A DNA stretch of 64,000 nt, taken from Nonomuraea deserti (GTDB taxonomy: Bacteria > Actinomycetota > Actinomycetes > Streptosporangiales > Streptosporangiaceae). Shown here one piece after another: positions 1 through 64,000 of the stretch (within the stretch, counting starts at the first letter, position 1; each line of letters opens with the position of its first letter). The notes below the pieces were generated by a model, which worked only from the letters and a program-made list of their open reading frames with translations, made no database searches and was not told where the DNA came from. The stretch is from positions 1 to 64,000 of the forward strand of contig NZ_SMKO01000026.1 of the NCBI RefSeq assembly GCF_004348685.1. Reading direction: 5' to 3'. The position numbers were made by a program, and so were the translations under genes.

Positions 1-399
1 GGGTTGAGATGGTTCGGGCTGATCCGGCATGCGGGCCTCGTTCATGGCGTCTGCGGTCTCCCCGGCCTGCGCCTGCTCCCAGAGCCTCCGCCACTCGCGC
101 CTGACCCGCTCAGGATCGCGGCCTAGCCGGTCGACCGCCAGAACGCGGACGAACTCCCACGTCGTCTCCCAGCTCGGCAGCGCGCTGCCCCGGGCGGCGG
201 CCGCCAGCGACGACTTCGAGGCCGCCGCGCCGAGGCGGCCGGCCATGTCGGCGAACGACGGGTCGCCCGCCTCCTCCTTGAGCTCCCAGAGGCGGTGGGC
301 GAGCAGGGCGACGGGACCGGCGCCAGGGTCAGGCCGGATCGGCCGGCGCCCTCGCCGGGATCCCGTGCCTTCGTCCTGCGGTCCGGAGGACTCCGCCAT
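1..399 (-). CDS. Partial regulator-like protein with actinobacterial helix-turn-helix-type N-terminus
   Basis: The reading frame opens at an ATG at 399 and runs off the left edge, so only the first 133 residues are visible. The region around residues 28-100 (beginning LLAHRLWELKEEAG) is helical, with a Ser/Ala-rich turn and a Trp-containing recognition-like helix. This pattern is common at the N-terminus of actinobacterial XRE-like or sensor proteins. Third codon positions are strongly GC, which supports real coding. The C-terminal part that would define the function is outside the window, so the call is only a family resemblance. The gene is followed on its 5' side by a hairpin that closes the next gene's transcript. 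Confidence 0.6.
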   Translation of the reverse strand, partial: MAESSGPQDEGTGSRRGRRPIRPDPGAGPVALLAHRLWELKEEAGDPSFADMAGRLGAAASKSSLAAAARGSALPSWETTWEFVRVLAVDRLGRDPERVRREWRRLWEQAQAGETADAMNEARMPDQPEPSQP

Positions 400-517
400 C
401 CCACCCCTGCTTCGGTCGAGCGCCCGTGCGGCTGCAGAACCGCACCACGTCCAGACTGAACGAGGCTATCAAAGGTGTCCTGGTCGGACCGATCCCTGGC
501 GGGGGCCTCTCCGGTGC

Positions 518-565
518 GGGCCCCGGCCGGGTGGATGCCACCGCGAATCCACTCGGCCGGGGCCC
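518..565 (-). terminator. Long GC-rich hairpin downstream of the secreted protein gene
   Basis: Perfect 12-base arms GGGCCCCGGCCG (518-529) and CGGCCGGGGCCC (554-565) enclose a second inner stem, GTGGAT (531-536) with ATCCAC (547-552). The structure lies 46 bases past the stop codon of the minus-strand gene ending at 611. It has no U-tract, as is usual for actinobacterial terminators. Confidence 0.65.
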
Positions 566-610
566 CGAGGCGCCTCGGCGGCGAGCGCCCAGGCGATCAT
601 TGGCGGCATG

Positions 611-979
611 TCAGCCGCAGTGGCCGACCTCCTTGACGGTCTGCACGGTCGGGTGGGGGCCCTTGAACTTCTTCCTGTCGTAGTCGCCCCCGCGCACCCA
701 GACGCAGTCGTCCACGGCCTGCGCGACGCGGACCTTGATGCCCCGCGAGTGCTTGCAGCGGTTGTGGAAGTAGACGGTGACGCTGCGGATGCCGTCGTCG
801 CCGTAGGAGTAGGTGAAGCACCTGGTCTTGCCGCGCACGACGTCGAGGGCTCCCGCCTGGGACTGCGCGGAGGCCGCCGGGCCCGCCGTGGCGGACGCCG
901 GAGCGGCCGTCGCCGAACAGGTGAGCATGGAAGCCGCCACGGATGCCGCCGCGAGCGCCGCCTTCGTACGAATGCGCAT
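611..979 (-). CDS. Small secreted protein with four mature cysteines
   Basis: This is a 122-residue protein with a Sec signal peptide: basic start MRIRTK, an Ala-rich core, and cleavage probably after one of the Ala residues near 25-30. The mature part is short, basic and carries four cysteines (in CFTYSY, HNRCKHS, DDCVWV and the C-terminal GHCG), suggesting two disulfides. A GGGGGAAA ribosome binding site sits before the ATG at 979. No family was recognised. It resembles the proteins at 29542-30093 and 45373-46074 in architecture (secreted, basic, aromatic), but no sequence match was seen. The LTC triplet in the signal region is a poor lipobox, so a soluble secreted protein is more likely than a lipoprotein. 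Confidence 0.7.
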   Translation of the reverse strand: MRIRTKAALAAASVAASMLTCSATAAPASATAGPAASAQSQAGALDVVRGKTRCFTYSYGDDGIRSVTVYFHNRCKHSRGIKVRVAQAVDDCVWVRGGDYDRKKFKGPHPTVQTVKEVGHCG

Positions 980-1153
980 GAGAATTTCCCCCAGTTGCCG
1001 TTGCGGTGCTTTCCTCCAACACTTTTGCCCGCCGCCCCCGCTGGTGCCAAGCCATCAATGTCCGAACATTATCCAGTGGACGTTGGACAATTGAATGCGC
1101 TGGTCAGAGCGGCATGATGAAGGAATGGGCGAGTCTCATGAATGGCGTGCGGT

Positions 1154-2170
1154 TCACGGGAATTCGCCGTACGGGCTGCTCCCGCGGGGCGTCAGCCGGT
1201 GGGGGACGCGCACCTCTCTCGGCTCGCCCGTGGCGCCGGCGAGGCGGTCGGCGAGCAGCGACACGGCCGACTCGGCGATCAGCGCCTTGCCGGGGGAGAC
1301 CGTCGACAGGGACGGCGTGGCGAAACGGCCGTCCTCGATGTCGTCGAAGCCCATCACCATGACGTCCTCCGGCACCCGGTATCCGCGCGAGAGCAGCGTG
1401 CGCAGGGCGCCGAGCGCCAGGGCGTCGTTGAAGCAGAAGACCGCGTCGGGCGCGTCCGGTCCCAGCAGCGCCGCCATCGCCTCGGCCCCGCCCGTCCGGT
1501 GCCACGCCGGGGCGTGGGCGATGAGCGACGGGTCCGCCGCCAGACCGCACGCGGCCAGCGCCTGCCGGTAGCCCTTCAGCCGCAGGCGCGCGGTCGCCGC
1601 CGAGGGCGCGCGCTGGGCGCCGAGCGCCGCTATCCGGCGCCGCCCCCGCTCGGCCAGGTGGAGGGTGGCCGCGCGGGCGGCGGCCACGTTGTCGATGCCG
1701 ACATGGTCGTACGGCGCTCGCCGGCCGACGCGCTCGCCCAGCAGCACCATGGGCGTGTGGTCCTCCCGGCCGGCCAGGTCGCGGTGGGTGAGGGCGAGCG
1801 GGCTGAACAGCAGGCCGTCGATCAGGTGGGACCGGATGCCCCCGACGACGAGGCGCTCCTTGCCCGGGTCGCCCTGGGTCTGGTCGACGAGCACGGTCCA
1901 GCCCCGCCGGTCGGCGGCGGAGATGACGTGGGTGGCCAGCTCGGCGAAGTAGGGGTTGTCCAGGTCGGGCACGGCCAGGGCGACCACGCCGGAGCGGCCC
2001 GACCGCAGGTTCCTGGCCGACAGGTTGGGCCGGTAGGACAGCTCGGCGATGGCGGCCTCCACCCGTGCCCTGGTGACCGCGCTCACGTGCGGATGGCCGT
2101 TGACCACGTTGGAGACGGTCTTGATGGACACCCCAGCGCGCTCCGCGACGTCCTTGAGCCTTGCCCGCAC
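1154..2170 (-). CDS. LacI-family transcriptional regulator of the sugar ABC/GH43 operon
   Basis: This 338-residue protein starts at GTG. Its N-terminal LacI helix-turn-helix and hinge (DVAERAGVSIKTVSNVVNG, about residues 7-25) are followed by a periplasmic-binding-protein-like effector domain containing VVALAVPDLDNPYF and, near the C-terminus, MGFDDIEDG. It is transcribed away from the ABC importer genes that start at 2306, the standard arrangement for a repressor of the adjacent catabolic operon. Two operator-like dyads lie in the shared intergenic region. The inducer is probably an arabinan-derived oligosaccharide or another sugar released by the GH43 enzyme. That ligand is inferred from context and is not shown by the sequence. 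Confidence 0.92.
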   Translation of the reverse strand: MRARLKDVAERAGVSIKTVSNVVNGHPHVSAVTRARVEAAIAELSYRPNLSARNLRSGRSGVVALAVPDLDNPYFAELATHVISAADRRGWTVLVDQTQGDPGKERLVVGGIRSHLIDGLLFSPLALTHRDLAGREDHTPMVLLGERVGRRAPYDHVGIDNVAAARAATLHLAERGRRRIAALGAQRAPSAATARLRLKGYRQALAACGLAADPSLIAHAPAWHRTGGAEAMAALLGPDAPDAVFCFNDALALGALRTLLSRGYRVPEDVMVMGFDDIEDGRFATPSLSTVSPGKALIAESAVSLLADRLAGATGEPREVRVPHRLTPRGSSPYGEFP

Positions 2171-2209
2171 CCCGGCCCCCTTCCGCTGCCGACGACCTTA
2201 CAAGGCCCG

Positions 2210-2259
2210 GTTTACAACGCTGTAACGACTTTCGCCATGCCTGTTTACAACGTTAGAAC
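2210..2259. promoter_or_regulatory. Two LacI-type operator candidates in the divergent promoter region
   Basis: GTTTACAACGCTGTAAC (2210-2226) and GTTTACAACGTTAGAAC (2243-2259) share the half-site GTTTACAACG and are imperfect dyads whose centres are 33 bases (three helical turns) apart. They lie between the LacI gene and the importer operon. The spacing would suit cooperative binding on one face of the helix. Confidence 0.7.
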
Positions 2260-2305
2260 CCACGATGTAGAACGGGGCAACATCACATGGGCAGGAGTGA
2301 TTCAC

Positions 2306-3643
2306 ATGTCCCTGGAGAGCCTGACCCGGCGACGCGCGCTCGGCCTCGGCCTCGGCCTCGGCGCGACGGTGCTCGCGGGATGCGGCGGGGGCGGCGGCCC
2401 GAAGCAGGCGGCCCAGCAGTCGAGCGGGCCGGCCACGGCGGCGCCCACCAGCTACACGGGCCCCACGGTGTCCCTCGCCTTCTGGAACGGGTTCACCGGC
2501 GGCGACGGGCCCTTCATGAAGCGGCTCGTCGAGCAGTTCAACAGCGCCCACCCGAACATCAAGATCACGATGAACGTCTATCAGTGGTCCGACTACTACG
2601 CGAAGGTGCCCGCGGCGGTGTCCGCCGGGCGGGGGCCCGACCTCGGCATCATGCACGTCGACAGCGTGGCCACCAACGCCGCCCGGCAGGTGGTGCTGCC
2701 GCTCGACGACGTGGCCACCTCGCTCAGCCTGACCGAGGCGGACTTCTCGCCGCCCGTCTGGCAGGCCGGCGTCTACAAGGGCGCGCGCTACTCCATCCCG
2801 CTCGACGTGCACCCGCTCGGCATGTTCTACAACAGGACCGTCCTGTCCAAGGCGGGGCTCGACCCGGACAATCCGCCCAAGACGGGCGAGGAATACCTGG
2901 CCGCGCTGGAAGCCCTGAAGAAGGCCGGCGTGCAGGGCCACTGGGCCACGCCGTTCCCCTTCACCGGGAGCATGCAGTTCGGCAGCCTGCTCCACCAGTA
3001 CGGCGGCCGGCTGTTCGCCGACGACGCCGGCGTCTCCCGCTTCGCCGAGGAGCCCGGCGTGCAGGCGCTGACCTGGCTCGTCGAGCTGGTCAACAAGGGC
3101 TACAGCCCGAAGAACGTGGGCCAGGACGCCGACTTCATCGCCCTGCAGAACGGCAAGGCCGCCTTCAACTGGAACGGCATCTGGTCCATCAACACGCTCC
3201 GGGAGCACAAGGACCTGGAGTGGGGCGTGGCGCCGCTGCCGCAGATCGGCACCGAGCCCGCCGCATGGGCCGGCTCGCACCAGTTCGTGATCTTCAAGCA
3301 GCGCCGGCCCGACCAGAACAAGCTGACCGCCGCCAAGGTGTTCATCAACTGGATCAGCGGTCACTCCATCGAGTGGGCCAAGGCCGGGCAGGTGCCCGCG
3401 CGCAAGACCATCCGCGAGAGCGCGGAGTTCAAGGAGCTGAAGGAGCAGGCGGCGATCGGCTCCCAGATCGACCACCTGTACTTCCTGCCGCCCGTGGCCG
3501 GCATCGGCGACGCCTCCGCGGTGGTCGACCAGGCCGTCAACGCGGCGATCCTGCTGAAGAAGAGCCCCAAGGACGCCCTCACCGAGGCGGCGGCCAAGGC
3601 GGACAAGGTCCTGGAGCAGAACCGGAAGAAGTACGGCGCCTGA
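2306..3643 (+). CDS. ABC sugar importer, extracellular solute-binding lipoprotein
   Basis: This 445-residue lipoprotein has a twin-Arg-containing N-terminus (SLTRRRALGLG) and a lipobox (VLAGC) near residue 27, followed by a Gly/Ser/Ala linker. The body is a type 1 extracellular solute-binding protein of the carbohydrate CUT1 group (for example LAFWNGFTGGDGPF, a typical N-terminal strand-helix). The chosen ATG at 2306 follows GCAGGAG. The stop codon overlaps the first permease start (TGATG). It delivers a sugar or oligosaccharide to the two permeases downstream. No ATPase gene is in the operon, so a shared MsiK-type ATPase elsewhere is expected, as is common for actinobacterial CUT1 systems. 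Confidence 0.92.
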   Translation: MSLESLTRRRALGLGLGLGATVLAGCGGGGGPKQAAQQSSGPATAAPTSYTGPTVSLAFWNGFTGGDGPFMKRLVEQFNSAHPNIKITMNVYQWSDYYAKVPAAVSAGRGPDLGIMHVDSVATNAARQVVLPLDDVATSLSLTEADFSPPVWQAGVYKGARYSIPLDVHPLGMFYNRTVLSKAGLDPDNPPKTGEEYLAALEALKKAGVQGHWATPFPFTGSMQFGSLLHQYGGRLFADDAGVSRFAEEPGVQALTWLVELVNKGYSPKNVGQDADFIALQNGKAAFNWNGIWSINTLREHKDLEWGVAPLPQIGTEPAAWAGSHQFVIFKQRRPDQNKLTAAKVFINWISGHSIEWAKAGQVPARKTIRESAEFKELKEQAAIGSQIDHLYFLPPVAGIGDASAVVDQAVNAAILLKKSPKDALTEAAAKADKVLEQNRKKYGA

Positions 3644-4557
3644 TGGTCTCGCTCACCCTGAAGGGGGCCGCGTCCCGTCCGGCCACCGCCGTTCCCCGGT
3701 CGGGACGGGCCACCCCCTACCTCTTCCTGGCCCCCTACCTGCTGCTCTTCGTCGTGTTCGTGCTGGCCCCGGCGATCTTCGGGATCTGGATCAGCCTGCA
3801 CGACTGGGACTACCTGCTGGAGGCCAGGCCGTTCGTCGGGCTGGACAACTACACCGCACTGCTCGACCCCGCGTCGGCGGTCTACGCCGACTTCTGGATG
3901 TCGATGCGGGCCACCGGGATCTTCACGCTGTTCAGCGTGCCGTTCCTGGTGGTGCTGCCGCTCGGGCTGGCGCTGCTGCTCCACCGGCCGTTCAGGGGGC
4001 GGACGTTCTTCCGCGGGCTGTTCTTCGCGCCGTACGTGCTGGGGGTGGCCGTGGTCAGCCTCATGTGGCGGCTGCTGCTCGACCCGAACCTGGGCCTGGT
4101 CGACTGGCTGCTCGGCACCGACATCGGCTGGACGACCTCGCTGCCCTGGGCGTGGGTCGCGCTGGTCGGCGTGACCGTCTGGTGGACGATCGGCTTCAAC
4201 GGCGTGATCTATCTCGCGGGCATGCAGGACATCCCGCGCGACCTCTACGACGCGGCCAAGGTGGACGGCGCCGGCAAGTGGGCCGAGTTTCGCCACGTGA
4301 CGCTGCCCGGCCTGCGGCCCGTCGCGCTGTTCGTGGTCACCACGACGATCCTGGCCTCGGCGAACATGTTCGGCCAGTCGTACCTGCTGACCCAGGGGGC
4401 GCCGGGCGGCGAAACCAGGACGGCGATCTACTACATCCTCGACCAGGGCCTCAGCCAGTACAAGATGGGCAGCGCCGCCGCCATGAGCTACGTGCTGACG
4501 CTCGCCCTGATCCTGGTCAGCGTGATCAACTTCCGCCTGTTCAGGAGGCGCTCGTGA
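3643..4557 (+). CDS. ABC sugar importer permease (MalF/UgpA type)
   Basis: This is a 304-residue inner-membrane protein with about six hydrophobic segments, the first at FLAPYLLLFVVFVLAPAIF. The cytoplasmic EAA-type loop reads DAAKVDGAGKWAEF, in the position that contacts the ATPase. The ATG overlaps the stop codon of the binding-protein gene by one base, so translation is coupled. Length and N-terminal extension fit the first (MalF-like) CUT1 permease. It pairs with the next gene to form the membrane channel. Confidence 0.92.
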   Translation: MVSLTLKGAASRPATAVPRSGRATPYLFLAPYLLLFVVFVLAPAIFGIWISLHDWDYLLEARPFVGLDNYTALLDPASAVYADFWMSMRATGIFTLFSVPFLVVLPLGLALLLHRPFRGRTFFRGLFFAPYVLGVAVVSLMWRLLLDPNLGLVDWLLGTDIGWTTSLPWAWVALVGVTVWWTIGFNGVIYLAGMQDIPRDLYDAAKVDGAGKWAEFRHVTLPGLRPVALFVVTTTILASANMFGQSYLLTQGAPGGETRTAIYYILDQGLSQYKMGSAAAMSYVLTLALILVSVINFRLFRRRS

Positions 4558-5363
4558 AGCGCTACACGCTGCTCGCCGCGCTGGCCGTGGTGTTCGTGGC
4601 GCCGCTGCTGTGGGCGCTCGGCACCTCGCTGAAGAGCCAGTCGGAGGCCACCAGGATGCCGCCGACGTTGTTCCCCACCGAGCCGGTCACCAGGGCGTAC
4701 GGCACCATCTTCGAGGGCACGACGCAGACGCCGGTGCTGCGCTGGTTCGCCAACAGCCTGATCGCGGCCACCCTGCACATGCTGCTCGTCCTCGCGGTCT
4801 CGTCGCTGGCCGCGTACGCGCTGGCCAGGCTGGAGTTCCGGGGCAAGCGGCTGATGTTCGCCGTCATCGTGGGCACGCTGCTGGTGCCGGGCTTCGTCTT
4901 CCTCATCCCGCAGTTCCTCATCATCGACCAGCTGGGCTGGCTCGACAGCCTGACCGCGCTGATCGTGCCGGGCGCGGCGGGCGCGTTCGGGGTGTTCTTC
5001 CTGCGCCAGTTCTTCCTCGGCCTGCCCCGCGAGCTCGACGAGGCCGCGCTGGTCGAGGGGGCCAACCACTGGCAGATCTTCACCAGGATCACGCTGCCGC
5101 TGTCGAAGCCCGCGCTGGCCACGCTCGCGGTGCTGAGCTTCCTGGCGAACTGGAACGACTTCATCTGGCCGATCTTCGTGATCTTCAGCCCGGAGTACTT
5201 CACGCTCCCGCCAGGGTTGTCCATCCTCCAGGGCGCCTACACGATCGACTACCCGGTGATCATGGCGGGCGCCGTGCTGGCCAGCGTTCCGGTACTGATC
5301 CTGTTCGCGCTGACCCAGCGTTACGTCATCGAGGGCATCTCCCGCAGTGGGCTGAAAGGCTGA
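4554..5363 (+). CDS. ABC sugar importer permease (MalG/UgpE type)
   Basis: This 269-residue permease starts at a GTG that overlaps the TGA of the preceding permease (GTGA), with AGGAGG eight bases upstream. It has six predicted membrane spans and the EAA loop EAALVEGANHWQIF. The start TSLKSQSEA followed by a periplasmic loop is typical of MalG-like subunits of CUT1 importers. It forms the heterodimeric channel with the 3643-4557 product. Confidence 0.92.
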   Translation: MKRYTLLAALAVVFVAPLLWALGTSLKSQSEATRMPPTLFPTEPVTRAYGTIFEGTTQTPVLRWFANSLIAATLHMLLVLAVSSLAAYALARLEFRGKRLMFAVIVGTLLVPGFVFLIPQFLIIDQLGWLDSLTALIVPGAAGAFGVFFLRQFFLGLPRELDEAALVEGANHWQIFTRITLPLSKPALATLAVLSFLANWNDFIWPIFVIFSPEYFTLPPGLSILQGAYTIDYPVIMAGAVLASVPVLILFALTQRYVIEGISRSGLKG

Positions 5364-5366
5364 TAC

Positions 5367-7535
5367 ATGCATATCGCAGCGGTTGCCTCGCTCATCCTGT
5401 CGCTGGTGGGCAACCCGTCCTTCGACAATCCCGTGTCGCGGGACTTCGCCGACACCTTCGCCGACCCCGCCGTGATCCGCGGCCTCGACGGCTACTGGTA
5501 CTCGTACGGCACCTCCGACCCGCTGCGCGAGGGCGAGGGCCGACATCACCGCCTGCCCATCGCCCGCTCCAGCGACCTGGTGGAGTGGACGTACGTGGGC
5601 GACGCGTTCGGCGAGGGCGACCTGCCGTCGTACGCGGATCCGAGCACCCTGCTCTGGGCGCCGGACGTCCGCTATCTCGACGGCCGGTACGTCATGTACT
5701 TCACGGTCACCAACTCGGCGAGCACGCCGCATGAATGGGACTACTCGATCGGCGCCGCCACCGCGCCCACGCCGACGGGGCCGTGGACGCCCGCATCCGA
5801 GCCGGTGGTCCCGCCGCGCCCGTCCGGCGACGCGTACTGGAACACGATCGACCCCTCGCAGTTCACGGACGTGGACGGCAAGAAATACCTCTACTTCGGT
5901 GGATTCTTCGGTGGGGTGTGGGTGACCGAGCTGTCCGCGGACGGTCTCCAGCCGGTCGGCCGGCCGGCCCAGGTGGCCGTGGACAACAAGTTCGAAGGCT
6001 CGTACGTCGTGCGCCGCGACGGCTACTACTACCTGCTGGCCTCGTCGGCGAACTGCTGCGCCGGCCCCACCACCGGCTACTCGGTGCTGGCCGGGCGCGC
6101 CACCAGCCCGCTCGGGCCGTTCACCGACCGGGAAGGACAACCCCTGCTCGCCTCCCGCGCCGGCGGCACCCCCGTCCTCGCGCAGAACGGCAACCGCTGG
6201 ATCGGCACCGGCCACCACGCCCAGCTCACCGACCTGGCCGGGCAGGACTGGATGTTGTACCACGCGATCGACCGCTCCGACCCGTTCCTGGACGAGCCGT
6301 ACGGCGTCAACGAGCGGCCCATGCTGCTCGACCGGCTCGACTGGATCGACGGCTGGCCGGTCGTCCGCGCCGGCGCGGGACCGTCCGACCGCTCCTCCGA
6401 GCGGCCCGTGACGCGCGGCCACGTGGACGAACGGTTCTCCGGCGGCCTGTCCGGGTGGCGTGACACCGGGGGCTGGGCCGTACAGGAGGGATATGTCCGG
6501 CACACCGGTGGTGAGCAGGCGACGCTGACGTCCAGGAAGGGCCTCGGCGGCGACCGCCGGGCCGAGACCGACCTCCGGCTCGCCGCGGCGCACCCTGGGG
6601 CCGCGGCCGGTCTGCGGGCCGGCGCGGCCACCGCGGTGGTGTCGGACTCCGGCCTGACCGTCACGGCGGGCGGCGCGCGCCGCACGGTGGCCCTGCCGGG
6701 AGGCGCCGCCACCTGGCGGAACCTGGCCGTCACGGTCAAGGGCCGGACGATCACCGCCGAGGTCACCTCGGCCCGGCTCGGCGATCCCCAGGCCACCGTG
6801 AGCCTGGACTCGCCCGTCCCGCTGTCCGGCACGTTCGGGCTGGTCGCCAAGGGCACGGCGGAGTTCGACAACGCCGGCGTGGCCCGGCTCGCCAAGCCGG
6901 TCACCCGCATGGCGCCCGTCCCGGAGCCCGGCAGGCGGCTCGACGCCGACGAGTTCGGCACCCTGGACCGCGCCTGGCGGTGGGTGCGCGAGGACCCCGC
7001 CGCCCGCGTCGCCGGCGGCGCGCTGCGCTGGCCGGTGCAGGACGCCGACCTGGTGGGAACGGGCAACACCGCGAGCGTGCTGGTGCGCACGCCGCCGCGC
7101 GGCGACTACATCGTGGAGACCAAGGTGACGCTCGACCTGGGCGAGGACACCGTACGCAACCACCAGCAGGCAGGGCTCGTCGCCTACGCCTCCGACGACG
7201 ACTTCGCCCGGCTCTCCCAGGTGGCCATCTGGAACACCCGGCAGGTGGAGTACGGTCGCGAGCTGCCCTTCGCCGACCGGCTGTCGTACGGCGGGAACAT
7301 CGCCGGAGCCCCGGCGAGGACGACGTGGCTCCGGCTCGCCCACCACGTGGACAGGGAGACCGGGGAACACGAGTTCCGTGCCGGGTCGAGCCGTGACGGC
7401 AGGACGTGGACGTGGGCCGGGGTGTGGACGTTCGGCAAGGACACGTCCCCGCGCATCGGCCTGGTCGCCCACGGCGGGGCCCGGCCCGTTGTGGAGGCCG
7501 AGTTCGACTACGTCCGCTTCTACCGCACCCGCTGA
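5367..7535 (+). CDS. Secreted glycoside hydrolase family 43 enzyme (arabinanase-like) with C-terminal beta-sandwich modules
   Basis: This 722-residue enzyme has a short hydrophobic N-terminus (residues 2-14) that may act as a signal peptide. The five-bladed GH43 catalytic domain covers about residues 25-340. The three expected acidic residues are visible: the base in FADPAVIRG (Asp33), the pKa-modulating Asp in NTIDPSQF, and the acid Glu in FEGSYVVRRDGYYYL. Residues about 355-510 form one beta-rich module. Residues about 530-722 (SVLVRTPPRGDYIVETKV onward) resemble the concanavalin-like C-terminal domain of GH43 enzymes. The start lies three bases after the permease stop, so the enzyme is the last gene of the importer operon. 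It probably releases arabino-oligosaccharides that the importer takes up. Xylosidase activity is possible. Confidence 0.88.
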   Translation: MHIAAVASLILSLVGNPSFDNPVSRDFADTFADPAVIRGLDGYWYSYGTSDPLREGEGRHHRLPIARSSDLVEWTYVGDAFGEGDLPSYADPSTLLWAPDVRYLDGRYVMYFTVTNSASTPHEWDYSIGAATAPTPTGPWTPASEPVVPPRPSGDAYWNTIDPSQFTDVDGKKYLYFGGFFGGVWVTELSADGLQPVGRPAQVAVDNKFEGSYVVRRDGYYYLLASSANCCAGPTTGYSVLAGRATSPLGPFTDREGQPLLASRAGGTPVLAQNGNRWIGTGHHAQLTDLAGQDWMLYHAIDRSDPFLDEPYGVNERPMLLDRLDWIDGWPVVRAGAGPSDRSSERPVTRGHVDERFSGGLSGWRDTGGWAVQEGYVRHTGGEQATLTSRKGLGGDRRAETDLRLAAAHPGAAAGLRAGAATAVVSDSGLTVTAGGARRTVALPGGAATWRNLAVTVKGRTITAEVTSARLGDPQATVSLDSPVPLSGTFGLVAKGTAEFDNAGVARLAKPVTRMAPVPEPGRRLDADEFGTLDRAWRWVREDPAARVAGGALRWPVQDADLVGTGNTASVLVRTPPRGDYIVETKVTLDLGEDTVRNHQQAGLVAYASDDDFARLSQVAIWNTRQVEYGRELPFADRLSYGGNIAGAPARTTWLRLAHHVDRETGEHEFRAGSSRDGRTWTWAGVWTFGKDTSPRIGLVAHGGARPVVEAEFDYVRFYRTR

Positions 7536-7623
7536 TCCGGCGACCTCGGCGCCGCCCCGCTCGCCAGGCCGGGGGCGGACGCCGCGGGCCGGCGGCCGGC
7601 CACGTCGCAAGGGGGCGTACGGC

Positions 7624-7690
7624 GTGGTGCCGTCAGGCGTCGAGCCGTACGATGTGGTGCCGTCAGGCGTCGAGCCGTCAGGCGTCGAGC
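7624..7690. repeat. Short direct repeat spanning the hydrolase stop codon
   Basis: GCCGTCAGGCGTCGAGC occurs three times, at 7629-7645, 7659-7675 and 7674-7690. The first two copies sit inside a larger 30-base tandem unit beginning GTGGTGCC. The last copy contains the hydrolase stop codon and its final codons (Leu-Asp-Ala), so the other copies look like duplications of the gene's 3' end in the convergent spacer. Confidence 0.8.
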
Positions 7691-8616
7691 TCGGCCCGCA
7701 GGAACGCCGCGACCTGCGCCTGCCACTCCCGCGCCGACTCCAGCATCGCGGTCAGCTCGTGCGACCCGTGCACGTGCCCCGGCCAGCAGGTCAGCCGGGC
7801 CGGAACCCCCGCCTTGGTCAGTGCCCGGGCGTACGCCTCGCCGTCGCCGCTGAGGATGTCGTACTCCGCCGTCATGATCAGGGCGGGCGGCAGCCCGGTC
7901 AGGTCGTCCGCCAGCAGCGGCGAGGCGTACGCGTCCCGGCGCTGCTCCGGAGCGCAGTACTGCTCGACGTTCGCGGCCAGTTCGTCCGGCGTCAGCACGA
8001 CCGCGCCCGGGTCGAGGGCCGGCCGGCTCGCCGTGAGGTCGAGCACGGGGATCTCCAGCACCTGCGCGCGCAGCGCGGGCCCGCCCTGGTCGCGGAGCAT
8101 GAGGGCGGTGGCGGCGGCCAGGTTGGCGCCCGAGGAGTCGCCGCCGATCGACAGCCGGGCGGGGTCGATGCCGAGCAGGTCCGCTTGACCGGCGACCCAC
8201 CGGACGGCGGTGTGGCAGTCGTGGACCGGCACGGGGAAGCGGTGCTCCGGTGCGAGCCGGTGGGCGACGGAGACCACCACACAGCCGGCCTCGGCGGCGA
8301 GCAGGCCGCAGATCGCGTCGCGGTGACGCAGCTCGCCGAGCCACCACCCGCCGCCGTGGACGTAGACGTGGCAGGGCAGCGGCCCGGAACGTCCGGGGGT
8401 GTAGGCGCGCACCGTGATGCGCCCGCCGTCGACCTCGATCTCGTGGTCCGTGACCGTCACGGGCGGCGCGGGCCGCGCCACCGTGGCGGCCCGCTGGTCC
8501 ATGCCGCGATGGATGGCGGCGCGCCGCTCGGCGACCGGGGTGGACGCGTCCGGTAAGTGCTTACGGGCTTCCTGGATCCGGGCCAGCATCGGGACGAGCT
8601 CGGGAAGCACCGGCAT
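7678..8616 (-). CDS. Alpha/beta hydrolase of the hormone-sensitive-lipase (HSL) group
   Basis: This 312-residue protein is read from the ATG at 8616, preceded by GAAAGGCGG; an upstream in-frame start would run through the operator. It shows the HGGG oxyanion-hole motif (VYVHGGGWWLGE), the nucleophile elbow GDSSG, a late Asp in TAEYDILSGDG and a catalytic His in GHVHGSHEL. Such enzymes cleave short-chain esters. It is divergent from the TetR gene at 8679 with a perfect dyad between them, so it is almost certainly repressed by that TetR protein. The natural substrate is not evident. Confidence 0.9.
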   Translation of the reverse strand: MPVLPELVPMLARIQEARKHLPDASTPVAERRAAIHRGMDQRAATVARPAPPVTVTDHEIEVDGGRITVRAYTPGRSGPLPCHVYVHGGGWWLGELRHRDAICGLLAAEAGCVVVSVAHRLAPEHRFPVPVHDCHTAVRWVAGQADLLGIDPARLSIGGDSSGANLAAATALMLRDQGGPALRAQVLEIPVLDLTASRPALDPGAVVLTPDELAANVEQYCAPEQRRDAYASPLLADDLTGLPPALIMTAEYDILSGDGEAYARALTKAGVPARLTCWPGHVHGSHELTAMLESAREWQAQVAAFLRAELDA

Positions 8617-8632
8617 GGTCGGCCGCCTTTCG

Positions 8633-8663
8633 CTACAGTGACTGTAAGTTTTAGTCACTGTAG
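8633..8663. promoter_or_regulatory. Perfect inverted-repeat operator between hydrolase and TetR genes
   Basis: CTACAGTGACT (8633-8643) and AGTCACTGTAG (8653-8663) are exact reverse complements separated by nine bases. The dyad sits 16 bases from each start codon and would cover both promoters. It is the obvious site for the TetR protein encoded next door. Confidence 0.85.
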
Positions 8664-8678
8664 CCGAAGGAGCGACGG

Positions 8679-9320
8679 ATGGTCGAGGGCGTTCGCGAGC
8701 TGAAGAAGCGCGAGACCAGGCGGCGCATCGCCGAGACGGCCCTGCGGCTGTTCGCCGGGCACGGTTTCGACGCGGTCACCGTGGCGGAGGTCGCCAGGGC
8801 CGCGGGGGTGACGGAGAAGACGGTCTTCAACCACTTCGAGACCAAGGAGGACCTCGTCTACAGCGAGGACCGGGCCTTCGAGGCGGAGCTGCTGGAGAGC
8901 GTGCGCACCAGGCCGGCCGGGGAGCCGGCGCTCGCCGCCGCCGAACGGTTCCTCGTCGGGCGATACCGGCGCCTCGCGATCGACCCGGCGTCGGGGGACC
9001 GGGCGCGCATGTTCGCCACCCTCGTCGCGGCCAGCCCGGCGCTGCGGGCCCGCGAACGCCGGATCCACGCCCGCTACGCCGACGCCCTGTGCGCCCTGAT
9101 CGCCGCGGAGCAGCGCGCGGCGCCCGACGACATGCGTCCCCGGCTCCTCGCCGAGGCGCTGATGGTCGTGCACGGGGAGTCGCTCGCCATGATGCGCGCC
9201 GGCCTGCTGGAGGGCACACCCGGCGACGAGCTCGGGCCGCGCGCCGTCGCCGCCGCCCGCCGCGGCCTGGCCCTGCTGGCCGGCGGGTTCGCCGGTTACG
9301 CCGCCCGCCGGCCCGGCTAG
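8679..9320 (+). CDS. TetR/AcrR-family repressor
   Basis: This 213-residue regulator has an N-terminal TetR helix-turn-helix at about residues 13-58 (VTVAEVARAAGVTEKTVFNH). The C-terminal helical ligand domain is of the AcrR type. The ATG at 8679 is preceded by GAAGGAG. It probably controls its own gene and the divergent hydrolase through the 8633-8663 dyad, responding to an ester or its product. Its last four bases overlap the stop of the converging lipoprotein gene. Confidence 0.92.
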   Translation: MVEGVRELKKRETRRRIAETALRLFAGHGFDAVTVAEVARAAGVTEKTVFNHFETKEDLVYSEDRAFEAELLESVRTRPAGEPALAAAERFLVGRYRRLAIDPASGDRARMFATLVAASPALRARERRIHARYADALCALIAAEQRAAPDDMRPRLLAEALMVVHGESLAMMRAGLLEGTPGDELGPRAVAAARRGLALLAGGFAGYAARRPG

Positions 9321-9916
9321 GGCGTCGTCACCCCGGGCTCGCGCGGGCCCGGGGCGCCGGTGCCCGTGGACGTCGGTGCCGGGCTCGGCGAGGCGGTGCC
9401 CGGCGCCGGGCTCGGCGGGGCGGTCGCAGGGGACGTGGGCGACGGCGGGCCCGCGGGCGCCGGTGCCAGGCGGGCAAAATGGCCCGTTCGCGGCTTGACC
9501 GGCACGGTCACGCGTATGGGAGGCGCGCCGCGGAAGGAGAACGTCAGCGGCACCGCGCCGCCCCGGATGCCGCTGGCCGTGGCGAGCGGCTGCTCTCCCG
9601 TGCCGACGGGCTGGTCGGGCGGCAGGGCGATGGGGCCGGGCAACCGCACCGAGCCGCCCCCTTCGACGGTGATCCGTTCGAGTTGCAGCGGTTTGTCGCC
9701 GGCGTTGACCAGCACGCCGTACAGGGGGAACTGCGCCGGCGGCTTGGCCGGGTCGGCGCCGCCCAGGAGGAAGGCGTTGCGCACGCGCACCCCGCCCCGC
9801 CCGTCGGCGTTGGTGCCGTCGTTCTGCGGATGCCACTGCACGGTGTCGATGCCCAGCTTCGCGCACCCGGTGGCGGCCAGCGCCACGGCGACCATGACAG
9901 AGACGATGGGACGCAT
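9317..9916 (-). CDS. Lipoprotein with beta-rich core and Pro/Ser/Thr-rich tail (LpqE-like candidate)
   Basis: This 199-residue protein starts at the ATG at 9916, with AAGGGGG upstream; a longer frame exists but lacks a signal. The N-terminus is a lipoprotein signal ending LAATGC near residue 17. A beta-strand-rich region at about residues 30-130 (LYGVLVNAGDKPLQLERI) resembles the actinobacterial LpqE/PCu(A)C-like fold. The last 60 residues are Pro/Ser/Thr/Ala-rich, a typical wall-spanning tail. No copper-binding Met/His cluster is visible, so metal binding should not be assumed. Confidence 0.65.
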   Translation of the reverse strand: MRPIVSVMVAVALAATGCAKLGIDTVQWHPQNDGTNADGRGGVRVRNAFLLGGADPAKPPAQFPLYGVLVNAGDKPLQLERITVEGGGSVRLPGPIALPPDQPVGTGEQPLATASGIRGGAVPLTFSFRGAPPIRVTVPVKPRTGHFARLAPAPAGPPSPTSPATAPPSPAPGTASPSPAPTSTGTGAPGPREPGVTTP

Positions 9917-10097
9917 CGCACCCAACCCCCTTCGGCACCTCCGTCGTCGCCCAGTCGCTACCCGTGACGACCCCGCCCAACCGCCGCCCGCCGCGAACCC
10001 CCGGGGGGCACGGGAAATCGGCGAAAAGAGCCTGATGACCATCGGCGACGCGTCCTGTAGCGTCGCGGGTAACGCGGCACTACCGGAGGAGCGGTAG

Positions 10098-11420
10098 ATG
10101 GCAGAGGACCAGCGACTCGACGCGACAGATCAGCAGAAGCGACGGCAGGTGGTCCGGGCGGTGATCGCCTCCGCCGTCGGCACCTCGATCGAATGGTACG
10201 ACTTCTTCCTGTACGGCTTCGCCGCCAGCACCATCTTCGCGGAGCTGTTCTTCCCCACCAACGACCCGACGACCGGCCTCCTGCTCGCCCTCGGCACCTA
10301 CTTCGGAGGGTTCGCCGCCCGCCCGATCGGCGCCGCGATCTTCGGCCACTACGGTGACCGCATCGGCCGCAAGGCCACCCTCATCATCACCCTCATGACC
10401 ATGGGCGTCGCCACCGCCCTCGTCGGCCTGGTGCCCACCTACGCGCAGATCGGCATCTGGGGCGGCATCCTGCTGACGCTGCTCCGCCTGCTCCAGGGCA
10501 TCAGCGTCGGCGGCGAATGGGGCGGGTCCGTGCTCCTCGCCACAGAGTGGGGCAAGACGCGCGGCGGCCGGCGCGGGTTCCTGGGCAGCTGGCCGCAGTT
10601 CGGGGTCCCGGTCGGGCTCGTGCTCGGCTATCTCGCGCTGCAGATCTTCCAGCCGCTCGACCCCTACTGGGGCTGGCGCATCCCGTTCCTGCTCAGCATC
10701 GTGATGGCCGCGGTCGGCCTCTACATCAGGCTCGGCATCCTGGAGACGCCGGTCTTCACCAAGGTCCTGCGGGAGAACAAGGTCGAGCGCGTCCCCGTAC
10801 GCCAGGTCATCGTGAAGAACTGGCGGGAGATCGTGCTGAGCGCCCTGCTGCGCACCGGTCAGCAGGCGCCGTTCTACATCTTCACCGTCTTCATCCTCAC
10901 CTACGCCACCAAGACGCTCGGCTTCGCGGCGAGCGACGTCTACCTGTACGTCATCGTCGCGGGCGTCGTCTCGCTGTTCACCGTGCCGTTCTGGGGCTAC
11001 ATCTCCGACCTGGTCGGCCGCCGGCGGCTCTACATCATCGGCGCCGCGGCCATGGTGGTCTGGTCGTTCGTCTACTGGCCGCTGCTCGACACCCGCGTGC
11101 CCGCGCTGGTCTTCCTGGCCATCGTGGCGGCGGCGCCCATCCACGACATCCAGTACGGTCCGCAGGCCACGTTCATCGCCGAGAGCTTCACCGGGCGGTT
11201 GCGGTACAGCGGCGCCTCGCTCGGCTACCAGCTGGCCTCGATCACGGCGGGCGGGCCCGCCCCGCTGATCGCCGTCTGGCTGTACGCCACCTATGAGAGC
11301 TCGTTCGCCATCGCCGTCTACATGGCGATCTGCGGCCTGATCAGCGTGGCCGCCGCGTTCGCGCTCAAGGACCGCGCCCACATGGACTACGCGGTCGAGT
11401 ACGACGAGACCGGCCCCTAG
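10098..11420 (+). CDS. MFS transporter, metabolite:H+ symporter (MHS) family
   Basis: This is a 440-residue, twelve-span transporter. The first span follows the MHS hallmark GTSIEWYDFFLYG (residues about 27-39). The loop between spans 2 and 3 carries the MFS signature as GDRIGRK, and LLQGISVGGEWGG in span 4 is another family mark. Members import carboxylates, shikimate or betaines with protons. GGAGGAGCGG precedes the ATG. No catabolic gene is adjacent, so the substrate is open. Confidence 0.9.
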   Translation: MAEDQRLDATDQQKRRQVVRAVIASAVGTSIEWYDFFLYGFAASTIFAELFFPTNDPTTGLLLALGTYFGGFAARPIGAAIFGHYGDRIGRKATLIITLMTMGVATALVGLVPTYAQIGIWGGILLTLLRLLQGISVGGEWGGSVLLATEWGKTRGGRRGFLGSWPQFGVPVGLVLGYLALQIFQPLDPYWGWRIPFLLSIVMAAVGLYIRLGILETPVFTKVLRENKVERVPVRQVIVKNWREIVLSALLRTGQQAPFYIFTVFILTYATKTLGFAASDVYLYVIVAGVVSLFTVPFWGYISDLVGRRRLYIIGAAAMVVWSFVYWPLLDTRVPALVFLAIVAAAPIHDIQYGPQATFIAESFTGRLRYSGASLGYQLASITAGGPAPLIAVWLYATYESSFAIAVYMAICGLISVAAAFALKDRAHMDYAVEYDETGP

Positions 11421-11429
11421 GGCCTGTAC

Positions 11430-11456
11430 GGAGCCGGATCAGAGGGATTCGGCTCC
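11430..11456 (+). terminator. Hairpin after the MFS gene
   Basis: GGAGCCG (11430-11436) pairs with CGGCTCC (11450-11456) across a 13-base loop, starting 10 bases after the transporter stop codon. Confidence 0.5.
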
Positions 11457-11822
11457 GCCTCGCCACCCGGCGCGCCGATCCGCCATCGCGACGTCATGCG
11501 GACCGGTGAAGATGTCCGTGTGCGGGCTCCTGTGGCCATGGCCGCCTGCCGGTCGACCGGGGGGTGCGGGAGCGATCGCACCCATCCGGCTCGGTTTTCC
11601 CGCGATCGCCCCGGCTGAGCGGCGGCGGGCTTCCAGGCTGGCCGGTGTCGAGGGACGCGCCGAAGCCATCGGCGTTCACCCGACCACGTCCCCGTTCGCC
11701 GGAGACCACACGCGGCCGTGCCTGCCGTGGTGAAGACGACCGCGAGGACCATCTCGTGACCGGCTCAACCGGTTGGACGCCACCCTCACGTGCCTGGCGT
11801 GGCGCGGACGTCCGGGAACTCG

Positions 11823-11951
11823 GTCAGGGACTTCGGTGGCGCTGCCGGGCGGGGCCAAGCATCGCTTCTCGCGCTCCTCGCGCTCAACGTCAATCGCGTC
11901 GTCTCCGTCGATCGGGTGATTGCGGCGTTGTGGGGCGACCTCGCGCCCCTC
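11823..11951 (+). pseudogene. Remnant of a SARP/AfsR-type regulator N-terminus
   Basis: Translation of this strip gives LLALLALNVNRVVSVDRVIAALWGD, quoted here as LALNVNRVVSVDRVIAALWG. This is the diagnostic first-helix region of the winged-helix DNA-binding domain in SARP antibiotic regulators. No intact start precedes it, and the frame continues into unrelated sequence without the rest of the DNA-binding or BTAD domains. The surrounding 11457-11954 spacer shows nothing else recognisable. It is best read as a decayed fragment left by deletion. Confidence 0.7.
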
Positions 11952-11954
11952 GGG

Positions 11955-12074
11955 TCAGAGGAGGAGGTTGATGACGATCGTCAGCAGGATCGACAGCACG
12001 ATCGATATCGCTATCATGGTCAGGCATCCGGCCCACCCCCCGAGGGGCCGGACGTCCCAGTTCCCGAGGCGCAT
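11955..12074 (-). CDS. Possible 39-residue single-span membrane peptide
   Basis: A short frame from ATG at 12074 to TGA at 11955 encodes 39 residues. A polar start (MRLGNWDVRPLGGWAG) is followed by about 20 strongly hydrophobic residues rich in Ile, Leu and Val (TMIAISIVLSILLTIVINLL) ending just before the stop. Such a coherent transmembrane helix is unlikely by chance in DNA of this GC content. A weak GGGCGGG lies upstream. It is close to the RidA gene and in the same orientation. The function is unknown. Confidence 0.5.
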   Translation of the reverse strand: MRLGNWDVRPLGGWAGCLTMIAISIVLSILLTIVINLLL

Positions 12075-12102
12075 GACCGGCGGCTACCCGCCCTCGGCCA
12101 GG

Positions 12103-12513
12103 TTAAGCGTCACCGATCACGGCGACCGCTTCGACCTCGACGAGCTGGTGGTCATAGCCCAGCACGGTGACGCCCAGCAGGGTGCTGGGCACGTCGTGCG
12201 CCCCCATGTACTCCCGGTAGACCCGCCAGGCCGTCACCAGGTCGGCCTGGCGGGCGGACGCGACGTAGACCGTGGTCTTGACGATGTCCGTCAGCGCGGC
12301 CCCCGCGCCGTCGAGCGCCGTGACGAGGTTGCGCATCACCTGGTGGGCCTGCTCCGCGTAGTCGCCCGGCGCCACCGTCGCGCCCTTGGCGTCGAGAGGG
12401 CACGCGCCCGCCACCCAGATGGTGCGCAGCGGGGCGTCCACGGCCGAGGCGTAGGCGTATTCGACGTCCTGTGCCAGCCGGTCGTTGCGGATCAGTCTGA
12501 CACCCGTGCTCAT
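12103..12513 (-). CDS. RidA-family (YjgF/Rid) protein
   Basis: This 136-residue protein starts at the ATG at 12513, preceded by GGAGAGG; an earlier ATG would add an unconserved leader. The fold is recognised from FAGACPLD-like IWVAGACPLDAKG, the helix containing QAHQVMRNLVTALDGAGA, and KTTVYVASARQADL. Rid proteins hydrolyse reactive enamine/imine intermediates released by PLP enzymes. The Arg that binds the carboxylate in true RidA (in the C-terminal R-x-x-V motif) is not obvious here, where the end reads LVEVEAVAVIG. It may therefore be a Rid subfamily member without imine deaminase activity. Confidence 0.85.
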   Translation of the reverse strand: MSTGVRLIRNDRLAQDVEYAYASAVDAPLRTIWVAGACPLDAKGATVAPGDYAEQAHQVMRNLVTALDGAGAALTDIVKTTVYVASARQADLVTAWRVYREYMGAHDVPSTLLGVTVLGYDHQLVEVEAVAVIGDA

Positions 12514-12629
12514 GGCCTCTCCAACGCTTGATGTCTCGTGCACCGCCACACGATACGTCAGCCCAGGTGGGTGCGACTTATCCGCCCGCGCGAGGGTAGC
12601 GGAAACCGGTCAACTCAAGGAGGCTCACG

Positions 12630-13076
12630 ATGAGTACTTCGCACAAGCCGGCGACGCGCTCGCCCGTGCAACTCGCCGCGCTGGTCGTCGGCCTGGTGTT
12701 CCTGCTCGTCGGTGTGCTCGGCTTCATCCCGGGCATCACGACCAACTACGGCGATCTCCAGTTCGCCAGCCACCACTCCGAGGCGATGCTGCTCGGCATC
12801 TTCCAGGTGTCGATCCTGCACAACATCGTGCACCTGCTCTTCGGCATCGCCGGTGTCACGATGGCCCGCTCGTGGTCAGGCGCGCGCGCCTTCCTGATCG
12901 TCGGCGGGATCATCTACCTGGTGCTCTGGCTGTACGGGCTGCTCATCAACCAGGACAGCGCGGCCAATTTCGTTCCGTTCAACACCGCCGACAACTGGCT
13001 CCACCTGGTTCTCGGCGTCGGCATGGTCGCGCTGGGGGTGCTGCTGACCCGAGGTCGCGCCGCGGTCACGCGCTGA
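12630..13076 (+). CDS. DUF4383 membrane protein
   Basis: This 148-residue protein has four predicted membrane spans. The family pattern is clear: a first span VVGLVFLLVGVLGFIPG, then GILHN-like LGIFQVSILHNIVHLLFGIAG, a third span, and NWLHLVLGVGMVALG. CAAGGAGG precedes the ATG. The family is widespread in actinobacteria, often near stress genes, and has no assigned function. Confidence 0.9.
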   Translation: MSTSHKPATRSPVQLAALVVGLVFLLVGVLGFIPGITTNYGDLQFASHHSEAMLLGIFQVSILHNIVHLLFGIAGVTMARSWSGARAFLIVGGIIYLVLWLYGLLINQDSAANFVPFNTADNWLHLVLGVGMVALGVLLTRGRAAVTR

Positions 13077-13216
13077 CCGCCGGCGGTCGACGGGGTGAGG
13101 GACGCCCGACGTACCTACGTGCCCGCATATGGGTAGCTAAATGGGGATTTTCCACGTCCCCTTCCTCGGTGGGTGGGAGGCATGCTTTCCATGTGCTCAC
13201 CAGAGGGGAGGGGGCC

Positions 13217-13678
13217 ATGCTGCGAGCCACTGAACAGCCGCAGAATGCCCGCATGAGTCTGGACGCCCTGTCCGGGAACCGGTTCCTGGCTCTGCGGGAC
13301 GGCTTGGCCCTGCGGGTCGGATGGGGCGGTGACGAGCAGGAGGTGACCTGGGAGCTGTCGGCGACGCCGTCCGCGGTGCCGAGCGCCCGGCGGATGGTCG
13401 CGACCCGGCTGCGGGCGTGGGGGCTGCGGGACCGGGCCGAGGCCGCCGAGTCACTGGTCGGCGTGCTGGTCGACGAGGCGCTGCGGCACGCTCCCGGCAA
13501 GATCATGATCAGCTTGTCCGCCGAGGACGGGTGGTGCAGGTGCGAGGTCGGACAATGCCCTGGTCCGGCCGGGCGGGGGCGGGACCTGCTCGACCGCTTG
13601 GCCTGCTGCTGGGGTGTCGCCAGGACGGCGGGTGGTGCGGCCGTCTGGTTCGAGCTTCCCGAAGCCGGGCGTTCCTGA
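13217..13678 (+). CDS. Degenerate anti-sigma-factor-kinase-like ATPase-fold protein
   Basis: This 153-residue protein has the layout of the short HATPase_c_2 anti-sigma kinases (RsbW/SpoIIAB-like) of actinobacteria: SARRMVATRLRAWGL, then LVGVLVDEALRHAPG, then a C-terminal GRDLLDRLACCWGV and VWFEL. Key nucleotide-binding residues look lost. The N-box Asn is replaced (DEALRHA in place of the usual TNALRHA), and the G1-box Asp is missing (EVGQCPGPAG). It may bind partners without phosphorylating them. GAGGGGAGGGGG precedes the ATG. Confidence 0.7.
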   Translation: MLRATEQPQNARMSLDALSGNRFLALRDGLALRVGWGGDEQEVTWELSATPSAVPSARRMVATRLRAWGLRDRAEAAESLVGVLVDEALRHAPGKIMISLSAEDGWCRCEVGQCPGPAGRGRDLLDRLACCWGVARTAGGAAVWFELPEAGRS

Positions 13679-13725
13679 CCCCCTCCGCCCCTGGGCCGGG
13701 GCCGGCCTGACCGGTCCCGGCCCCC

Positions 13726-13879
13726 GTGTCCGCGGGGCGGTGTCGCCAAGGGGGGCCGCCGCCGTGTCCACGGGGCGGTGTCGCCAGGGGGGACCGCCGC
13801 CGTGTCCGCCGGGCGGTGTCGCCGGGGGAGGACCGCCGCCGTCGACGCCGCGCGGTGTCGCCGAGGGAGGACCGCCTCC
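13726..13879. repeat. Four tandem 38-39-base repeats between converging genes
   Basis: Four units start at 13726, 13764, 13802 and 13841, each with the core GGCGGTGTCGCC and ending ACCGCCGCC or a close variant. Units 1 and 2 are the most alike, and units 3 and 4 are longer by one base. They fill nearly all of the 205-base spacer between the ATPase-like gene and the converging MBL-fold gene. Each core can form a small GGCGGTG/CACCGCC-type hairpin, so a terminator role is possible. Confidence 0.8.
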
Positions 13880-13883
13880 GTCG

Positions 13884-14888
13884 TCAGGCGACCTGCTCGC
13901 AGATGCGGTAGGTCGTCATCACGCAGATGCGGTGGAGTTGGCGGCACAGGCCGAGGAAGTCCTGGCGCCCCGGGGCCGGGGTGCTGGGGTAGGCGTCGAG
14001 CCTGGCCGCGAACTCCGGGTCCAGCCCGCCGGCCCACGGGTCGGTGCAGCGGGCGTAGACCTCGTCGATCGGGACGCCCGCCCGGTAGGCGGTGCTCACC
14101 TCGTCCTGGAGGCGTTCGAGGTAGGCGAGCAGGGCGTCGATCGCCTGCGGGCCGTCGCCGATCGGGCCGTGGCCGGGGACGATGGTCTCCAGTTCGGGCA
14201 GGCCGGCCTTCATCGCGCGCAGTCCCTGGATGTAGGGCACGGGACCGCCCTGCAGCATCATGTGCGCCGATCCGGCCGCGCACAGGTAGTTGCCCGTCCA
14301 GGCGGTCCGCGTCGAGGGGATGTAGACGATCGTGTCGCCGGGGCCGTTGCCCGGCCCGAAGCGGTGCAGTTCGACGGTGATGCCGCCCAGGTCGATCTCG
14401 GCGCCGGTGTCGAAGACGATGTCCGGCAGCCGCCAGGTGGTGAAGGCGTCGAACTCGGCTTCGGCGCCGTACATGTTGTTGGAGCGCATCTCCTTCTCGT
14501 AGGCCAGGTCGTGCATGTTGTCGCGGTTCTCCCGCGAGGTGATCACGGCCACGTCGTCGGGGAAGGCGAGGTTCCCGAAGGTGTGGTCGCCGTGGTAGGT
14601 CGTGTTGGCCAGGTAGCGCAGCGGCCGGTCGGTCACGTCCTTCGCCGCGCGCTGGACCTGCGCGCCGACCGCCGGGGTCACGCCGGAGTCGATGATCAGC
14701 GATGCCTTGGTTCCGGCGACGACGCCGTTGTTGTCCTTGGGCGGGACGGTGGCCATGAGCGCGTGGACGCCCGTGCCCAGCTCCTGCGCCTGGAACTCCA
14801 GGCCGACGGGGCTGAGGTTGGGGCCGTAGTACTCCGGCGGGCGTTCCTTGATCTCGCGGTCGAGCAGGTGGCGGGAGAGTTCGGACAT
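13884..14888 (-). CDS. MBL-fold metallo-hydrolase with an altered metal motif
   Basis: This 334-residue protein has the metallo-beta-lactamase fold: an early beta strand (ASLIIDSGVTP), the metal motif region NTTYHGDHTFGN, and a late PGHGPIG. The canonical HxHxDH motif reads T-Y-H-G-D-H, so the first His ligand is replaced by Thr while the rest is intact. The end (FAARLDAYPSTPAPGRQDF) is not a known domain. It is divergent from a TetR gene across an AT-rich dyad and is probably repressed by it. The substrate is unknown; ester, lactone or alkyl-sulfate hydrolysis are known in the fold. Confidence 0.85.
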   Translation of the reverse strand: MSELSRHLLDREIKERPPEYYGPNLSPVGLEFQAQELGTGVHALMATVPPKDNNGVVAGTKASLIIDSGVTPAVGAQVQRAAKDVTDRPLRYLANTTYHGDHTFGNLAFPDDVAVITSRENRDNMHDLAYEKEMRSNNMYGAEAEFDAFTTWRLPDIVFDTGAEIDLGGITVELHRFGPGNGPGDTIVYIPSTRTAWTGNYLCAAGSAHMMLQGGPVPYIQGLRAMKAGLPELETIVPGHGPIGDGPQAIDALLAYLERLQDEVSTAYRAGVPIDEVYARCTDPWAGGLDPEFAARLDAYPSTPAPGRQDFLGLCRQLHRICVMTTYRICEQVA

Positions 14889-14938
14889 GAACGGGACTCC
14901 TGTCCTCGTGGCCGCCGCGGGCCGGCGGCGTTCCCTCG

Positions 14939-14964
14939 ATATTAAACAAGCGATCGATTAATAT
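14939..14964. promoter_or_regulatory. AT-rich dyad overlapping the TetR promoter
   Basis: ATATTAA (14939-14945) and TTAATAT (14958-14964) flank a second near-palindrome, AAGCGATCGATT. TAATAT (14959-14964) is a good -10 hexamer exactly seven bases before the ATG at 14971. The site therefore serves as both promoter and operator for a leaderless TetR transcript and covers the divergent hydrolase promoter. Confidence 0.75.
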
Positions 14965-14970
14965 GCAACC

Positions 14971-15678
14971 ATGGAGTTGAGGGACCGCCTACCATCGGTC
15001 GGTGTGAGCACCACGACGGGCAGGCCGCGCCGCGCGGGACGGCCGCGCAAGGAAGACGCCAAGGACACGCGGGCCGTGCTGCTGGAGGCCGCCCTCGACC
15101 TGTTCGTCGAGAAGGGCTACGCCGCCACGTCCGTCCGCATGATCGCCCGCGCCGCCGGCCTCAGCGACGCCGGACTCTACGGCCACTTCGCCGGCAAGCG
15201 CGCGATCTACGACGAGCTGCTGGCCTCGGCCGGCCCCGGCGCGGTGGGGCAGGTGATCGCGGAGCTGTTCCCCGACCCCGGGGCGACCCCGGACGACCCC
15301 GAGGCGTTCCTGCGCGGGTGCGTCGCCCGCGTGGTCGAGTTCTTCGAGGAGCCGGCCGCGCGCAAGTTCAGCCGGCTCCTGCTGCGCGAGGAGATCGCCG
15401 ACAATCCCGGCGTCGTCAACGAGATGATCTCCCAGGGCACGCGGACGCTCGGCCCGATCTTCTCCCGGTGGGCCGAGCGCGGCCTGCTGTCGCCGCGCGT
15501 GCGCGCCCGGCTGCTCGCCGGCGAGCTGGACGGCGGCGAGCTGGCCTGGGAACTGCTGTCCCCGCTGGTGTTCATCCGGCTCACCTACCTGCACGGCCCC
15601 GACGACCTGCACGACGAGGGGAGGCGGCGGGCCGCCTCCCACCTGGAGCTCTTCCTCGACGCGGCCGTCCGTCGCTAG
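14971..15678 (+). CDS. TetR-family repressor
   Basis: This 235-residue protein has a basic N-terminal stretch (GRPRRAGRPRKED) and a TetR helix-turn-helix at about residues 32-78 (TSVRMIARAAGLSDAGLYGHF). The larger C-terminal domain resembles TetR_C group regulators. The ATG at 14971 is preferred over the GTG at 15004 because a -10 box ends seven bases before it, fitting a leaderless message. It probably represses the divergent MBL-fold hydrolase gene. Confidence 0.9.
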   Translation: MELRDRLPSVGVSTTTGRPRRAGRPRKEDAKDTRAVLLEAALDLFVEKGYAATSVRMIARAAGLSDAGLYGHFAGKRAIYDELLASAGPGAVGQVIAELFPDPGATPDDPEAFLRGCVARVVEFFEEPAARKFSRLLLREEIADNPGVVNEMISQGTRTLGPIFSRWAERGLLSPRVRARLLAGELDGGELAWELLSPLVFIRLTYLHGPDDLHDEGRRRAASHLELFLDAAVRR

Positions 15679-15689
15679 GCGCCCGTCGT

Positions 15690-17387
15690 TCAGGTGTCGC
15701 GCTTCGCCTGCTCGATCTCCGCGTCATGCTGGGGGTGCCACATGTGCGGGTAGTGCAGGTCGAACGCCGGCCGTTCCGAACGGATACGCGGCATGGACGT
15801 GAAGTTGTGGCGCGGCGGCGGGCAGGACGTGGCCCATTCCAGCGAGTTGCCGAACCCCCACGGGTCGTCGACGGTGACGCGGGGGGCGCGGCGGGCCGTA
15901 CGCCAGACGTTGTACAGGAACGGCAGCGTCGACAGGCCGAGGATGAAGGCGCCGATCGAGGAGACCAGGTGCAGGTCGGTGAAGCCGTCGACGGCGCTGT
16001 AGTCGGCGTAGCGCCGCGGCATCCCGGCCACGCCCAGCCAGTGCTGCACGAGGAACGTCGTGTGGAAGCCGATGAACAGCAGCCAGAAGTGCCAGACGCC
16101 GAGCCGGTTGTCGAGCATCTTGCCGGTCATCTTCGGCCACCAGAAGTAGAAGCCGGCGAACATGGCGAACACCACGGTGCCGAACACCACGTAGTGGAAG
16201 TGCGCCACGACGAAGTAGGTGTCGGTGACGTGGAAGTCGAGCGGCGGCGAGCCGAGAATGACGCCGGTCAGCCCGCCCAGCAGGAACGTCACCAGGAACC
16301 CGACCGCGAACAACATCGGCGCCTCGAAGCTCAGGTGCCCGCGCCACATCGTGCCGATCCAGTTGAAGAACTTCACCCCGGTTGGCACGGCGATGAGGAA
16401 CGTCATGAACGAGAAGAACGGCAGCAGAACCTGCCCCGTGCCGAACATGTGGTGCGCCCACACGGTCATCGACAACCCGGAGATCGCGATGGTGGCGCCC
16501 ACGAGCCCGATGTAGCCGAAGACGGGCTTGCGGCTGAAGACCGGGATGACCTCGGTGATGATGCCGAAGAACGGCAGCGCGATGATGTAGACCTCGGGGT
16601 GGCCGAAGAACCAGAACAGGTGCTGCCAGAGCAGCGGCCCGCCGTTCTCCGCCACGTAGACCTGCGTGCCGAGCTTGCGGTCGGCCTCCAGCGCCAGCAG
16701 CGCGGCGGCCAGCACCGGGAACGCCATCAGCACGAGCATGCTGGTCAGCAGGACGTTCCAGGTGAAGATCGGCATGCGGAACATGGTCATGCCGGGAGCG
16801 CGCATGCACACGATGGTGGTGAAGAAGTTCACCGAGCCGAGGATGGTCCCCAGACCCGACAACGCCAGCCCCATGATCCACAGGTCGCCGCCCGTGATGG
16901 GGCTGTAGACGACGTCCGACAGCGGCGTGTAGGCGAACCAGCCGAAGTCGGCCGCTCCGTCGGCGGTGAAGAACCCGCTCACCACGATCAGCCCGCCGAA
17001 CAGGAACAACCAGAAGCTGACCGCGTTCAACCGCGGGAAGGCGACGTCGGGCGCGCCGATCTGCAGCGGCATGATGACGTTCGCGAAGCCGGCGAACAGC
17101 GGGGTGGCGAACAGCAGCATCATGATCGTGCCGTGCATGGTGAACAGCTGGTTGTACTGCTGCTGGCTGACGAGCTGCAGGCCCGGATGGACCAGCTCCC
17201 CCCGGATGACCAGCGCCATCAGACCGGCAAGGAGGAAGAAGGCGAACGACGCGATCAGGTACATGTAGCCGATCACCTTGTGATCGGTCGAAGCCAGCCA
17301 GGCCGCGATGAGCCTGCCCTTGCGGCGGACCCGTGGCGGCTCCGGCGGCGAGGCGAGCGGCTCGTCCCGTGGCTTGAAGGTGGTCAT
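15690..17387 (-). CDS. ctaD: Cytochrome c oxidase subunit I (aa3-type), orphan copy
   Basis: This 565-residue, twelve-span protein carries all the expected ligands: the low-spin haem His in TMHGTIMM, the CuB His-Tyr pair in WFFGHPEVY (with its proton-path Glu), the two CuB His in VWAHHMF, and the haem a/a3 His in VAHFHYVVF. The ATG at 17387 follows ACGGAGATC. Subunits II and III and the cytochrome bc genes are not nearby, so this is a stand-alone subunit I. Actinomycetes often carry such an extra ctaD. Whether it replaces the main copy under some condition cannot be seen here. Confidence 0.95.
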
Positions 17388-17573
17388 GTACGATCTCCGT
17401 CTTTCCAGCTCAACGGGCATCGGCTGACCACGGCCCCTGTACGAGCGCGCCGCCGACCACCTGCCCGACCAGCGTTCGCTACCCCGGCGCTCCCGCCCGA
17501 ATCGCCGCCATACCGCAGCACGATCGATCCGTTACGCCCCCATGGGAATCGGCCGTCCGCCCGGAGAACCGCT

Positions 17574-19655
17574 TCACCGGTCCTCGACCGGCGCCCTGCC
17601 CTTCGCCTCGTGCCTGGCGGCCGGCTCGGGGAGCCGCAGCGCGATCATGGCCACGTCGTCGTCGGCCGACAGCGGCAGGGCGCTGAGCAACTCGTCGCAG
17701 AACCGGTCGAGAGGCGTGCGCGCGAGCGCGCACGCGTGCCTGCGCAGCCGCTCCAAGCCCTCGTCGAGGTGCTCGTCGTGCCGTTCCACGAGCCCGTCGG
17801 TGTAGAGCAACAGCGTGCTCAGCGGGGGCAGCGGCTCCCGCGCGGACACGCACCGGGCGTCGTACGGGATGCCGAGCAGCGGGTTGGCGCCGTCCTCGAG
17901 GAAACGGCCCTCGCCCTCGCCGGTGATCAGCAGGGGCGGCGGGTGGCCGGCCACCGCGTAGTTCAGCCGGTGACCGCCTTCGCCCTTCTCGACCCTGGCC
18001 AGCACGCAGGTCGCGGTCTCCTCGCAGTAGAGGGTCTTCATCGCGATGTTCAGCCGGGCGAGGATCTCCCCAGGAGGCTCCTGCCGGTCCACGACCAGCC
18101 CTCTGAGCATGTTGCGCAGCTGGCCCATGGCGACCGCGGCGCGCAGGTCGTGCCCCGCGACGTCGCCGATGGCCAGCACGGTGGCGCCGTCGGGCAGCAC
18201 GAACGAGTCGTACCAGTCGCCGCCCACGTCGGCGGCGGCAGGGCTGGCGCGGTAGCGTGCGGCGATCTGCATGCCGGGCACCCGCGGCGGTTGCGCCAGC
18301 AGGCTGTGCTGCAGGGCCACCGCGACCTTGTGCGTGCGCTGGAACCGCATCGCGCTGCTCAGGCTGTCATGGGCCTGCTCGATCATCTCGCGCAGCAGGG
18401 CGACGGTGCTCTGGCCGATCGGCGCGCGGTCGGCGCAGGCGGCCGCCGTGACCACCGCCGCGAGCGTGCCGTCGACCACGACGGGCAGGAGCGCGATGCT
18501 GTTCGCCCCGGTGGCCTGCAGCCAGCTGCGTGTGCCCGCCGGCACGAGGTCGCCCAGCGCCGATCCGGGGGCGAACGTCGTGCGGAACGGCCTGCGCCGG
18601 CGTACCACGGAGGCGAATCCGCTGTCGGAGGCCAGGCGTTCCTCGCTGAACGGCGGGAGCCTGGGCAGCCCGGCGCGGGCGGCGGTGGCGATGCGCTCGG
18701 CCACGAAGTCGCCGCCTCTGGCCAGCCCGTCGGCGAGGTCGATCACCAGGTGCACGCTGCATCCGTCGGCCAGGTCGGGCACGATGACGTTCGCCAGCGC
18801 GCCGAGCATGCCCTCCAGGCTCGTCCGGTCGGCCGTCGCCGCGGCGGCCGAGTCGAGCAGCCGCTGGCGCCGCTGCTCCTGCCACTGCTGCTCGATGTCG
18901 GTGCAGGTGCCCACCCACTCCACGAGACGGCCGTTCTCCTGGATCGGCACGGCGCGCGCCTGGAAATGCCGGTACGTGCCGTCGACCGTGCAGAGCCGGT
19001 AGACGTGCTCCCACACCTCGGAGACCTCCTTGACCGCGCGGGACCACGACGCCTGCGTGGAGGCGCGGTCGTCGGGATGGACGGCGTTCATCCAGCCGTC
19101 GTCGCGGAAGTCGTCCCATGACTGGCCGGTCACCCGCTCCCATCCCAGGCTCGGCTCGATCACCAGGCCGCCGGGGTCGGTCACCCAGACGATCTGCGCG
19201 CTGACCCGGACCAGGCTCTGGTAACGCCGCAGGATGCGGCGGCGCTCGTCGGCCACCGCCTGGAGCCGCTGCGCCACGGTGACCTGATCCGTGACGTCCA
19301 GGAAGACCGCGAGGACGCCGTACGTGCCGTCATCGAAGGCGATCCGCGAGAGGCTGAAGGTGAAGAAGCGTTCCCGGTCCTCCAGGGCCTCGCCGCCGGG
19401 GGCGTCGGTGCGGACCACCGGCCTGCCCGTCCTGAGCACCTGGTCGAAGATGGAAGCGTAGTCTTCCTGGGCCACGCGGGGGAAGGCGTCCCTGAGCGGG
19501 GACCCGATCGGCCGCTCCCCGAACAACGACCGGTACGTCTCGTTGGTGTACAGCAGCCGGTGGTCGGGCCCACGGGTCACCGCGACCCCCACGGGCGCCG
19601 GCTCCAGCACCTCGAAGGTCAGACCACTCACCCGCTGCCCGTAGACACCGTCCAT
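17574..19655 (-). CDS. PAS-PAS-GAF-SpoIIE (PP2C) phosphatase
   Basis: This 693-residue sensor has two PAS domains (about residues 10-125 and 145-265; VWVTDPGGLVIEPS, EWVGTCTDIEQQW), a GAF-like region (about 280-430), and a C-terminal SpoIIE/PP2C phosphatase (about 460-675). The phosphatase metal motifs are present: DVGGDWYDSF, AIGDVAGHDLRAA, AGHPPPLL, LYTDGLVE and ADDDVAMI. Such proteins dephosphorylate STAS antagonists to release sigma factors. No membrane span is seen, so sensing is cytoplasmic. Candidate partners in this window are the STAS proteins at 38975 and 51936. It has a paralogue at 58411. Confidence 0.93.
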   Translation of the reverse strand: MDGVYGQRVSGLTFEVLEPAPVGVAVTRGPDHRLLYTNETYRSLFGERPIGSPLRDAFPRVAQEDYASIFDQVLRTGRPVVRTDAPGGEALEDRERFFTFSLSRIAFDDGTYGVLAVFLDVTDQVTVAQRLQAVADERRRILRRYQSLVRVSAQIVWVTDPGGLVIEPSLGWERVTGQSWDDFRDDGWMNAVHPDDRASTQASWSRAVKEVSEVWEHVYRLCTVDGTYRHFQARAVPIQENGRLVEWVGTCTDIEQQWQEQRRQRLLDSAAAATADRTSLEGMLGALANVIVPDLADGCSVHLVIDLADGLARGGDFVAERIATAARAGLPRLPPFSEERLASDSGFASVVRRRRPFRTTFAPGSALGDLVPAGTRSWLQATGANSIALLPVVVDGTLAAVVTAAACADRAPIGQSTVALLREMIEQAHDSLSSAMRFQRTHKVAVALQHSLLAQPPRVPGMQIAARYRASPAAADVGGDWYDSFVLPDGATVLAIGDVAGHDLRAAVAMGQLRNMLRGLVVDRQEPPGEILARLNIAMKTLYCEETATCVLARVEKGEGGHRLNYAVAGHPPPLLITGEGEGRFLEDGANPLLGIPYDARCVSAREPLPPLSTLLLYTDGLVERHDEHLDEGLERLRRHACALARTPLDRFCDELLSALPLSADDDVAMIALRLPEPAARHEAKGRAPVEDR

Positions 19656-19938
19656 TGCGACTTCCCCCGATGACGCCGTTCACGGTGATTCGCGAGCCCG
19701 TCAGATTCCTACCCTTTCCTGACGCGACGGGAACCCGGCTGGTCACGACTCCGTCCCGCCCGACGCCTCGGCCTTCCCAGCGCCGGCGACAACATGACCT
19801 CGACCAGGCGCTCGACCACGCGCGGAAGGCCGAGCGCCTGGCCAGGGAGGTCCGGAACGGCTACGCGCTGTGCCCGGTCACCACCATCCTCGGCACGGTG
19901 CGCGACGTCGCGCACCGGAGACGCCGGGCGCCTGTCCG

Positions 19939-20901
19939 TCAGCGCAGCGGGAACCGGCCGGGGTCCACCGTGGCGAGGTCGCGCAGGAAGCCGCGTTTGT
20001 GGGGGTCGTCCCAGTCGTTCCACTCGGCGGCGTCGATCAGCGTCCACACGCCCCATTCGAGGAGCATGTAGCGCACGGCCACCGGCCACAGTGCCAGCTC
20101 GGCTTCGGTGAGCCGGACGTGCCGCCGGTACGCCGAGGAGAAGGCGGACCACTCGTCGGCCGTGAAGAGCCGGGGCGGCGCGGTGGCCATCTCGTTGTGG
20201 AACAGCAGCGCGGCCAGCGCCAGATCGAGGACGCGCGGCGCGTACTCGGCGTTGTCGGGGTCGACCAGCACGGGCGCCCCGTCGACGTAGACCAGGTTGT
20301 TGGCCTTGTAGTCCATGGACACCGCGGCCCGCGGGAGCCCGCCGTCGCGCACCGGCGGCAGCGTCTCCGCCATGAATGACTCCAGCCACGGCTCCAGGCG
20401 GGCCGGCACCTCGTCGCGCAGGTCGGGCGCGTGCTCGCCCAGCACCCGCCTGAGCCCGGCGACGTCCTCCTCCACCGAGGCGGCGTCGTGGTCGGGCCAG
20501 CCGAACTCCGGCATGCCGGGCCCGGCCGGCCGGGCGGCGTGGATGCGGCCCAGGAGGTCGCCGGCGGCGGCGACGTCGTCCGCGGAGCCGGTGTACGGGC
20601 GGCCGTCGACCCACGGGTAGGCCACCCAGACCTGGTCGCCGATCGGGGCCGGGTTGTCGACGGGCAGGGGGAGCGGGGTGACCACGCCGACGTCCTCCCC
20701 GGCGAGCCCCTCCACCCACCGGGCGATCGCGGCCGCGGCCGTCACGGGGCCGGTGGTCCGCTTGATCACGGCCTTGCCGCCGTCCAACCGGACGGGGAAG
20801 ACGGGGGCGTACGGATAGCAGGAGTGCTCCGGCCTGCCCGCCTCCCCGACAGCGAAGTGCTGGAAGACGTCGGCGAAGTCGGCCGCCCGGTCGTAGGCCA
20901 T
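19939..20901 (-). CDS. APH-fold phosphotransferase family protein
   Basis: This 320-residue protein has the aminoglycoside phosphotransferase/choline kinase fold. A Lys-bearing strand reads [11 protein letters not shown] and the linker is [10 protein letters not shown]. The catalytic loop reads [14 protein letters not shown], in which Asp and Asn are kept but the usual His is Ser. The metal-binding [17 protein letters not shown] follows. GGAGCG precedes the ATG. Substrates in this superfamily range from antibiotics to sugars and lipids, and nothing nearby indicates one. Antibiotic resistance should not be assumed. Confidence 0.8.
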
Positions 20902-21129
20902 CTGCGCTCCTGCGGGTCTCGGCTGACGGGGTGTCGCATGCTAGCCGAAAGCCGCGTGGCGCCGACACCGGTTATCGGGAGGGGTCCGGCGGCTCGGGTA
21001 CGGCCCGTACAGGTAACGATCGGTCCTGATCGCCGCCGTCTGCCTCTCGGCACGATGTCCCCTTCCGCTACGGGTATGGCACACGCACATCAGCGTATGT
21101 CATACCCAAAGGGCCGGTGTCAGGAGTCG

Positions 21130-22767
21130 TCAGGTGTCCTGCCCGCCCGCCATGCCGTCCGGGCGCGGGCCGAGCAGGCCGGCCGCGCGCTCGCGCATCT
21201 CCACCTTGCGGATCTTGCCGGTGACCGTCATCGGGAAGGAGTCCACCACGTGGACGTAGCGGGGGATCTTGTAGTGGGCGAGCCGGCCCGCGCAGAACTC
21301 CCTGACCCGCCCGGCCGTCAGCGGCTCCGCACCCGGCCGCATGACCACCCAGGCCATCAGCTCCTCGCCGTAACGCTCGTCGGGCACCCCGATCACCTGG
21401 ACGTCGCTGATGTCCGGATGGCCGTACAGGAACTCCTCGATCTCGCGCGGGTAGATGTTCTCGCCGCCGCGGATGACCATGTCCTTGATACGGCCGACGA
21501 TGGTGACGTAGCCGTCGTCGTCCATGGTGGCCAGGTCGCCGGTGTGCATCCAGCGCGCGGCGTCGACGGCCTCGGCCGTGGCGTCCGGCTGGCCCCAGTA
21601 GCCGAGCATGACCGAGTAGCCCCGGGTGCACAGCTCCCCGGGCACGCCCCGGGGGACGACCAGCCGGGTCTCCGGATCGACGACCTTGACCTCGATGTGC
21701 GGCATGGCCCTGCCGACGGTCTCGGTACGGCGGGCCAGCCCGTCGTCGCCGCGGGTCATCGTGGACACGGGCGACGTCTCGGTCATGCCGTAGCAGATGG
21801 CGACCTCGGCCATGTTCATCTCCGTGACGACCCGCTTCATGACCTCCACCGGGCAGGGGGAGCCGGCCATGATGCCGGTCCGCAACGTCGACAGGCCGTA
21901 CGCGCCGCTCAGGGCCAGCTCGGCGATGAACATCGTCGGCACCCCGTACAGGGACGTGCAGCGCTCCTCCTGCACGGCGCGGAGCGTGGCCTCCGGGTCG
22001 AAGCCCGGCGCGGGCAGCACGATGCACGCGCCGTGCGAGGTCGCGCCGAGGTTGCCCATGACCATGCCGAAGCAGTGGTACAGCGGGACCGGCAGGCAGA
22101 CCCGGTCGGCCGCTGTGTAACCGAGCAGCTCGCCGACGAAATAGCCGTTGTTGAGGATGTTGTGGTGCGACAGCGTGGCGCCCTTGGGGAAGCCCGTGGT
22201 GCCCGAGGTGTACTGGATGTTGATCGGGTCGTCGAACGCCAGCTCCGCCGCCCGCCGCCGCAGCGTGGCCGGGTCGCCGCGCCTGCCACTCGCGACCAGC
22301 TCGTCCCAGCCGCGCTCGCCGATGAACACGGCCTGCGCGAACCCGATCTCGCCGATCATCGCCCGGTAGTCGCTGGTCTTGTGGGAGACCGCGCTGATCA
22401 GCAGCCGCATGCCGGACTGCTCGACGACGTACCGCAGCTCGTGAGCCCGGTACGCCGGATTGACGTTGACCAGGATCGCGCCGATCTTCGCGGTGGCGTA
22501 CTGGACGAGCACCCACTCGGCGCAGTTGGGCGCCCAGATGCCCACCCTGTCGCCCTTGGCCACGCCACGGGCCAGCAGGCCGAGCGCCACCTCGTTCACG
22601 GCGGCGTCGAGCTCGGCGTAGGTCCAGCGGCGCCCGGCCGCCACGTCCACCAGCGCCTCGTGCCCGCCGAAACGGGCCACGGCGCGCTCGAAGTTCTCCC
22701 CGATCGTCTCGCCAAGCAAGGGGACACCGGACACGCCCGAGGCGTACGAGAGCAGTGCGTCAGCCAT
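21130..22767 (-). CDS. AMP-binding acyl-CoA synthetase (FadD-like)
   Basis: This 545-residue adenylate-forming enzyme carries the ATP-binding P-loop [11 protein letters not shown], the A5 motif CYGMTETSP, the A7 motif [14 protein letters not shown], the A8 hinge [20 protein letters not shown] and the catalytic Lys motif [12 protein letters not shown] near the C-terminus. It ligates a medium- or short-chain acid to CoA. The start at the ATG at 22767 follows GGCGGAG. A much longer open frame upstream is an artefact of the divergent gene. It is divergent from the Tm-1-like operon, 127 bases away, so the two may share control. Confidence 0.93.
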
Positions 22768-22894
22768 GGGAACAGACTCCGCCAGGATCGGCCCGGTGAC
22801 CACCCCCCGCCGGGGGATGCGCCCGGCCAGGCGTGGGAGGCCGCCGGTGCGGGCAACATCCAGGAGGTCTCCGAACAGAGGGGTGTGGCAGGAC

Positions 22895-24136
22895 ATGCCG
22901 TCCGTCGTGCTGATCGGCACACTCGACACCAAGGGCGAGGAGTACGCGTGGCTGCGCAACCGGCTCGTGGAGCTGGGCAGCGACGTGGTCGTGGTGGACG
23001 CCGGCGTCGGCGTCCCCGGCCAGACGCTGCTCGCCGACGTCTCCAACGAGCAGGTCGCCGAGGCGGGAGGGGGCGACCTGCGGGCGCTGCGCTCCGCCGG
23101 CGACAGGGGCGCCGCCGTGACCACCATGGGCGAGGGCGCGGCGGAGATCCTGGCCCGGCTGCACGCCGACGGCCGCGCCGACGCCGTGCTGGCGCTGGGC
23201 GGCAGCGGCGGCTCGTCGATCGCCGCGCGGGCCGTGCGCGACCTGCCCATCGGCCTGCCCAAACTGATCGTGTCCACGATGGCGGCGGGAGACGTCTCGC
23301 CGTACGTCGGGGCGAAGGACGTCACGATGATGTACAGCGTGGTCGACATCGCGGGCATCAACCGGCTCTCCCGCGCCATCCTCGGCAACGCCGCCGCCGC
23401 GGCCGCGGGCATGGCCCGCGCGCACCAGCTCGCCAGGGCCGAGCTGACCACGGGCGGCTCCGACCGGCCGCTCGTCGGCGCGTCGATGTTCGGGGTGACC
23501 ACCCCGGCCGTCGACGCCGCGCGCGAGCGGCTCGCCGAGCTCGGCTACGAGGTGCTCGTCTTCCACGCGACCGGCGCGGGCGGGCGCGCGCTCGAAGGGC
23601 TCGCGGCGAGCCGGATGCTGGCCGGCGTGCTCGACCTGACCACCACCGAGCTGGCCGACGACCTCGTCGGCGGCGTCCTGTCCGCGGGGCCCGGCCGGCT
23701 CACCGCGGCCGGCGCGCACGGCGTGCCGCAGGTGGTCGCGCCGGGCGCGCTCGACATGGTCAACTTCGGCCCCCGCGACAGCGTGCCCGACGAGTTCGGC
23801 GACCGCCTGCTGTACGTGCACAACCCCACCGTGACGCTGATGCGCACCACGGCGGGCGAGATGGCCGAGCTGGGCCGCCGCGTGGCGGCCAAGCTCCGCG
23901 ACGCGAGCGGGCCCACCGTGCTGTTCGTGCCGCGCAGGGGCGTGTCCGCCCTGGACGCGCCCGGCGGCGCCTTCGCCGACCCGAAGGCCGACGAGGCCTG
24001 CTTCGAGGCCATGGCCGAGGGGCTGCGCGGCTCCGGCGTGCCCGTCGAGGAGCTCGACCTGCACGTCAACGACCCGGCCTTCGGCCGCGCCATGGCGGAG
24101 CGGCTGCACCACATGATCTCCGGAGGCGCCACGTGA
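22895..24136 (+). CDS. Tm-1-like ATP-binding protein (UPF0261 family)
   Basis: This is a 413-residue protein of the UPF0261 family. The start reads [19 protein letters not shown], with the diagnostic GTLDTKG. It is followed by the ATP-binding Gly-rich loop [13 protein letters not shown] and by a second domain beginning [19 protein letters not shown]. The family's best-known member is the N-terminal half of the tomato Tm-1 protein. The bacterial role is unassigned. Its TGA overlaps the next gene's GTG (GTGA), so the two are translationally coupled. The ATG at 22895 is chosen; a GTG four codons earlier is possible. Confidence 0.92.
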
Positions 24137-24954
24137 ACAGGCAGGACGTGCTCGACAGGCTCCGCGGCACGGTCGCGGCCGGGCAGCCGATCGTCGGCGC
24201 GGGAGCCGGCACCGGCCTGTCGGCCAAGTGCGCCGAGGCCGGCGGCGTCGACCTGATCATCATCTACAACTCGGGCCGCTACCGCATGGCCGGGCGCGGC
24301 TCGCTGGCCGGGCTGCTGCCGTACGGCGACGCCAACCAGATCGTCGTCGAGATGGCCTCCGAAGTGCTGCCGGTCGTGCGTGACACGCCGGTGCTCGCCG
24401 GCGTGTGCGGCACCGACCCGTTCCGCGTCATGCCGCTCTTCCTCGACCAGCTCAAGGCGATGGGGTTCGCCGGCGTGCAGAACTTCCCGACCGTGGGCCT
24501 CTACGACGGGACGTTCCGCCAGAACCTGGAGGAGACCGGCATGGGCTACGACCTGGAGGTGCAGATGGTGCGGCAGGCCCGCGAACGCGACCTCGTCACC
24601 GCCCCCTACGTCTTCGACGAGAGCCAGGCGCGGGCCATGGCCGAGGCGGGCGCCGACGTGCTGGTGCCGCACGTGGGGCTGACCACCAAAGGCAGCATCG
24701 GCGCCGGCACCGCCCTGACCCTCGACGAGGCGGCCGAGCGCGTGCAAACCATGCGGGACGCGGCCGTGGCCGTCCGGCCCGACGTGCTCGTGCTCTGCCA
24801 CGGCGGCCCGATCGCCGAGCCCGACGACGCCGCGTACGTCCTGTCGCGGACCAAGGGCGTGGTCGGCTTCTTCGGCGCCTCGTCCGTCGAGCGGCTGCCG
24901 ACCGAGCGTGCCATCACCGAGCAGGTCCGGGCCTTCAAGTCACTCACGTTCTGA
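24133..24954 (+). CDS. PEP-hydrolase-like TIM-barrel protein (Tm-1 C-terminal domain family)
   Basis: This is a 273-residue TIM-barrel protein of the phosphoenolpyruvate-hydrolase-like family. Typical stretches are [59 protein letters not shown] and a late [14 protein letters not shown]. The GTG start overlaps the stop of the UPF0261 gene. In plants the same two domains are fused in Tm-1, which strongly suggests the two bacterial products form one complex. The enzymatic reaction is not established for this family, and the 'hydrolase' label is by similarity only. Confidence 0.9.
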
Positions 24955-24969
24955 TAGCGAGGAGCCGCC

Positions 24970-25377
24970 ATGCACGTCAGCCCCGACAGCGTGCCGACGA
25001 TGGCCTTCGACTGGGGGTCGATCAAGTGGTTCGTCACCCCGTCCGCCGTCCAGGGGGCGAGCAGCACCCTGGGCGAGGTCATCGTCAACCCGGGCCGCGG
25101 GCACGCCCGCCACCACCACCCCGGCGCCGAGGAGATCATCTACGTCATCTCGGGCGAGGGCCGCCAGATGGTGGACGACGGCGAGGAGTTCACCATCAGA
25201 GAGGGCGACACCGTGCACATCCCCGCGGGCGTCTACCACTCGACGTACAACACCACGTGGCGGCCCTTGCGGCTGATCGTCACGTACACGCCCGGTGGAG
25301 AGGAGAAGGCGCTGGAGGCCGCGCCGGACCTCACGCTGCACGAGCCGGGCGGCGTCGCGGAGTGGCGTCAGGCCTGA
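24970..25377 (+). CDS. Small cupin protein
   Basis: This 135-residue single-domain cupin has motif 1 with GHARHHHPGAEEIIYVISGEG (metal His residues and Glu) and motif 2 in GDTVHIPAGVYHSTYN. The residues for a divalent metal are all present. It lies 15 bases after the TIM-barrel gene with GAGGAGC before the ATG, so it is the third gene of that operon. It could be a sugar or acid isomerase/dioxygenase or a binding protein. The repeated neighbourhood suggests it acts on the same small metabolite as the Tm-1-like pair. Confidence 0.9.
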   Translation: MHVSPDSVPTMAFDWGSIKWFVTPSAVQGASSTLGEVIVNPGRGHARHHHPGAEEIIYVISGEGRQMVDDGEEFTIREGDTVHIPAGVYHSTYNTTWRPLRLIVTYTPGGEEKALEAAPDLTLHEPGGVAEWRQA

Positions 25378-25390
25378 CGCACGCGAGACT

Positions 25391-25419
25391 GCAACCTTTC
25401 GCCCGGCGGGTGGCGTTGT
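25391..25419 (+). promoter_or_regulatory. ECF-type promoter candidate upstream of the sigma factor gene
   Basis: GCAACC (25391-25396) and CGTTGT (25414-25419) are 17 bases apart and end 20 bases before the TTG start. The AAC core in the -35 element and the CGT core in the -10 element are the usual ECF sigma signature, so the downstream sigma factor may control itself. This is motif reading only. Confidence 0.55.
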
Positions 25420-25439
25420 GACGGGCAGAGGAGATCACA

Positions 25440-25958
25440 TTGGATGGTGATGACGGCTTCCGCGAATTCGTGCTCGCCCGGCAGCAATCGCTGATGCGGA
25501 CGGCGTACCTGCTCACGGGAGACGCCTACCTCGCCGAGGACCTGCTGCAGAGCGTCCTGGCCAAGGTCGTGGGCCAGTGGCACAAGCTGTCGGGAGACGG
25601 CAACCCCGAGGCGTACACGCGCAGGGCGCTGGTCAACCAGTACATCTCGTGGAAGCGCAGGCCGCGGCCCGAGGTGCTGAGCTCCAACGTGCCGGAACAT
25701 GGCGCCTCGTACGACGAGGTCGCGCTCGACCGGATCGTGCTGCGCGGGGCGCTGGCCAAGCTGACGCCCAAGCAGCGGGCGGTGATCGTGCTGCGCTTCT
25801 GGGAGGACCTCACCGAGGCGCAGACTGCCGAGGTGCTCCGCTGCTCGATCGGCAACGTCAAGAGCCAGTGCCACCACGCGCTGGCCCGCCTGCGCTCGCT
25901 GGCGCCCGAGCTCGGGCCCATGCTGTCGGATCCGGAGATCGTGGAGGTGACCCGATGA
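25440..25958 (+). CDS. ECF sigma factor (SigE-like, short actinobacterial type)
   Basis: This 172-residue protein has sigma region 2 at about residues 8-75 (LMRTAYLLTGDAYLAEDLLQ) and region 4 at about 105-160 (LTPKQRAVIVLRFWEDLTEA, then a helix-turn-helix ending SIGNVKSQCHHALARLR). There is no long C-terminal extension. The start must be TTG at 25440, because GAGGAG sits seven bases before it and no ATG or GTG exists in frame near it. The stop overlaps the next gene's ATG (GATGA). The coupled neighbour is a membrane protein and the likely controller. Confidence 0.92.
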   Translation: MDGDDGFREFVLARQQSLMRTAYLLTGDAYLAEDLLQSVLAKVVGQWHKLSGDGNPEAYTRRALVNQYISWKRRPRPEVLSSNVPEHGASYDEVALDRIVLRGALAKLTPKQRAVIVLRFWEDLTEAQTAEVLRCSIGNVKSQCHHALARLRSLAPELGPMLSDPEIVEVTR

Positions 25959-27079
25959 CCAGGCTGCGGGACGCGCTGGACGACATCGCGGCCGAGGCTC
26001 CGGCGGTGGACCTGACGCGCCTGGTGGACGCGGCCATCACGGGCCGCAGGCGCCGGCGGCGCGCCGGCTGGGCGCTGGCCGCCGCCGCAACCGCCGTGGT
26101 GATGGGCGCGGCGAGCGCGGCCGTCGTGCTGCCGGGACAGCGGGGCGGCGAGCCGGCCGCGCGACCGGTGCTCGACCTGCCCGACAACCGGGTGGGCCCG
26201 CTCGCCCTCGCCTACATGACGCCCTGCGACCTCGACGTCGTACGTAAGCGGTTCGACTGCAGCATGGTCGAGTGGCGGGTGGTCACCAGCACGGGCACGA
26301 CCTACCGCGTGCCGCAGGCGCTCGTCAGGACCGCGAAGGAACGGCCCGCGCCCATGGCGGTCAGCAGGGACGGCCGCATGCTCGCCTACTACAGCCGGGA
26401 GGCGCAGGCGCACGTGGTCAGGGACCTGGTGACCGGCTCCGAGACGACCTCGCCGGTCACGGTGGAGGAGGAGCGGATCGACATCGGCTCCATGCTGGCG
26501 GTCTCCGACGACGGCCGCCACCTGCTCTTCGACCCGCGCGAGGGCAGCAAGAAGCCGGGGCTGCTGATCGACGTGCGGACCGGCAGGACGGTCCCGGTGC
26601 CCGGCACGTACGAGGTGGTCACCATCAGGGACGGCGTCGCCGAGCTGGTCCGGTACCGCAAGACCGACCTGTGGCTGATGCCCGTGACCGGCGGGGGCAA
26701 GCCGGTGCGCTTCGACGGCGCGTTCATCATGTTCAGCGAGCTCGCCCCCGACGGCCGCACGGTGGCCGCCTTCCATTTCCCCGACACCAAGAAGGGCAAG
26801 CGTCCCCGCTCGGACCTCGTGAAGCGCAGGCTCAGCCTGCTCGACACCAAGACCGGGCGGGCCCTGCGCAAGGTCGACATCCGCGGCCTGCCGAAGGACG
26901 GCAGTATCTTCGAAACCACGCTGTGGGTGAACGAGAAGGAGGTCACGCTGGGCTTCCGCGGCGGGAAGGGAGAGGTCGCCACCTACGCGGTCGACACGAC
27001 CACGGGTCGAGCCCGGCTCCTGACCCGGTATCCCGGCTCGCCCAGAAGCGTGGTCCTTCCCGGAGCCGCGGCGGGCTGA
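25955..27079 (+). CDS. Single-span membrane protein with beta-propeller-like exterior, candidate anti-sigma partner
   Basis: This 374-residue protein has a short cytoplasmic N-terminus of about 45 residues ending in a basic [10 protein letters not shown] cluster, one membrane span (about 46-65), and a large beta-rich extracellular domain. That domain has WD/TolB-like repeats (MAVSRDGRMLAYYS, LAVSDDGRHLLFD, LAPDGRTVAAFHF). Overlap with the sigma gene by four bases implies equal expression, the usual arrangement for an anti-sigma factor. There is no zinc-binding HxxxCxxC motif, so it would not be a ZAS-type anti-sigma protein. Confidence 0.75.
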   Translation: MTRLRDALDDIAAEAPAVDLTRLVDAAITGRRRRRRAGWALAAAATAVVMGAASAAVVLPGQRGGEPAARPVLDLPDNRVGPLALAYMTPCDLDVVRKRFDCSMVEWRVVTSTGTTYRVPQALVRTAKERPAPMAVSRDGRMLAYYSREAQAHVVRDLVTGSETTSPVTVEEERIDIGSMLAVSDDGRHLLFDPREGSKKPGLLIDVRTGRTVPVPGTYEVVTIRDGVAELVRYRKTDLWLMPVTGGGKPVRFDGAFIMFSELAPDGRTVAAFHFPDTKKGKRPRSDLVKRRLSLLDTKTGRALRKVDIRGLPKDGSIFETTLWVNEKEVTLGFRGGKGEVATYAVDTTTGRARLLTRYPGSPRSVVLPGAAAG

Positions 27080-27147
27080 TCGCGGCGCCCACGCGGACGG
27101 CGTGGCCAGAACGCGCGGCCAAGCCTACGATCACGTGTGGAGGCGGT

Positions 27148-27849
27148 ATGAATCGGGTGGCGGTCGTCGACGACGACTACTATGTCCGGCTCGGGGTCAC
27201 CACCTTCCTCCGCGACCGCGCGGAGATCGGCGCCGTGACCGCGCTCGATCACCCCGCCGCCCTCGCGTTCGGCGACGGGTGGCGGGAGGTGGACGTGGCT
27301 CTCGTCGACGCCGCCGACGACCGGCGCGCCGACGACCAGTTCCCCGGCGTGGCCGTGGTCGAGGAGATCCGCCGGCGGTGCGATCCGGGCCGGCCGCGCG
27401 TGGTGGTGGTGACCGGCCACGCCTATGACGAGGCGGTGCGCCGCCGGATGCGCGAGGCGGGAGCCGACTTCCTCTACGACCGCCGTGACGTGCTGGACCC
27501 TCAGGCCATGCTGGCGGCCGTGCTGCGCCCTGGCCGGGCCGCCGGGTCCAGCACGCCACGGCAGGAGGGGCGCACCAGGGACGAGGAGCGGCTGGGCGTC
27601 TCCCGCCTGACCCGCGTGAACGCGGCCGTGGCGTACGCGCTGGCCGAGGACCTGCCCGGGCGGCTGGCCGAGCGGGCCAACCCGCGGGGGAGAGCATGGG
27701 AGCGGGTCCGCGCGGAGTTCGGCCGGGTGGCCAGGATCGCCACGGTCAACGCCGACGGGCTGCCGCCCGACCGCGAGCAGGACCTGCCCTCCTTACGCCA
27801 GATCGAGCGGTTCCTGACATGGGCCACCCGGATCAAGCGGCGGCCGTGA
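27148..27849 (+). CDS. Atypical receiver-domain protein
   Basis: This 233-residue protein has a receiver fold at about residues 1-125: the acidic pair in VAVVDDDYYVR, a phospho-acceptor candidate in VDVALVDAADD, and the Thr in VVVVTGHAYDEA. The conserved Lys position reads FLYDRRDV, so Lys is replaced by Arg. The C-terminal 90 residues (RVNAAVAYALAEDLPGRLAE onward) do not match LuxR, OmpR or other output helix-turn-helix domains. GTGGAGGCGG precedes the ATG. The next gene starts at its stop codon, and the two look like an unusual signalling pair. Confidence 0.75.
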   Translation: MNRVAVVDDDYYVRLGVTTFLRDRAEIGAVTALDHPAALAFGDGWREVDVALVDAADDRRADDQFPGVAVVEEIRRRCDPGRPRVVVVTGHAYDEAVRRRMREAGADFLYDRRDVLDPQAMLAAVLRPGRAAGSSTPRQEGRTRDEERLGVSRLTRVNAAVAYALAEDLPGRLAERANPRGRAWERVRAEFGRVARIATVNADGLPPDREQDLPSLRQIERFLTWATRIKRRP

Positions 27850-29582
27850 GCCCGCTGGCCGCCCCGGCGGCCATCGGCGTGGCGACCACGAGGTTCTTCG
27901 TCAACATCCGGGTCGCCAGCCGGGTCATGGCGGCCGCCACGGTGGCCGCGACGGGGAGGCTCCCGCCGGAGCAGGCCGCCGCCCTCGCGGCGGCCTTCAT
28001 CCTGTACGACCTGGCGCTGACCGCGCTGCTGCGGCGGCGCCGCTTGCCGCTCGCGTTACGCCTGCCACTCGACTGCGCCGACGTCGCCGGATGGTGCGTG
28101 CTGGTGGGCGGGCCGCTGGACCCGGCCGCGCTGCCGGCCTGCCCGCTGGCCTTCGAGACCGCGCTGCGCGGCTGGCGGCGGGGAGCTCTCGTCACCCTGC
28201 TCGTGGGCGGGTCGGCCGGGGTGGCCCTGGTGGCGGCGGGCTCGCAGCCCGCGGTCGCGCCGTTCCTCTGGCCGGCCGCGGGCGCCCTCGGCGGGGTGGT
28301 CATCAGCCGCTACCTGGACCGGCAGCTCGCCCAGCGGCTGCGGGAGGCGGACGCCGAGCATGAGGCGACCGCGAGCCGGGCGCGGCTGGCCGGGCAGGGC
28401 AGCGTCGCGTTCGGACGGGACACCGTGGTGGACGCCGCCACCCGCGTGTGGCCGCTGCTGGCGGGAACGGGGCCCGTGCCGCGCTCCCCGCTGGCGGCCT
28501 GGCGGCAGCGGCTGGCGGAGAGCATCGGCGACCACGCCGAGTTCCTGGACACGGCCCTGCGCAACTGGCAGGTCCTGCACAACAGCGCCGACCCCGACCT
28601 CACCCACGACGTCGAGTTCCGGGTCAGGGAGGGCGACGGCACGCTGCTGCTCGTGCCCAGCCAGGTCGAGCTGCTCGGTCACGTGCTGACGGAGTTGCGG
28701 CCGCGCGGCCGGGTCACCGTGTCGGCGGTCGGCACTGGCCCGCTGGGACAGGAGCGCCGGCTCGTCATCGACGGCCGGCCGGTGCGGCTGGCGGCCGACC
28801 CGGGACGCGTGGCCGGGCCGTACGATCTGGGTCCTCTCATCATCGGGCTGAGCACGCTGGGCTCGCTCGCCCACTGCCTGCCGTCGTTCGAGGCGGTGCC
28901 GTGGCCCGCGGGCGTCGCCCTCGCCTGCGCCGGGCTCCTCCTGGCCTGGCGCGCGCACCTCGCCGTACGCGCCAGGGGAGCGTCGTCGCGGCCCGGCGTC
29001 GTCGCGGCCGCCCTGCTCTTCGGCGCCGTGGACGCGGTCACCAGCACGCTGCTGATGCGCAACCTGACCAGCGGCGGGCTGATCCGCGTGCCGTTCCTCT
29101 ACTTCCTGGACTTCGTCATCCCGCTCGTCGTCTTCTCCTGGCCGGACCTGCGCCGCGCGCACCGGTGGGCGGTCGTCGCCGCGTCCGCGGCCATCGTCGC
29201 GGCAGGGACGGCGCTGCTACCCGCGCCGCCGCAGCCGCGAGACCTCGTGATCCTGGTGTGGCCGGCCATCTTCGCCGTGGGCGCGACGGGCGTGCGGACG
29301 ATGTTGCGCAGGGACGCCGCCGACCTGGACGCCCTCATCGCCCGCCGCCGGCGGGCCGCCGAGCGCGAGGGCCACGCGCGCGGGCGGGCCGAGGTGTTCG
29401 AGCTGGTCGAACGCGACGTGCGGGCCGCGGAGGAACGCCTGCGCCAGCACCGGGACACCATCGACCCGGTGCTGGCCGCGCACGCCGCCGAGCGCCTCGG
29501 CGACATCCGCGACCGGCTCCGCCGCGCCGGTGCCGCGTCCGCTAGAGCGGTCGGCGGCGCTCAGGGGCGCACACCTGCTTGA
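27846..29582 (+). CDS. Membrane protein with degenerate kinase-like core, partner of the receiver protein
   Basis: This 578-residue protein starts at a GTG overlapping the receiver gene's stop (GTGA); an ATG at 27819 is an alternative. It has an N-terminal block of about four membrane spans (residues 1-155) and a soluble core of about 160-320 whose LVPSQVELLGHVLTELRPRG resembles a histidine-kinase ATPase region lacking the usual N-box Asn and Gly boxes. A second block of about five spans (330-490) and a charged coiled-coil-like tail (RRRAAEREGHARGRAEVFEL) follow. No phosphorylatable His in a standard H-box was found. Its 3' end overlaps the converging secreted-protein gene by 41 bases. Confidence 0.65.
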   Translation: MSPLAAPAAIGVATTRFFVNIRVASRVMAAATVAATGRLPPEQAAALAAAFILYDLALTALLRRRRLPLALRLPLDCADVAGWCVLVGGPLDPAALPACPLAFETALRGWRRGALVTLLVGGSAGVALVAAGSQPAVAPFLWPAAGALGGVVISRYLDRQLAQRLREADAEHEATASRARLAGQGSVAFGRDTVVDAATRVWPLLAGTGPVPRSPLAAWRQRLAESIGDHAEFLDTALRNWQVLHNSADPDLTHDVEFRVREGDGTLLLVPSQVELLGHVLTELRPRGRVTVSAVGTGPLGQERRLVIDGRPVRLAADPGRVAGPYDLGPLIIGLSTLGSLAHCLPSFEAVPWPAGVALACAGLLLAWRAHLAVRARGASSRPGVVAAALLFGAVDAVTSTLLMRNLTSGGLIRVPFLYFLDFVIPLVVFSWPDLRRAHRWAVVAASAAIVAAGTALLPAPPQPRDLVILVWPAIFAVGATGVRTMLRRDAADLDALIARRRRAAEREGHARGRAEVFELVERDVRAAEERLRQHRDTIDPVLAAHAAERLGDIRDRLRRAGAASARAVGGAQGRTPA

Positions 29583-30093
29583 TCCCGTTCGTGGCGTCCA
29601 TGCCCCAGCCGATGCGCTCGGCCCTGTACGGCTGCCCGTTGGCGTCGGTGAAGAGGATCGACCGGACGTTCGTCCCCCTGCCGATGTGCCACCAGCCGTG
29701 GCGCGGCTTCTCGTCCACGGGGAGGCCCGGCCCTCGCACCACCCCGCCGTGAATGCGGGGATCGAAGTCCCCGTGGATGGCGAAGCGCACGACGGCCGTG
29801 GCCGATTTCGGCGGGATGTAGAAGGAGAAGTCGCATGACATCGATGTGTACCTGGGCGTGTAGGACACCTCGACGCATGCGTGCCTGCCGTTGGTCCACG
29901 TCCAGGCGATCCTCGCCTCCTTGTCCACGAACCACTGTGCGTCTCCCGGGCACTTGTCCGTGGCGGCGTCGAGGGTGGTGACCTGGGGTTTGAGGTAGTA
30001 GACGGCCGTGGCGGCTCCCGCCGCGGGGCTCGCCGCGACAAAGCTGCCTGTCAGTGAAAGCACGGCCGCGACGGCCGCAGTCCTCGCTCGCAC
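29542..30093 (-). CDS. Secreted protein of unknown function
   Basis: This 183-residue protein has a clear Sec signal peptide (MRARTAAVAAVLSLTGSFVA, cleavage near residues 25-28, PAAGAA). The mature part is aromatic-rich with four Cys (KCPGDAQWF, HACVEVSY, SMSCDFSF, KQVCAPE), consistent with two disulfides, and contains WHIGRGTNVRSILFTDANG. The GTG start at 30093 follows GGGGAG. GTTGCGAGGCAAC (30120-30132), a small dyad, lies upstream. No family was recognised. Confidence 0.75.
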   Translation of the reverse strand: MRARTAAVAAVLSLTGSFVAASPAAGAATAVYYLKPQVTTLDAATDKCPGDAQWFVDKEARIAWTWTNGRHACVEVSYTPRYTSMSCDFSFYIPPKSATAVVRFAIHGDFDPRIHGGVVRGPGLPVDEKPRHGWWHIGRGTNVRSILFTDANGQPYRAERIGWGMDATNGIKQVCAPERRRPL

Positions 30094-30205
30094 GTTACTC
30101 TCCCCGTCCTTCCGGGTGCGTTGCGAGGCAACCGTAAGCCCGGGGGCCGCGCGTTTCCGGATGCGGGAACGCGCGGCCGCGTGCCCTATCCTCCGCGGCG
30201 GCGGG

Positions 30206-31411
30206 TCACCGGCCGGAGCGGTCCAGGGGCCGGCCCGGGTGATGCGTCGTCAGGTCGGCGCCCCGGGGGCCGTGGTACGGGTCTCCCGCGTGCAGCCCGG
30301 CGGTCTGGATCACGCGGCTGATGTCGCTGGGCGTGAGCAGCCCGATGAGCCGCCCGGCCGGGTCGAGCACCACGGCGCGGCCGTCGGCGCAGCCGCCCAT
30401 CCTGGTCAGCAGGTCGGTCAGCGCCTCCTCGGGCCGGGCGGCGGGCACCTGGTCGGGAGGGCAGGCGATGTCGCGCAGCCGCGTCGCCGCGCGTGCGTCG
30501 GGCCGTACCTGGCGGATGCGGTTGAGCGTGACCAGCCCGAGGAAGCGCATGCCGTGGTCCACCAGCGGATAGGTGGACAGGCGCTCGCGCATGACGACCC
30601 GGTCGATGAGCTCGGCCACGGTCTCGTCCGGGTGGGCGACGACCAGCCGGTCCGACATGACGTTCCCGATCCTGATGCCGTGCAGCGAGGAGCCGAGCTG
30701 CGCCTGCTGCTCCTCGGCGCTGGCGGCACTGACGAGGAACAGGCCGATCAGGGCCAGCCAGAGCCCTTCGAACCCGCTGCCGGTGACGACCTGCAGGAAG
30801 CCCAGCGCGATGAGGACGTAGCCGAAGACCCGGCCCGCGCGAGCGGCGGCCACCGCCGCCCGGGTGCGGTCGCCCCACCGGGACCACAGGGCGGCGCGCA
30901 GCACGCGCCCTCCGTCCAGCGGCGCGGCCGGGATCAGGTTGAACAGGGCCAGGATCACGTTGACCCCGGCGAGGTAGCCGAACATCCCGGCCAGCAGCGG
31001 TGCCCAGCCGGCGGCGGAGACGAGGAGCGCGACGGCCCCGAAGATCACGCCGCACACGAGGCTGGTGAGCGGGCCCACCACCGCGATCTTCAGGTCGGCG
31101 CCCGGTGAGCGCGGCTCGCCGCGCAGCTCCGCCACCCCTCCGAGCAGCCACAGCGTGATGTGCGCGACGTCGATGCCGTGGCGCTTGGCCACCATCGCGT
31201 GGGAGAGCTCGTGGGCCAGCAGCGAGGCCAGGAACAACACCGCCGTGGCCAGCCCGGCCAGCAGGTACACCACGGGAGACGAGCCGGGGAAGACCACGGG
31301 GAACCGGCCGAAGGCCAGCCCGACGAGCAGGATCAGCACGATGACCAGCACGCTGACGTTGAGCCCGACCGGAATCCCCCCGATCCGGCCGAGGCTGATG
31401 GATGAGCGCAT
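30206..31411 (-). CDS. Site-2-type zinc metalloprotease (M50) with C-terminal CBS pair
   Basis: This 401-residue membrane protease starts at the ATG at 31411, preceded by GGGGAGGGCGG. The zinc motif HELSH is at residues 67-71 in the second span, and the third ligand Asp is in FNLIPAAPLDGGR (about 155-167). Five or six membrane spans occupy residues 15-230. Two CBS domains follow (about 245-370), read from NVMSDRLVVAHPDETVAELI and PAGRLIGLLTPSDISRVI. It matches the Rip3-like group, where CBS domains may sense adenylates. Its substrates, often membrane anti-sigma factors, are not known here. The gene at 25955 is a conceivable one. Confidence 0.93.
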   Translation of the reverse strand: MRSSISLGRIGGIPVGLNVSVLVIVLILLVGLAFGRFPVVFPGSSPVVYLLAGLATAVLFLASLLAHELSHAMVAKRHGIDVAHITLWLLGGVAELRGEPRSPGADLKIAVVGPLTSLVCGVIFGAVALLVSAAGWAPLLAGMFGYLAGVNVILALFNLIPAAPLDGGRVLRAALWSRWGDRTRAAVAAARAGRVFGYVLIALGFLQVVTGSGFEGLWLALIGLFLVSAASAEEQQAQLGSSLHGIRIGNVMSDRLVVAHPDETVAELIDRVVMRERLSTYPLVDHGMRFLGLVTLNRIRQVRPDARAATRLRDIACPPDQVPAARPEEALTDLLTRMGGCADGRAVVLDPAGRLIGLLTPSDISRVIQTAGLHAGDPYHGPRGADLTTHHPGRPLDRSGR

Positions 31412-31551
31412 CCGCCCTCCCCACAATGCGAGTGTCCGCTCCACGTACCCACAAAAGGCACCTGCACGCAGTGACGCGGGCCGGCGCAGCGTTCCGGAAC
31501 AACGTGCGAAGAAGCGGTAGGATCAGCGGTGACCACCGGACACGAGGGACG

Positions 31552-32556
31552 ATGTCGAGCATCAAAGAGGTCGCCCGGCTCGCTGGGGTCTCCGTCGGCA
31601 CCGTGAGCAACGTGCTCAACCGGCCCGAGATGGTGGCCCCCCAGACGCGGCTGCGGGTGCAGGCGGCGATCGCCACGCTCGGCTACGTCCGCAACGGCTC
31701 CGCCCGGCAGTTACGGGCCGGCCGCAGCCGGACCATCGGCGTCGTCGCCCTCGACCTGGCCAACCCGTTCTTCATCGACGTGCTGCGCGGTGTGGAGACC
31801 GCGGCGCAACCCCTCGACGTCAATGTCATGGTCTTCAACAGCAACAAGGACGCCGCCCGCGAGGCCGGGCTGCTGGAGACGTTCGAGGAGCAGCGACCGC
31901 TGGGCGTGCTGATCACGCCGGTCAACGACAGCGACGAGGAGGAGCGGCTGAGCCGGCTCGTCTCCCGCGGCATCCCGGTGGTGCGCTTCGACAGCTCGGC
32001 CCCGCACAGCCACGGCTGCGCCGTCGCCGTGGACGACGTGCTCGGCGGGCGCCTGGCCGGCCGGCACCTGCGCGAGCGGGGGCATCGCCGCATCGCCTTC
32101 GCCGGCGGGCCGTTCACCGTCCGCCAGGTGCGCGAGCGGCACCACGGTCTGGCGGGCGTGCTGGGCCCGGCCGACGCGCTGACCGTCATCCCGCTGCCCG
32201 ATCTCACGGTGGCCACCGGGCGCACGGCCGGCGCGGAGATCGCCGGGCTGCCTTCCGCCGAACGCCCCACCGCGCTCTTCTGCGCCAACGACCTGGTCGC
32301 GATCGGGGCGTTGCAGGAGATGACCCAGCGGGGCCTGCGGGTGCCGGCCGACGTGGCGATCCTCGGCTACGACGACATCGACTTCGCCGCCGCGGCGGCC
32401 GTGCCGCTGTCGTCGATCCGGCAGCCGCGCGAGCAGCTCGGCCACACCGCCGCGTTGATGCTGCTGGAGGAGGCCAACCGGCCTGCCGGTCACGAACATC
32501 GCCAGGTCGTCTTCCAGCCCGACCTGGTGGAACGCGCCTCCACCGCCGCTCCCTAG
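31552..32556 (+). CDS. LacI-family transcriptional regulator
   Basis: This 334-residue regulator starts at the ATG at 31552 (GAGGG before it). The LacI helix-turn-helix reads IKEVARLAGVSVGTVSNVLN (residues 4-23), and the effector domain includes IGVVALDLANPFF and LGYDDIDFAAA. No sugar gene is adjacent: the neighbours are a divergent protease and a converging DUF3040 gene. Its regulon therefore lies elsewhere. The orphan LacI-type palindromes before the GH32 gene (48214-48243) are a possible target within this window. Confidence 0.9.
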   Translation: MSSIKEVARLAGVSVGTVSNVLNRPEMVAPQTRLRVQAAIATLGYVRNGSARQLRAGRSRTIGVVALDLANPFFIDVLRGVETAAQPLDVNVMVFNSNKDAAREAGLLETFEEQRPLGVLITPVNDSDEEERLSRLVSRGIPVVRFDSSAPHSHGCAVAVDDVLGGRLAGRHLRERGHRRIAFAGGPFTVRQVRERHHGLAGVLGPADALTVIPLPDLTVATGRTAGAEIAGLPSAERPTALFCANDLVAIGALQEMTQRGLRVPADVAILGYDDIDFAAAAAVPLSSIRQPREQLGHTAALMLLEEANRPAGHEHRQVVFQPDLVERASTAAP

Positions 32557-32574
32557 ACGTGGAGGGGGGCGTCG

Positions 32575-32904
32575 TCAGCTCATCTGGTCGTTGAGCTGGG
32601 TGGCGTCGGGGCCGGGGAAGGGGCCGTTGAAGGGGATCGCGGTCGGAGACGGCCGCAGCGTGCCCGACCAGTCCTGGTAGGACAGCAGGATGGCCACCGC
32701 GAGCACCAGGACGACGCTCGTGGCCGCGGCCAGCGCCCACAGCACGACCGCCGGAGTGCTCAGGGCGTCGAGCCCGCGGGGCGGATCGGGCTCGCCGCCC
32801 CTGCCGCGCGGCCCCGCCAGGAGCTTGTCGAGCACGGGATCCTCGTGCGCCAGCCGCTCTTCGATCTCCGCGAGCGCTCGCCGCTCGTCTCTGGACATTG
32901 CCAT
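32575..32904 (-). CDS. DUF3040 membrane protein
   Basis: This 109-residue protein starts at the ATG at 32904 with GGAGACGG upstream. The DUF3040 signature is the N-terminal helix LSRDERRALAEIEERLAHEDP-like stretch (SRDERRALAEIEERLAHEDP) followed by one or more spans, here a single strong span at about residues 57-80. The C-terminal tail is short and Pro-rich. The family is common in actinobacteria and has no assigned role. Confidence 0.8.
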   Translation of the reverse strand: MAMSRDERRALAEIEERLAHEDPVLDKLLAGPRGRGGEPDPPRGLDALSTPAVVLWALAAATSVVLVLAVAILLSYQDWSGTLRPSPTAIPFNGPFPGPDATQLNDQMS

Positions 32905-33173
32905 GATCTCAGGCCGTCTCCAGGGCGTGACGAGAACGGCGGCCGATCTGGAGAGGGGGCACATGCACCTGAGGGACTCCCAACGTGGCTCTCCACATTC
33001 TTGCAGTATGCAACATTAATGACTCCGCTGTCACGGCGGGCGGAGTTCCGGGATCATCTCCCGCGCGTGTGGTGCGGGCCCCATGGTCGTTCAGGCCGGT
33101 CCGCGATCACGCGACCTGCGGATGCATGGGGTCGGCAGCCGGGTCGCCATGCGGATCCGCGGCCTCGACCGTG

Positions 33174-33186
33174 TAGAACAGTTCTA
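33174..33186. promoter_or_regulatory. MarR operator merged with a leaderless promoter
   Basis: TAGAACAGTTCTA is a perfect dyad (TAGAAC, one base, GTTCTA). Its left arm is also a good -10 hexamer ending seven bases before the ATG at 33186. Binding of the MarR protein would therefore block its own start directly. Confidence 0.75.
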
Positions 33187-33686
33187 TGCCAGAGCGTCAA
33201 ACCGCCCAGATGAACGGTGAGGATCAGGCCGCTGTCATCTCGGCGGTGCTGTCGGGCTCGCGGCTGCTGGTCGCGATCGCGGCGCGTTCGCTCGGCGCCG
33301 TCGCCGACCGGGTGACGTTGCCGCAGTTCCGGATGCTCGTGGTGCTCTCAGGACACGGCGAGACCAAGCTCGTCACCATGGCGGAGCTGCTCGACGTCAA
33401 CTCCTCCACCGCCATGCGGATGGCCGACCGGCTCGCCGCCGCGGGACTCGTGGTCCGCGAGGTCAACCCGATGAACCGGCGGGAAAGCCTGATGCGCCTG
33501 ACCGATGAGGGCAGGCGCATCGTGGACCAGGTGACCGCCCGCCGCCGCGACGAGATCGCGGCGATCGTCTCGCGCATGTCGCCGGCGGAGCGCCAGGCGC
33601 TGATCTCGGCGATGGCGGCCTTCAACGAGGCGGGCGGCGAGCCGGCGGAGGCCGGCAGCCACCCGCTCGGCTGGCCCGACGCCTGA
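33186..33686 (+). CDS. MarR-family transcriptional regulator
   Basis: This 166-residue protein has the MarR winged helix at about residues 45-120 (VTMAELLDVNSSTAMRMADR, then VNPMNRRESLMRLTDEGRRI for the wing). The ATG at 33186 is favoured because a -10 box ends exactly seven bases upstream and no ribosome binding site exists, so the message is leaderless. It probably autoregulates through the dyad that overlaps this start. It converges on the osmoprotectant operon with a five-base gap, but no link to it is evident. Confidence 0.92.
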   Translation: MPERQTAQMNGEDQAAVISAVLSGSRLLVAIAARSLGAVADRVTLPQFRMLVVLSGHGETKLVTMAELLDVNSSTAMRMADRLAAAGLVVREVNPMNRRESLMRLTDEGRRIVDQVTARRRDEIAAIVSRMSPAERQALISAMAAFNEAGGEPAEAGSHPLGWPDA

Positions 33687-33691
33687 GCGGG

Positions 33692-34663
33692 TCAGGCGGG
33701 GTTGCCGAGGAAACCCTGCTTTTCCAGCCAGTCGGCGGCGACCTTGCCCGGCTCCATGCCCTCGACGTCGACCTGCGCGTTGAGCTGCTGCATGGTCGCG
33801 TCGTCCAGCTTGGCGATCACGGGCTGGAGCACCTTCTCGATCGCCGGGTTCTTCTGGTAGGTCTCCTCCCTCAGGGTCATGGCCGCGTTGTAGATCGGGA
33901 AGAACTTCTTGTCGTCCTCCAGCACGGTGAGACCGAGGGCGGCGATCCGGCCGTCGGTGGTGAACACCTCGCCGAAGTTGCAGGTCTCGCCCTTGTCGGT
34001 CTCGGTGTAGACGACGCCGGTGTCGAGCAGGGAGATGTTGTCCTTGGGGATGGTCATGTCGTACGCCTTGCTCAGGCCGGGCAGCCCGTCGTCACGGGTC
34101 GAGAACTCCGTCTCGATGCAGATCGTGACTTCCTTGGGGTTGGTCTTGGCCAGCTCGGCCACGTCCGAGACCGTCTTGACGCCCAGCTCCGTGGCCTTCT
34201 CGGAGCGGATGGCCAGGGCGTAGGTGTTGTTCAGCGGGGTCGGACCGATCCAGTGGATCTTGTTCTTCTGGAGGTCGGCCTCCGCGGTCGCCTTGAACTG
34301 CTCGGCGGAGTCCTGGATCGGCTTGGTGTTCTTCAGGAACTCGATCCAGCCCGTGCCGGAGTAGTCCCAGTACATGTCGATCTCTTTGGACTCCAGGGCC
34401 TTGCGGTTGGGCACCGTACCGCCGAGGTTGGTCTTGTCGACGACCTCCGCCCCATGCGCCTTGAGCAGGTGCACGGCGATCTTGCCGAGCACGATGTTCT
34501 CGGTGAAGTCCTTGGAGCCGACGATGTACTTGGCCCCCTTGAGCTCGTCGCCCGCGCTGCCGGCTTCGACGGCGTCGGAGGAACCGCAGGCGCTCAGGGT
34601 CGTGATCGAGAGCGCGGCGGCTGCGAGCAGGGTGAACGTCTGTCGAAGCGGGCGGGAGAACAT
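33692..34663 (-). CDS. Osmoprotectant ABC importer, substrate-binding lipoprotein (OpuCC/ProX-like)
   Basis: This 323-residue lipoprotein has a lipobox LSAC near residue 25. The body is of the OpuAC/ProX type (IVGSKDFTENIVLGKIAVHL, then LGGTVPNRKALESKEIDMYW), which binds glycine betaine, choline or related quaternary amines. AGAAGG precedes the ATG at 34663. It is the last gene of a four-gene operon (permease, ATPase, permease, binding protein) running leftward from 37103. Confidence 0.93.
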   Translation of the reverse strand: MFSRPLRQTFTLLAAAALSITTLSACGSSDAVEAGSAGDELKGAKYIVGSKDFTENIVLGKIAVHLLKAHGAEVVDKTNLGGTVPNRKALESKEIDMYWDYSGTGWIEFLKNTKPIQDSAEQFKATAEADLQKNKIHWIGPTPLNNTYALAIRSEKATELGVKTVSDVAELAKTNPKEVTICIETEFSTRDDGLPGLSKAYDMTIPKDNISLLDTGVVYTETDKGETCNFGEVFTTDGRIAALGLTVLEDDKKFFPIYNAAMTLREETYQKNPAIEKVLQPVIAKLDDATMQQLNAQVDVEGMEPGKVAADWLEKQGFLGNPA

Positions 34664-34710
34664 TTGAAGCACCTTCTTGCTATGTGATCGGGTGGTTACC
34701 GAAAGCGTGG

Positions 34711-35478
34711 TCACATGCCGCGTGGCTTGAGCAGGTCCTCGGCGAGCCCGCCGAGCCAGTCGATGAAGAAGGCGATGCACGCGGTGAGCACGCCTCCGAC
34801 GATGGTCACGGGCATGCGGTTGAGCTTGAGGCCGTTGACGATCAGCTCGCCGAAGCCGCCGGCCGCGACGAAGGCGCCGAGCGTGGCGACGCCCACGGTC
34901 AGTACGAGCGCGGTGCGCAGGCCGGCCAGGATGGCGGGCACGGCCAGTTTCAGCTCGACCCGGCGCAGGATCTGGCCCCTGGTCATGCCCATGCCGCGGG
35001 CGGCCTCGATGAGCGCCGGGTCGACCTGCTGGACCCCGACCATGGTGTTGCGCAGGACGGGCAGCACGGCGTAGGCGACGAGGCCGACCAGCGCGGTCTG
35101 GAAGCCGACGCCCATGAGGAACGTGGCCAGCACGAGCAGGCCGATGGAGGGGACGGCCTGGCCCAGGTTGCCCACGGTGAGGATGATCGGGGTGATCAGC
35201 CGGTTCCTGGACCGCGAGGCGGCGATGCCCAGCGGGATCGCGATGATCACCACGAGTGTGGTGGCGGCCACGGTCATCTGGATGTGCTCGACGGCCTTGG
35301 TCACGATCACCGCCCGGTTGAGGCTGCGCTGCTCGATCGAGTCGAGTTCCAGCGTCCCGACCCAGGCGTACAGGGCGAGCAGGACGGCGCAGATGGCGAC
35401 GGGCGTGAACAGGTGGCGCGCGCCGAACGTACGGCCGAGCTTCCGGGACCGCCCGACGGCCAGGGTGTCAGCGGTCAC
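34711..35478 (-). CDS. Osmoprotectant ABC importer permease (OpuCB/D-like)
   Basis: This 255-residue permease has about six spans and the characteristic EAA-like loop ALIEAARGMGMTRGQILRRV. It starts at a GTG overlapping the end of the ATPase gene by 11 bases. The sequence VPSIGLLVLATFLMGVG is a typical OpuCB/YehW segment. It pairs with the 36450-37103 permease in the transporter. Confidence 0.93.
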   Translation of the reverse strand: MTADTLAVGRSRKLGRTFGARHLFTPVAICAVLLALYAWVGTLELDSIEQRSLNRAVIVTKAVEHIQMTVAATTLVVIIAIPLGIAASRSRNRLITPIILTVGNLGQAVPSIGLLVLATFLMGVGFQTALVGLVAYAVLPVLRNTMVGVQQVDPALIEAARGMGMTRGQILRRVELKLAVPAILAGLRTALVLTVGVATLGAFVAAGGFGELIVNGLKLNRMPVTIVGGVLTACIAFFIDWLGGLAEDLLKPRGM

Positions 35479-36463
35479 TGGACACCACGTCTTCCTGCTC
35501 GCCGGACCGGGTGCCCACGGCCTCGCACAGGGCGGCGTAGGTGAGCACTCCGGCCGGTGTGGAGCAGCGGTCGGCCCCGTGGGCGATCATGGTGTCGAGC
35601 GCCTCGCGGAGGCTGGCGTCGGCGGACACCTGGGGCAGGCCCGGGCCGGCCGGCGATTCCGTGGCGGGCACCTCCGACACGCGCATCAGCGCGAGCCGCT
35701 TGAGCGTGGCGTCCTGCCCGATGAAGTTCGCGACGTAGTCGTCGGCGGGGTCGGCGAGGATGGCGGCCGGCGTGTCGTACTGCGCGATGTGCGAGCCCTC
35801 GCGCAGCACGGCGATGCGGTCGCCCAGCTTGATGGCCTCCTCGAAGTCGTGCGTGACGAAGATGATCGTCTTGCGGAGCTGCTTCTGCAGTTTGACGAAC
35901 TCGTTCTGCAGGTGCTCGCGCGTGATGGGGTCGGTGGCGCCGAACGGCTCGTCCATGAGCATCACGGGCGGGTCGGCGGCCAGCGCCCTGGCCACGCCCA
36001 CGCGCTGCTGCTGGCCTCCGGAGAGCTGACGGGGGTAGCGGTCGCGGAAGGCCGACGGCTCCAGGTTCACCAGCGACAGCAGCTCGTCGACGCGGGCGGA
36101 GATCCGGTCGGCCGTCCAGCCGAGCAGGTTGGGGACCAGCCCGATGTTCTGCGCGATGGTCTGGTGGGGGAACAGGCCCACCTGCTGGATGGCGTACCCG
36201 ATGTGGCGGCGCAGCTGGTCGGGGTCGAGGCTCAGCACGTCCTGCCCGCCGATGCGGATCTCGCCGGACGTCGGCTCGACCAGGCGGTTGATCATCTTCA
36301 TGGTGGTCGTCTTGCCGCAGCCCGACGGGCCGACGAAGACGACCAGCTCGCCGGCCGGGATGTCGAGGGTGACGTTGTCGACCGCCGGGGCAGGCTGGCC
36401 CGGATAGTGCTTGGTCAGCGAGCGCAGCTCGATGCGCACGCCTTCGGTGTCACGGTCGAACAC
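35468..36463 (-). CDS. Osmoprotectant ABC importer ATPase (OpuCA-like)
   Basis: This 331-residue ATPase has Walker A GPSGCGKTTT, Q-loop AIQQVGLFPHQTI, signature LSGGQQQRVG, Walker B VMLMDEPFGATD and switch His in FVTHDFEEA. The C-terminal extension from about residue 245 is a shortened CBS-type region (VSADASLREALDTMIAHGAD), a place where OpuA-type ATPases sense ionic strength. Only one CBS-like unit is visible. It overlaps both flanking permease genes, so the operon is translationally coupled. Confidence 0.95.
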   Translation of the reverse strand: MFDRDTEGVRIELRSLTKHYPGQPAPAVDNVTLDIPAGELVVFVGPSGCGKTTTMKMINRLVEPTSGEIRIGGQDVLSLDPDQLRRHIGYAIQQVGLFPHQTIAQNIGLVPNLLGWTADRISARVDELLSLVNLEPSAFRDRYPRQLSGGQQQRVGVARALAADPPVMLMDEPFGATDPITREHLQNEFVKLQKQLRKTIIFVTHDFEEAIKLGDRIAVLREGSHIAQYDTPAAILADPADDYVANFIGQDATLKRLALMRVSEVPATESPAGPGLPQVSADASLREALDTMIAHGADRCSTPAGVLTYAALCEAVGTRSGEQEDVVSSDR

Positions 36464-37103
36464 GAAGCCCCCTCGGGGTGGTGATGTAGCGAACGGCGAA
36501 GAAGAACAGGTCGAACAGGATGGCGATGACCACGATCCCCAGCGTTCCCGCGAGGGTGGCGTTGAGCGAGTTCACCGAACCGAGCCGGGACAGGCCCTCG
36601 AAGATCTGCGTGCCCAGGCCAGGGCCGTCGACGACGGCGGCGATGGCGGCGATCCCGATCAGCATCTGCGCCGAGATGCGCACGCCGGTCAGGATGAGCG
36701 GCCAGGCCAGCGGAAGCTGGACCCGCAGCAGCAGCCGGGTGCGGCTCAGGCCCATCCCGCGGCCCGCCTCGACGGTGGCCGCGTCGAGGCCGCGCATCCC
36801 GGTGACGGTGTTGCGGATGATCGGCAGGAACGCGTAGGCGGTCAGTGAGACCAGCGTGGAACCCCAGCCCAGTCCGACGATCGGGATGAGGAGGGTGAGC
36901 AGCGCGAGCGACGGGACCGTCAGGATCCCGGCGGAGATCGCCACGGAGGTGCTCCGCACTTTCGGGGCGTCGTAGGCGAGGAGCCCGATGCCGACGCCCG
37001 CCACGGTGGCGATCGCTATGGCGATGCCCACGACGAGGGCGTGCTCGGCTGCGGCCAGCGAGAGGGTGTCCCAGCGTGAGACCACGTACTCGCTGAAATT
37101 CAT
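36450..37103 (-). CDS. Osmoprotectant ABC importer permease (OpuCB/D-like)
   Basis: This 217-residue permease is the first gene of the operon. It starts at the ATG at 37103, with GGAAG upstream. Six spans are predicted. The EAA loop reads ATVEAGRGMGLSRTRLLLRV, and LLTLLIPIVGLGWGSTL lies in the channel core. Its stop overlaps the ATPase start by 14 bases. Confidence 0.93.
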   Translation of the reverse strand: MNFSEYVVSRWDTLSLAAAEHALVVGIAIAIATVAGVGIGLLAYDAPKVRSTSVAISAGILTVPSLALLTLLIPIVGLGWGSTLVSLTAYAFLPIIRNTVTGMRGLDAATVEAGRGMGLSRTRLLLRVQLPLAWPLILTGVRISAQMLIGIAAIAAVVDGPGLGTQIFEGLSRLGSVNSLNATLAGTLGIVVIAILFDLFFFAVRYITTPRGLRVRP

Positions 37104-37129
37104 GGGGGTACCGGCTTCCTTTACGCTTG

Positions 37130-37197
37130 CATGGGTTCGCAAACGTATGCGATTAGTTGCGGTGAGCGCAAAACTAGGTGCGACTAGCGCAACAGTA
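37130..37197. promoter_or_regulatory. Control region between osmoprotectant operon and IclR gene
   Basis: This AT-richer strip repeats short TTGCG/CGCAA half-sites. One pair, TAGTTGCG and GCGCAAAACTA, forms an imperfect dyad around 37154-37175, and further CGCAA/GTGCAA copies follow. It is the likely binding region for the divergent IclR protein. Confidence 0.5.
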
Positions 37198-37227
37198 GTG
37201 CAATGGTTCTGTTATGAACGGATAGGG

Positions 37228-38046
37228 ATGACGGACAAGCCGACGGTGCCCTCGGCAGGTCTACGCCGGGACATGGAGATCCTTGAAGTACTCGCAGGTC
37301 ACGGGGATGGCCGCGATGCCGACGGGTTCGGTGTCAGCTGGATCGCGCAGCGGTTGGGCCGGGAGAAGAGCCAGGTGTCCAGAGCGCTGCGCGCGCTGGA
37401 GCTCGAAGGCATGGTCGAACGCGATCCGATCACCCGGCGCTACCGCCTAGGGTGGCGGCTGTTCGCGCTGGCCGCACGCACCCAGCACGCCAGGTTGGTC
37501 CAGGTCGCCGCCCCCTACCTGCGAGGGCTGGCCACCGCCTTCGACGAGGACGCCTACCTGTGCGTCCTGCGCGGCAACCTGGTGCTGACGCTGATGTCGG
37601 TGCCGTCGTCGCGGGTCTATCACCGGGTCTGGGAGGGTGTCTCCGTGCCGCTGCTCATGGCCGCCGCGGGCCGCTCCCTGGTCGCCGACTGGGACGACCA
37701 GCGGATACGCGAGCTGCTGCGCGTCACCACCCTGCCCTCCGGGCTCGACTCGGCGGTCAGCGGCACGGAGGAGTGGCTGGCCGACCTGGCCCACGTGCGC
37801 TCGTGCGGCTACGCCGTGACCGAGGTCGAGCTGGAGGACAGCAAGGCCGGGGTGTCGGCGCCCGTACGCGATCACCGAGGGTTGATCACGGCGGCGATCA
37901 GCATGTCGGTGACCCGGGCGCACACGGCGGCCCGGCTGCACGAGATCGGTGCCGCCGTCGGTGAGGCGGCGCGCCAGCTCTCCATCTCGCTGGGCCTGGT
38001 GCCGGACGGCCGCCCGATCATGTCGCCCACGGAGGGGTCGCTCTGA
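37228..38046 (+). CDS. IclR-family transcriptional regulator
   Basis: This 272-residue regulator has an N-terminal winged helix (VSWIAQRLGREKSQVSRALR, about residues 35-55) and a C-terminal IclR effector domain (LVQVAAPYLRGLATAFDEDA, then GVSVPLLMAAAGRSLVADWD and SVSAPVRDHRG-like VSAPVRDHRGLITAAISMSV). The ATG at 37228 is the first start within the conserved part. Divergent placement 124 bases from the osmoprotectant operon makes it the probable regulator of choline/betaine uptake. Confidence 0.92.
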   Translation: MTDKPTVPSAGLRRDMEILEVLAGHGDGRDADGFGVSWIAQRLGREKSQVSRALRALELEGMVERDPITRRYRLGWRLFALAARTQHARLVQVAAPYLRGLATAFDEDAYLCVLRGNLVLTLMSVPSSRVYHRVWEGVSVPLLMAAAGRSLVADWDDQRIRELLRVTTLPSGLDSAVSGTEEWLADLAHVRSCGYAVTEVELEDSKAGVSAPVRDHRGLITAAISMSVTRAHTAARLHEIGAAVGEAARQLSISLGLVPDGRPIMSPTEGSL

Positions 38047-38062
38047 AAGGTGCTTCCCGGCG

Positions 38063-38764
38063 TCAGGCGCTCGGGGTCGGGAAGCTCTCCGGTGTGGTCA
38101 GTCCGGTGCTCTCGAGCAGCCGCTGGTGGTTGAGCACGGCCGCGTTGCACTGCTCGGAGAACTTCCTGACCAGGGTGTTCTGCGTGCTGCCGCGGACCGT
38201 GCCGATGAGGCCGAAGATCTGGCCGTGGGCCAGGCGCAGCCACTTCACGTACGTGGTGTCGTAGTCGATCCCCGTGCGCCCGGAAATGTCGGACATCCAG
38301 CTCTGCTGGTCGTCGGTGGGCCTGACGGGCAACTCCACGTTCAGCTTGGTCGCGAGGTCGCGCGCCGCCTCGTCGAGCTCGTGGTGCTGCGACGCGATCT
38401 CGGAGCTGATCTTGCGGACCTCGTCCGTGCTCGCCTTCTGGACGGCTTCCTGGGCGATGACCATCTCCCACAGGGTGGCGAGCCGGACCTTCTTGATCAG
38501 CGAGCGGTCCGTCTCCGACAGCGGCCCCCACTTGGTGAGCCACGTGCCCGAGCCGCCCTCCTGATCCGCCTTGGGAGTCTCCGCGGCGTCCTGCGTCTCC
38601 TCCGGGAACGCCGTGTCCGTCGGCAGCGGGGCGGTGGTCTGCACGGCGGCGACATCCGGCAGGCCGGCGCTCTGGGCGGGAAACGACGGGGCGCACGCGC
38701 CGAGCGGGACCATCGCGGCCAGGCCGCAGACGACGATTACCGGACGGCTGCGTCGGAGTCGCAT
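38063..38764 (-). CDS. DUF4142 lipoprotein
   Basis: This 233-residue protein has a lipoprotein signal ending PLGAC near residue 24, a variable linker of about 50 residues, and a ferritin-like four-helix DUF4142 domain (VRLATLWEMVIAQEAVQKAS, ISSEIASQHHELDEAARDLA, then the last helix with SEQCNAAVLNHQRLL). The family is periplasmic and widespread. No metal role is assured. It is divergent from the STAS gene at 38975. Confidence 0.88.
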   Translation of the reverse strand: MRLRRSRPVIVVCGLAAMVPLGACAPSFPAQSAGLPDVAAVQTTAPLPTDTAFPEETQDAAETPKADQEGGSGTWLTKWGPLSETDRSLIKKVRLATLWEMVIAQEAVQKASTDEVRKISSEIASQHHELDEAARDLATKLNVELPVRPTDDQQSWMSDISGRTGIDYDTTYVKWLRLAHGQIFGLIGTVRGSTQNTLVRKFSEQCNAAVLNHQRLLESTGLTTPESFPTPSA

Positions 38765-38901
38765 GTGCCGTCATCCCCTCTGGGTTTCAGGGCTCGGCCC
38801 TGCGTGGGCTGTGCCGGGTCACTACGGGATACGCGGCGTCCGCGAGGAGCGTTCAGGCGGCAGGCCGAAAAGATGTGAGGCGCGGGGCCGGAATGCGGCG
38901 A

Positions 38902-38928
38902 CAGTCCGTTGCACAGAGCAACGGACTG
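38902..38928. promoter_or_regulatory. Perfect 11-bp dyad upstream of the first STAS gene
   Basis: CAGTCCGTTGC (38902-38912) and GCAACGGACTG (38918-38928) are exact reverse complements around ACAGA. The internal string TCCGTTGCACAGAGCAA closely matches TCCGTTGCACTGTGCAA before the second STAS gene at 52403-52419. TAAGGT (38930-38935) could be a -10 box for the STAS gene. Confidence 0.7.
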
Positions 38929-38974
38929 CTAAGGTGGGCTCGCCCAACACGGTCCCCCCACCTGGACGGATGCC

Positions 38975-39361
38975 ATGAACCCGATGGAACCAGGCGCCTA
39001 CGGGGCCCATCCGGATTTCGACATCGGGTTCGACCGCCACGGGCGCATCGCGCTCCTGCACCTGAAGGGCCGCCTCGCCGGGGTGGCATCGCTCGTCCTC
39101 CAGCAATACCTCGTCAAGGTGCTGGTCGCCCGGATCCCGCCGCTGTTCATCGTCAACGTCGAGGGCCTCACCGAGACCGACGACTCGGGCCGCGAGACGC
39201 TGCGCTCGGCCGACCGGCACGCACGGGCGTCGGGTGGGCGCATGATCGTCGCAGGTGGCGGCGGGGCGCTGCGCCTGGAGCTGGGCGCCCTGGATCTGGT
39301 GGAGTCGGTCGACGACGCGTTCGCGGAGCTCACCCGCTCCGGAGCGGGCGACCTGCTGTAG
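38975..39361 (+). CDS. STAS-domain anti-sigma factor antagonist
   Basis: This 128-residue single STAS domain has a strand GRIALLHLKGRLAG and a phospho-site region TETDDSGRETL, where Ser is in the usual place and the residue before it is Asp (the common motif is D-S-S-G). It ends in GALRLELGALDLVESVDDAF. The first in-frame ATG is used. It is a candidate substrate for the SpoIIE phosphatases at 17574 and 58411. The kinase partner at 13217 looks degenerate, so the true kinase may be elsewhere. Confidence 0.88.
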   Translation: MNPMEPGAYGAHPDFDIGFDRHGRIALLHLKGRLAGVASLVLQQYLVKVLVARIPPLFIVNVEGLTETDDSGRETLRSADRHARASGGRMIVAGGGGALRLELGALDLVESVDDAFAELTRSGAGDLL

Positions 39362-39465
39362 CGAACGCACGGGTCTTTTCCGATTGATGGGCGAACGCGG
39401 TGCTCGTACGCCCTGGTCAAGGGGAATGTTCGGTCCGACGTGACCCGTACAGGAAGGATCGGCCC

Positions 39466-40071
39466 GTGGCCACCATCAGACGCACCGCCAAGTCTCGCCG
39501 GAAAGGGTCCAGCCAGCCGTGGATCCACCAGGACGGCGTCGAGATCCAGGAGTTCGGCACGGTCCGCATGTTCCCGCTCGGGCTCACGTACGAAGCGCGG
39601 ATGTACTCCTGCCAGCGCCTCAACCAGGTGCTCGCGGACACCCAGATCCTCTACAGCCTGTACAAGAAGCACCACTGGCTGATGCGCGGCCCGACCTTCT
39701 ACCAGCTCCACCTGCTGCTCGACAAGCACGCCACGGAGCAACTCGCGGTGGTCGACCTGCTCGCCGAGCGGGTGCAGACCCTCGGCGGCGTGGCGGTCGG
39801 CGATCCGCGGCACGTCTCCGAGATCACCGTCATCCCGCGCCCGCCGGACGGCGCGGAGGAGGTGCCCGCGATGTTGTCGCGGCTGATCGAGGCGCACGAG
39901 GCGATCCTGGTGGCGGCGCACGACGCGGCCGCCCGCGCCGCAGAGATGGGCGACGACGGCACCAACGACCTGCTCGTCTCCGACGTCATCCGCACGGGGG
40001 AGCTGCAGACCTGGTTCCTCATCGAGCACCTGGTGGACACGCCGCTGGTCGAGTCGGCCCGCGACCGCTAG
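39466..40071 (+). CDS. dps: Dps-family DNA-protection ferritin
   Basis: This 201-residue protein starts at a GTG at 39466, where CAGGAAGG supports the start; earlier in-frame codons lack one. It is longer than the E. coli Dps of 167 residues because of a basic N-terminal tail (TAKSRRKGSSQP) of the kind that binds DNA. The ferroxidase residues are visible in LYKKHHWLMRGPTFYQ (His), LHLLLDKHATEQ (Asp, Glu). It probably stores iron and shields DNA in stationary phase. It stands alone, after the STAS gene. Confidence 0.92.
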   Translation: MATIRRTAKSRRKGSSQPWIHQDGVEIQEFGTVRMFPLGLTYEARMYSCQRLNQVLADTQILYSLYKKHHWLMRGPTFYQLHLLLDKHATEQLAVVDLLAERVQTLGGVAVGDPRHVSEITVIPRPPDGAEEVPAMLSRLIEAHEAILVAAHDAAARAAEMGDDGTNDLLVSDVIRTGELQTWFLIEHLVDTPLVESARDR

Positions 40072-40122
40072 AGCGACCGGCCGGCGACGCGCCGCGGGGA
40101 GGCGTACGGCAGTCTCTCAAGG

Positions 40123-40626
40123 GTGACGTCCAGCAACAGCCCACGCACGACACTCGTCCGACGCATGCGCAATCTGGCGGTGCTCGAGCCGGTGAACATC
40201 GTGATCTTCGCCGTGACGGTGTTCGTGATCCTGCGCGCGCCACTGAACACGGTGAACGTGACGGGGTTCGTGCTGGTGGCGGTGCATCTGCTGATCGGCG
40301 GCGCCTACTGGGCGATCAAGGTGCGGCAACTGCGCGCGCGGCTGCCGAGGCCGCCGCTGATCGGCGCCTTCGGGTGGTTGCGCCGGTTGTGCGAGGCCGG
40401 CCTGGTCGCCGGGTTCGTCATCCTCGCGGTGTCCGTGGCGCGCGGGGCGGTGGGGCCCGGGTCGCTGCCGGGGATCCTGTTCTACCTGCTGGCGGTGGCC
40501 GAGTACGTGAACTATTTCCACTGGCAGCTCAGCACCCAGACTTCCGCGGACATCACGCGGGTGCTGCGGACGCGGCGGCTGCACCGCTCGCATCTGTGCC
40601 TCGACATGCGCGCCCATCGAAGGTGA
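40123..40626 (+). CDS. Four-span membrane protein of unknown function
   Basis: This is a 167-residue protein, if the GTG at 40123 is used; an ATG at 40165 (MRNLAVLEPVN) may be the true start. Four hydrophobic spans are predicted: IVIFAVTVFVILRA, FVLVAVHLLIGGAY, AGLVAGFVILAVSVARG and LPGILFYLLAVAEYVNYFHW. The last 35 residues are basic. Nothing indicates a function. Confidence 0.7.
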   Translation: MTSSNSPRTTLVRRMRNLAVLEPVNIVIFAVTVFVILRAPLNTVNVTGFVLVAVHLLIGGAYWAIKVRQLRARLPRPPLIGAFGWLRRLCEAGLVAGFVILAVSVARGAVGPGSLPGILFYLLAVAEYVNYFHWQLSTQTSADITRVLRTRRLHRSHLCLDMRAHRR

Positions 40627-40701
40627 GCGTCACCGGCGGGCATGCGTTCGGGCAAATCTTGCCGCCATGACCGTCCCGCGCCCGCGCCGCGCGCTAGGAA
40701 C

Positions 40702-42153
40702 ATGGCGGTGAGTTCATCGTTGCGTTCACGGCTGCGCGCCGACCCGTGGCGCGTGCTGCTCGTCCTGGTGGCCGCCTGCTACGGAGTGCTCCAGCTGCTC
40801 CTGGTCGGCCCGGGCATGGGGCTGGGCTGGGACGAGGTCGTCTACGTCAGCCAGGTCGACCCGCGGGTGCCCGCGGCCGAGTTCATCGCGCCGCGCGCCC
40901 GCGGCATCACCCTGATCGTCGCCCCCGTCGTACTGATCACGTCGTCGACGGAGGCGCTGCGCATCTACCTGTGCGTGCTGTCGGCGCTGGCGCTGGCCGT
41001 GTCGTTCGGCACCTGGCTGCGGGTGCGCCCCGGACCGGTGGTGCCGATGGCGGCCCTGCTGTTCGCGTCCTTGTGGTTGTCGCTGTTCTACGGCAATGAG
41101 GCCATGCCGAACCTGTGGGTGGCGTTCTGCGCGGTCGCCGCGACCGGGTGGTGCGTGCGCTGCCTGCGCCGGGAGCGCGGACTCGGCCCGCCACTCGGGC
41201 TGGCGGCGAGCGTGGCCGCGGTGGCGCTGCTGCGCCCGCCGGACAGCGTCTGGCTCGCCCTCCCCCTGGCCGTGGCGCTGCTGGTCGCGCCGGGCCGGCG
41301 GCGGGTCGGCGCCGTGATCGCGCTCGGCGCCGGCCTGGCCGCGGGCTGGGCCGACTGGATCGTGGAGGCGTACGTGCGGTTCGGCGGGCTCGCCGCGCGC
41401 TGGCAGGCCGCCGGGGCGGCGAACGAGACGGGCCTGCACGTCTCCCTGTACGAGCACGCGCGGGCGCTCAACGGCCCCCTGCTGTGCCGGCCGCCCGCCG
41501 ACTGCGGGCCCGTCGTGCTGCCCTGGCTGGTGTGGTGGAGCACGATCCCGGTCCTCGTCCTGCTCGGTCTGTACGCGGCGCGGCGCACGGCCCGCCTGGC
41601 CGAGTGCGTGCTGCCCGCCGCCACCGGCCTGGCGCTGGTCGTGCCGTACGTCTTCCTCGTCGGCTACGCGGCGCCCCGGTTCCTGCTGCCCGCGTACGCG
41701 CTGCTGGCCTTCCCGATCGCGTACGGCGCGGTGTGGGCGCTGGAGAGATCGCGGCGGGCCGGGCCCTGCCTCGTCGTCGGCTGCCTGCTCGCCCAGTTCA
41801 CGCTGCAGGGGTTCACGCTCGACAAGGTCGTTGCCCTCCGGATGCCCAAGCGGCAGGCCGACGTCGAGGTGGCCCGCGCCCTGCGCGCGGCCGGCGTACG
41901 CGGCCCGTGCCTGGTGTACGGCGAGCACGCGGTGATCATCGCCTACCGGCTGGGCTGCGACGGGCACACCGTGCTGGACTGGCCGCGCGGCGACGAGACG
42001 CCGTCCGCCGTGCGCGACGCGCAGGACGCGGGCAAGCGGGTGGTGGCCGTCGACAAGGGCCGGCCGGTTCCCGCGCCGTTCCTGCTGGAATGGGGGAGGG
42101 GGCGGTTGCCCGGGGCGCGGCCGGGCGCGTGGCACGCGTACTTTCCGCGCTGA
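40702..42153 (+). CDS. Polytopic membrane protein, GT-C glycosyltransferase-like
   Basis: This 483-residue protein starts at the ATG at 40702, with TAGGAAC upstream. About ten hydrophobic spans are predicted. Early after span 1 it shows GLGWDEVVYVSQVDP, an Asp-Glu pair in the first extracellular loop as in the catalytic site of lipid-phosphate-sugar-dependent GT-C enzymes. The soluble C-terminal 130 residues include VARALRAAGVRGPCLVYGEHA. It probably transfers a sugar from a polyprenyl-phosphate donor at the cell surface. No wall or glycoprotein gene neighbours it, so the acceptor is unknown. Confidence 0.6.
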   Translation: MAVSSSLRSRLRADPWRVLLVLVAACYGVLQLLLVGPGMGLGWDEVVYVSQVDPRVPAAEFIAPRARGITLIVAPVVLITSSTEALRIYLCVLSALALAVSFGTWLRVRPGPVVPMAALLFASLWLSLFYGNEAMPNLWVAFCAVAATGWCVRCLRRERGLGPPLGLAASVAAVALLRPPDSVWLALPLAVALLVAPGRRRVGAVIALGAGLAAGWADWIVEAYVRFGGLAARWQAAGAANETGLHVSLYEHARALNGPLLCRPPADCGPVVLPWLVWWSTIPVLVLLGLYAARRTARLAECVLPAATGLALVVPYVFLVGYAAPRFLLPAYALLAFPIAYGAVWALERSRRAGPCLVVGCLLAQFTLQGFTLDKVVALRMPKRQADVEVARALRAAGVRGPCLVYGEHAVIIAYRLGCDGHTVLDWPRGDETPSAVRDAQDAGKRVVAVDKGRPVPAPFLLEWGRGRLPGARPGAWHAYFPR

Positions 42154-42341
42154 ACCGTTGTCTGCCTGGAGCCGCCGGGATGGAACAGCCGTTCCGCTCT
42201 CCGTGGAGCGGGTGCCCCTGACCGATCGGGAGCCGCTGCCGGAGGGCCTGCGACCTGGTGGGGCGCGAGCTGGAGCCGGGGTCTCGTCCGGCCGACCTCG
42301 TACCCCCTGGAGGAGATCCTCGCGTGGTGGCGCGTCGCACC

Positions 42342-42374
42342 GGGGAGGGCAGGGGGACGACCCCCGCCCTCCCC
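42342..42374. terminator. Strong bidirectional hairpin between converging genes
   Basis: GGGGAGGGC (42342-42350) pairs with GCCCTCCCC (42366-42374), and inside this GGGGG (42352-42356) pairs with CCCCC (42361-42365) around ACGA. One unpaired A (42351) interrupts the stem. It lies between the stops of the 40702 and 42382 genes. The remaining spacer, 42154-42341, shows nothing recognised. Confidence 0.8.
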
Positions 42375-42381
42375 GGCGCCG

Positions 42382-42723
42382 TCAGGCGGCTTCGTGCCGG
42401 CGCTGGCAGCCGATGCAGTAGCGGGCCAGCGGCCGGATCTTGAGCCGCTCGAACGGGATGCCCGTCTCGCAGTGCGAGCAGCGCCCGTAGGTGCCCTCGG
42501 ACAGCCGTTCCAGGGCCTGGCCGAGCTCCGCGATGGCGCGGTCGGCGGCGGCGATGTTGACGAGCAGTTCCTGCCACGTGTCGTCGGCACCACTGCCCTC
42601 GCGCGCCGCCGCCTGCAGACCGGTCAGCTGGTTGCTGCGCCGGGCCAGCTGCTCCTGGAGCTCCTGGCGCAGCGTCTCGGCCTGCACGCTGCTGAGGTGG
42701 GTCGTTCCGTTGGTGTCAGTCAT
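42382..42723 (-). CDS. TraR/DksA-family zinc-finger protein
   Basis: This 113-residue protein has an N-terminal coiled region (LSSVQAETLRQELQEQLARR) and a C-terminal four-Cys zinc finger, CSHCETGIPFERLKIRPLARY then CIGC. This is the TraR/DksA pattern in which the coiled hairpin enters the RNA polymerase secondary channel. Its ATG overlaps the stop of the upstream homologue by eight bases, so the two are co-expressed. Confidence 0.92.
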   Translation of the reverse strand: MTDTNGTTHLSSVQAETLRQELQEQLARRSNQLTGLQAAAREGSGADDTWQELLVNIAAADRAIAELGQALERLSEGTYGRCSHCETGIPFERLKIRPLARYCIGCQRRHEAA

Positions 42724-43021
42724 GCTGAAGTCCTCTCTGGAGCGCGCACCGGTCGCAGATGCTCCGGTACGGCGTCCGCAGGAGCTGTTCGTAGGCGATG
42801 AAGGTCCCGCAGCACCGGCAGGTGCCGTAGATGCCCCGGTCCATGCGGTCGATCGCGGCCTCGATCTCGGACGTGCGCGGATCGGCCGCGGCGCCCGCCG
42901 GCCGGGGGCGGGACAGGGCGGCCGTGAGCTGGTCCTGCAGCAGCTCACGGAGTTCCTCCAGCCGCGCCAGGTGCCGCTCGTAATGCTGCAGGTGCGTGTG
43001 GACTGATCTGACGTCGGCCAT
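42716..43021 (-). CDS. TraR/DksA-family zinc-finger protein (paralogue)
   Basis: This 101-residue protein has the same layout as its neighbour: a helical first half (LEELRELLQDQLTAALSRPR) and the zinc finger CRCCGTFIAYEQLLRTPYRS then CDRC. The ATG at 43021 is preceded by AAGGAG at a long distance (12 bases). The two proteins share only the general pattern, so this is an old tandem duplication or two distinct types. Confidence 0.88.
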   Translation of the reverse strand: MADVRSVHTHLQHYERHLARLEELRELLQDQLTAALSRPRPAGAAADPRTSEIEAAIDRMDRGIYGTCRCCGTFIAYEQLLRTPYRSICDRCALQRGLQHD

Positions 43022-43150
43022 GACGATGTTCGGCTCCTTGCTGGCGGGAAACGGCACACCTCGGGGGTGGCCGAAGGCAGCGCTCGCCGACGGGCCCGGG
43101 ACGTGCGTGACCGGGCCTCGCGCCGCGCGAGCGGCAGGAGAAGAGGAGCG

Positions 43151-43525
43151 CTAGATCAGCGGCGGGCTGCGCGATCCGGCGGTGCGGTGCGCGAGTTGCT
43201 GGGGATCGCGGATCCCGCCCGGGTCGAGCCCCGGCGCGGGCAGCATCGCGAGCCGGCCGGCCTCGTGGCGGCGTTCACCGCGCAGGGGCGGCCACAACGA
43301 CAGCACCTGGCGCTCGCCGGTCGCCGCCTGCGGCGGCATGCTCGACAGCTGCGCGTCCCACGCCTCCGGCGTCCACGTCTGGGTGGAGCCGAGGCCGGGC
43401 TGGTACGCACGGCCGCCGCCGTGCCAGTTGTAGGTGGATCCGACCAGCAACAGGGAAAGCAGGACCAGACCCATCACGCTGGTGAACGCGATGGGCCCTC
43501 GTGGTGTTCTCCACGGTCCCGTCAT
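43151..43525 (-). CDS. Small membrane-anchored protein of unknown function
   Basis: This 124-residue protein has one membrane span near the N-terminus (TSVMGLVLLSLLLVGSTY) and an exported Pro/Arg-rich tail containing WTPEAWDAQLSSMPPQAA. The ATG at 43525 is chosen over upstream ATGs at 43537 and 43561, because the codons before it (ttt, gct, ctt) are unlike the local coding style. No family was recognised. Confidence 0.6.
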   Translation of the reverse strand: MTGPWRTPRGPIAFTSVMGLVLLSLLLVGSTYNWHGGGRAYQPGLGSTQTWTPEAWDAQLSSMPPQAATGERQVLSLWPPLRGERRHEAGRLAMLPAPGLDPGGIRDPQQLAHRTAGSRSPPLI

Positions 43526-43761
43526 AAGGCCGACCATAGCCCAGACGGTGGGAAAAGGCATGCGTGCCGGTTCGGCGAAACCGGCGGCAGCCCCGAGCTG
43601 CCGGGGCCGGGCGCGTCCGGCCCCTGGGTCAGCCCCACGGGGACGGGTAGAATCGGGCATTGAGGTATGAATTCCGCAGATCGCGGCATGGCCGCGGCGG
43701 CTGGAGGTGATGCCCTCTCTCCGAGAAGAACGTCACTCCACTGCGCGAGGGAAGGAACGTC

Positions 43762-44985
43762 ATGCCTGGCAACAAAGCCGTCGTCTACGAAGGTCCAGGC
43801 AAGGTCGAGGTACACGAGACCGACTACCCCGAGTTCGAGCTCAAGGACGGTCCTGGGGTGAATTCGGCCAACGTGGGGCGCAAACTGCCACACGCCGCGA
43901 TCCTCAAAACCGTAGCGACCAACATCTGCGGCAGCGACCAGCACATGGTCCGCGGCCGCACCACGGCGCCGCCGGGGCTCGTGCTGGGCCACGAGATCAC
44001 CGGCGAGGTCGTCGAGACCGGGCCGGACGTCGAGTACATCAAGACCGGCGACCTCGTGTCCGTGCCGTTCAACATCTCCTGCGGTCGCTGCCGCAACTGC
44101 AAGGAGCGCAAGACAGGCGTATGCGAGAACGTCAACCCCGACCGTCCCGGGTCGGCGTACGGCTACGTCGACATGGGCGGCTGGGTCGGAGGACAGGCGG
44201 AGTACGCGCTGGTTCCCTACGCGGACTGGAACCTGCTCAAGTTCCCGGACAAGGACCGGGCCATGGCCAAGATCCTCGACCTGGCCATGCTCGCGGACAT
44301 CTTCCCGACCGGCTTCCACGGTTGCGTGAGCGCCGGCGTGGGCCCGGGATCGACCGTCTACATCGCCGGCGCGGGGCCGGTGGGGCTGGCCGCCGCCGCG
44401 TCCGCGTTTCTGCTCGGAGCCGCCGTGGTGATGGTCGGCGACCTGAACAAGGAGCGCCTGGACCAGGCGCGCAGCTTCGGCTGCGAGACCATCGACGTGT
44501 CCGCCGGCGAGCCCAAGGACCAGATCGAGCAGATCCTCGGCATGCCGGAGGTCGACTGCGCCGTCGACGCCGTGGGCTTCGAGGCCCGTGGCCACGGGCG
44601 CGAGTCGGAGGAGGAGCATCCGGCCACGGTGCTCAACTCGCTCATGGACGTCACGCGGGCGGGCGGTGCGCTGGGCATCCCCGGCCTGTACGTGACCGGA
44701 GACCCGGGGGCGGCCGACGAGGCCGCCCAGCACGGATCGTTGTCGATCAAGATCGGTCTCGGCTGGGCCAAGTCGCACAGCTTCGTCACCGGCCAGTGCC
44801 CGGTCATGAGGTACAACCGGGAGCTGATGATGGCGATCCTGTACGACCGGGTGCAGATCGCGAAGGCGGTCAACGCCACGCCCATCTCGCTGGACCAGGC
44901 GCCGCAGGGTTACCACGAGTTCGACGAGGGGGCGGCCCGCAAGTACGTGCTCGACCCGCACAACATGTTGTCCACGGCGGCCTAG
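43762..44985 (+). CDS. fdhA: Glutathione-independent formaldehyde dehydrogenase / zinc alcohol dehydrogenase
   Basis: This 407-residue zinc-dependent MDR dehydrogenase has catalytic zinc ligands in NICGSDQHMV and VLGHEITGEV, the structural-zinc Cys cluster in NISCGRCRNCKERKTGVC, and the NAD-binding GAGPVGLAA. A long insert around TRAGGALGIPGLYVTGDPGA is typical of the formaldehyde dismutase/dehydrogenase group. It oxidises formaldehyde or another aldehyde with bound NAD. A hairpin follows the gene. Confidence 0.92.
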   Translation: MPGNKAVVYEGPGKVEVHETDYPEFELKDGPGVNSANVGRKLPHAAILKTVATNICGSDQHMVRGRTTAPPGLVLGHEITGEVVETGPDVEYIKTGDLVSVPFNISCGRCRNCKERKTGVCENVNPDRPGSAYGYVDMGGWVGGQAEYALVPYADWNLLKFPDKDRAMAKILDLAMLADIFPTGFHGCVSAGVGPGSTVYIAGAGPVGLAAAASAFLLGAAVVMVGDLNKERLDQARSFGCETIDVSAGEPKDQIEQILGMPEVDCAVDAVGFEARGHGRESEEEHPATVLNSLMDVTRAGGALGIPGLYVTGDPGAADEAAQHGSLSIKIGLGWAKSHSFVTGQCPVMRYNRELMMAILYDRVQIAKAVNATPISLDQAPQGYHEFDEGAARKYVLDPHNMLSTAA

Positions 44986-44998
44986 CGCCACCGGGGGT

Positions 44999-45026
44999 CG
45001 CGAGCGGAGCGTCCGATCCGCTCGCG
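44999..45026 (+). terminator. Hairpin after the formaldehyde dehydrogenase gene
   Basis: CGCGAGCGGA (44999-45008) pairs exactly with TCCGCTCGCG (45017-45026) across an eight-base loop, 14 bases past the stop, followed by GCCCTTT. Confidence 0.8.
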
Positions 45027-45043
45027 GCCCTTTCGCGTTAGGG

Positions 45044-45116
45044 GTCATCGGCGTCATCGGCGTTATCGGCGTTATCCGCGTTGTCAAGTGTTATCGGCTT
45101 TTCTGGCGTTATCGTC
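45044..45116. repeat. Degenerate tandem nine-base repeat
   Basis: Eight units of nine bases (consensus GTTATCGGC) with one extra base at 45089: two GTCATCGGC, then GTTATCGGC, GTTATCCGC, GTTGTCAAG, GTTATCGGC, TTTTCTGGC and GTTATCGTC. They lie just after the hairpin of the preceding gene, in a spacer visibly richer in A and T than its surroundings. The unit length is a multiple of three but no long frame uses it. Confidence 0.85.
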
Positions 45117-45126
45117 GTGCCACACT

Positions 45127-45149
45127 AATAGCGGCGAATGTCCGCTATT
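45127..45149. promoter_or_regulatory. Perfect dyad in the AT-richer spacer
   Basis: AATAGCGG (45127-45134) and CCGCTATT (45142-45149) are exact reverse complements across seven bases. The dyad lies about 220 bases before the secreted-protein gene at 45373, directly after the nine-base repeats. It could be an operator or an RNA hairpin. Confidence 0.55.
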
Positions 45150-45372
45150 TCATGTCATGTCGACTTGTCTTAAGCGGTGACGCATGGAGTTCCCGTATCG
45201 AGCTGATGAGTTGATATTGGCTTTTTTTCACTGGTTCTTTCCCGGTGCTGGGACTTCGGCCCCGGCGTGGCGTTGTGGCGCAGCTCGCGGCAACTGTAAG
45301 CATCGTACCGATCTCGTTGGCTCGCCCGGCCGACAGTCGCGGCCACGGGTCGCATTCCGAAAGGAACGGTAC

Positions 45373-46074
45373 ATGTTCACCCTTATTCCCCGAACGGCGA
45401 AAACAGCCATGTCCGCCCGATCCAAAATGGGACATTCGCTGCGGAGTATGACGAAGTCAACCGTGCACGGCACCTTGACCCTGGCCCTGGTCGTCACCAT
45501 GGCCCCGGCGGCGCTCGCGAAGGACGACGACGACCGCCACCGCAAGTTCCGTCACCGCGACCACCACGGTCGTTGCAGCCCGCACACGTTCTTCAGGGTC
45601 AAGCGCCTCTCGCCGCGCAACTTCTTCGTGCCCCGCACCCGCTTCATCGACGGCCCCGGCGGCTCGATGACGGTGTCCGTCACGCGCGAGCACGAGGTGC
45701 TCGCCTTCCTCGAGACCGAGCGGGAGAGGACGCTCCAGCTCACCTCCACACGTACCCCCGAGGACACCTCGCACTTCAATGTCACCGAGGTGGTCAGAGC
45801 CCTGCGCAAGATGGGGCTGCCCCATCTTGAGGAGCGGCACATGGTCTTCACCGGGCACGAATACACCCGGGAGATCTCCAAGGGCAAGTACGGCAACATG
45901 TGGTACCGCGTCTTCGGCTACCGCGTCGGCTGGTCGGCCTGGCGGGTGCTCGGCACGTGCCGCCACGTCGAGGTCGGCACCGGGATCGCGAACGTCCCCT
46001 CCAGGGTGGAGGGCTGGCGTTACTGGGAGACCAAGCATCCGAAGTTCAAGAACCGCCTGCTGTCCTGGAAGTGA
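45373..46074 (+). CDS. Secreted basic protein rich in His, Arg and aromatic residues
   Basis: This 233-residue protein starts at the ATG at 45373, with AAAGGAAC before it. The longer frame from 45184 is rejected because its codons are AT-rich and unlike coding DNA. The signal is long, with hydrophobic core GTLTLALVVTMAPAALA near residues 33-49, followed by a His/Asp/Arg cluster (DDDDRHRKFRHRDHHGR) that could bind metal. The mature part contains LQLTSTRTPEDTSHFNVTEV and GYRVGWSAWRVLGTCRHVEV. No family was recognised. Confidence 0.7.
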   Translation: MFTLIPRTAKTAMSARSKMGHSLRSMTKSTVHGTLTLALVVTMAPAALAKDDDDRHRKFRHRDHHGRCSPHTFFRVKRLSPRNFFVPRTRFIDGPGGSMTVSVTREHEVLAFLETERERTLQLTSTRTPEDTSHFNVTEVVRALRKMGLPHLEERHMVFTGHEYTREISKGKYGNMWYRVFGYRVGWSAWRVLGTCRHVEVGTGIANVPSRVEGWRYWETKHPKFKNRLLSWK

Positions 46075-46171
46075 CGAGGCCGAGCCCGTGACCCCCGAAC
46101 GTGGCACCGGGACCTCGGCACGGTGGGCCGAGGACTCGATGCCAGGTTTCGCGGAGGTGGCGGGCTGCCTC

Positions 46172-46215
46172 GCCGCCCTTGAGCCGCCCTTGAGCCGCCC
46201 TTGAGCCGCCCTTGA
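46172..46215. repeat. Four tandem 11-base repeats in the GH32 downstream spacer
   Basis: GCCGCCCTTGA is repeated exactly four times (46172, 46183, 46194, 46205), followed by a partial GCCGTGA. It ends 17 bases before the GH32 stop codon's position on the other strand, within the converging spacer. Confidence 0.9.
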
Positions 46216-46232
46216 GCCGTGAGCTGCCGTGG

Positions 46233-48179
46233 TCAGCTCACCCGGATGTTCTGGAACTGGGCCGTGCCGTCGAAGACGTTGAGCCCGAAGTGGCCGCTCG
46301 CGTACTGGTCGTCCTTCGCGTCGATGACGGGCTCGGCGCGATCGTCCAGGTAGACCTTGATGCTCTGCCCCTGGGTCACGACCTTCAGGTGGTAGGTCTG
46401 ACCCGCCTCGATGGGAGCCTTGTACGTGGCGATGTCGCGTCCGGGCCGCCACAGCTTCACCACGCCCGCCTTGCTGTCGACGTTGGCCGTGTAGTGCCGC
46501 CCGGCCCGCGCGTCCGCCCGGAACGTGAGCGCCGCCGCGGTGCCGTCGACCAGCCGCACGTCACCTTCGTAGGTGAAGTCCGACCCCGTGTGGTCGCTGA
46601 GGTAGAACGCGTCGCCGCCGGCCGAGCCCTGCTTGCCGGCCGCCACGTCGGTCCACGAGCCGCTGACGACCCGCCACTGGCCGGGCAGGTTGTGCTCCAG
46701 CGTCGGCTCGCCCATGCCCCACGCGGGGGCGAGCTCGTGGATGCGGAGCGAGACGAGTTTGACGCCGCCGCCCTCGACGTGCAGGGCCACGCCCCTGCTG
46801 TCGGCGCGCGGATCGAAGGCGACGTTCCTGGTGATCGAGGCCAGGCCGTCGTTGCCGAACACCTCCAGCTGCCCACGGTCCACCAGCAGCCGCACCGTGA
46901 CCCGGCCGCGGGAGGGTTCGAGGGGAGCGCCCATGAGCGTGCGGGCCGCCGTGTCGTAGAGGACCTCGCTCCCGGCGTCGCCGCCCGGCCGTACGTCCAG
47001 CTTGAACCCGAACTTCCTGGCGGTGGCGCCTCTCACGTCGAACTCGGCCTCCACCTCGTATGTGTCGAGGGACTGATCCCGCAACAGCTTCGCGGCCGTC
47101 GCCGGGGTGAGCCCGCGGCCGCGCCACGAGGAGGTCCGGTAACGCAGCTTCTCCAGCTCCTTGATGGGCTGCCGGGTGACGCGGACGCCGTCGCCGGTCG
47201 TGCGCAGCCCGAGCACGGCGGGAAAGCTGGCGTTGCCCGTCCAGGTCGCGCCCTGGTTGCCGCCCATCCAGACCATCTGCACCACCCGGTCGTCGGGCAT
47301 GTCGTTGAAGACCTGTCCGGCGTAGAAGGAGCCGCCGGCGTGGTTGGTGCCGTGGTCCATGCGCTGCGGCTCGTCCCAGTCGGTGGTGAAGGTCGTGCCG
47401 TCGAAGTCGCCGACGACGTACTCGCCGCTCGCGTCGGTGAGCACCCACTTCGTCCGGCGCTTGTCGCCGTCCACGGGGAGGGCGAAGAAGTCCGGGCACT
47501 CGAACAGCCAGTCGGCCGCGTACCTGCTCTGGAGCGTCCAGTCGAGCAGGTTGGGTGAGGAGTAGATGTTGACGCCGTTGCCGCCCGCGTCGGACCAGAC
47601 CAGCATCACCCACCGCTTGGTGGCGGCGTGCCACAACACCTTGGGGTCGCGGCTGGTGCCGGGCATGGTCACGACCTTGCGCCCGTTGTCGTACGCCTTG
47701 AAGGTGCGGCCCGCGTCGGTGCTGTAGAAGACCGAGACGCCGTTGGTGCCGGAGAAGACGACGAGCGGGTCCTCGGCTCCGTCGCGCAGGCCGGAGGTGT
47801 TGGCCGCGTCGACGACCCCTGCCCCTGACCAGAGGTCGCCGGGGTGCACGCCGGGTTCGAGGGCGATCGGCTTCTGCGTCCAGTGGACCAGGTCGGTGCT
47901 GGTGGCGTGGCCCCAGTGCATGGTGTCCCAGCCGAGACCGTGCGGGTTGTGCTGGTAGAAGAAGTGGTAGGTGCCCTTGTAGTGGAGCAGCCCGTTCGGG
48001 TCGTTCATCCAGCCGCCCTGCGAGCTGAAGTGGAACTGGCCCCGGTACGGTTCGGTGTACGTGGTCGGCTGGTAGGGGAACTCGGGGTAGTCCGCGGCGT
48101 GGCCGGCGGACGGGGTCGCGGCGACGACCATGCCGGTGAGCGCGATGAGGGACGTTAAGCCGCGTGCGAGCCGTTTCAT
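46233..48179 (-). CDS. Secreted glycoside hydrolase family 32 (levanase/inulinase-like) with C-terminal beta-sandwich
   Basis: This is a 648-residue exported enzyme with a Sec signal of about 28 residues from the ATG at 48179. The three GH32 residues are visible: nucleophile Asp in WMNDPNG (Asp60), the transition-state stabiliser in SRDPKVLW, and the acid/base Glu in FECPDFF. The propeller is followed by the GH32 beta-sandwich (about 330-500). A further jelly-roll-like module at about 500-648 (LPGQWRVVSGSWTDVA, HFGLNVFDGTAQFQNIRV) resembles 3-keto-disaccharide-hydrolase/DUF1080 domains. It releases fructose or fructo-oligosaccharides from levan, inulin or sucrose. Two palindromes lie upstream. 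Confidence 0.93.
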   Translation of the reverse strand: MKRLARGLTSLIALTGMVVAATPSAGHAADYPEFPYQPTTYTEPYRGQFHFSSQGGWMNDPNGLLHYKGTYHFFYQHNPHGLGWDTMHWGHATSTDLVHWTQKPIALEPGVHPGDLWSGAGVVDAANTSGLRDGAEDPLVVFSGTNGVSVFYSTDAGRTFKAYDNGRKVVTMPGTSRDPKVLWHAATKRWVMLVWSDAGGNGVNIYSSPNLLDWTLQSRYAADWLFECPDFFALPVDGDKRRTKWVLTDASGEYVVGDFDGTTFTTDWDEPQRMDHGTNHAGGSFYAGQVFNDMPDDRVVQMVWMGGNQGATWTGNASFPAVLGLRTTGDGVRVTRQPIKELEKLRYRTSSWRGRGLTPATAAKLLRDQSLDTYEVEAEFDVRGATARKFGFKLDVRPGGDAGSEVLYDTAARTLMGAPLEPSRGRVTVRLLVDRGQLEVFGNDGLASITRNVAFDPRADSRGVALHVEGGGVKLVSLRIHELAPAWGMGEPTLEHNLPGQWRVVSGSWTDVAAGKQGSAGGDAFYLSDHTGSDFTYEGDVRLVDGTAAALTFRADARAGRHYTANVDSKAGVVKLWRPGRDIATYKAPIEAGQTYHLKVVTQGQSIKVYLDDRAEPVIDAKDDQYASGHFGLNVFDGTAQFQNIRVS

Positions 48180-48213
48180 GACATCAGGGGCCTTCCATCT
48201 CGGGGAGTGCAAG

Positions 48214-48243
48214 TGTCAACGTTGACATATGTCAACGTTGACA
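48214..48243. promoter_or_regulatory. Two perfect 14-bp palindromes before the GH32 gene
   Basis: TGTCAACGTTGACA occurs at 48214-48227 and again at 48230-48243, centres 16 bases apart. The CG-centred dyad is typical of LacI-family operators. They lie 35-64 bases upstream of the GH32 start. No LacI gene is adjacent. Confidence 0.85.
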
Positions 48244-48359
48244 TCGGCTTGCAGAGCATCATCGGCCCTGCTTCCCGAAACGTCAATGCCTCTCGCGCGT
48301 AACAGGTTCGGCGCGCCGCCCCCGCCGGAAAATGGGAGGAAGGCTCGCGAAGCGGCCGG

Positions 48360-48365
48360 TACACT
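48360..48365 (+). promoter_or_regulatory. -10 box for a leaderless leader-peptide transcript
   Basis: TACACT ends seven bases before the ATG at 48372, so the message would begin at the first base of the leader peptide. A clear -35 element was not identified. Confidence 0.6.
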
Positions 48366-48371
48366 GGCCGC

Positions 48372-48395
48372 ATGTCTACGCCCCGGATCTCTTAG
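48372..48395 (+). CDS. Seven-residue leader peptide MSTPRIS upstream of ABC-F
   Basis: ATG at 48372 through TAG at 48393-48395 encodes MSTPRIS, too short for ORF calling. It begins exactly at the predicted transcription start and precedes an ABC-F gene by 59 bases. Short leaders before antibiotic-resistance ABC-F and rRNA methyltransferase genes control them by ribosome stalling. The role here is inferred from position and from RNA pairing. Confidence 0.6.
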   Translation: MSTPRIS

Positions 48396-48443
48396 CCAGG
48401 ACACCCGCTTCCGCGTCACCCGTGTGTCCTTGAGCTTATCCGG
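48383..48443 (+). promoter_or_regulatory. Attenuator-like RNA structure sequestering the ABC-F ribosome binding site
   Basis: CCGGAT (48383-48388), inside codons 4-6 of the leader, can pair with ATCCGG (48438-48443), which overlaps the GGAG ribosome binding site (48442-48445) of the ABC-F gene. An inner hairpin, AGGACAC (48398-48404) with GTGTCCT (48424-48430), lies between. A ribosome stalled on the leader would break the outer pairing and free the site. Confidence 0.55.
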
Positions 48444-48454
48444 AGCGTCATCCC

Positions 48455-50044
48455 ATGATTACCTTCCGCGGTGTCGACGTGCGCGTCGGCGCCCGCCTCC
48501 TGCTGTCGGGCGTCACCGCCCACGTCGCCCTTGGCGACCGCGTCGGCCTGGTCGGCCGCAACGGCGCCGGCAAGACCACCCTCATGAAGATCCTCGCCGG
48601 CCAGGCGCAGCCCGCGGCCGGCACCGTCACCCGCTCGGGACCGGTCGTCCACCTCCCTCAGGACCCTGCCGCCGCCGACCCGGAAGCCTCCGTCATCGGC
48701 CGCATCCTCTCGGTCCGCGGGCTCGACCGGGCCGTACACGCTCTGCGTGCCGCCGGGAGCGCCCTCGCCGAGGCGGCGGACGAACGGGCGATGGCCCGCT
48801 ACGCCCGTGCGGAGGCCGAGTTCCAGGCCCGCGGCGGCTACGCGGCCGAGGCCGAGGCCGCCAGGGTCGCCGCCGGGCTCGGCTTGCCCGACCGGGCCCT
48901 CGCCCAGCCGGTCGGCGCCCTGTCCGGCGGGCAGCGCCGCCGGGTCGAGCTGGCCCGCGTGCTCTTCGCCGAGCAGGGCGTCCTGCTGCTCGACGAGCCG
49001 ACCAACCACCTGGACGGCGACTCCATCGCCTGGCTGCGCTCCTTCCTGTCCGGCTACCCGGGCGGCCTGGTCATGATCAGCCATGACACCGGGCTGCTGG
49101 CCGACGTGGCCAACCGGGTCTGGCACGTGGACGCCGACCGGGCCGCGCTCGACGTGCACAACACCGGCTGGCACACCTACCTGGCCGACCGCGAGGCCGA
49201 CGACCGGCGCAGGGCGCGGCTGCGGGCCGCCGCCGAGCGCAAGGCCGCCGCGCTGCACGCCCAGGCCGGGCGCATGCGCGCCAGGTCGGCCACCGCCGTG
49301 CGGGCCAGGGACATGGCCCGCCGCGCCGACCGCATGCTTGCCAGGACGCAGCCCGTACGGCGGGACGAGAAGGTGGCGCGCATCCGGCTGCCCGAGCCCG
49401 CTCCCTGCGGCCGGATGCCGCTCGGCGCGATCAGCCTGACCAAGTCCTACGGCACGGTGCCGGTGTTGTCGGGGATCGACCTGGCCATCGACCGGGGAAG
49501 CAGGCTCGTGGTGCTGGGGTTCAACGGCGCCGGCAAGACCACGCTGCTGAAGCTGCTGGCCGGGCACGAACGTCCCTGCTCCGGCCGGGTCGTGCCCGGC
49601 CACGGGCTCCGGCTCGGCTACTTCGCCCAGGAGCACGACACCCTGAACCCGGCGCACACCGTCGGGCAGCACCTGGCCGGCGTCGCCCCGCACCTGACCG
49701 GCGGCGAGGCCAGGACGGTGCTCGGATCGTTCCTGTTCGGCGGCGACGACGTGGACAAACCGGTCCGAGTGTTGTCGGGCGGGGAGAAGACCAGGCTGGC
49801 GCTGGCCGGGCTGGTCAGCTCGCGGGCCAACGTGCTGCTGCTCGACGAGCCGACCAACAACCTCGACCCGGCGTCCAAGGCGGAGGTGCTGGCGGCGGTC
49901 GGGGCGTACCGGGGGGCGGTGGTGATGGTCACGCACGACCCCGAGGCCGTCGAGGCGCTGCGGCCCGACCGGGTGCTGCTCTTGCCCGACGGGGCCGAGG
50001 ACCTGTGGAACCCCGGGTACGCCGACCTGATCTCGCTCCGGTAG
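48455..50044 (+). CDS. ABC-F family ATPase
   Basis: This is a 529-residue soluble protein with two ABC domains and no membrane spans. Domain 1 has GRNGAGKTT, signature LSGGQRRRVEL and VLLLDEPTNHLD. Domain 2 has GFNGAGKTT, LSGGEKTRLAL and VLLLDEPTNNLD. The charged linker at about 235-310 (RRRARLRAAAERKAAALHAQ) is the P-site tRNA interaction motif region. ABC-F proteins act on ribosomes, either in translation control or in displacing antibiotics. The leader peptide upstream favours an antibiotic-protection role, but the linker sequence alone cannot settle it. Confidence 0.93.
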   Translation: MITFRGVDVRVGARLLLSGVTAHVALGDRVGLVGRNGAGKTTLMKILAGQAQPAAGTVTRSGPVVHLPQDPAAADPEASVIGRILSVRGLDRAVHALRAAGSALAEAADERAMARYARAEAEFQARGGYAAEAEAARVAAGLGLPDRALAQPVGALSGGQRRRVELARVLFAEQGVLLLDEPTNHLDGDSIAWLRSFLSGYPGGLVMISHDTGLLADVANRVWHVDADRAALDVHNTGWHTYLADREADDRRRARLRAAAERKAAALHAQAGRMRARSATAVRARDMARRADRMLARTQPVRRDEKVARIRLPEPAPCGRMPLGAISLTKSYGTVPVLSGIDLAIDRGSRLVVLGFNGAGKTTLLKLLAGHERPCSGRVVPGHGLRLGYFAQEHDTLNPAHTVGQHLAGVAPHLTGGEARTVLGSFLFGGDDVDKPVRVLSGGEKTRLALAGLVSSRANVLLLDEPTNNLDPASKAEVLAAVGAYRGAVVMVTHDPEAVEALRPDRVLLLPDGAEDLWNPGYADLISLR

Positions 50045-50108
50045 GCCGCGGCCGTCCAGGCACGCCACGAAAAGACCAACCGCACGCCAACGGCCAGGGG
50101 CAGGGTGT

Positions 50109-50616
50109 GCCGATGCCGCCGCCGTACGGGCGTTGCGGCTGCTTCCGGCCCGGTGGGCGCCCGGCGTGGCCGCCGCCGTGACCGGCGTGGAGCTCGTCAC
50201 GGCCGGCCTGCTGCTCACCCCGTGGTATGCGGCCGGCCTGGCTCTCGCAGCGGCGGCGCTGGCCGTCTTCGCCGGGGTCGCCCTGGTGACGCGGCGGCGA
50301 GGGCTCGCGGTGCCCTGCGCCTGCTTCGGGCCGGGGCCGGGGAGCGGGCGCGGCGGTTCGGCACGGGACGCCGCGCCCGGCGGGCTGCCGCTCGGGAACC
50401 CGCACGCCGTCCGCAACACGGTTCTGGCGGCGGCGGCGCTGTCGGGGCCGTTCGGGGGCGCGGACGCGAGCGTCGGCCCGGTGGGCGGAGGGCTCGCCGG
50501 AGCGGCGGCCCTGATGCGCCGCGGTCGCGCTGCGGTTCTAGGACATCGCCGCGCTGTTCGGCCCGCCGCCGGCGCCCGTTCCCGCAACCGGCGATTCGAG
50601 ACGACACGGTTCGTGA
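50109..50616 (+). pseudogene. Truncated and frameshifted MauE/DoxX-like membrane gene
   Basis: The frame begins inside the protein (ADAAAVRALRLLPARWAPGV) with no start codon other than a doubtful TTG, so about 50 N-terminal residues are lost. The middle (VTGVELVTAGLLLTPWYAAG, VPCACFGPG, LGNPHAVRNTVLAAAALSG) is typical of MauE-like redox-associated membrane proteins. Near 50535-50541 the reading frame shifts: the natural C-terminus (DIAALFGPPPAPVPATGDS) is in another frame and stops at 50616. It heads a decayed cluster with a TlpA-like start and a peptide ABC transporter. Confidence 0.8.
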
Positions 50617-50637
50617 CGGAACCGCGGTAGGAGATCC

Positions 50638-50700
50638 ATGGAGTTCGTGGTCGCGGCCCTCGTCCTGGTGGGCTGCGTTTCCCTGCTCGACCTGGTGCGG
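50638..50700 (+). pseudogene. Start of a TlpA/MauD-like membrane thioredoxin gene, truncated
   Basis: GGAGATCC is followed by ATG at 50638, and the first 20 residues (MEFVVAALVLVGCVSLLDLV) form a signal-anchor of the type that begins MauD/TlpA-like proteins encoded beside MauE. Coding resemblance ends at about 50700, where the sequence changes to ABC transporter code. The rest of the redox gene is deleted. Confidence 0.65.
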
Positions 50701-50710
50701 TCACCCTGCC

Positions 50711-51711
50711 TCGCAGGCCGCCCTGTACGACGCGCTCGCCCGCCTCCCCGGGCTGGCCAGGCTGGAGGACCCGGGCTTCAGGGACCGCCTGCAGCCGCAA
50801 GGAGTCGTTCTACGGCGAGTTGCTGAGCGGGCTCCGGGCCGCTCAGGAGGTGCGCCTGCTCGGCCTCGGCGATTTCCTGCGCGGGCGGATGCTCGGCGAG
50901 CTGGCCGGCGTGCACGACGCGAACAGGCGGCTTGACCGGCGGGAGCTGCGGGTCAAGGGAGTGCCCGCCCTGCTGGGCACGATCGTGGTGGCGGCCGGGC
51001 TGGTCCGGGCGGTCCATGCGGCCGGCCAGGGGCGGCTGGGCGTCGGCGACATCGCGGTGTTCGTCGCGGCCGTCGCCGGCTGCCAGGCGGCGCTGGCGAC
51101 CTGGTCCGGACCCTGGCGCTCGCCCACCAGTCGCTGCTGCTCTACGACCACTACCGCGCGGTCGTCACCACCCCGCCCGACCTCGCCCTGCCCGCGCGTC
51201 CCCTGGAGGTGCCGCCGTTGCGGGCCGGGATCGAGCTGCGGGACGTCTGGTTCAGGTACGGGCCAGGCAAGCCTGGGTGCTGCGCGGCGTCGACCTCGCC
51301 ACCCCCGCCGGGCACACGGTGGCGCTCGTCGGGCTCAACGGCGCCGGCAAGAGCACCCTGGTCAAGCTGCTGTGCCGGTTCTACGACCCCGACTCCGGGT
51401 CGCTCTCCTGGGACGGCGCCGACTTCCGCGACCTGCGCGCCGACGGGCTGCGCGGGCGCATCGCCACGGTGTTCCAGGACTTCATGCGGTACGAGCTCAG
51501 CGCGCGGGAGAACATCGCCCTCGGCGACCTGCCGGCCATGGAGGACCCGTCCCGGCTGTCCGCGGCGGCCAGGGCCGTCCGGCTGCACGAGACGATCACG
51601 TCCCCTGCCGAAGGGGCACGACACCCTGCTCACCAGGACGTTCCTCGACCAGCAGGACGGCGACGACCCCGGGACGGGTGTCCTCCTCTCCGGCGGGCAA
51701 TGGCAGCGCGT
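50711..51711 (+). pseudogene. Decayed peptide-type ABC transporter (fused membrane and ATPase domains)
   Basis: Recognisable pieces appear in order but in different frames: ALYDALARLPGLARLEDPGF (50714 on); ESFYGELLSGLRAAQEVRLL up to VAAVAGCQAALATW (50802-51100); LALAHQSLLLYDHY to GIELRDVWFRYG (51113-51262); then VLRGVDLATPAGHTVALVGL with Walker A GLNGAGKST and AVFQDFM-like TVFQDFMRYELSAREN (51277-51597); then PLPKGHDTLLTRTFL to signature LSGGQWQR (51602-51711). Four frameshifts, an internal deletion near 50798 and loss of everything after the signature motif make it non-functional. The family is the lantibiotic/peptide exporter-like group of actinobacteria. Confidence 0.85.
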
Positions 51712-51719
51712 CGAGGCTG

Positions 51720-51890
51720 GTGCCGAGGGTGACGGCCGAGGCGAGCCCGTACTGCCCGCCCGTGTCGCAGTGCCGCCACTGCGGCTACGACGGGTCGTAC
51801 CCGAAGCACTACTGGTATCAGCTGTACTCGAACTGCCACGAGTATTTCGGGCAGTGCGTCACCCAGGCGTCGAACTGCCCGGTGCGCTGA
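51720..51890 (+). pseudogene. Cys-rich C-terminal gene fragment (possible secreted six-Cys peptide)
   Basis: An open frame with strongly coding-like third positions ends at TGA 51890. After VTAEA it encodes a 49-residue tail with six cysteines, in YCPP, QCRHCGYDG, SNCHEYF, QCVTQ and NCPVR, plus many Tyr and His. A GTG at 51720 could start it, but upstream sequence is the broken ABC gene, so a fusion left by deletion is more likely. TAEA followed by S looks like a signal-peptidase site. Its place beside MauE/TlpA/ABC remnants suggests that the intact gene encoded an exported disulfide-bonded protein. Confidence 0.5.
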
Positions 51891-51935
51891 CTCCGGCGGT
51901 GTCCCTCACCGGCGGACGGTGAGGGGACGCCCCTG

Positions 51936-52331
51936 TCAGTTCCAGGCCGCCGTGCCGGCGTTGTGGACCCGGGTCAGCGTGGCCAGGAGGCCGCCGGGCG
52001 GGTCGCAGAACTGGAAACGTTTGTCCAGCCCGGTCACCTTGAGCAGCCGGGCCAGGCGGGACTGGACCCCGCTCAGCACGAGGCGGCCGCCCGCGGCCTC
52101 GGCGGTGTTGGCGGCCGAGATCAGCGCGCCCAGCCCCGAGGAGTCGCAGAAGCCGACCTCGCGCAGGTCGGCGATGATGAAGGGCGGCGTGCGGCGTGAC
52201 ATCGCCTGCAGCAGGCCGCGGCGGAACTCGGCCGCCGAGGTCATGTCGAGGTCGCCCGTCACCGTCAGGACGGCGGCTCCATCGCGCTGGGTGACGACGC
52301 AGGTGAACCCGGTCCGGTCTTCGCTCCCCAT
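51936..52331 (-). CDS. STAS-domain anti-sigma factor antagonist
   Basis: This 131-residue single STAS domain starts at the ATG at 52331 with GGAGGAGCGG upstream; the longer frame to 52466 lacks these features. The motif VGFCDSSGLGALISA includes the conserved phosphorylatable Ser, and AAVLTVTGDLDMTSAAEFRR and LLKVTGLDKRFQFCD are family marks. It probably sequesters an anti-sigma kinase when dephosphorylated by a SpoIIE phosphatase. A dyad shared with the other STAS gene lies 71 bases upstream. Confidence 0.93.
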   Translation of the reverse strand: MGSEDRTGFTCVVTQRDGAAVLTVTGDLDMTSAAEFRRGLLQAMSRRTPPFIIADLREVGFCDSSGLGALISAANTAEAAGGRLVLSGVQSRLARLLKVTGLDKRFQFCDPPGGLLATLTRVHNAGTAAWN

Positions 52332-52402
52332 GCCGCTCCTCCGCTCCCAGCATCCGCGCCGTCCCCGCCCGGGACGTGCGGCGATCGGGGTCGCCCCCAT
52401 GA

Positions 52403-52419
52403 TTGCACAGTGCAACGGA
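52403..52419. promoter_or_regulatory. Dyad shared with the first STAS gene
   Basis: TTGCACAGTGCAA (52403-52415) is a perfect palindrome. Read toward the STAS gene, the strip is TCCGTTGCACTGTGCAA, which matches TCCGTTGCACAGAGCAA before the 38975 STAS gene at 15 of 17 positions. Apart from this site and the short frame at 52610, the 52332-52662 spacer shows nothing recognised. Confidence 0.65.
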
Positions 52420-52609
52420 GCCGGGAAGTCATGGACATGGCGCCATGATCTGCGTACAACCCCCACTATGCCGCAGAAGGGGGCGGACGCCCAGGTGACG
52501 GGCGTTTGACCGCTGTTGGCGGTGTCGCCGCGGCCTGCGCTACCGTATGGCCCGGAGTGCCGCTGGTCAGGTCGGCGCGTCAGGCCGGGCGACTCGACGG
52601 AGGCTCCAC

Positions 52610-52663
52610 ATGAGTCACAGCGGCGGTGGGGTCGGCGGTCCGGGCAGCCGGGAGGCCGCGTGA
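52610..52663 (+). CDS. Possible 17-residue upstream frame coupled to the TrkH gene
   Basis: CGGAGG precedes ATG at 52610. The frame reads MSHSGGGVGGPGSREAA and stops at TGA 52661-52663, overlapping the ATG at 52663 that looks like the original TrkH start. It is Gly/Ser-rich and may be a leader or chance. Confidence 0.3.
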   Translation: MSHSGGGVGGPGSREAA

Positions 52664-52708
52664 TGCGGCGCCGCTCGGCCCTGCCCGGTCGGGGGAAGGC
52701 ACCCGGCT

Positions 52709-54013
52709 GTGGTGATCGCGGCCGGCTTCGGGGTGGCGGTGCTGGTCGGCACGCTGCTGCTGGCCACCCCGGTGGCCACTGCCGACGGTGATTCCTCGCA
52801 CTGGTTGACCGCGTTGTTCACGGCTACCTCCGCGGTCTGCGTGACCGGTCTGATCGTGGTCGACACGCCTACGCACTGGTCGGTGTTCGGCGAGGTGGTC
52901 ATCGCGCTGCTCATCCAGGTCGGCGGGTTGGGCATCATGACGCTCGCCACGTTGATCATGGTCATCGTGTCCGGCAGGGTGGGGTTGCGCGCGCGTCTGT
53001 CCGCGCAGGTGGAGACGAAGTCCGTGGTGGCCGCCGACCTGCGTCAGGTGTTGCGCAAGGTGGTGCTGTTCAGCCTGGTGTGTGAGGCGGCGGTGGCCGC
53101 CGTGCTCACCGTCCGTTTCATCGTCGGGTACGACGAGCCGCCGGGCCGGGCGGCCTACCTGGGCGTTTTCCACGCGGTGTCGGCGTTCAACAATGCCGGG
53201 TTCGCGTTGTGGCCGGACAATCTGATGCGTTTCGTGGCCGATCCGTGGATCTGCCTGACTGTCGCCGTGGCCGTCATCGTGGGCGGGCTGGGCTACCCGG
53301 TGGTGTTCGAGTTGTTGCGTCACTGGCGGCGGCCGAGCCGCTGGTCCCTGTTGACCCGGGTGACCGTCGGGCTGAGCGTCCTGCTGATCGGGGTGGGCAC
53401 GTTGGCGTTCCTGGCGGCCGAGTGGCGCAATCCCGCCACGATGGGCCCGCTGGACGACTCCGCCAGGTTGTTGTCGGCTTTCTTCGCCGCGGTCATGCCG
53501 CGTTCGGGCGGGTTCAACACCCTCGACATCGGGCAGATGAACCCGTCGTCGTGGTTGGTCACCGATGTGCTGATGTTCATCGGCGGGGGCAGCGCGGGCA
53601 CGGCGGGGGGCATCAAGGTCACCACGTTCGGCTTCCTGCTGTTCATGGTGTGGGCCGAGTTGCGCGGGGAGAGGCAGGTCAACATCGGTCACCGCCGGCT
53701 GCCCGCCGCCACCCAGCGTCAGGCGGTGTCCATCAGCCTGCTGGGCGTCTTCCTGGTCACGGTCTCGACCTTGCTGATGCTCACGATCACCTCCCATGGT
53801 TTGGACCGGGTGCTGTTCGAGGTGATCTCGGCGTTCGCCACCAACGGGTTGTCCACCGGCATCACCGCGAGCACCCCGCTGGCCGGGCACGTGCTGCTCA
53901 GCCTGTTGATGTTCGTCGGCCGCATCGGGCCTTTGACGCTGGGCTCGGCGCTGGCGCTGAAACAGCGCACCCGCCGTTACGAACTTCCGGAGGAACGCGT
54001 GATCGTCGGCTGA
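52709..54013 (+). CDS. TrkH/KtrB-type K+ (Na+) channel subunit, 5' end probably frameshifted
   Basis: This is a 434-residue, multi-span protein with the four M1-P-M2 repeats of the Trk/Ktr/HKT superfamily: filter regions TSAVCVTGL, SAFNNAGFAL, MPRSGGFNTLD and SAFATNGLSTGI, each with the key Gly. The GTG at 52709 is the first usable start in frame, but the expected N-terminus (MRRRSALPGRGR then HPAVVIAAGF) begins at ATG 52663, with GGGAGG upstream, in another frame. Removing one G from the run at 52691-52695 would join them. Either the gene is shortened or the run holds an error. No TrkA/KtrA regulatory subunit gene is adjacent. Confidence 0.88.
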   Translation: MVIAAGFGVAVLVGTLLLATPVATADGDSSHWLTALFTATSAVCVTGLIVVDTPTHWSVFGEVVIALLIQVGGLGIMTLATLIMVIVSGRVGLRARLSAQVETKSVVAADLRQVLRKVVLFSLVCEAAVAAVLTVRFIVGYDEPPGRAAYLGVFHAVSAFNNAGFALWPDNLMRFVADPWICLTVAVAVIVGGLGYPVVFELLRHWRRPSRWSLLTRVTVGLSVLLIGVGTLAFLAAEWRNPATMGPLDDSARLLSAFFAAVMPRSGGFNTLDIGQMNPSSWLVTDVLMFIGGGSAGTAGGIKVTTFGFLLFMVWAELRGERQVNIGHRRLPAATQRQAVSISLLGVFLVTVSTLLMLTITSHGLDRVLFEVISAFATNGLSTGITASTPLAGHVLLSLLMFVGRIGPLTLGSALALKQRTRRYELPEERVIVG

Positions 54014-54034
54014 GCCGCGGCGATCGCCGCCGGA

Positions 54035-55060
54035 TCACTGCGGGGACGAAGGCAGCGGACGCGCGGGACCCAACGGGCCCCAGCGGTCGGCGACGCGGTT
54101 GGCCACGACGTAGATGAGGTTGACCGTCACGATCGCCGGGGCGATCACTCCGACGAAGCCGGCGAACTCCCGCTCGAACGCCACGGCCAGGATCACCGCC
54201 GTGATCCCGTTCTGCTGCGCCAGCCCGAGGTGCACACGGTCGGCGACGGGCAGCCCGTGGGTGAGCACCAGCGCCGCGAGCATCTGCGCGGCGAACGCGG
54301 CGAGGCCCAGCAGGAAACCCTTCATCAGGCTCGCCCCGCCGACCAGCAGCAGCCCCATCAGGAAAGCGGAGAGCGCGAACGCCGCGGTCACCGCTCGCGC
54401 CAGCCACCGCGAGTCGGGCATCCGCAGGTAGAGGCCGGCGGTGGCCACGCCGAGCATGAGCGAGCTCCAGGCCGCGGAGACGATCGCGGCGGCCGCCGCC
54501 AGGTAGCTCAGCAGCGGCGGCGCGTTCCTGATCAGCCGCCAGACCCCGTACGCCGCGGCGGCGAACAGCGCGTTGAGCCCCAGGTCGGCCAGGTAGGAGA
54601 GGGTGAGCCCGCCCTCGGCCGGCCTGGAGAGCGACACTGCGTAGAACGCGAGGATCACCGTCACGGGGTCGTCGAAGGAGGACCACGCCCCGAGAATGGT
54701 CTTGGCCCGCGACGATAACCGGTTGTCGGCCATCACCGCGGCGACCGACAGCGGGTCGATCTGGGCCACGGCGATCGCGAGGATCATCGCCCGCGGGTCG
54801 CCGGTGACGAGATACATCACGCCGGCGATGAAGGCCGCCTTCAGCAGCACGCCGACGGTCACCGCGAGCAGGATCAGCTTCCCGTGCTGGCGGGCCTCGG
54901 TGCGGTCGATGCCGTGCGTGCTGCCGTACAGCCCCACCGCCAGCAGCAGGCTGCTCAGCAGCAGGTAGGCGCCCGAATGCTCCAGGCCCGTGACGTCGCC
55001 CAGGTCGGCCGCCGCCCAGCCGAGCCCGACGAGGAGAAGCAGGAACGCGATCTTTACCAA
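54035..55060 (-). CDS. Cation:proton antiporter (CPA1, NhaP-like)
   Basis: This 341-residue membrane protein starts at TTG at 55060, with GGGGGAG upstream. About ten spans are predicted. The ion-site region reads AVAQIDPLSVAAVMADN, where the usual TDPV is altered to IDPL, and SSFDDPVTVIL has the Asp-Asp pair of NhaP-like exchangers. The sequence is shorter than most NhaP proteins (about 400-550) and lacks a cytosolic tail. It may exchange Na+ or K+ for protons. It converges on the K+ channel gene with a 21-base gap. Confidence 0.85.
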   Translation of the reverse strand: MVKIAFLLLLVGLGWAAADLGDVTGLEHSGAYLLLSSLLLAVGLYGSTHGIDRTEARQHGKLILLAVTVGVLLKAAFIAGVMYLVTGDPRAMILAIAVAQIDPLSVAAVMADNRLSSRAKTILGAWSSFDDPVTVILAFYAVSLSRPAEGGLTLSYLADLGLNALFAAAAYGVWRLIRNAPPLLSYLAAAAAIVSAAWSSLMLGVATAGLYLRMPDSRWLARAVTAAFALSAFLMGLLLVGGASLMKGFLLGLAAFAAQMLAALVLTHGLPVADRVHLGLAQQNGITAVILAVAFEREFAGFVGVIAPAIVTVNLIYVVANRVADRWGPLGPARPLPSSPQ

Positions 55061-55138
55061 CGTTTCACTCCCCCTGCGGGCCGGCCTCTCCGAAAGGGTT
55101 CATATCATTCCGCCGGGCGTGACACCAGCGGCGAGGAA

Positions 55139-56731
55139 TCACCGGGGCTCCTGGCTGGTGTCGGCGATCAGCGGCTCCAGGACGATTCCGGGATTTTCCC
55201 GCATGATCGAGCGCATCCGCCACTGGTCGGTGAACAGCGCCAGCAGCGCCTGGTCGCGGCCGCGCTCCAGCACCTCGGCGCCGCGCCGGCCGGCCAACTG
55301 CGGCACGGAGGCGGCGTCGGTGCGCCGGGCCAGGGTGTAGTCGAGCCGGTCGAGGCTGATCCGCGCGCCGAACTCGGCGGACAGGCGGTGCTGCACCACC
55401 TCGAACTGCATCGGCCCGACCGCCGCGAGCACCGGCGCCTGGTCGCCGCGCAGGTCGGAGCGGAGCACCTGGATGACGCCCTCGGCGTCGAGCTGGTCGA
55501 TGCCGCGCCGGAACTGCTTGGCCTTGCTGGAGTCGCGGGCGCGGGCGACGGCGAAGTGCTCGGGCGCGAAGCTCGGAATCGGCGGGAAGGTCACCGCGGA
55601 CCCGTCGTAGAGGGTGTCGCCGGGACGCAGCGCGGTCGCGTTGACCAGGCCGACGACGTCGCCGGGGTACGCCTCGTCCAGCGTGGTGCGCTCCTGGCCG
55701 AACACGCTCTGCGCGTATTTGGTGGCGAACGGCCGCCCGGTGGCGGCGTGGGTGAGCACCATGCCCCGCTCGAACCGGCCCGAGCAGACCCGTACGAACG
55801 CGATCCGGTCACGGTGCGCCGGGTCCATGTTGGCCTGCACCTTGAACACCAGCCCGGAGAACGGCGCGTCCAGCGGGCGTACGGCGCCGGCGACGTCGGG
55901 CCGGTCGGCGGGCGGGGGAGCCAGCTCTACCATGGCGTCCAGCAGCCGGGCCACCCCGAAGTTGGGCAGGGCCGCGCCGAACAGCACCGGGGTGGACTCG
56001 TGGGCCTCGAAGGACTTCTGGTCGTGGTCGGCGCCGATGGCCGACAGCAGCGAGACCTCCTCGCCCGCCCGCTCCCAGTCGTGTCCCAGCTCGGCGCGGG
56101 CGCGCTCGTCGGTCAGCGCGTCCTCCTGGGCCCTGGTGGCCCCGCCTGGGGTGCGGGCGTAGCGGACGGCGCGCCCGGTGGCCCGGTCGATCACGCCGTG
56201 GAAGTGGCCGGCGGCGCCGAGGGGCCAGGTGACGGGGGTGGGCCGCAGGCCGGTGCGCTCCTCGATCTCGTCGAGCAGCTCCAGGGCGTCGCGGCCGGGA
56301 CGGTCCCACTTGTTGACGAAGGTGATGACCGGGATGCGGCGGTGGCGGCACACCTGGAACAGCTTCATCGTCTGCGGCTCCATGCCCTTGGCCGCGTCGA
56401 TCAGCATCACCGCGCAGTCGACGGCGGCCAGCACCCGGTAGGTGTCCTCGGAGAAGTCGGCGTGGCCCGGGGTGTCGACGAGGTTGAACACGTGGCCCCG
56501 GTAGTCGAAGCGGAGCGCCGCGGAGGTGATCGAGATACCGCGAGAACGTTCCAGCTCCATCCAGTCTGAGGTGACGCCGCGCCGGCCGGCCTTGCCGTGC
56601 ACCGCCCCCGCCGCGGTGATGGCGGAGGCGTGCAGCGCCAGCGCCTCGGTCATCGTGGACTTGCCCGCGTCCGGATGGCTGATGACGGCGAACGTCCGGC
56701 GGCGGCGGCCTTCCTCCCTGATGTCGGTCAT
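55139..56731 (-). CDS. prfC: Peptide chain release factor 3
   Basis: This 530-residue translational GTPase matches RF3 in length. The G motifs are HPDAGKST (P-loop), SRGISIT (switch I), DTPGHADF (switch II) and NKWD. The C-terminal region with PMQFEVVQHRLSAEFGA is the RF3 domain. It recycles RF1 and RF2 from the ribosome after peptide release. It is not essential in many bacteria and is patchily present in actinobacteria. Confidence 0.96.
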   Translation of the reverse strand: MTDIREEGRRRRTFAVISHPDAGKSTMTEALALHASAITAAGAVHGKAGRRGVTSDWMELERSRGISITSAALRFDYRGHVFNLVDTPGHADFSEDTYRVLAAVDCAVMLIDAAKGMEPQTMKLFQVCRHRRIPVITFVNKWDRPGRDALELLDEIEERTGLRPTPVTWPLGAAGHFHGVIDRATGRAVRYARTPGGATRAQEDALTDERARAELGHDWERAGEEVSLLSAIGADHDQKSFEAHESTPVLFGAALPNFGVARLLDAMVELAPPPADRPDVAGAVRPLDAPFSGLVFKVQANMDPAHRDRIAFVRVCSGRFERGMVLTHAATGRPFATKYAQSVFGQERTTLDEAYPGDVVGLVNATALRPGDTLYDGSAVTFPPIPSFAPEHFAVARARDSSKAKQFRRGIDQLDAEGVIQVLRSDLRGDQAPVLAAVGPMQFEVVQHRLSAEFGARISLDRLDYTLARRTDAASVPQLAGRRGAEVLERGRDQALLALFTDQWRMRSIMRENPGIVLEPLIADTSQEPR

Positions 56732-56812
56732 CGTCCTATCTTGCCGGGTGATCGCGCATGGCCGTGACGGGTGTCATGCGGGGCGGCGCCGGCTGGCGTG
56801 TCCGCGCACCGG

Positions 56813-56818
56813 TAGACC
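56813..56818 (+). promoter_or_regulatory. -10 box for a leaderless phoD message
   Basis: TAGACC ends seven bases before the GTG at 56825 and no ribosome binding site is present, so the message probably begins at the start codon. Confidence 0.55.
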
Positions 56819-56824
56819 CCGCTT

Positions 56825-58348
56825 GTGGCGATCATTCTTCCTGTGCTGAACCGGAGGTCGTTTATCGCGATGGGGCTGGCGTCGGGCCTGCCGTCCCTGG
56901 TGCCGTCCGCCGCTTTCGGCGAGCCGTTCACCTTGGGGGTGGCCTGCGGCGACCCCGAGCCCGGCGGGTTCGTGGCATGGACCCGCCTGGCCCCGCAGCC
57001 GCTGGCCGAGGACGGGTTCGGCGGCATGCCCACGGCGCCCGTGCCCGTGCACTGGCAGGTCACGAGCGACCCCGAGGGCAGGAACGTGGTGCGCCACGGC
57101 GTGCAGGTGGCGTCCCGCGCATGGGCGCACAGCGTGCACGTCGAGGTCACCGGCCTGCGGCCGGGACGGGAATACTGGTACCGGTTCAAGGCCGGCCCCT
57201 ACGTCTCGCCGGCCGGGCGGGCGCTGACCGCTCCCGTGCCCGGCTCGATGCCCAGGTCGCTGCGCGTGGCCGTCTGCTCGTGCGCCAACTACCAGCACGG
57301 GCACTTCACCGCGTACGCCAGGATGGCGCGCGAGCGCCCCGACCTGATCGTGCACCTCGGCGACTACATCTACGAGCAGGGCAGCGACCACGTGGCCCTG
57401 CCCGGCGGCAACGTCCGCGCGCACGACGGGCCGGAGGCCGTCACCCTGGCCCAATACCGCCGCCGGCACGCGCTCTACAAGACCGACCCCGACCTGAGGG
57501 AGGCCCACGCCGCCGCCCCGTGGGCGGCCATCCTGGACGACCACGAGGTGGTCAACAACTGGACCAACCTGATCCCGGCCCAGCGCCGCGAGGCGGCCTT
57601 CCGCGCCTACTACGAGCACATGCCGCTGCGCTCGCCCGCCCGCCCCGGCAGCACCGCCGTCCAGCTCTACCGGCGGCTGCGCTGGGGCAGGCTCGCCACG
57701 CTGCACATGCTGGACACCCGCCAGTATCGCGACCCGCACCTGTGCGGCGCGGGCTACAGCTCGTGCCCGGCGCCGGCCGACCCCGCCCGCACGATGATCG
57801 GCCTCGACCAGGAGAACTGGCTGCTCAGGGGGTTCCGGCGCTCCCGGGCGCGGTGGGAGCTCGTCGGGCAGCAGGTCTTCTTCGGCCAGCGCGACCGCGA
57901 CCCCGGCGAGGGCCGGCTGGTCAGGCAGGACGCCTGGGACGGCTACACCGGCAGCCGGCAGCGGATCACCGGGGGCTGGGTCAAGGCCGGAGTGCGCAAC
58001 GTCGTCGTGCTCACCGGCGACGTGCACGCGCACTGGGCGGGCGACCTCGTCCTCGACTACGACGATCCCGGCGCGCGTCCCGTCGGGGCCGAGCTCGCGG
58101 TCACCTCCATCGCCAGCGGCGGGGACGGCCACGACGACGATCCGGCCACGGACCCGCTGCTGGCCGCCAACCCCCACCTGAAGTTCCACCTGCGGCGCAG
58201 GGGCTACCTCATGGTCGTGGTCACGCCCGGAGCGCTCACCGCCGACTTCATGACCGTCCCCTACGTGAGCACGCCGGGAGCCGCGGCCCTGACCGCGGCC
58301 ACGTTCACGCTGTCCGACCTCGTCGACGGGCTGCGCCGCCAGGCGTGA
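56825..58348 (+). CDS. phoD: PhoD-type alkaline phosphatase/phosphodiesterase, Tat-exported
   Basis: This 507-residue protein has a twin-Arg signal (NRRSFIAMGLASGLP, residues about 9-23). The PhoD N-terminal domain covers about 30-135. The metallophosphatase core shows SCANYQHGHF, HLGDYIYEQ, LDDHEVVNNW and TGDVHAHWAG, the residues that bind iron and calcium in the family. It cleaves phosphate mono- and diesters outside the cell and is usually under PhoP control; no PHO box was identified here. GTG 56825 is used because a -10 box ends seven bases upstream. GTG 56843 is an alternative. Confidence 0.94.
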   Translation: MAIILPVLNRRSFIAMGLASGLPSLVPSAAFGEPFTLGVACGDPEPGGFVAWTRLAPQPLAEDGFGGMPTAPVPVHWQVTSDPEGRNVVRHGVQVASRAWAHSVHVEVTGLRPGREYWYRFKAGPYVSPAGRALTAPVPGSMPRSLRVAVCSCANYQHGHFTAYARMARERPDLIVHLGDYIYEQGSDHVALPGGNVRAHDGPEAVTLAQYRRRHALYKTDPDLREAHAAAPWAAILDDHEVVNNWTNLIPAQRREAAFRAYYEHMPLRSPARPGSTAVQLYRRLRWGRLATLHMLDTRQYRDPHLCGAGYSSCPAPADPARTMIGLDQENWLLRGFRRSRARWELVGQQVFFGQRDRDPGEGRLVRQDAWDGYTGSRQRITGGWVKAGVRNVVVLTGDVHAHWAGDLVLDYDDPGARPVGAELAVTSIASGGDGHDDDPATDPLLAANPHLKFHLRRRGYLMVVVTPGALTADFMTVPYVSTPGAAALTAATFTLSDLVDGLRRQA

Positions 58349-58397
58349 CGGGCTCTCCCCGCAGGTGCTCACGACCGGTGTCACCGCAGCTCACCGC

Positions 58398-58403
58398 TAC
58401 AAT
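58398..58403 (+). promoter_or_regulatory. -10 box for a leaderless SpoIIE phosphatase message
   Basis: TACAAT lies seven bases before the second of two tandem ATG codons (58408 and 58411), so transcription may start at 58411. No strong ribosome binding site precedes either ATG. Confidence 0.6.
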
Positions 58404-58410
58404 CAGGATG

Positions 58411-60408
58411 ATGGATCCCGTTCCCTGGGACGAGTCGGTTGCCCCGGCGGTCGTGATGACCGACGCCGAGGGCATCGTGATCGGCTGGACGGAAGCCGCG
58501 GAGAAGCTGCTCGGATACCACGCCGGCGAGGTCCTGCGCCGTCCGAGCGCGGCCTTCCTGGAGCCGGGAGACCGGAGCGCGCGGGGCGACGGCGGGCGCT
58601 GGTCCGGGCTCGTCACGGCCCGCCATCGCGACGACGGCCCGATCCTCCTCCACGGCCATGGCGTCCGCCTGCACACCGCGGAGCAGCGCGAGAGCTGGCT
58701 CCTGACGCTGGCAGCGGACGGCCCGCCGGTGACGGAGCCGATCCTCAGCCGCGCGCCCGTGGCCATCGGCGTCTGGGACACCGGCCTGCGGTGCGTCTGG
58801 CTCAACGAGACGGCCCGGCGCCTGGGTGACGTCCTGCCCCACTACCGGCTCGGCAGCCGGCCCGAGGTGAGCGCGCCGGGCTTCGACGCGGAGGCCATGG
58901 CGGGAGCCATGCGGCGGGTGCTCGACGACGGCACGCCGGTGCTCGACCGCGAGTGCCGCTGGGCGTCCGAGGACGAGCCCGCCGAGCGGACCCTGTCCAC
59001 CTCGCTCTACCGCCTCGACGGCGCCGACGGGCGGCCGCTGGGCGTGTGCGCGCTGGCCCTGGACACGAGCCGCAGCCGGGTCCGCGACCAGCTGGCCATG
59101 CTCGGAGAGGCCAGCATCAGGATCGGCAGCGCGCTCGACGTCATGAAGACCGCGCAGGAGCTCGCGGAGCTGGCCGTGCCGCGCCTCGCCGACTACGTCA
59201 CGGTCGACGTGTCCGAACGCGTCCTGCCCGACGACGAGCCCCTGCGCCGGATGGGCGCCACCGAGGTGAGCGTCCCCGTGTTCCACCGCGCGGGCGCGTC
59301 CTCGATCCACCGGGAGTTCCCCGAGTCCCTCTGGCGGAGGGGCGAGGTGGTCTTCGTCCCTCCGTCGTCCCCCTTCACCGCGGTCCTGTCCACGGGCCGG
59401 TCCCATTTCGAGCCCGTGATGGACACCTCTCCCTGCACCTGGCTCGACGACGACCCCGACCGGGCGGAGATCATCCGCCGGACGGGGATGCACAGCCTGA
59501 TCATCGTCCCGCTCCAGGCCAGGGGGGACATCCTGGGCGTCGCCGTGTTCGTCCGCACCGAGAACTCCGCGCCGTTCACCAAGGACGACCTGAACCTCGC
59601 GGAGATGCTGGTCGCCCGCGCCGCGCTCAGCCTGGACAACGCCCGCCAGTACACCCGCGAGCGCACCGCCGCCCTGGCCCTGCAGCGCGACCTCCTGCCG
59701 CGCAACCTCTCGGGCGGTGGCGCCGTCGACCTGGCCTGGCGCTACCTGCCCTCCGACGTCATCGGCACCGTCGGAGGCGACTGGTACGACGTGATCCCGC
59801 TGGGCGACGGCCGGGTCGCCCTGGTGGTCGGCGACGTGACCGGGCACGGCATCAACGCCGCGGCGACGATGGGACGGCTGCGTACGGCCGTGCGCACGCT
59901 CTCGTACCAGGGGCTGCCGCCCGACGAGGTGCTCGCGTTCCTGGACAACATGGTCGTGCGGCTGGCCGAGGAGGACGCGGGCGCGGGCGACGCGCCCCTC
60001 GACACCGCGGGAGCCACCTGCGTGTACGCGGTCTACGACCCGCTCACCCGGCGCTGCGCCATGGCCGGTGCCGGGCACCCGCCGCCCGCGATCGTGCACC
60101 CGTCCGGCGAGGTGGGCTTCGCCCGCCTGCCCAGCGGCACACCGGTCGGCCTGGGGCTGGGCTCCTACGAACGCGTCGAGGTCGAGCTCGCCGAGGGCAG
60201 CCTGATCGCCCTCTACACCGACGGCCTGGTCGAGCGGCGCGGGGCCGACATCGACGCGGGCCTGCGGCGCCTTGGAACCGCCCTGGCCGCACCCGCCCTC
60301 TCTCTGGACGACCTGTGCGCCCGGGTGATCGGCACGATGGTGGACGACACGCCCTCCGAGGACGACATCGCGCTCCTCATCGCCCGCACGCGCACCGCTC
60401 CTCCCTGA
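58411..60408 (+). CDS. PAS-PAS-GAF-SpoIIE (PP2C) phosphatase
   Basis: This 665-residue sensor is organised like the 17574 gene: a first PAS (VVMTDAEGIVIGWTEAAEKL), a second PAS (about 105-230; IGVWDTGLRCVWLNETA), a GAF domain (about 240-420; LIIVPLQARGDILGVAVF) and a C-terminal SpoIIE/PP2C domain (about 430-660). Motifs DVIGTVGGDWYDVI, VVGDVTGHGINAA, AGAGHPPPAIV, LYTDGLVERRG and SEDDIALL carry the metal-binding Asp residues. The start is taken as ATG 58411, seven bases after a -10 box; ATG 58408 is also possible. It probably dephosphorylates a STAS protein. Confidence 0.93.
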   Translation: MDPVPWDESVAPAVVMTDAEGIVIGWTEAAEKLLGYHAGEVLRRPSAAFLEPGDRSARGDGGRWSGLVTARHRDDGPILLHGHGVRLHTAEQRESWLLTLAADGPPVTEPILSRAPVAIGVWDTGLRCVWLNETARRLGDVLPHYRLGSRPEVSAPGFDAEAMAGAMRRVLDDGTPVLDRECRWASEDEPAERTLSTSLYRLDGADGRPLGVCALALDTSRSRVRDQLAMLGEASIRIGSALDVMKTAQELAELAVPRLADYVTVDVSERVLPDDEPLRRMGATEVSVPVFHRAGASSIHREFPESLWRRGEVVFVPPSSPFTAVLSTGRSHFEPVMDTSPCTWLDDDPDRAEIIRRTGMHSLIIVPLQARGDILGVAVFVRTENSAPFTKDDLNLAEMLVARAALSLDNARQYTRERTAALALQRDLLPRNLSGGGAVDLAWRYLPSDVIGTVGGDWYDVIPLGDGRVALVVGDVTGHGINAAATMGRLRTAVRTLSYQGLPPDEVLAFLDNMVVRLAEEDAGAGDAPLDTAGATCVYAVYDPLTRRCAMAGAGHPPPAIVHPSGEVGFARLPSGTPVGLGLGSYERVEVELAEGSLIALYTDGLVERRGADIDAGLRRLGTALAAPALSLDDLCARVIGTMVDDTPSEDDIALLIARTRTAPP

Positions 60409-60464
60409 CCTTCGCGTGTCCGGCGCCTCCCGCCCTGCCGCCGCCGGGCGGGCCCGTTCGGGGC

Positions 60465-61223
60465 TCAGGACAGGAAGAACGCGGTCACCGCCGCGGCGAC
60501 GTCCTCGTCCCGCACCGCGTGCCAGGCGCCGGGCAGCTCGCGCAGCACTCCGCCGGGCAGCGCCGCCGCCACGGCCGCCGCCCCGTCGATGAGATCGCCG
60601 GTGCTGCTCTTGGAGGCAAGCACCAGGGCGGGCGTCCGTACCGACCTGATCAGCTGGAACGTGGTCGCGTCGGAGATCTCACAGTCGTACACGAGGGTGT
60701 GGGCGACGGCCTCGAGCGCCGGCGACGGCTCGGCGCGCAGCTCGGGCGGCACGCCGATGGACGTCAGGAGCCGGTCGACCGCCGCCGCGCGGTGGCCGGA
60801 GGACACCAGACCGGCCAGCTCCGCGGTGAACGCGGTGTCCGGCGGCTCCCCCTCGCCCCGCACCGGGGGTTCGAAGAGCGCGAGCCGGGTGATGGCCAGC
60901 CCTCGTGCCGCCGCCCGCAGGGCGAGCAGCCCTCCCGACGACAGGCCGTACACGAAGGCCGCCCCGCCCGCTGCGGCGATCACCGCCGCCAGGTCCTCGA
61001 CCTCACGCTCGACCGTGTACGGCGGGGTGTCGCCGCTCCCGCCCCGGCCCCGGCGGTCGTAGGTGCAGACGGTGAAGCGCGTCGCCAGCACGGCCCCGAG
61101 CCCGCGGAGGGCGCCGAATCCTGAATAGCCGCCCGCGGGATCCACCATGACCAGTGCCGGGCCGTTCCCCGACCGTTCGAAGGCGATGCTCGTTCCGTCT
61201 GCGGATCGGACGGTTCCCCGCAT
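60465..61223 (-). CDS. Alpha/beta-hydrolase fold protein
   Basis: This 252-residue protein starts at the ATG at 61223 with GGGGAGGAAG upstream. The nucleophile elbow reads VYGLSSGGLLAL, the usual G-x-S-x-G with Ser. A strand VCTYDRRGRGGSGDT and a late ELPGAWHAVRDEDVA give the catalytic His candidate. It resembles general hydrolases of the esterase/haloperoxidase-like group. The substrate is unknown. Confidence 0.88.
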   Translation of the reverse strand: MRGTVRSADGTSIAFERSGNGPALVMVDPAGGYSGFGALRGLGAVLATRFTVCTYDRRGRGGSGDTPPYTVEREVEDLAAVIAAAGGAAFVYGLSSGGLLALRAAARGLAITRLALFEPPVRGEGEPPDTAFTAELAGLVSSGHRAAAVDRLLTSIGVPPELRAEPSPALEAVAHTLVYDCEISDATTFQLIRSVRTPALVLASKSSTGDLIDGAAAVAAALPGGVLRELPGAWHAVRDEDVAAAVTAFFLS

Positions 61224-61572
61224 GATCTTCCTCCCCGTGGCGTGGTCCTCGTCCATGAAGACCCCGCCGCGGCCGGGAACTCATCGCCACGGGACGCCCA
61301 CTCCGTGCCGGCGAGAATGGCCGATCCGCAGAGAGTCGCCCACCTTCCTTCGCCCGCTGCGGGGGCGCCGATCACCGAGATGTCCGCGTTGTCCGCGTGC
61401 CTGACCGGCGGATCGGGGTTGTGGGGCGTCCGGCCGCCTGCTCGAAGCCGGAGCACCGGACGCGCGTCCTCCGCGCAGCACAGATGCCTCAGCGGGCGCG
61501 GGTCAGGTCCGGTCATGGTCCCCGATCCGACGCGCCGCCCGGTCTCCCCGGCGTTCGCTTATCGTATGCCGC
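61224..61572. other. Intergenic region without recognised gene
   Basis: This 349-base divergent spacer lies between the hydrolase and the methyltransferase. It has frames in several directions but none with consistent codon style or a familiar domain. The only signal is TATCGT (61560-61565), a possible -10 box eight bases before the methyltransferase ATG at 61573, which would make that message leaderless. Confidence 0.6.
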
Positions 61573-62304
61573 ATGCCTGATGCCATCTTCGAACACCCGC
61601 GCCTGGCCGCCGTCTACGACGATCTCGACGCCGACCGCAGCGACCTCGACGTGTACGCCGCCGTCGCCGGCGAACTCGGCGCGCGAAGCGTGCTGGACGT
61701 CGGATGCGGCACGGGGACGTTCGCGCTGATGCTGGCCGGACGCGGCATCGAGGTGACCGGCGTCGACCCCGCCGGCGGCTCGCTCGACGTCGCCCGCGCC
61801 AAACCGGGCTCCGACCGGGTGCGCTGGATCCACGGTGACGCGGCGGGCCTGCCTCCGCTGCGGGTCGACCTGGCGACCATGACGGGGAACGTCGCCCAGG
61901 CGATCGTCGCGCCCCAGGATTGGAAGGGGACGCTGCGGGGCGTCCGTGACGCACTGCGGCCCGGCGGGCACCTCGTGTTCGAGACCCGCGATCCGGCCCG
62001 GCGCGCGTGGCTGGAGTGGAATCGGGCGGAGACGTACCAGGCGGTCGACATCGAGGGCATCGGCGTCGTCGAGTGCTGGAGCGACCTGATCGACGTCAGC
62101 GGGCCGCTGGTGACGTTCCGGGCGACGTGGGTGTTCGCCGCGGACGGCGCGACGCTGACGTCGGACTCGACGCTGCGCTTCCGCGAGCGGGACGAGGTCG
62201 AGGCGGATCTGGTCGAGCACGGGTACGCGGTGAAGGAAGTTCGCGGGGCTCCGGACCGGCCCGGGCGGGAGTTCGTGTTCTTCGCGCAGCGGCCCGAGGA
62301 GTGA
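61573..62304 (+). CDS. SAM-dependent methyltransferase, class I
   Basis: This 243-residue protein has motif I VLDVGCGTGTFALML, an acidic residue at the end of strand 2 (VTGVDPAGGSLDVAR), and motif post-I IHGDAAGLPPL. The Rossmann fold belongs to the large UbiE/ubiquinone-like group. The substrate-binding C-terminal half (GVVECWSDLIDVSGPLVTFR) gives no clue to the acceptor. A -10 box before the ATG and no ribosome binding site suggest a leaderless message. Confidence 0.9.
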   Translation: MPDAIFEHPRLAAVYDDLDADRSDLDVYAAVAGELGARSVLDVGCGTGTFALMLAGRGIEVTGVDPAGGSLDVARAKPGSDRVRWIHGDAAGLPPLRVDLATMTGNVAQAIVAPQDWKGTLRGVRDALRPGGHLVFETRDPARRAWLEWNRAETYQAVDIEGIGVVECWSDLIDVSGPLVTFRATWVFAADGATLTSDSTLRFRERDEVEADLVEHGYAVKEVRGAPDRPGREFVFFAQRPEE

Positions 62305-62310
62305 GCCGGG

Positions 62311-62673
62311 TCACGGATCGTCCTCGTCCGGCGCCGGCGTCTCGTCGGCAACGACCCTGGCCGCTATGACGTAGTCGACGCGGACCGCGCGGTAGGTCTC
62401 TCCCTCGGAGACGTGTTCGGGCAGGCCCGTACGGCGGCTGCCGGACCCTGACTCGTGGGCCGGCTCACCGGAGAACGTGACCGCCACCGAAGGCGCCTCC
62501 TCGAATGCCACGCTGTCGGCGCGGACCGTCGCGGAGAAGACGATGTCCGCAGCATCGACAAGCCCCGCGTCGGGCCGCCTGTCGGATCGCTCGTCGCGCG
62601 GTTCGCCCGGCTGCCTGCCGGGGTGGCTGGCGAGCGGGTCTCCTGGCCGCCTGCCGGGGCTCTTGTCACCCAC
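62311..62673 (-). CDS. Hypothetical protein downstream of the 11-mer repeat gene
   Basis: This 120-residue protein starts at GTG 62673 with GGAGGAGGCGGG upstream. The N-terminal third is a low-complexity Pro/Gly/Arg/Asp region. The remainder is beta-strand-like (DIVFSATVRADSVAFEEAPS, TYRAVRVDYVIAARVV). It lies 36 bases after the repeat protein's stop on the same strand, so the two are likely an operon. No family was recognised. Confidence 0.6.
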   Translation of the reverse strand: MGDKSPGRRPGDPLASHPGRQPGEPRDERSDRRPDAGLVDAADIVFSATVRADSVAFEEAPSVAVTFSGEPAHESGSGSRRTGLPEHVSEGETYRAVRVDYVIAARVVADETPAPDEDDP

Positions 62674-62709
62674 GTCCGTCCCGCCTCCTCCGGTCCCGCT
62701 GCCGTCCCG

Positions 62710-64000
62710 TCATGTCCTGCGGCCGCGGCTCTGAGCCAGGTTGCGTAGCCGGCGTACGCCTGCGCGCCGCGCGGCTTTCCCCAGCTCGCGCAGCGCGGGG
62801 CCGAGCGTGGTCGGTGCCGGTTTCCCCGGCTCGTCACCGGATGGCTTTCCGGCTCGACCCGCCTTGCCCTTCCGCGGCTCCGCCCTCTCCTCGTCACGTG
62901 CGGCGCTGCCTCGCTCGTCTCGTGTGTCGCCGCCTTCCTGCTCCTTGTCCCGTGGTTCTTGGCCCTCCGGTTGCCGGTTCCGCGGTTCCTCGTCCCGCGG
63001 CTCTTCATCGTGCGGTTCCCCGTCCCGCGGCTCTTCGTCCTGCGGTTCCTGGACCGGCGGCTCTTCGTCCTGCGGTTCCTGGTCCTGCGGTTCCTGGACC
63101 GGCGGCTCTTCGTCCTGTCTTTCCTCCTGTGGCTCCTGACCCCGCGGCCTTTCGTCCGGTGGCGTGCGTGGCTGTTCGTCCTCGCTGGTCTGCTCGGCCG
63201 CCGAGGGCACCGCAGGTTTCGCGTTCGCCGGGGTGGCGCCTCGCGCGCCTTCTGCGGCCTGTTGCGCGGTGGCCGGGACTTCTCGCGCCGCGCCACCGGC
63301 GGTGCCCGCCGCCTGCTCCGCTGTGCTCGCCGTCTGTTCCGCTGTGCCTCGCAGCGTGGCACCCGTGCTCTCGCCGACGTCGCCGACGGTCTGTCCGGCA
63401 CCGGCGCCGACGTCGCCGACGGCTTGTCCGGCACCGGCGCCGACGTCGCCGACGGCTTGTCCGGCACCGGCGCCCACGTCGCCGACGGCTTGTCCGGCGC
63501 CCGCGCCCACGTCGCCGACCGCGCGGCCCGCGCCTGCTCCGACGTCGCTCACGGCCTGTCCGGCGCCCGCTCCGACGTCGCTCACGGCTCGTCCCGCACC
63601 CGCTCCGACGTCGCCCACGGCCTGTCCGGCGCCCGCTCCGACGTCGCTCACGGCCCGTCCCGCGCCGGAGCCGACGTCGCGGACGGCCGCTCCCACCCCA
63701 CGGGTGATGTTCTCGATCAGCTGGGGATTGTTGTCGATCGTTTCCAGGACGTCCCTGATGATCAGAGCGACGTTGTCGAGCCGGACCTTGAGCAGCGCCT
63801 GCGCCTCGACCCCCAGAATCTCGAGGTTCACCCGGCCCAGGGCGACGTCCGCCCCGACGTGCAGATGCAGCAGGTCGAGCACATCCGCGTCCAGTGACAC
63901 GCGTGCCCGCAGGTCCTCGACCTCGAGCTTGATCTCGTCGACCTTGACGATCGGCACGTCGAGGTACACGTCCGGGTCCGCGGCGCCGCCTGACGAGTTC
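62710..64000 (-). CDS. Partial protein with 11-residue tandem repeats and acidic Pro/Glu/Gln tail
   Basis: The frame enters from the right edge and shows at least 430 residues. The visible N-terminal part (YLDVPIVKVDEIKLEVEDLR, LLKVRLDNVALIIRDVLETI) is a conserved, amphipathic, mostly helical domain that occurs in actinobacterial proteins of unknown role. It is followed by nine 11-residue units (DVGAGAGQAVG-like), an Ala/Thr/Glu helix region, a long Glu/Gln/Pro/Asp/Arg-rich tail and a basic C-terminus (RRAGVRRLRNLAQSRGRRT). The 11-residue periodicity resembles LEA and apolipoprotein repeats, so membrane or lipid contact is possible. Confidence 0.75.
   Translation of the reverse strand, partial: NSSGGAADPDVYLDVPIVKVDEIKLEVEDLRARVSLDADVLDLLHLHVGADVALGRVNLEILGVEAQALLKVRLDNVALIIRDVLETIDNNPQLIENITRGVGAAVRDVGSGAGRAVSDVGAGAGQAVGDVGAGAGRAVSDVGAGAGQAVSDVGAGAGRAVGDVGAGAGQAVGDVGAGAGQAVGDVGAGAGQAVGDVGAGAGQTVGDVGESTGATLRGTAEQTASTAEQAAGTAGGAAREVPATAQQAAEGARGATPANAKPAVPSAAEQTSEDEQPRTPPDERPRGQEPQEERQDEEPPVQEPQDQEPQDEEPPVQEPQDEEPRDGEPHDEEPRDEEPRNRQPEGQEPRDKEQEGGDTRDERGSAARDEERAEPRKGKAGRAGKPSGDEPGKPAPTTLGPALRELGKAARRAGVRRLRNLAQSRGRRT
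63382..63678 (-). repeat. Nine 33-base tandem repeats inside the right-edge gene
   Basis: Nine direct units of exactly 33 bases encode DVGAGAGQAVG or single-residue variants (Q/R, A/S, G/S). The repeats are a multiple of three, so they keep other frames open too and create long shadow frames on both strands. Confidence 0.95.

Follow-up and report, generated by a model that had tools for sequence, protein, structure and literature searches.

A UPF0261/PF09370 gene pair with a cupin in Nonomuraea deserti and a proposed kinase role for UPF0261

Results and Discussion

The window, by which we mean the whole 64,000-nucleotide stretch of DNA that was analysed, contains three genes in one row on the plus strand, encoding a UPF0261 protein, a PF09370 barrel and a metal-type cupin. 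This order, together with a four-base overlap between the first two genes, had been proposed in a sequence-only reading of the locus and is confirmed by the sequence itself and by Pfam matches. The features of the locus are:

19939-20901: APH-type phosphotransferase family gene, near the operon
21130-22767, minus strand: AMP-binding acyl-CoA synthetase, divergent and upstream of gene 1
22895..24136, plus strand: gene 1, UPF0261 (Tm-1 N-terminal half; proposed small-molecule kinase), ATG start, TGA end, 413 aa
24133..24136, plus strand: GTGA start/stop overlap of genes 1 and 2, 4 bases, read from the sequence
24133..24954, plus strand: gene 2, PF09370 TIM barrel (Tm-1 C-terminal half, 'phosphoenolpyruvate hydrolase-like'), GTG start, 273 aa
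24970..25377, plus strand: gene 3, small cupin, 135 aa, metal-type site HxH...E...H, WG motif shared with the operon's cupin group, Cupin_2 E 1.6e-18
25440-25958: sigma-70-family factor, downstream of the cupin

Gene 1 matches PF06792 (E 1.3e-61) and PF23189 (E 1.9e-89), its N- and C-terminal UPF0261 domains reaching 208 and 299 bits where 27 is required, and gene 2 matches PF09370 (E 4.5e-134, 446 bits), with a GGAGG at 24122-24126 ahead of its GTG start. Both families are present as a single copy in the host genome (10.69 Mb). Among solved structures gene 1 matches tomato Tm-1 (3wry, E 1.3e-84) and 9mpy (E 1.7e-76), while gene 2 matches Mll9387 (2p10, E 3.1e-108 over 269 residues), which was used as its structural stand-in; no match to the gene 2 protein was found among phage records. 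The domain matches and the matches to 3wry and 2p10 bear out the earlier suggestion that the pair is a split counterpart of plant Tm-1, a relation already published: the accessible part of Yang et al. 2016 (PMC5028733) describes the two domains as fused in plants and encoded by separate genes elsewhere, with Tm-1-like genes in almost every land plant sequenced and both domains also in bacteria, archaea and fungi. The same part reports co-occurrence and co-evolution with a tree correlation of 0.886 and suggests an interaction. The fusion/split relation, the co-occurrence, the co-evolution and the suggested interaction are thus already known.

UPF0261 and PF09370 are a real and widely conserved enzyme pair. 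Among 249 genomes of the order, PF06792 was found in 99 and PF09370 in 93 (92 above the cut-off); 93 genomes have both families, six UPF0261 alone, none PF09370 alone and 150 neither (Fisher p 7.5e-62, a value that ignores relatedness). At each of the 97 PF09370 places in these genomes PF06792 lies on the same contig and the same strand within 3 kb. A survey of 346 genomes of the phylum, scored for presence only, gave PF09370 in 26 and PF06792 in 27. We also scanned named bacterial and archaeal genomes for PF09370 and analysed the best 80 of 593 confirmed loci, which come from actinomycetes, Chloroflexi, Firmicutes-type bacteria, planctomycetes, Poribacteria and others and, because they were chosen via PF09370, are silent on solo UPF0261. 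UPF0261 is present in 75 of these best 80 of 593 loci, at a distance of at most 250 bases in 70 and at most 60 bases in 60, and 15 of the 74 same-strand pairs show the -4 spacing seen in the window. In five of the 80 (L195, L211, L221, L230 and L231) UPF0261 is absent from the stretch examined, and six lack a same-strand UPF0261 there. The sequence-only reading had considered that homologous genes might usually be unlinked in other genomes, which is contradicted by linkage at 97 of 97 places of the order and 74 of the best 80 of 593 loci.

The row also occurs on plasmids. UPF0261-PF09370-cupin rows were found on Rhizobium, Sinorhizobium and Mesorhizobium plasmids, a Haloterrigena plasmid carries PF09370-cupin-UPF0261 with four-base overlaps, and a similar row is present on a Halopiger plasmid. 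A fusion of UPF0261 and PF09370 in one stop-to-stop frame was found neither in the window nor in loci L091-L160 and L171-L250. A same-genus genome (G164, locus L266, G164:C4, about 301743-301984) contains only short UPF0261 and PF09370 stubs followed by the cupin, which is joint decay of the pair. The pair takes a different form in loci L117 and L118. In L117 its two genes are separated by a GMC oxidoreductase and a protein of 160 aa that matches no Pfam family, with MmgE/PrpD downstream and a BMP-type ABC transporter upstream, and L118 has the same layout as judged from clusters. The Klebsiella and E. coli plasmids listed share an unannotated stretch of 49 residues that resembles PF09370 (query residues 3-51, 53% identity); 57 Klebsiella records matched overall. 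Genes in the relatives were called with a home-made GC-frame caller, so some starts and small genes are wrong (the start of window gene 2 was misplaced) and some of the relatives' 'operons' extend into unrelated genes, e.g. FtsX/ABC genes in Actinomadura.

An HMM of the cupin group, built from the window protein, found matches in 29 of 70 loci in a first set and in 37 of 80 in a second (the best 80 of 593), so the cupin recurs as a member of the operon, as had been proposed. Among the 37 cupins from the best 80 of 593 loci, 26 lie no more than 300 bases from the pair: 23 follow it, two precede it and one stands between the two genes. W15, G16, H48, H50 and E55 are invariant and H90 nearly so in an alignment of 32 sequences including that of the window, whose cupin carries the residues of a predicted 3-His/1-Glu metal site. 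Some loci without a cupin (Ensifer, Bosea, Azospirillum) have an SRPBCC protein after the pair. The acyl-CoA synthetase, also suggested as a partner, fared differently: tblastn at E 1e-20 against 160 loci of relatives returned seven rows, only two of them above 40% identity and both from the window's genus, so we regard it as a neighbour and not as a conserved partner. The APH-type gene had no tblastn match at the same threshold in the 160 loci.

As to the barrel, its GASS-ER-E residues are invariant, lie near the C-terminus and might suit a phosphate site. Of 143 operon neighbours in relatives 104 were scanned (cupins and some short ones were excluded), and they include seven Gfo/Idh/MocA dehydrogenases, six AP_endonuc_2 isomerases and parts of ABC sugar transporters. 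In Paenibacillus, Brevibacillus and Neobacillus a sugar ABC transporter, a cupin, Gfo/Idh, AP_endonuc_2, UPF0261 and PF09370 occur together. These neighbours hint at polyhydroxylated, possibly cyclic substrates, and nothing in the window names one. An inositol-like pathway was dropped as an assignment, since the window lacks such neighbours, and stays a lead on the substrate class. Taken at its word, the Pfam name of the family would mean genuine phosphoenolpyruvate or phosphonopyruvate hydrolase-type activity of PF09370 and place the pair in central metabolism; it is a name only, and the patchy distribution of PF09370 (seen in 93 of the 249 genomes from the order and in 26 of the 346 from the phylum) together with the sugar-type neighbours indicates peripheral catabolism instead, which makes this explanation improbable.

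PF09370 is fused to a sigma-54 activator and HTH_8 in proteins of Bosea, Mesorhizobium and Azospirillum, which lie beside enzyme-type UPF0261/PF09370 operons (L099:11315-13051, L166:11853-13682 and L167:6087-7868). They are apparently sensors derived from the enzyme, and their place beside the operons would fit a barrel with a diffusible ligand. The fusions, like the older name 'TIM-barrel signal transduction', could also suggest that UPF0261 and PF09370 form a signalling system. We consider this very improbable, as the fusions are separate paralogues adjoining an enzyme-type operon, the window barrel matches no output domain and its relatives are found among metabolic genes.

The route to a proposed function is given by the other operon settings of UPF0261. 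We compiled 83 hand-picked loci, 82 of them with UPF0261: 23 were chosen as solo genes or remnants, another 50 lie in the phylum of a 'Deltaproteobacteria bacterium' genome and ten in a further phylum; counts from this set reflect the choice and not the family, and neighbour clusters were named from one scanned representative each. In the first of these phyla UPF0261 occurs in 43 of 198 genomes with up to six copies. Five settings can be described. In the first, UPF0261 stands with a creatininase-family protein, a class II aldolase, a Zn-alcohol dehydrogenase and LacI or GntR regulators, in some cases with a tripartite tricarboxylate transporter, a Thermus plasmid being among the examples; class II aldolase lies near UPF0261 in nine of the 83 hand-picked loci, creatininase in 13 and PF09370 in ten. 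The second, from the phylum of the 'Deltaproteobacteria bacterium' genome, is a phenol-type setting with the phenylphosphate synthase subunits PpsA-like (17 of the 83 hand-picked loci) and PpsB-like (14), UbiD (17), UbiX (10) and CoA ligase (17), and at times molybdenum-hydroxylase subunits or a CBS protein nearby. The third is found on plasmid pSYA3-2 of Sphingobium yanoikuyae, with the order 4HBT thioesterase, BKACE, UPF0261, biotin carrier, biotin carboxylase, PYC_OADA carboxyltransferase and NagD-like HAD; the 17-kb stretch around this UPF0261 contains no annotated PF09370 protein, and a search of the plasmid found no PPDK_N kinase. In Shinella and Agrobacterium UPF0261 is followed by a HAD hydrolase and aminotransferases, and in actinomycetes solo UPF0261 genes occur near succinyl-CoA-synthetase-like genes. 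Two or three UPF0261 genes stand together, some in tandem, in seven of the 83 hand-picked loci (e.g. L274, L276, L278, L296, L300 and L309), and heteromeric forms are possible.

We reconstructed a tree of 227 UPF0261 proteins, taking in only those of 330-520 aa. The best split unites 137 of the 143 PF09370-paired proteins, the window's included, with 13 others (support 0.786). The aldolase-type proteins (11 of 13 plus one other) and the phenol-type proteins (28 of 32 plus 12 others) form groups as well, and the biotin-carboxylase type does not (3 of 10).

The structure 9mpy is, by its title, Saro_1862 of Novosphingobium aromaticivorans, a UPF0261 domain protein with acetovanillone bound. The first step of the Novosphingobium acetovanillone pathway is reportedly carried out by a single-component kinase, MarK, and from species, ligand and date we infer that MarK is Saro_1862. 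In SYK-6 and Rhodococcus a two-component kinase, AcvAB/HpeHI, acts in acetovanillone catabolism, HpeCBA accepts the phosphorylated substrate only and HpeD takes the phosphate off, as stated in the accessible part of PMC9618137. The UPF0261 protein of pSYA3-2 is close to 9mpy (E 9e-173), and by gene order it precedes a carboxylase/phosphatase set at the point where SYK-6 and Rhodococcus have AcvAB/HpeHI, although the order of biotin carboxylase and carboxyltransferase is reversed compared with hpeCBA and the likeness to HpeCBA is one of Pfam domains only.

The window UPF0261 has the family and fold of 9mpy and retains the conserved core residues. 9mpy retains every one of the 30 residues that do not vary across 17 diverse UPF0261 proteins, a figure that is partly built in because the 17 include its close Sphingobium relative, and 40 of the 55 residues invariant in 65 PF09370-paired proteins are kept as well. 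With 39% identity between the two proteins and 15 of these 55 residues differing in 9mpy, the substrate or even the activity may have changed. The positions at which the PF09370-paired proteins depart from 9mpy include F199, T203, M288, N290, F291, P298, L315 and M316. Carboxylase or phosphatase partners as in a MarK-like pathway were found neither in the operon, with its PF09370 and cupin genes, nor among the three flanking genes scanned (synthetase, APH-type protein and sigma factor). No nucleotide was present in any structure looked at, and the comparison of UPF0261 with phosphofructokinase (PF00365, a profile from 18 related PFK sequences) gave an hhalign probability of 0.1%. In public annotation the family goes under 'Tm-1-like ATP-binding domain-containing protein', which is a label only.

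Alternatively, UPF0261 in this branch could be a substrate-binding or activating subunit of a heteromeric lyase or hydrolase, with the barrel as its catalytic part and no use of ATP. PF09370 rarely occurs without UPF0261, the plant protein fuses both, and the unrelated catalytic partners beside which UPF0261 stands fit an accessory subunit too, as do the phenol-type operons, where UPF0261 lies beside a dikinase and thus is not simply the 'missing kinase'. Against this, the solved relative binds a phenolic substrate in a species whose pathway reportedly starts with a single-component kinase, and the Sphingobium plasmid lacks a PPDK_N-type kinase; we therefore regard the accessory role as unlikely.

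The window UPF0261 is most likely a small-molecule kinase that would pass a phosphorylated intermediate to the barrel, and we put the probability that the operon is a phosphorylate-then-process catabolic module of UPF0261 kinase, barrel and cupin helper at about 0.6. By analogy with its relatives, UPF0261 would bind its small-molecule substrate together with ATP, with the interdomain cleft as the probable site, and would spend ATP on phosphorylating a hydroxyl or enol oxygen. The barrel, probably translationally coupled and docked to UPF0261 as in the plant fusion Tm-1, would take the phosphorylated intermediate and break or make a C-C (or ester) bond, and the cupin may assist in a metal-dependent manner, the likeliest reactions being isomerisation or oxidation of the substrate or product. 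The reaction had been called unknown: no assigned chemistry was found for the pair, and the possibilities are narrowed to UPF0261 being most likely a kinase.

More tentatively, UPF0261 might be a general small-molecule kinase set before unrelated bond-breaking or carboxylating enzymes, namely PF09370 barrels, class II aldolases, carboxylase/phosphatase sets and UbiD systems. The window pair might then be a widespread channelling kinase-lyase complex and Tm-1 its fused descendant, a metabolic enzyme with surfaces later turned against the tobamovirus replicase. With partners this exchangeable (barrel, aldolase, carboxylase, UbiD), UPF0261 would act as an activation step that different catabolic pathways can reuse. 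Placing it with a kinase makes two uncharacterised families, and with them the original role of a crop resistance gene, directly testable by biochemistry. The kinase reading of the pair is new and absent from the literature searched. That literature, outside of which most subscription papers lie, contains no assay of a UPF0261-PF09370 pair, and the accessible parts of PMC6867892, PMC6882159, PMC12607616 and PMC11837543 hold nothing further on function.

Comparison with known systems

Plant Tm-1 and Tm-1-like proteins (tomato; 3wrw, 3wry) are single fused proteins without a cupin, whereas the window has separate genes, and the known role of tomato Tm-1 is to block tomato mosaic virus RNA replication. 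Mll9387 (2p10) from Mesorhizobium is a PF09370 protein like window gene 2. Saro_1862 (9mpy), probably the kinase MarK, is 39% identical to the window UPF0261 with an rmsd of 7.1, perhaps reflecting a different domain opening; its close Sphingobium relative stands with BKACE, carboxylase and phosphatase genes, in contrast to PF09370 and the cupin in the window. For the two-component kinase HpeHI/AcvAB the same step is proposed, a phosphorylation ahead of C-C chemistry, but its Pfam families differ from UPF0261, HpeI being an ATP-grasp and HpeH a swivel-domain protein according to the accessible part of PMC12167813.
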